From Gemmatimonadota bacterium (GTDB lineage: Bacteria > GCA-2686955): 12,903 nucleotides of DNA. Below, piece by piece: positions 1-12,903 of this stretch. The translations under genes were made by a program, and so were the position numbers. The notes below the pieces were generated by a model. It was not told where the DNA came from, searched no databases, and saw only the letters and a program-made list of their open reading frames with translations. Location of the stretch: positions 1 to 12,903 of the forward strand of contig NYZA01000079.1 of the NCBI GenBank assembly GCA_002686955.1, written 5' to 3'. Numbering within the stretch: the stretch's first letter is position 1; every line of letters starts with the position of its first letter.

Positions 1-570
1 CCGACGATGTCTCCTTCAATTTCCCTCACGGCGTTTGTCATTCAGCACCAGTCGAAGCAGTTCGGCATCTCTCACCAGCAATTCCGACGGCCACAGAACA
101 ACTTATTAACAAGACCTCCACAATCCCGGCCACCCCGCACGCTCCGTTCGCCCAGTGGCTCAGCGCTCAAAGTCCTCACAGCAGCGGTGGCCGAGGCGGA
201 AACGACCGACTGTGGAGGGATCTTAGCAGGATCCGCGGCGATCTTGGGCGGGGGGAGTCCGCCGGAACGAGGGCAGGTATGTCCTCGGGAATCCGTGGAT
301 ATGCGGAAGTGCGGCGATCGCGGATATTGGATATCTGGGGCCGCTGATAGCGGGAATCAGGATCCAGCGCTGCCCGCGGCAGCATCGATGAGACGAGACC
401 GACCGATGTGGGGCGCACGGGCTCATCCGCGAATCGGGCAGGCAGGACGGGAAGTTCGGGGATGCGGAGCCAGGGGGCGTGCCTGGCTGCGAATGGCGGC
501 GGTCCGCGACTCAGTGCGCGGTCCTCCCGAAAATCCCCTATGTCGAAACCGCCCTTCTTTCCGATTCCGG
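1..570. other. Intergenic region, no gene recognised
   Basis: No recognisable gene was found on either strand. A 243-codon frame crosses this stretch, but it runs straight through the tRNA gene and its terminator, and its product is Arg/Pro/Ser-rich with no familiar motif, so I treat it as spurious. I looked for conserved cores of RNase P RNA, tmRNA, SRP RNA and 6S RNA and saw none. Short perfect hairpins are present: CCGCT/AGCGG at 341-353, GCTGCC/GGCAGC at 369-383 and GGCGG/CCGCC at 247-263. None has a T-run. An AT-richer patch lies near 100-115. The function is unknown. Confidence 0.6.
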
Positions 571-600
571 TTGACAGCCCACCCCACGCTACGGCATTCT
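571..600 (+). promoter_or_regulatory. Probable sigma-70-type promoter of the initiator tRNA
   Basis: TTGACA at 571-576 is a perfect -35 hexamer. CATTCT at 595-600, after an 18-bp spacer, is a weak -10 that matches the consensus at three of six positions. The predicted start would fall around 607, just before the mature tRNA 5' end at 615, which suits a stable-RNA promoter. The -35 is convincing and the -10 is not, so the exact start is uncertain. Confidence 0.55.
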
Positions 601-614
601 CCGGCCTACTTCAC

Positions 615-691
<77 letters not shown>

Positions 692-703
692 ACTGCCGAA
701 AGG

Positions 704-731
704 GGCCCGGAAGCCGATTCCGGGCCTTTTT
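704..731 (+). terminator. Intrinsic terminator between tRNA-fMet and rpmB
   Basis: A 9-bp perfect stem, GGCCCGGAA (704-712) pairing with TTCCGGGCC (718-726), closes a 5-nt GCCGA loop and is followed directly by TTTTT (727-731). This is a textbook Rho-independent terminator for the tRNA transcript. The rpmB Shine-Dalgarno sequence begins only 10 nt after the T-run, so no ordinary promoter fits between them. rpmB must rely on readthrough or on a promoter inside the tRNA/terminator region. Confidence 0.9.
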
Positions 732-751
732 CCACTGATCTGGAGAATCCG

Positions 752-994
752 ATGGCTCGCGTCTGCAAGCTCACCGGCAAACGTCCGCTCGCGGGCAACA
801 ACGTCTCTCACGCGCACAATAAGACGCGCAGACGCCAGCTTCCGAACTTGCAGCGCAAGCGGATCTACGTGCCCGAGCTCGACCGCTTCGTTCGCCTGCG
901 TCTTACCACGCGCGCGCTGCGCACGGTCACGCGCAAAGGGCTGCTCCCATACCTGCGCGAGCAGGGGCTGAAGCTCAGCGACGTCACGATCTGA
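752..994 (+). CDS. rpmB: 50S ribosomal protein bL28
   Basis: The gene encodes an 80-residue basic protein of the large ribosomal subunit. The N-terminus MARVCKLTGKRPLAGNNVSHA is the characteristic bL28 signature (x-C-x-x-TGK-x-P-x-x-GNNVSHA), followed by the NKTRRRxLPNLQ-type segment and a basic C-terminal half. The length is normal for the family. Only one N-terminal Cys (residue 5) is present, so this is not the four-cysteine zinc-binding paralogue. GGAG at 742-745 sits 6 nt before the ATG and fixes the start. It follows tRNA-fMet and its terminator on the same strand and converges on the glycosyltransferase gene with a 19-bp gap. rpmG, a common neighbour of rpmB elsewhere, does not follow here. 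Confidence 0.97.
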   Translation: MARVCKLTGKRPLAGNNVSHAHNKTRRRQLPNLQRKRIYVPELDRFVRLRLTTRALRTVTRKGLLPYLREQGLKLSDVTI

Positions 995-1013
995 ATCTCG
1001 GCGCCGCGAACCC

Positions 1014-1715
1014 TCATCGCGGCTGTCCGTAGAGCCGGTGCAGCAGCTCCGCCGGCACCCCCAGCCGGAACGCCAGGGGGAAGGTGCGCATTGCCAGGAT
1101 CGAGCGGAGGGGGGCGGCCTGGAAGCGGCGGGCCGAGACGCGCACACTTGCATCCGCCCGGCGAATCGTCCCTCTACAGGCCAACCGCTGGCAGATCTCG
1201 ATATCTTCCATGAGCGGCAGATCGGCGAAGCCGCCGAGGGCCCGAAAGCTCTCGTCGCGTAGAAAGAGCCCCTGATCTCCATAGGGGAATCGGGAGAAAC
1301 GCGAGCGGAGATCGGCCAGTCGGAACACGGCCCGGGTGATCGCGGAGCAGGGTCGGTCCGGCTCGGTGCGGGTCCGGAAGCAGCCGGCGATCGGCGGGGG
1401 CGAGCCGCCGCGCGCGGCGAGCGTGTCACGAATCGTCTGGTGGGCGCCCTCCGGAAGACGAACGTCCGCGTGAAGAAAGAGGAGAACTTCGCCCCGGGCG
1501 AGGGCGGCCCCGGCATTCATCTGGGTGCCCCGCCCCCGCTGAGCCTCGATGACATGATCGGCACCGGCGCGTCCGGCGCGGTCGATCGTGGCGTCCGTGC
1601 TGCCCCCGTCCGCGACGATCAGCTCCCAATTACCGGGCTGGCGGCGCAGCTCCGCGATCGCATCGGCGATGCGCGCCCCTTCGTCGAGGACGGGGATGAT
1701 GGTGGAGATCAACAT
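1014..1715 (-). CDS. Family 2 (GT-A fold) glycosyltransferase, TIGR04283-like
   Basis: The predicted product is a 233-residue cytosolic glycosyltransferase. It opens with the family-2 pattern STIIPVLDEG (residues 4-13), followed by the nucleotide-sugar segment ELIVADGGSTD (31-41), QRGRGTQMNAGA (59-70), and LFLHADVRLP (79-88), whose HAD replaces the metal-binding DxD. PYGDQG (144-149) and LMEDIE (168-173) are acceptor/catalytic-side motifs. This matches the small glycosyltransferases described as rSAM/selenodomain-associated transferase 2. The substrate is unknown. The frame extends 97 codons upstream, but that part is antisense to the peptidase gene and low-complexity, so I place the start at the Met just before the family motif. 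No strong Shine-Dalgarno sequence is visible, so the start is moderately certain. No rSAM or selenodomain partner lies in the window. Confidence 0.88.
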   Translation of the reverse strand: MLISTIIPVLDEGARIADAIAELRRQPGNWELIVADGGSTDATIDRAGRAGADHVIEAQRGRGTQMNAGAALARGEVLLFLHADVRLPEGAHQTIRDTLAARGGSPPPIAGCFRTRTEPDRPCSAITRAVFRLADLRSRFSRFPYGDQGLFLRDESFRALGGFADLPLMEDIEICQRLACRGTIRRADASVRVSARRFQAAPLRSILAMRTFPLAFRLGVPAELLHRLYGQPR

Positions 1716-1754
1716 GCCGGACACTTTACGATGGAGCTCTCGTTCATTCTTCCC

Positions 1755-1761
1755 AGAGAGG
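1755..1761 (+). promoter_or_regulatory. Ribosome binding site deciding the start of the M64 peptidase
   Basis: AGAGAGG lies 5 nt before the ATG at 1767. An earlier in-frame ATG at 1731 has no comparable site, and starting at 1767 places a signal-peptide-like segment at the N-terminus. The open frame itself continues to 1440, where it is antisense to the glycosyltransferase. Confidence 0.6.
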
Positions 1762-1766
1762 CCGCC

Positions 1767-3269
1767 ATGCTTCGATCCCGCCCTTTCTTTTCGATCGCTT
1801 CCGCGTTTCTTCCGGCCGTCTACGGCGGCGATGCCCTCTCCGCCGCGATCGAGATCGCGCTCAGAGTCGACGAGGGAAGCGTCGAGATCATCGCTGCGCG
1901 CGAGCGGGCACACGCGCTTCGTGCGGCCGCCCCCGCGCCGGCGTCGATGCCCGGGGTCTGGATCGAGGTCGCCGGCCGAAAGGGCGAGCACCTGCGACGC
2001 ATCCATCTCGGCGATCCGCTCCTGCTTCCCTATGACGACATGAGGGATGGGGCGGCTGGTCTCGGCCTCGGTCGGGTCGAGGAACGCACGCTATTCATCC
2101 CCGTTCCCCTTCCCCCCGGCGCCCATGAGATTCGAGTGAGCGGTGACCGGGGGGAGCTGCTCGACGAGATCGAGCTGCGCGATCTTTCGCGGTTGATCGA
2201 GTCCCCGGTCGCTGTTCCAGATGCACCCCCTACCGAGGCTGTTCGCATAACGGGCGACTCGAAAAACCGTCTCGACCTGCTCTTCATGGGCGACGGCTAC
2301 CGCGTCGAGGAGTGGGACCGTTTTCGCTCCGATGTCGATGCCTGCGTGGCGGCTCTGCTCGGAAGCCAGCCATTTCTGACTTACCCTGAGAGCATCAACA
2401 TCTGGCGTCTACCGCTACGTTCCGCCGAATCCGGGGCGGACCATCCTTGCGACGGAATTTTCCGACAAACTCGGCTCGGCGCAACTTACGATTGGCCTGC
2501 ATGTCGGACGCGAATGATGTCGTACGACTATTTCGATGCTTGGCTCACGGCGACCCGAGCTCTGCCCGCCTGGGACGATCTGATCGTGCTGGTCAACGAT
2601 CCCGAACGCGCCGGCGCCATGCCGCCTTTCGCGCCCGGGCCGGTGTACAGCAACAGAGATTTCGACTACCTGACCGTGCATGAGTGGATCGGACACGATT
2701 TGGCGGGCCTTATGGACGAATACGACGCGACCGATGATGTCGGACCGATCGGGCTGCCCTACAGCCCGAACTGCTCATTGAGCCGCCTCTTTCCTCCCTG
2801 GCGCCATTGGATTCGCGAAGGTGAGCCGGGGATCGGCGCCTTTCCGAGCTGCGCTTTCGACAATCTCTATCGTCCAACCGATGTATCGTGTGTGATGCGG
2901 GTCTTTTGGCCACTTGGTTTCGACGCCTTTTGTCGCGAACGGGCGATCAAGGGCCTCTTCCGCGTGATCCATCCGATCGATGGCAGCGATCCACCGGCGC
3001 GCGATCTGGTGGCGATCGGCGCTGGGGAAGAGCGTGAGTTCGAGGTGACGACAATCGACCCGGTCGGGCATTCGCTACATTTCGTGTGGTCGCTCGATGG
3101 GACAATAGTTCAAGCGGGGGACGAGAACCGGTTCTCGCTCGAAGGTGGCGATCTGTCGCCGGGGTCGCATTCGCTCCGCGTCGATGTGCACGATCCGAAC
3201 GAGATGGTTCTCAGAGATCGCCGGAATCTGATGGACGACAGGATTTCGTGGGATGTGTTGCGTGAGTAG
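1767..3269 (+). CDS. Secreted M64-family (IgA peptidase-like) metallopeptidase with altered zinc motif
   Basis: The predicted product has 500 residues. Residues 1-27 resemble a signal peptide (basic start, then hydrophobic FFSIASAFLPAVYGG), so it is probably exported. Residues about 60-140 form a beta-rich N-terminal domain. The M64 domain begins near NRLDLLFMGDGY (167-178) and includes DDLIVLVNDP (270-279), the metal site at 305-319, WRHWI (345-349) and YRPTDVSCVMR (368-378). Residues about 411-500 look like an Ig/PKD-type domain. M64 enzymes are zincins of the HExxH type with a downstream DEY. Here the site reads HEWIGHDLAGLMDEY: DEY and its spacing are kept, but one residue is added between HE and GH. 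Activity is therefore uncertain. The gene is divergent from the glycosyltransferase and 11 bp upstream of the kinase gene. The cleavage target is unknown. Confidence 0.85.
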   Translation: MLRSRPFFSIASAFLPAVYGGDALSAAIEIALRVDEGSVEIIAARERAHALRAAAPAPASMPGVWIEVAGRKGEHLRRIHLGDPLLLPYDDMRDGAAGLGLGRVEERTLFIPVPLPPGAHEIRVSGDRGELLDEIELRDLSRLIESPVAVPDAPPTEAVRITGDSKNRLDLLFMGDGYRVEEWDRFRSDVDACVAALLGSQPFLTYPESINIWRLPLRSAESGADHPCDGIFRQTRLGATYDWPACRTRMMSYDYFDAWLTATRALPAWDDLIVLVNDPERAGAMPPFAPGPVYSNRDFDYLTVHEWIGHDLAGLMDEYDATDDVGPIGLPYSPNCSLSRLFPPWRHWIREGEPGIGAFPSCAFDNLYRPTDVSCVMRVFWPLGFDAFCRERAIKGLFRVIHPIDGSDPPARDLVAIGAGEEREFEVTTIDPVGHSLHFVWSLDGTIVQAGDENRFSLEGGDLSPGSHSLRVDVHDPNEMVLRDRRNLMDDRISWDVLRE

Positions 3270-3280
3270 AGGGGGAGTGC

Positions 3281-6200
3281 GTGGCCGCTGATCTGATCGG
3301 TGATCGATACCGGCTCCTGGAGCCGATCGGCGTGGGTGGCATGGGACAGGTTTTTCGCGCGGAGGATCTGCTGGCCCACGCGCCGGTTTGTGTGAAGCGC
3401 GCGCGGGAGCACGATGCTCGTTCGGCGGTGGTTGCGCGGGTTCGGCGTGAGTTTCGCGTGGGTAGCATGGTGGCGCATCCAAATCTGTTGCCGGTTCTCG
3501 ATCTGGTCGAAGAGGGGGGAGAGCCGTGGCTGGTGATGGAGCTGATCGAGGGACCTTCGCTCGAAGATCTCCTGGTCGGCTGCGGGGGGGAAGGGTTGCG
3601 CGCCGCGGGTGTGGTGGCACTGGGTCGTCAACTGGCGCGAGGCCTGGCGTGGTTTCACGAGTGGGTTGGGGAGAAGCACCGCGACATCAAGCCGGGCAAC
3701 ATCTTGATCGAGCCGGCGCGGTCGTTGGGCGATCGGAGGCTCACCTTGGCCGAGCTGGTTCCCGCTCCCGGCGAGGCTCCCTCCTTTCGAGCGATGATCG
3801 CCGATTTCGGGTTGGCGACCGGCGCAACAAGGATCTCGCGCAGCGATGCGGTGCCCGGCACGATCATGTTCACCGCTCCGGAGGTGATGCGGCTGGGAAG
3901 GAGCGCCACGGTGCGATCCGATCTCTACTCGCTGGGGCGAACCCTCGAATGCGCAATCCTCGGGCAACCACAGCCGAGCGAGGTCGAGCCGACCTCGGCG
4001 GGAGCGCTGCGGGAGGCGGTGGGGGACCGACTGGCTGGAATCGTCGGTCGGCTGCTCGCCCCCGATCCGGAGCAGCGTCTCGCCTCCGCGGCGGAGCTGG
4101 AGGGCGCCTTGGAGGAGATCGCCGAAAGGGCCAGCCTGAGCGCGTTTGGCTCGAGCTCGGGCTCCCCTCGGGCTTTTTTTCGTCGCGCGCGCCTCGACGA
4201 GCTGCTGCATCTCTGTGAGTCCCCCGTGGGCCCGGAAGGTCGGCTCGTCTTTCTACGAGGGGCGCCGCTCAGCGGTCGCGCGACCCTCCTGCACCGCCTG
4301 GCACGGATTCTCGATGCGCCCGCGATGACGGTTCGCCACGGGGAGCGGGCACTCGAGCCGCTCGCCCGATTGGCGCAAGACCTCATCGCCATGTCCGCCG
4401 AGGAGGAAGAGGGGCGGCGCCGCCGCGTCTTGGGGGACGAAGAGGGAGCGCTTCGGATTCTCGTAGGGCTCGGGGCGAAAGAGGACGGGTTGGGGGAAGA
4501 ACCGCTCCCCCCGGTCGATCCGCTCGCGCAGGCCCTGGGGCGGGTGCTGCGGCGGCACTTCGAAGAGGCGTCGCCGAATCTGCTCGTTCACGATCTCGAT
4601 CTGGCGGCAACGGAGGCGATCGCCTGCCTGGAGCAGGTGCTGCAGGTGTGCGGGCGCGTGACCTTGGTCGCGAGCGTCGGCCTCGACCGGCTGCCGGAGC
4701 GGCTCGAGAGGTTCGCGCAGTCGGCGCGGCGGCGCTGGGCCGATGTTCGCGAGATCGAGTGCGGCGAGATCTCGCCAGTAGAGGCGGCCGGCTGGGTGCA
4801 ATGGGCGTGCGAGGGTGTCTCGCAGCGCGAGGCCGGTGCTTTGGCGGAAGAGGCTCTCGCCTGGTTTGGGCGGGGGGCACGGGCGCTTTCGCTCGGTCTG
4901 GGTCAGCTGCGGGCGGAGGGGCTGCTCGAGAGGGGGGAGGGGGGAGCGCTGCCCGCGCTGGGAGTTGAGAGCTGGCCGGGGGAGGGACGACTTGGGAGAT
5001 TGTACGCGCGGCAGCGCGAAGGGCTGCCGGAGCTGGCGGAGAAAGTGCTGAGTCTGCTCGATCCGGCGGAATCGGACGGAATCGGCGCGTTGGAGCTAGC
5101 GGCCGGAATGGAGCAGGAGGAGATACCGGTCGCCGATGCGCTCGAAGAGCTGCGACTGCGTGCACTCGTTCGTATTCGTGCGCCGGTTGGCGATCGGCCG
5201 AGCTACGCGCTCGCGGCGGGGATGCTCCACGGGTCAGGCACCGAGTCGCGAGCCATCGACCCGGCCTTCCACGAGCGGGCCGCGCGGGCGCTCGACCGGC
5301 TCGACGACCCAGAGGCCCTGCGACGATGTGCCTTTCATCTCGAGAAGGCAGGGCGATCGGCCGAAGCGGTCGAGAAGCTGACCGCCCTTGCGCGTCGCCT
5401 CGATCCGCTTCGTCCTCCCGAGGCGGTTCAGCATCGTCTGCACGCGCTTTCGCTGCTTCCGGAATCGGCGATGCGCCCGAAGATCTTGCTGGAAGCGGCC
5501 CAGGCGGCGCTTCAGCACGAGCCGCCCACGGCCGGCAAGCTCTTCGCGGGTGTTTTGGGCGCACTGGAGCTCCTGCCGGTGTCGGAACGGGGGGCCGTGG
5601 AGTGTGAGGCGCGTGGTGGCCTGGTGACCTTCGAGCTTCTCATGGGGCGCCCGGAGGGGATGAAGCGAGAGATCGAGCTGCTCGACGCTTTGGATGATCT
5701 CGATGAGATCGCGGAGCACCAAAGGCTCCTTGCGCGGGCGACGCCGATTCTGGAGTCCGATGCGGCGGCCGCTCTCGAACTGCTCGACCGCTGTGCGCCC
5801 CGCTCCGGAGGCGAGCTCGATCGGTTCGCGTTTCGGTGGGCCGAGATCGGTTTCTGGCCCCTCTATTCCATGCGGCGCTTCGACGAGGCCGAGCAGCACG
5901 CCGAGCTTTGGCGGGATCGCGCTCTCGCGAGGGGACACGAAGTCGCGATGGCCGTCTTCCTCATGAATCTCGCCCAAGCCAGAGCGGCGGTGCAGCGCCT
6001 CGATGAGGCTGAGCGGACCTTGGTCAACGCCCTCGAGCTGGCCAGAAAGAGCGGCGCCTCCCTTCGGATCTTGCAGGTCGCGCTCGCATTGGGGCGCCTC
6101 CTGGTGAGAAACGAGAGGGCCTCGGAGGGGCGTGAGGTTTTCTGCGCGGCGGAGGCACTTGCGAGACGTTGCGGAAAGTACAACGAGGCGAGGGTCTCCT

Positions 6201-6943
6201 ACGAGCTCGGCACCGTCTGTGCTCATGCCGAGCTCTGGAACGAAGCCCAAGCCCATTATTCGCGCTCCTTCGCCGACTTGACGGCTTTGAGGCACCGCCA
6301 CCGATTCTACGTCGCCGCGAACCTGGTGGAGGCTCGGATGAGCACCGGGGACCTCGAGGGGGCACGAGAGACTCTCGAGTGGGTCATGACCGATGTGGCG
6401 GACTCGCCGGACGCCCCGCCGGCCCTACGAGACTCGCTGCTGGTATGGGCCCGCGTAATCGAGGGGATGCTGCTCGTCTCGGAAGGACACCCGGAGAAGG
6501 CAGTTCACACGCTGCGAGAGGCGATGCCGGAAACGAATCTCGGTGCCGCTGAGGCGGTGATTCGTGAGCATTGGGCGGAGGGCCTTTGCGACGCCTTGCG
6601 CGGGCTGGGCCGGGCCGAAGAGGCGGAGCCGATCGCGCTCGGGCAGGTCGAATGGACAAAGTCGGAGCAGTTGGCGTCTCGCGCACCGGCTGCGCGCCGA
6701 CTTTTCGCGGGGGTTCTGGCTGATCGGGGGCGGCTCGACGAGGCGCTGGATGAGCTCAGGATCGGCCGGGGCATCGCTGTGGCTCTGGGCCAGCGCTGGG
6801 AGGAATCGAAAATCTTCTCCGCGGCTGCGCGGATTCATGAGAAAGCGGATAGGATAGAGATGCGTCAGCGATGTCGCACGACGGCGCGCGCACTCAAACA
6901 GTGGCTCAGGGAGGGGATCCTGGATGGGCAATCGCCGGCTTGA
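3281..6943 (+). CDS. Hanks-type Ser/Thr kinase fused to STAND-like ATPase region and TPR repeats
   Basis: The predicted product has 1220 residues, with no signal peptide or membrane helix. Kinase domain (about 8-285): glycine loop IGVGGMGQVF (16-25), Lys39, probable helix-C Glu57, HRDIKPGN (133-140), DFG (175-177) and APE (199-201), so all catalytic residues are present. The stretch between HRDxxxxN and DFG is about 34 residues, roughly 20 longer than usual. Residues about 320-500 resemble a STAND/AAA_16 ATPase. The P-loop-like GAPLSGRAT (327-335) has Arg in place of the Lys, and LLVHDLD (434-440) is a weak Walker B. A winged-helix-like segment may follow (580-650), then helical TPR-type repeats to the C-terminus. 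The start is GTG with GGGGGAG 5 nt upstream. The architecture recalls PknK-like regulators. It probably senses a ligand or partner through the TPRs and phosphorylates proteins, possibly the downstream activator (inference). Confidence 0.9.
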   Translation: MAADLIGDRYRLLEPIGVGGMGQVFRAEDLLAHAPVCVKRAREHDARSAVVARVRREFRVGSMVAHPNLLPVLDLVEEGGEPWLVMELIEGPSLEDLLVGCGGEGLRAAGVVALGRQLARGLAWFHEWVGEKHRDIKPGNILIEPARSLGDRRLTLAELVPAPGEAPSFRAMIADFGLATGATRISRSDAVPGTIMFTAPEVMRLGRSATVRSDLYSLGRTLECAILGQPQPSEVEPTSAGALREAVGDRLAGIVGRLLAPDPEQRLASAAELEGALEEIAERASLSAFGSSSGSPRAFFRRARLDELLHLCESPVGPEGRLVFLRGAPLSGRATLLHRLARILDAPAMTVRHGERALEPLARLAQDLIAMSAEEEEGRRRRVLGDEEGALRILVGLGAKEDGLGEEPLPPVDPLAQALGRVLRRHFEEASPNLLVHDLDLAATEAIACLEQVLQVCGRVTLVASVGLDRLPERLERFAQSARRRWADVREIECGEISPVEAAGWVQWACEGVSQREAGALAEEALAWFGRGARALSLGLGQLRAEGLLERGEGGALPALGVESWPGEGRLGRLYARQREGLPELAEKVLSLLDPAESDGIGALELAAGMEQEEIPVADALEELRLRALVRIRAPVGDRPSYALAAGMLHGSGTESRAIDPAFHERAARALDRLDDPEALRRCAFHLEKAGRSAEAVEKLTALARRLDPLRPPEAVQHRLHALSLLPESAMRPKILLEAAQAALQHEPPTAGKLFAGVLGALELLPVSERGAVECEARGGLVTFELLMGRPEGMKREIELLDALDDLDEIAEHQRLLARATPILESDAAAALELLDRCAPRSGGELDRFAFRWAEIGFWPLYSMRRFDEAEQHAELWRDRALARGHEVAMAVFLMNLAQARAAVQRLDEAERTLVNALELARKSGASLRILQVALALGRLLVRNERASEGREVFCAAEALARRCGKYNEARVSYELGTVCAHAELWNEAQAHYSRSFADLTALRHRHRFYVAANLVEARMSTGDLEGARETLEWVMTDVADSPDAPPALRDSLLVWARVIEGMLLVSEGHPEKAVHTLREAMPETNLGAAEAVIREHWAEGLCDALRGLGRAEEAEPIALGQVEWTKSEQLASRAPAARRLFAGVLADRGRLDEALDELRIGRGIAVALGQRWEESKIFSAAARIHEKADRIEMRQRCRTTARALKQWLREGILDGQSPA

Positions 6944-6960
6944 GCCAGACTCCGAGAACA

Positions 6961-6967
6961 GGGAGAG
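6961..6967 (+). promoter_or_regulatory. Ribosome binding site deciding the start of the exported protein
   Basis: GGGAGAG lies 4 nt before the ATG at 6972. An in-frame ATG at 6924 would overlap the kinase gene by 20 bp and would put 16 polar residues ahead of a clear signal peptide, so the later start is preferred. Confidence 0.65.
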
Positions 6968-6971
6968 ACCG

Positions 6972-8105
6972 ATGATCCGCTCGACAACAATCCTCCTCGG
7001 GACCGCTCTGGTCATGGTCGAGGTTGCTGCGGGTTCGAGAGCGGATCTGTCCGCCCGGGCTTCCGGGGTCGAACCCTTCGCGGGCGATCTCATCGCCAAA
7101 GAGGAGTCCTTGCCCGGCCCCAACGCCTCGAAACGCGATTGCGAGCCGCCGAAGGTGTTGACGGTCTTCGACCTGTCCGGCCCCGAATCGATCATCGCCG
7201 AATGGGAGCAGATCGCCGGCGACTCGCTCGGATACATCGTGCGCCGCATGCAAGAGGGAGCGATTCCGCCGACCGATTCGCTCGAGGCCGGCGACATCGT
7301 GATCTGGACCACCGGCATCGACACGCTCGAGGGCCCCGGCGATCTCTCCTGTCTTACACCCGAGGAGGAGGACACTCTTCTGGCCTACCTCCTCGATCCC
7401 TCGCCGGGAGTGAAGCCGGCGCTCTACCTCGAATCGCCCGACTATCTCGACGAGCAGATCGCCGACGACGCGGTCTCTCCTCTGGCGACGGCACTCGGCA
7501 TCGCCGATGTCGATACCACCGATTTCACGCGCGACGAAATGTTCGTGCAGACCTGCGGTCCGCTGACCGGTTTCCGTCCCGGGTTCCATACTCCTACCCG
7601 CCGGCGTTTCAATCAGCCCGACGACTACACGGTTCTTCCTCCCGTCACCCGGGCGCTCACCGTGGTCGACACCAACGGGGTCCACATTCCGGCCCACCTA
7701 TGGGACGAGGGAAGCTACTCGGTCAGCTTCGCCACGTTCCTCTTGAAGAGCAACGACGAGAACGGCGATCCGGACGATTACCCCCAAGACTCGGTCACCT
7801 GGGTCCGCCTCGCTCTGACTGAGCTGGGGCATCGGCCCCTCTTCTACCTGGGACCGGCGTGGAACGACACGACTCTCCAGGCGCCCCAGGGTGGAGAGCT
7901 CAACTTCGACGCCGAGGTCTACAACTGCATGGGAGCCCCCTACCGCGACGGCTCGCCGCAGCGTGAGAGCGGCTTCGGCCTGCACGCCGCGATCACCGAT
8001 GCGAACGGTGTCGTGCTGCACAGCTTCGAGAAGTTCTCGCTCGAGATCGAGGCCGGGGTGATTCGGGCGATTCCGTCCCCTCGGCGCGCAGTCTCGACGA
8101 GGTGA
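6972..8105 (+). CDS. Exported protein of unknown function with possible GATase1-like fold
   Basis: The predicted product has 377 residues. The first 25 form a signal peptide (MIRS start, hydrophobic TTILLGTALVMVEVAAG, possible cleavage after SRA). I recognise no named family. Residues about 60-200 carry KVLTVFDLSG, then GDIVIWTTGID (108-117), TPEEEDTLLAYL (129-140) and PALYLESPDYLDE (149-161). This 'event line, decide to open, bounded by a list of elements set aside' pattern is like the flavodoxin/class-I-glutamine-amidotransferase-like domains in secreted proteins of several GC-rich phyla, but no catalytic triad is evident. Residues about 225-300 look beta-rich. The gene starts 28 bp after the kinase gene and ends in a GTGA overlap with the sigma-54 activator, so the two are probably translationally coupled. 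It could be the envelope sensor or output of this cluster, but that is a guess. Confidence 0.75.
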   Translation: MIRSTTILLGTALVMVEVAAGSRADLSARASGVEPFAGDLIAKEESLPGPNASKRDCEPPKVLTVFDLSGPESIIAEWEQIAGDSLGYIVRRMQEGAIPPTDSLEAGDIVIWTTGIDTLEGPGDLSCLTPEEEDTLLAYLLDPSPGVKPALYLESPDYLDEQIADDAVSPLATALGIADVDTTDFTRDEMFVQTCGPLTGFRPGFHTPTRRRFNQPDDYTVLPPVTRALTVVDTNGVHIPAHLWDEGSYSVSFATFLLKSNDENGDPDDYPQDSVTWVRLALTELGHRPLFYLGPAWNDTTLQAPQGGELNFDAEVYNCMGAPYRDGSPQRESGFGLHAAITDANGVVLHSFEKFSLEIEAGVIRAIPSPRRAVSTR

Positions 8106-9847
8106 TCTCCCGCGCCGCCGATGTGCTCGGGGTGATCGACCGGACGGCCAAGGAGATCGATCCTGACGCTCCCCACGTCGAGGAGTCGGCGGAACGGATT
8201 CAGGCATCGAGCCGTCAGCTCAGGCTCTTGCTGGACCGTGCCCGCGAGCTGCCGCCGCCGGACTCCGAGCCTCGCCGCGTGGCTCCACCGGAGCGCCGGA
8301 GCGATGGGAGCGATGGGGCGGGCGAGGCGAGGTTCGAGATCGGTGTGCCGCGGGGGGACCGGCCGGAACAGGTTGCCCAGGACGCCGCCGTCAAGCTGGC
8401 CGGGAGCATCGAGGCCGACCTGGTCTTCGTCGCCGAGCTCGATTCGGATGGGGAGAGTTTCAGGCAGCTCGGGCGGGCGAGCTCGCACCCGCGGCATGGG
8501 CGGGGCGACCGCGCGGAGGAGACGATCGAGGCCAGCCGGGGCATTCTACGGAACGCCTGTCGGAACAGGGAGCCGGAAATCGTGGTCGATGCCTGGAACG
8601 ATGCGCGTTACCAGCGCCGCCAGAGCGTGACCAGCCAGAACATCCGATCGGTGATGGCCGCGCCCCTGATCGATCGAGGAGGCGAGGTCTTTGGCGTTAT
8701 CTACGCCGATCGCCGGGGCATCGCCTGCAAGCCATTCGGCGCGAGCACGCGGCGGGCCTTCGAGCGGCTGGTCGAGAGCGCGAACGATCTAATCAACGAC
8801 GCACGTGAACGCTCGGGCGGGGATCGGAGCGGAACCGACCTGGCGGAGATCCGTCTGAGAGCCACGCGACCGATCCTGGGCGATTCCGAGACGATCGAAG
8901 AAGCGAGGCAGCTCGCGGCCGCTTTCGCGGCGACCCACGCGCCGGTACTGATCACGGGCGAGCGTGGAACCGGCAAGGAGCTCTTCGCCCGCGCTCTGCA
9001 CGAAATGAGTCCCTGGCATGGCGGAAGACTGGTGCGCCTGCAAGGCCCATTCCTCGTGGGCGATACCGGCAACGCCGAGATCCGCGGGTGGAAGAAGGGG
9101 GCCTTCACCGGTGCGATCGAGTCGCAGCCCGGCGCCTTCGAGCAGGCGGCGGACGGAACCGTCTTCATCGACGAGGTCGCCGATCTCGATCCCAAGGCGC
9201 AGGCCGCTCTGCTCGTGGCCCTCGATCCCGGCGTGGTTCGCCGCCTGGGGGAGACCGAATCACGCATGGTGACCGCCCGGGTGATCGCCGCGACAAATCG
9301 CGACCTGCACACGCTCGCCGCCGAGGGCGAATTCCGCCGCGATCTGCTCGATCGCCTCTCGGCGTTGGAGCTGCGTCTGCCGCCGCTTCGAGAGCGCCGA
9401 TCCGATCTATTGCTGCTTTTCTGGCAATTCGTGGCTTCGACCGACCTCCCGCTGGAGAGCCGGCCCGACTCGCTCTCTCCCGACGCGGAGCGCTGGCTGA
9501 TGGCCCATCCCCTCGAGGGGAATGTGCGTGAGCTGAAGAACCTGGCGACCCGATCCTGCGTGATGGCGACCTACCGTGGCTCGACCACGATCGAGAGGGA
9601 CGATCTCGCCGATGATGGCAAGCCCGCCCCGCTCATGGCCTGGCCCCAATTCCGCAGGGCTATTCTCGATGCCGCGCCGCCGGAGGAGCGGGACGGGGAG
9701 CTCGGAGCCTGGCTCGAGGGATGGCATGCGGCCACCGGCGGATCGCGAAAAAGGATGTGCGAGCAGGCCTGCCTGAGTGACACCCGGCTGCGCACCCTCA
9801 TTAGAGAAGCGGGCGCGGAGACCTCGTGGGCGTCGGCGAAAGGGTAG
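8102..9847 (+). CDS. GAF-domain sigma-54-dependent transcriptional activator (bacterial enhancer-binding protein)
   Basis: The predicted product has 581 residues. Residues about 1-80 hold a helical, then low-complexity, segment. Residues about 85-230 form a GAF domain (SVMAAPLIDRGGEVFGVIYAD). Residues about 250-480 form the sigma-54 AAA+ domain: Walker A GERGTGKE (286-293), GAFTGA (333-338), Walker B VFIDE (354-358), FRRDLLDRL (411-419), LPPLRERRSD (426-435) and GNVREL (473-478). Residues about 540-575 form a Fis-type helix-turn-helix (SRKRMCEQACLSDTRLRTLI). GAFTGA is intact, so it should contact sigma-54. The usual ELFGHE before GAFTGA is replaced by EIRGWK. There is no receiver domain, so control is by GAF ligand, partner or phosphorylation. 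The start is GTG overlapping the previous stop. A sigma-54-like promoter with paired upstream palindromes lies just downstream and is the likely target. Confidence 0.92.
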   Translation: MISRAADVLGVIDRTAKEIDPDAPHVEESAERIQASSRQLRLLLDRARELPPPDSEPRRVAPPERRSDGSDGAGEARFEIGVPRGDRPEQVAQDAAVKLAGSIEADLVFVAELDSDGESFRQLGRASSHPRHGRGDRAEETIEASRGILRNACRNREPEIVVDAWNDARYQRRQSVTSQNIRSVMAAPLIDRGGEVFGVIYADRRGIACKPFGASTRRAFERLVESANDLINDARERSGGDRSGTDLAEIRLRATRPILGDSETIEEARQLAAAFAATHAPVLITGERGTGKELFARALHEMSPWHGGRLVRLQGPFLVGDTGNAEIRGWKKGAFTGAIESQPGAFEQAADGTVFIDEVADLDPKAQAALLVALDPGVVRRLGETESRMVTARVIAATNRDLHTLAAEGEFRRDLLDRLSALELRLPPLRERRSDLLLLFWQFVASTDLPLESRPDSLSPDAERWLMAHPLEGNVRELKNLATRSCVMATYRGSTTIERDDLADDGKPAPLMAWPQFRRAILDAAPPEERDGELGAWLEGWHAATGGSRKRMCEQACLSDTRLRTLIREAGAETSWASAKG

Positions 9848-9853
9848 AGGCTG

Positions 9854-9900
9854 CCCGCAAAAGTGCGGGACCGGGATACGGAGACCCGCAAAACTGCGGC
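9854..9900. promoter_or_regulatory. Tandem palindromes, candidate enhancer sites for the adjacent activator
   Basis: Copy 1 (9854-9869) is CCCGCAAAAGTGCGGG, a perfect dyad with 6-bp arms. Copy 2 (9885-9900) is CCCGCAAAACTGCGGC, with CCGCA/TGCGG arms. They differ at only two of 16 bases and start 31 bp apart, about three helical turns, so both would face the same side of the DNA. They begin 7 bp after the activator stop codon and lie about 90-136 bp upstream of the start predicted from the -24/-12 element. That is a usual distance for dimeric enhancer-binding proteins. They could alternatively act as paired RNA hairpins at the end of the activator mRNA, but no T-run follows. Confidence 0.6.
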
Positions 9901-9923
9901 TAGGCCCCGAGGAGCGCATTCAG

Positions 9924-9948
9924 TAAGTCATGAAGTTTCAATGACTTA
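9924..9948. repeat. AT-rich inverted repeat overlapping an IHF-like sequence
   Basis: TAAGTCAT (9924-9931) and ATGACTTA (9941-9948) are perfect 8-bp arms around a 9-nt spacer, which can itself pair partly (GAA with TTC). It is AT-rich compared with its surroundings. The right part, TTTCAATGACTTA (9936-9948), matches the IHF consensus WATCAANNNNTTR at all but one defined position. It lies between the tandem palindromes and the -24/-12 element, where a bend site is expected. No T-run follows, so a terminator is unlikely. Whether this organism has IHF is unknown. Confidence 0.45.
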
Positions 9949-9963
9949 GTGTGTTCAGCTCTT

Positions 9964-9979
9964 TGGCGAGCTCTTTGCC
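9964..9979 (+). promoter_or_regulatory. Candidate sigma-54 (-24/-12) promoter of the sigma-70-family gene
   Basis: TGGCGAGCTCTTTGCC matches the sigma-54 consensus TGGCAC-N5-TTGCW at the key elements: GG at 9965-9966 and GC at 9977-9978 with exact spacing. The deviations are GA for AC and a final C. Transcription would start near 9990, giving a leader of about 48 nt. The element is embedded in two direct copies of AGCTCTTTG (9957-9965 and 9969-9977) with a 12-bp period. The neighbouring gene encodes a sigma-54 activator with intact GAFTGA, which raises the likelihood. Confidence 0.6.
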
Positions 9980-9997
9980 TTGAGAGCCCCGTGACGG

Positions 9998-10014
9998 CGA
10001 GCCATTCCGGCTCG
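9998..10014 (+). promoter_or_regulatory. Hairpin in the predicted leader of the sigma-70-family gene
   Basis: CGAGCC (9998-10003) pairs perfectly with GGCTCG (10009-10014) around ATTCC. If transcription starts near 9990, the hairpin lies in the 5' leader, ending 23 nt before the ATG and 11 nt before the GGGA at 10026-10029. It could stabilise the message or affect translation, but it may also be chance in GC-rich DNA. Confidence 0.3.
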
Positions 10015-10037
10015 ACCCGAAACACGGGACAGCTCTC

Positions 10038-10748
10038 ATGCAGACGCAACAGATTTCAGCCACGACCCTCGAGCTCCATCGACTCTTCCGCGAGGTGGCC
10101 CGGCAAGGGAGCGCCCCGACGACCGAGCAGCAAGGCTCGATCCATCGGCTTCTCTTCGACGGGCCGCGCTCACCGGTGGCGGCGATGATCCGCAAGTATC
10201 TCGGCCGCTGCGACGGATACCGCAGGTTCCTCCAGTCCACGAACGACGAGACCGATCTGGTGAACGACACCTTCGTCGCGCTGATTCATGCCCTCGAGGC
10301 AGGCCAGTACAGCGGCGAGCAAGCCAGCCCCTTCGGTTTCGTCAAAACGATCGCGATCCGCTGGATCCGCGGGCAGGCCCTGCGTGGTCGCACCCGCGCG
10401 AAGCACGCCTCTCGGCCCGAGCGAGACGATGAGATCGATCCGGTCGAACTCGTCCCAGATGGGCCGAGCGCCGATCCCTCGATCGCCTTCGATCGAGACC
10501 AGGTCAGGGAGTGGACCGAACGCCTGGCCTCGCGCCTGAGCGAATCGGACCGCAGTGTGCTGCGGGCTCGCTATGCGGAGGATCTGAGCCACGAAGCGAT
10601 CGCCCAGCGGCTGGGAAAGCCCTCGGCGGGAGCATCGCGGATCGGACTCATGAGGATCCACAGGCGGATCGAGGCGATGATCCATGACATGCCGGGATGC
10701 GAAGACCGGCTGCGTGGCGCGATGACACGCTTGGCCGCCGCGGCGTAG
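10038..10748 (+). CDS. Sigma-70-family (ECF-like) RNA polymerase sigma factor
   Basis: The predicted product has 236 residues. Region 2 (about 46-115) includes ETDLVNDTFVALIHAL and SPFGFVKTIAIRWIRGQALR, corresponding to core binding and -10 recognition. An acidic linker (about 128-155) follows. Region 4 (about 165-215) includes LSESDRSVLRARYAEDLSHEAIAQRLGK and SRIGLMRIHRRI, the -35-binding helix-turn-helix. Regions 1 and 3 are missing, as in ECF factors, but the linker is long. GGGA at 10026-10029 lies 8 nt before the ATG. No anti-sigma gene is adjacent: the next gene is a membrane enzyme. Control may therefore be at transcription, by the -24/-12 promoter upstream. Its regulon is unknown; the sulfatase-fold gene 94 bp downstream is one candidate. 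Confidence 0.88.
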   Translation: MQTQQISATTLELHRLFREVARQGSAPTTEQQGSIHRLLFDGPRSPVAAMIRKYLGRCDGYRRFLQSTNDETDLVNDTFVALIHALEAGQYSGEQASPFGFVKTIAIRWIRGQALRGRTRAKHASRPERDDEIDPVELVPDGPSADPSIAFDRDQVREWTERLASRLSESDRSVLRARYAEDLSHEAIAQRLGKPSAGASRIGLMRIHRRIEAMIHDMPGCEDRLRGAMTRLAAAA

Positions 10749-10780
10749 TCCCAAAGACAGGCGCGAAGAAGACCGATGGC

Positions 10781-10802
10781 TATACTGCCGACCAACCGGT
10801 TG
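10781..10802 (+). promoter_or_regulatory. Possible -10 box with overlapping palindrome before the sulfatase-fold gene
   Basis: TATACT (10781-10786) matches the -10 consensus at five of six positions and stands out in GC-rich DNA. No convincing -35 is seen at 16-18 bp. The perfect 10-bp palindrome CAACCGGTTG (10793-10802) lies where transcription would start and could be an operator. An ECF-type promoter cannot be judged from one example. Confidence 0.3.
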
Positions 10803-10842
10803 CCCCTGCCCGCTTCATGAACCCCATGGCGCGGGCGGGGTC

Positions 10843-12813
10843 ATGCGTGAGCACTCCATGTCGTCCGAACGCCGCATCTCTCTCGCCGCCGCACCCGGCC
10901 TGGCCTTCTTCGCCGGGGCGGCCCTGGGCACCGCCGAGGCGTTGCTCTATCTCATGCGCTATCCGGGTCTGCGCCCCATGGGTCTGGCCCAGGCTTTGGT
11001 TTCGGGCTCGAGCGTCGGCTTGGCGTTCGCCGCGGGCTCGCTCGTGCCGATCCTGATGGCGAAGCTGGCCGCCGCGCGCGATCCGGCCGAGCGCGACACC
11101 CGCTGGCAGCTCGGAGCGACCCTCTCGCTCCTGCTGGCAGGGGGCGCGGGAGTGATGGTCCTGGCGACATTTCGGGGCACCCTGATCTTCCGTCATCTTC
11201 CCGGCGGAGGGATCTCGCGCCTGCTCGCCCAGGCGATAATCGTCGCTCTTTCCCTCGCTCTGGCCGCCTGGCTGACGCCCAGGGCTACCCGCCGCTTGCG
11301 CCGTGACGGCGGAATACTGTCGCGAATGGCCGGGCGGGGTTGGGGGCTGCTGGCGAGCGCGCTGAGCATCGTCGCACTTTCCGCCCTGGCGGTGGTCCAG
11401 ATCGGGCGACCGAGCCGCGAGGCCGAAGCGTCGAGCCCGAGCGCACCGAATCTGATCCTGATCTCGATCGACACTCTGAGGGCCGATCATCTCGGCTGCT
11501 ACGGCTATGAGCGGCCGACCAGTCCCAATATCGATCGCCTTGCTCGGGGCGGAGTGCGTTTCGAACGTGCTTACACGACGTGGCCAACCTCGGCGCCGGG
11601 ACATGCCAGCATGCTGACCGGGCTCTATCCGCAGACCCACGGCGTCATGGGGAACGGATATCGTCTTTCATCCGTCGTGCCCACCCTTTCCGAGGTGGCC
11701 GCGGAGGCGGGCTTGCGCACGGGCGGATTCATCAACAACCCATGGCTTTCCTACACACTCGGCTTCTCGCAGGGGTTCGAGACATATTTCGATGCGGAGC
11801 GCCTGGAGCTAGCTTCGGAAGCCTGGATCGAGCTGCTCCTACAAAATGTGTCGCTTTATCGCCTGGCCGTCGGTCTCGTGCCGGGAGAACGCCAGCCCGC
11901 CACCAGGCTTGCCCTGCGCTGGATCGAACGACACAAAGAAGAGCGTTTCTTCCTCTTCCTGCACCTGCTCGATCCCCATCAGCCCTACCACCCCGATCCG
12001 GCTTTTCGGGACCGCTTCCTCGATGCGATCGGTCTCGACGATCCCGGAGACACACGTGTCTTCATGGGAACCAGTGAGAAGAAGGGGCGGGGCGGCATGG
12101 GGCGCAACCTGGGCGAGACGGTGCCGATGAGCGAGGAGATGGAGCGGGCGGTCGTCGCGCGTTACGACGAATGCGTGCTCAACGCCGACCGGCGGATCGG
12201 AGAGCTGCTCGACGCCTTGGGGCAGCTCGGCCTCGATGATCGCAGCGTCGTGCTCCTCACCTCCGATCACGGCGAGAACATGGCCGACAACCAACCCCGT
12301 TTCAACCACGAGGGGTTGCACCAATCGATCCTCCATATCCCCTTCATTCTGAGAGGACCCGGAGTGGCGCCGGCGGCGGATCATCGTCAGGCGCCGGTAA
12401 GCCTGGTCGATGTCGTGCCCACGCTCGCCGATCTGGGCGCTCTGGAGCCACCGCCCTTCCAGGCGGGGGTTTCTCTGATCGATCGTTCGCTACGGCTCGA
12501 GGAGCGGAGTGTGTTGGCGATCGAAGGGGTCGATCCCGCAACGCAAAAAAAGGCGGTCGCGACGCGCGACTGGAAGCTGGTCCGCTCCAACGCATTCGGT
12601 CGAATGCTCGTTCCGACCGACCGACCGGAGGGCCTGAATCCGCCCGATCGCGACGCGTCCGACAGCCATCCCGAGCTCGCCGACAGCCTCGAGATCGTGC
12701 TGGAGCAGGGCCATGCGGCCTGCCTCGAAAACGCCTACCCCTCCGAAGAGGGCGTCGCCGAGCTCGATGAGGAGCGGATCGAGCAACTCAAGGCGCTGGG
12801 GTATTTGAACTAG
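10843..12813 (+). CDS. Membrane-anchored sulfatase/phosphodiesterase-fold enzyme (alkaline phosphatase superfamily)
   Basis: The predicted product has 656 residues. About five hydrophobic helices occupy residues 12-37, 46-74, 90-110, 123-145 and 166-187. The catalytic domain follows (about 200-630), probably periplasmic. Metal-site motifs are NLILISIDTLRADHLGCYGY (203-222), LLDPHQPYHP (375-384), TSDHGEN (473-479) and the FNHEGLHQ region (487-494). The nucleophile segment reads TSAPGHASMLTGLYP (249-263). Aligned with C-x-P-x-R of sulfatases, Cys is Ser250 and Arg is His254. This resembles the T/S-x-P-S-H variant of sulfatase-like hydrolases and argues against a classic formylglycine sulfatase; a phosphodiester or phosphoglycerol-type activity is possible. 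The C-terminus LKALGYLN is typical of this subfamily. GGGG at 10837-10840 supports ATG 10843; ATG 10858 is an alternative. Confidence 0.85.
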   Translation: MREHSMSSERRISLAAAPGLAFFAGAALGTAEALLYLMRYPGLRPMGLAQALVSGSSVGLAFAAGSLVPILMAKLAAARDPAERDTRWQLGATLSLLLAGGAGVMVLATFRGTLIFRHLPGGGISRLLAQAIIVALSLALAAWLTPRATRRLRRDGGILSRMAGRGWGLLASALSIVALSALAVVQIGRPSREAEASSPSAPNLILISIDTLRADHLGCYGYERPTSPNIDRLARGGVRFERAYTTWPTSAPGHASMLTGLYPQTHGVMGNGYRLSSVVPTLSEVAAEAGLRTGGFINNPWLSYTLGFSQGFETYFDAERLELASEAWIELLLQNVSLYRLAVGLVPGERQPATRLALRWIERHKEERFFLFLHLLDPHQPYHPDPAFRDRFLDAIGLDDPGDTRVFMGTSEKKGRGGMGRNLGETVPMSEEMERAVVARYDECVLNADRRIGELLDALGQLGLDDRSVVLLTSDHGENMADNQPRFNHEGLHQSILHIPFILRGPGVAPAADHRQAPVSLVDVVPTLADLGALEPPPFQAGVSLIDRSLRLEERSVLAIEGVDPATQKKAVATRDWKLVRSNAFGRMLVPTDRPEGLNPPDRDASDSHPELADSLEIVLEQGHAACLENAYPSEEGVAELDEERIEQLKALGYLN

Positions 12814-12903
12814 TTCTTGGGGAGGCGATACGCGCAATCGTTCCCTCGCCCGCCCTAGCCCGCATTTCTCACCAACTTTCTGCTGTGGCGGCGCATCTCC
12901 GCA
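12814..12903. other. Short tail after the sulfatase-fold gene, nothing recognised
   Basis: The last 90 bases contain no gene start, terminator hairpin with T-run, or repeat that I can support. Whether transcription ends here cannot be judged. Confidence 0.5.

Follow-up and report, generated by a model that had tools for sequence, protein, structure and literature searches.

Sigma-54 activators (EBPs) are the textbook partners of histidine kinases, and FHA-domain EBPs that work with Ser/Thr kinases are known from Myxococcus. The kinase plus MalT-like type of protein is represented in Mycobacterium tuberculosis by PknK, which has a role in transcription control. This kinase plus MalT-like architecture has been described, as have cyanobacterial chains in which a Ser/Thr kinase is joined to a GAF domain and a histidine kinase (PMC1262709). 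Surveys of EBP input domains list receiver, PAS, GAF, PTS, PRD or V4R domains, with no Ser/Thr kinase class found in them (PMC3162934, PMC12316311); the 2011 survey distinguishes receiver, PAS, GAF and PTS classes, and the term 'threonine kinase' occurs nowhere in its text (PMC3162934). We found no description of kinase-sigma-54 fusions in the searchable literature, which leaves most subscription papers outside it, and an earlier description is possible.

The window, by which we mean the whole 12,903 bp of DNA analyzed here, is an entire contig (C79) of an incomplete genome (G000; 4.28 Mb in 270 contigs, 84.5% complete), and it encodes a large Ser/Thr kinase and a GAF-containing EBP as separate proteins. 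The EBP resembles NtrC/NifA-type activators in having a GAF domain, an AAA+ domain with GAFTGA and, by eye, a C-terminal helix-turn-helix-like segment, but differs from them in its pairing with a Ser/Thr kinase, which elsewhere becomes a fusion, and in having no receiver. The logic of a Ser/Thr kinase leading to a sigma-54 activator is shared with the Myxococcus FHA-EBPs, although the EBP of the window is without FHA and its kinase carries STAND/TPR-like domains. Proteins of the PknK type likewise have their Ser/Thr kinase at the N-terminus and a STAND-like region after it in the same chain (PMC1262709); for them, however, no sigma-54 activator partner or fusion has been reported, and the P-loop in the window is dead. 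The cyanobacterial dual kinases similarly join a Ser/Thr kinase to a GAF-containing signalling output, but that output is a histidine kinase and not a sigma-54 activator (PMC1262709).

The gene cluster and its products

The ORFs and the Pfam matches agree in placing four genes on one strand, coding for an M64-family protein, the kinase, an exported orphan and the EBP (Table 1). There are 11 bp between the M64 stop at 3269 and the GTG start of the kinase at 3281, and 28 bp between the kinase stop at 6943 and the ATG of the orphan at 6972, and the orphan TGA and the EBP GTG share a 4-bp GTGA overlap at 8102-8105; these spacings are as the original prediction had them. We note also that the surroundings of the EBP include sulfatase-family genes both here and in the relative G001, in differing orientation (10843-12813 here; L056:3514-5559 and 7220-9394 in the relative).

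Table 1. Positions of genes and candidate control sites in the window
Feature	Position	Strand	Basis or remark
tRNA gene	615-688		adjoins ribosomal protein L28
Ribosomal protein L28 gene	752-994		upstream of M64 side
Glycosyltransferase, TIGR04283 (arsenosugar biosynthesis) family	1014-1721		divergent from M64
M64-family exported protein	1767-3269	+	Pfam; probably leads the transcript here
Ser/Thr kinase–AAA_16–TPR protein, 1220 aa	3281-6943	+	ORF, Pfam, motif alignment; core part; kinase 1-285, degenerate AAA_16/STAND-like about 295-560, TPR arm about 690-1210
Conserved exported orphan, 377 aa	6972-8105	+	signal-like N-terminus, ortholog in G001
GAF–sigma-54 activator (EBP)	8102-9847	+	Pfam, conserved motifs; core part
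14-bp palindrome CCGCAAAAGTGCGG	9855-9868		candidate EBP site; sequence search, shuffles
Second 14-bp palindrome CCGCAAAACTGCGG	9886-9899		31 bp from first; sequence search, shuffles
Weak sigma-54-like promoter TGGCGAG-CTCT-TTGCC (TGGCGAGctctTTGCC)	9964-9979	+	GG/GC spacing correct, sub-consensus
ECF-like sigma-70-family factor	10038-10748	+	downstream of EBP
Sulfatase-family gene	10843-12813		downstream of sigma gene

The M64 protein and the orphan both begin with a hydrophobic signal-like segment, in keeping with the earlier view that the cluster encodes two exported proteins. The first of these had been called an M64-like peptidase, and the family assignment holds (Peptidase_M64, 84.6 bits against a Pfam cut-off of 26), but the canonical HExxH zinc motif is replaced by HEWIGH (HExxxH, within HEWIGHDLAGLMDEY), which is one residue longer, and peptidase activity should therefore not be assumed; judging from this motif, the protein is possibly a non-peptidase or altered-metal member of the family. 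The ortholog in G001 reads HEWVGH, and HE[FL]GH is found in those more distant relatives whose motif could be read. For the orphan there is no family match in Pfam or NCBIfam, a PDB sequence search gave nothing meaningful, a scan of genome contigs recovered only the known relative, and an AlphaFold2 model with a pLDDT of 33 was left unused. The segment 'DIVIWTTG...LYLES.DYLDEQ' may resemble exported Rossmann-like domains of other little-studied phyla, a tentative lead with no database support.

The kinase domain (Pkinase, 94.9 bits, residues 10-233; Pfam) has all of the Hanks-type features, namely the beta3 Lys, HRD and DFG (motifs at residues 133 and 175), is of the canonical RD type in an alignment of 12 kinases, and looks catalytic on these residues. 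A hydrophobicity check of the whole protein found no segment hydrophobic enough for a membrane helix, and its description as a giant soluble kinase thus stands. Its further description as a kinase-ATPase-TPR protein needs a correction in the middle, where the P-loop of the 'ATPase' is degenerate (SGRATLL, with no GxxxxGK[ST] and the Lys lost) in the window and in the G001 ortholog alike; the functional P-loop expected of a STAND ATPase of the PknK/MalT type is absent. The AAA_16 (residues 299-444) and TPR (residues 891-962) matches are both below the Pfam cut-off.

The EBP has Pfam matches to GAF (39 bits), Sigma54_activat (156 bits) and the lid, and Walker A (GERGTGKE), GAFTGA and Walker B (FIDEV) are kept in it and in its ortholog. 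No receiver domain was found with Pfam, as had been predicted, and by that criterion the protein is not a two-component response regulator; there is also no FHA domain (a phospho-Thr reader), unlike the EBP of G025:C117, which is an FHA-GAF-EBP adjoining a kinase, and no part of the chain has the hydrophobicity of a membrane helix. A search of the C-terminus at E values up to 0.1 gave no HTH_8 match, and a divergent helix-turn-helix-like segment can be seen by eye. The best NCBIfam matches, NifA and NorR, are both far below cut-off. A gene for sigma-54 itself (rpoN, PF04552) is present in both genomes, with 212.5 bits in G000 and 217.8 bits in G001.

Conservation in a sister genus and the region ahead of the sigma gene

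The phylum of the window is represented among the genomes compared by G000 and G001 only, the latter belonging to another genus of the same family. Contig C6 of G001 carries the kinase C-terminus, the orphan and the EBP side by side, keeping the order and strand they have in the window, with 48% identity for the orphan and 49% for the EBP. The kinase is split over two contigs, with 59% identity at residues 1-337 and 41% at residues 1122-1211; its N-terminus lies at the end of C583, reading off the contig, with about 780 residues between the two parts unseen, and ahead of its start stands a divergent ORF, unrelated and of at most 892 aa. The M64 ortholog (58% identity) is on C322, flanked by what by eye are an enolase gene and a convergent sulfatase gene, and for the sigma gene this genome, which is only 83% complete, gives no match. 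Because M64 is unlinked and the sigma gene matchless in G001, we regard kinase, orphan and EBP as the conserved core on this single comparison; the one relative gives no evidence that M64 and the sigma factor belong to it. The predicted four-gene signalling unit is accordingly kept in the order of kinase end, orphan and EBP and not in M64, while membership of the sigma factor is not borne out.

The sigma gene is real by both Pfam and NCBIfam, yet it begins 190 bp downstream of the EBP. The two copies of the palindrome in the space between are the sole close pair in G000, and a palindrome pair with any arm sequence was seen in 0/2000 shuffles of the intergenic region. The sigma-54-like site beyond them is missing the ACG of the consensus; an exact -24/-12 core was obtained in 11/2000 shuffles of the same region, and a relaxed core is not enriched genome-wide in G000 (186 matches versus 174 for the control). 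The palindrome pair together with the sigma-54-like site resembles the glnA-like layout, in which activator sites stand in tandem ahead of a sigma-54 promoter. Control of the downstream sigma gene by the EBP is possible, although we think it rather unlikely that this gene is its direct target.

Two other explanations of the region were rejected, as the CCGCA-N4-TGCGG palindrome does not behave as a genome-wide regulon motif (6 sites in G000 versus 8 for a reversed control), and positions 9848-10037 are single copy and not a repeat element. An imperfect palindrome, CAGTAAGTCAT-N9-ATGACTTAGTG, lies at 9921-9951 just upstream of the sigma-54-like site and is a candidate operator. RNA folding predicts strong structure for the segment 9848-10060 (z -6.1), with a hairpin at 9981-10038 that pairs up to the start codon of the sigma gene (z -6.6), but the absolute energy of the 71-nt stretch concerned is unexceptional for the window, and no Rfam family matches the region. 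This structure may be that of a regulatory leader, or may simply reflect operator palindromes.

These observations bear on the unit as first proposed, in which the M64 protein and the orphan are envelope sensors acting with the kinase, the EBP and the sigma factor. The common strand and tight spacings are consistent with it, as are the palindrome pair and sigma-54-like site ahead of the sigma gene, but the G001 arrangement of M64 and sigma gene counts against it, and with no membrane segment in the kinase direct contact between it and an exported protein would not be possible; we consider this reading very improbable.

Linkage and fusion of kinases and GAF-type EBPs

When the top-scoring distant relatives of the window's EBP are divided into those whose match covers its GAF part (n = 19, mostly from unrelated genomes) and EBP matches without it (n = 41), a kinase is within 6 kb or fused in 12/19 GAF-type EBPs but in only 1/41 of the others (Fisher p = 4e-7), a comparison in which rows are not fully independent, the classes were set from alignment extent after the first matches were known, and some flanks end at contig ends. 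With controls limited to the same genomes the counts are 12/19 versus 1/14 (p = 0.0014). Gene neighborhoods, which the original prediction had expected to unite all four families, thus show recurrent co-occurrence of kinase and EBP in unrelated genomes, and M64 unlinked in G001. A different arrangement is seen at L091:7486-10875 (G029:C37), where a kinase domain is C-terminal after FG-GAP repeats and the gene overlaps that of a GAF-EBP.

In several genomes the two partners are a single chain. The window's own genome encodes a 1,684-aa protein with the order Pkinase-TPR-GAF-Sigma54_activat-HTH_8 (G000:C174), and a genome of another phylum (G054) encodes a 1,624-aa kinase-EBP protein; 9/9 genomes of that phylum strongly match the fusion query, most including long ORFs. 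In the L180 and L178 fusions the kinase and TPR parts are separated by a clear AAA_16, and their order is that of the window's kinase followed by its EBP, such that some single chains have the full order kinase–AAA_16–TPR–GAF–sigma-54 AAA+; the fusions are about 1,600-1,850 aa in length. An N-terminal kinase match is present in 18/26 distinct long EBP ORFs inspected. No full-length fusion was found in plasmid sequence searches, and no NCBIfam model spans the whole architecture. Single chains with the order kinase-AAA_16-TPR-GAF-sigma-54 are greatly expanded in the phylum of G054 (L180, L178, L185 and others); G060 and G061 each contain many copies, with many ORFs of 1,500-1,850 aa.

It could be argued that kinase and EBP share a transcript and not a pathway, with the EBP switched by a ligand through its GAF domain and the kinase directed elsewhere, perhaps at the secretion of the orphan and M64 proteins. 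Small molecules are the usual ligands of GAF domains, the EBP has neither a phospho-reader nor a receiver domain, and the orphan gene sits between those of kinase and EBP, all of which would fit such an arrangement. Recurrent adjacency and repeated single-chain fusion would not be expected of an incidental pairing, however, and we judge this explanation unlikely. Fusion of the kinase and EBP genes makes a kinase-to-activator circuit the best explanation.

A related question is whether the kinase protein controls the EBP by contact, through STAND-like sequestration or scaffolding, with phosphorylation incidental. The modules are tethered in the fusions, several of the kinases are non-RD, and STAND/TPR proteins such as MalT act through conformational change (PMC4381067). 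Against this, all 12 aligned kinases retain the catalytic Lys and Asp and the DFG Asp, including those in which another residue takes the place of the HRD Arg, the window's kinase is of the RD type, and neither the window nor its ortholog has the P-loop required for STAND switching, unlike many fusions, which keep the P-loop Lys of the middle ATPase. Control by contact alone therefore seems rather unlikely to us. An interpretation of the fused kinases as pseudokinases without HRD/DFG was dropped on the same alignment.

In a tree of 75 AAA+ domains the kinase-linked EBPs are clustered (11 changes versus 22.9 when shuffled), and kinase linkage requires at least 6 separate changes on well-supported branches. 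The EBP of the window stands apart with its ortholog on a highly divergent branch (length 1.69) that groups with no particular fusion, and descent of the window's pair from any one fusion is therefore unsupported.

A putative kinase-controlled sigma-54 switch

We think it probable that the core is a kinase-controlled sigma-54 switch of two proteins, in which the sensor would be the soluble Ser/Thr kinase with its STAND-like middle domain and TPR arm and the output the GAF-AAA+ activator. The TPR/STAND part would bind a cytoplasmic cue, upon which the kinase would phosphorylate the EBP or rearrange it by contact, and the switched EBP would assemble and drive sigma-54 RNA polymerase at its target promoters, the adjacent sigma gene being one possible target. 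The exported orphan may be a co-regulated product or a monitored cargo, and M64 and the sigma factor would be local additions. What we infer in this scheme is that the EBP is phosphorylated, together with the cue, the target promoters and the role of the orphan. The divergence of the EBP, its want of an FHA domain and the split kinase of the one relative count against the kinase switch, as do the sub-cut-off AAA_16 and TPR matches and the weakness of the sigma-54-like site.

More broadly, and tentatively, Ser/Thr kinase-coupled sigma-54 activators may form a recurrent undescribed class that operates without histidine kinases or receivers and is present in many copies per genome in some little-studied phyla, either as single chains (kinase, STAND/TPR, GAF, sigma-54 AAA+ and HTH) or as split pairs like that of the window. 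The fusions place a kinase and its likely substrate in one chain, so that whether kinase catalysis switches an AAA+ activator becomes a simple question. If the class is real, such recurrent coupling to Ser/Thr kinases, frequently within a single chain, would give bacteria a further route to running sigma-54 promoters.

Follow-up and report, generated by a model that had tools for sequence, protein, structure and literature searches.

A candidate sigma-54-dependent promoter between a kinase-linked activator operon and an ECF-like sigma factor gene in a Gemmatimonadota bacterium

The window, a 12,903-nt stretch of contig NYZA01000079.1 from a Gemmatimonadota bacterium (66% GC), carries a tRNA-Met gene (615-691) and a kinase-activator operon of overlapping genes, followed by a sigma factor gene. 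It belongs to a 4.28-Mb assembly (G000), and the comparison within the phylum covers one further genome (G001; 83% complete, 900 contigs). The first gene of the operon (3281-6943, plus strand) encodes a 1220-aa Hanks-type Ser/Thr kinase (Pfam PF00069, E = 7e-27) that also has AAA_16-like and TPR regions. The second (6924-8105, plus strand), overlapping both its neighbours, encodes a conserved protein with no Pfam or NCBIfam match that shares 47% identity, across 312 columns, with the product of the syntenic gene in G001; the copy in the window has the shorter C-terminus. The whole set is conserved in G001: the N- and C-terminal parts of the kinase are both matched (C583 and C6), and the C6 part adjoins the same partner genes.

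The third gene (8102-9847, plus strand), directly upstream of the gap discussed below, encodes a genuine sigma-54 activator of 581 aa, with GAF (E = 1e-9), AAA+ (PF00158, 156 bits, E = 8e-46) and Fis-like helix-turn-helix (HTH) domains. In the alignment its Walker A and B motifs (GERGTGKE and FIDEV) are present and GAFTGA is intact, as the preliminary description of this DNA had stated. The AlphaFold model has good confidence in the GAF/AAA+ core, and Foldseek matches it to NtrC1, NtrX and FleQ. For the Fis-type HTH of that description the signals are mixed: the C-terminal part can be aligned gap-free with those of Fis-type proteins, and in the model it forms a long helix followed by a two-helix HTH (pLDDT about 83-89), but the last 60 residues give no Pfam HTH match even at E<=10, and the domain is divergent. 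The activator is 49% identical to its homologue in G001, from which it differs in the recognition helix.

Elsewhere in the same genome, contig 174 (L086, 6248-11299, minus strand) encodes a 1683-aa protein that combines a Ser/Thr kinase, TPR, GAF, an AAA+ sigma-54 activator domain and a Fis-type HTH. Such a joining of kinase and activator in one protein supports the idea that the two act together in the window, the similarity between the two kinases being weak (29%). Our literature search returned no usable paper on the combination of a kinase with a GAF activator.

The gene that follows (10038-10748, plus strand) encodes an ECF-like sigma-70-family factor of 236 aa. Both TIGR02937 (52.2 bits, cut-off 42.9) and PF08281 (27.5, cut-off 25.7) score above threshold, in agreement with its earlier assignment to the sigma-70 family, while region 2 matches its profile weakly (E = 0.02). 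Read from the translation, region 2.2 keeps its DxxD motif as DETD (residues 70-73, with D70 and D73). No anti-sigma gene was recognised adjoining the sigma gene. The retained DxxD, taken with this, fits control through the gene's own transcription rather than by phosphorylation or an anti-sigma factor. Sigma-54 itself is encoded in the genome: a 471-aa frame matches PF00309 with 52 bits in a Pfam profile search. The preliminary description had held that the lack of rpoN would speak against its proposal.

The gap from the activator stop (9847) to the sigma ATG (10038) measures about 190 bp. Direct reading bears out the layout that had been described there: a distal palindrome, a proximal palindrome, an AT-rich inverted repeat containing an IHF-like site and a -24/-12 element follow one another in that order, and a 56-nt inverted repeat completes the series.

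The two palindromes, CCGCAAAAGTGCGG (distal, 9855-9868) and CCGCAAAACTGCGG (proximal, 9886-9899), are 14 bp long and share the form CCGCAAAA(G/C)TGCGG. Start to start they are exactly 31 bp apart, just as first noted, and their centres lie 104 and 73 bp before the GG of the -24 element. We propose both as activator sites. Neither has a further exact copy in the 4.28-Mb assembly, nor does the genome hold another pair of the same palindrome form. A dispersed-repeat (REP) origin was rejected on the same absence of other exact copies. Paired palindromes with identical arms are rare: other loci totalling about 203 kb hold 4 distinct cases where chance predicts 1.4, in a sample that is not genome-neutral since its loci were chosen around activator genes; at 30-33 bp spacing the chance expectation in about 203 kb is 0. 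The palindrome pair is stronger evidence than the -24/-12 element.

Past the palindromes, GC content falls from the 66% of the window to 37% at 9915-9957. This segment includes an inverted repeat with 11-nt arms (9921-9951, 91% complementary), a possible bend site. Within it lies the IHF-like sequence TTTCAATGACTTA (9936-9948), one mismatch away from WATCARNNNNTTR. The repeat and the site are thus both present as claimed, but the site is weak evidence because the window contains three such one-mismatch matches on its two strands. The HU/IHF homologue of the genome fits IHF models best, yet stays below all IHF cut-offs (100.5 vs 115 bits).

The -24/-12 element (9964-9978, plus strand) matches all eight core bases, with TGGC at 9964-9967, the spacer GAGCTCT and TTGC at 9975-9978. 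It had been given as TGGC-N8-TTGC. The spacer in fact has 7 nt, which is the canonical spacing, and the predicted start, 48 nt upstream of the sigma ATG, falls at 9990 as given before. TGGC-N7-TTGC occurs exactly only here in the window, and the chance of one core match on the sense strand of the gap is about 0.4% (188 positions, 186 per 2 x 4.28 Mb). Genome-wide, however, the core is found 186 times, against 174 for the reversed control. The element by itself therefore means little, and with the core at chance level the case rests on the combination of parts.

The extended sigma-54 consensus YTGGCACG-N4-TTGCW is common but not obligatory. The sequence in the gap reads TTGGCGAG-CTCT-TTGCC and lacks the A, the C and the final W. 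Among the 100 core sites listed, 9 carry TGGCACG, against about 2 expected from base composition (about fivefold), which suggests that a minority of the genomic core sites are real and have the full consensus. The clearest sites carry ACG after TGGC, where the 9964-9978 copy has GAG. A scan of the gap for sigma-70 promoters found none. As a separate observation, a direct repeat of AGCTCTTTG, two copies 12 bp apart at 9957-9977, covers both halves of the element.

Two other loci share parts of this arrangement. Outside the phylum, in G011 (L007, 1-175, minus strand), an operon of an activator and a histidine kinase is followed by palindromes spaced by 31 bp (TCGGAA-N4-TTCCGA) and then by a sigma-54 box, CTGGCATAAGGCTTGCT. 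The proximal palindrome centre is there 50 bp from the GG, against 73 bp in the window, and the ATG comes 28 nt after the predicted start, against 48 nt. In the genome under study, contig 111 (L093, 5724-8624) encodes an NtrC-type response-regulator activator, followed by CTGGCACGCGCGTTGCT, which matches the full extended sigma-54 consensus, and by a FliA/WhiG-like sigma gene (sigma-28-type, assigned by eye plus PF08281). A sigma-54 box thus stands between an activator and a sigma gene twice in this genome, on contig 111 and in the window. Paired palindromes before a sigma-54 box in another genome (G039, L018) were dropped as a parallel; the repeats resemble a mobile element, with copies of TCAGGACTAAAGTCCTGA nearby.

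The single relative within the phylum differs downstream of the operon. G001 keeps the kinase-activator operon, but after its activator comes a sulfatase gene in opposing orientation, and the sigma homologue, the palindrome pair and the box are absent at that locus. One scan of genome contigs returned a distant activator only. Either the sigma branch was added in one lineage, or it was lost from, or is missing in, G001. Since this sole relative lacks the sigma gene and is 83% complete in 900 contigs, conservation in the phylum can be argued neither for nor against.

Altogether, we consider it probable (about 0.7) that the ECF-like sigma gene is under an enhancer-dependent sigma-54 promoter in an HrpL-like cascade, the best reading of the locus. 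The sigma-54-to-sigma-70-family cascade first proposed here is favoured by rpoN, the activator, the unique palindrome pair and the parallels in G011 and on contig 111; the relative G001, without the sigma gene, the palindromes and the box, weighs against it. Also on the negative side are the core box that is not clearly enriched, the lack of ACG after TGGC and the divergent HTH.

What the DNA itself shows is the set of parts with their order and spacing, rpoN and the domains of the activator; on this basis the cascade would run as follows. The operon would supply its set of products, namely the Ser/Thr kinase, the conserved protein and the GAF-AAA+ activator. A signal, presumably through the kinase and/or the GAF domain, would switch the activator on. 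Its dimers would bind both palindromes, which face the same side of the helix at a distance of about three turns. The activator would then form a ring, loop back over the AT-rich bend site and, by ATP hydrolysis, open the sigma-54 polymerase at 9964-9978. RNA would start near 9990. The new sigma factor would redirect the polymerase to a putative regulon of its own. The predicted start falls inside a strong inverted repeat, and the true 5' end could lie elsewhere.

This repeat, absent from the preliminary description, fits a plain promoter leader less simply. It spans 56 nt (9982-10037, plus strand) and, as RNA, would form a hairpin whose last base is the one before the ATG. Its predicted fold has an MFE of -32.5 kcal/mol (z -6.2, none of 1000 shuffles as stable) and is more stable than the equivalent segment before 82 other long ORFs. 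The predicted start lies eight bases into its 5' arm. The next gene in the window (sulfatase, ATG at 10843) has a strong GC hairpin of its own at 10804-10842, with a z of about -3 to -4.

One alternative extends the best explanation. It takes the sigma-54 promoter as real and adds that the hairpin blocks translation of RNA reading through from the activator operon; RNA started at 9990 would be without the first 8 nt of the 5' arm and hence without the outer stem over the bases preceding the ATG, a stem that read-through RNA can form; sigma-54 transcripts alone would then be well translated. The sigma gene would then be doubly guarded, by an activator-dependent promoter and by a start-codon hairpin. 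We hold this to be tentative and on the unlikely side. It is favoured by the marked stability of the hairpin and by its end falling exactly at the ATG. Predicted accessibility points the same way: opening 10024-10052 would cost 13.9 kcal/mol in a transcript with its 5' end at 9990, against 19-21 in read-through RNA, and the probability that 10029-10037 is unpaired is 0.60 against 0.33. The one terminator-like match between the activator and sigma genes (9957-9972) is weak, a 5-bp stem that overlies the -24 box. These energies, however, are predictions, the 9990 transcript keeps an inner hairpin, and its 13.9 kcal/mol remains a high cost. No relative supplies covariation in support of the stem, and the strong start hairpin of the gene at 10843 implies that such hairpins may serve another role. 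If the guard were real, it would amount to transposon-style protection from read-through in a cellular regulator directly downstream of its own activator operon. A hairpin acting as placed would let a strong regulator sit behind its own activator without leaky expression.

The inverted repeat could instead be a DNA site, or leader RNA under another promoter. The latter belongs to a second alternative, in which transcription of the sigma gene comes from the upstream operon or a different promoter, the gap is a structured leader RNA (a thermometer, an sRNA target or similar) and TGGC-N7-TTGC is a chance match. The near-chance frequency of the core in the genome agrees with it, as does the fold of the whole 196-nt gap, far better than that of shuffled sequences (z about -6). 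But inverted repeats of a promoter raise fold scores too, the gap has no Rfam match, and a palindrome pair spaced by 31 bp beside a sigma-54 activator is left unexplained. We judge this alternative improbable.

Least probable is that the palindromes terminate transcription of the activator operon as hairpins, or belong to another regulator, and have nothing to do with sigma-54 control of the sigma gene: the distal one begins 8 nt past the activator stop and could form a 6-bp hairpin, but no T-run follows, terminators do not require the same 14-mer at three helical turns, and G011 has palindromes at this very spacing ahead of a good sigma-54 box.

Read as an enhancer-dependent sigma-54 promoter, the locus resembles several known systems. 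In the NtrC - glnA enhancer, two dimer sites are separated by about three helical turns and lie roughly 100-140 bp upstream of the start. The palindromes share this spacing and distance, whereas the site sequence and the metabolic nature of the target gene differ. In the transposase genes of IS10 and IS50, a fold-back hairpin at the start codon protects from read-through, and the gene's own transcript lacks the 5' arm. The hairpin found here is predicted to be alike in that its 5' arm would be missing in part from the gene's own transcript, but it precedes a regulator and not a transposase; our literature search gave no usable paper on the IS10 fold-back. In Borrelia, the Rrp2 - RpoN - RpoS cascade likewise has a sigma-54 activator turn on a sigma-70-family gene, although RpoS falls outside the ECF factors and the activator, Rrp2, is a response regulator.

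ECF43 factors (EcfP/EcfK) are activated by phosphorylation, are linked to Ser/Thr protein kinases (STPK) and have lost the DxxD of region 2.2 (PMC13147305). The window likewise has a Hanks-type kinase gene near an ECF-like sigma gene. Its sigma factor, however, keeps DETD at 70-73, where ECF43 members carry uncharged residues with Thr, and its gene is preceded by a sigma-54 box.

The closest model is hrpL of the plant pathogen Pseudomonas syringae, in which HrpR/HrpS, sigma-54, an upstream activating sequence (UAS) and IHF drive an ECF sigma gene that in turn controls a regulon (PMC5263251). The cascade concept is thus already known; new here are the organism, the kinase-linked activator and the hairpin. 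The locus in the window would likewise drive an ECF-like sigma gene with sigma-54 and an activator at a putative UAS, with a possible IHF site, a likeness of layout and logic rather than of demonstrated close sequence relationship. HrpR/HrpS form a hetero-oligomer, whereas a single GAF-AAA+ activator is encoded here in a kinase operon directly upstream. HrpL-style control, from sigma-54 to an ECF-like sigma factor, would in this way extend to a barely sampled phylum (two genomes here) and be tied to a conserved kinase-activator operon.
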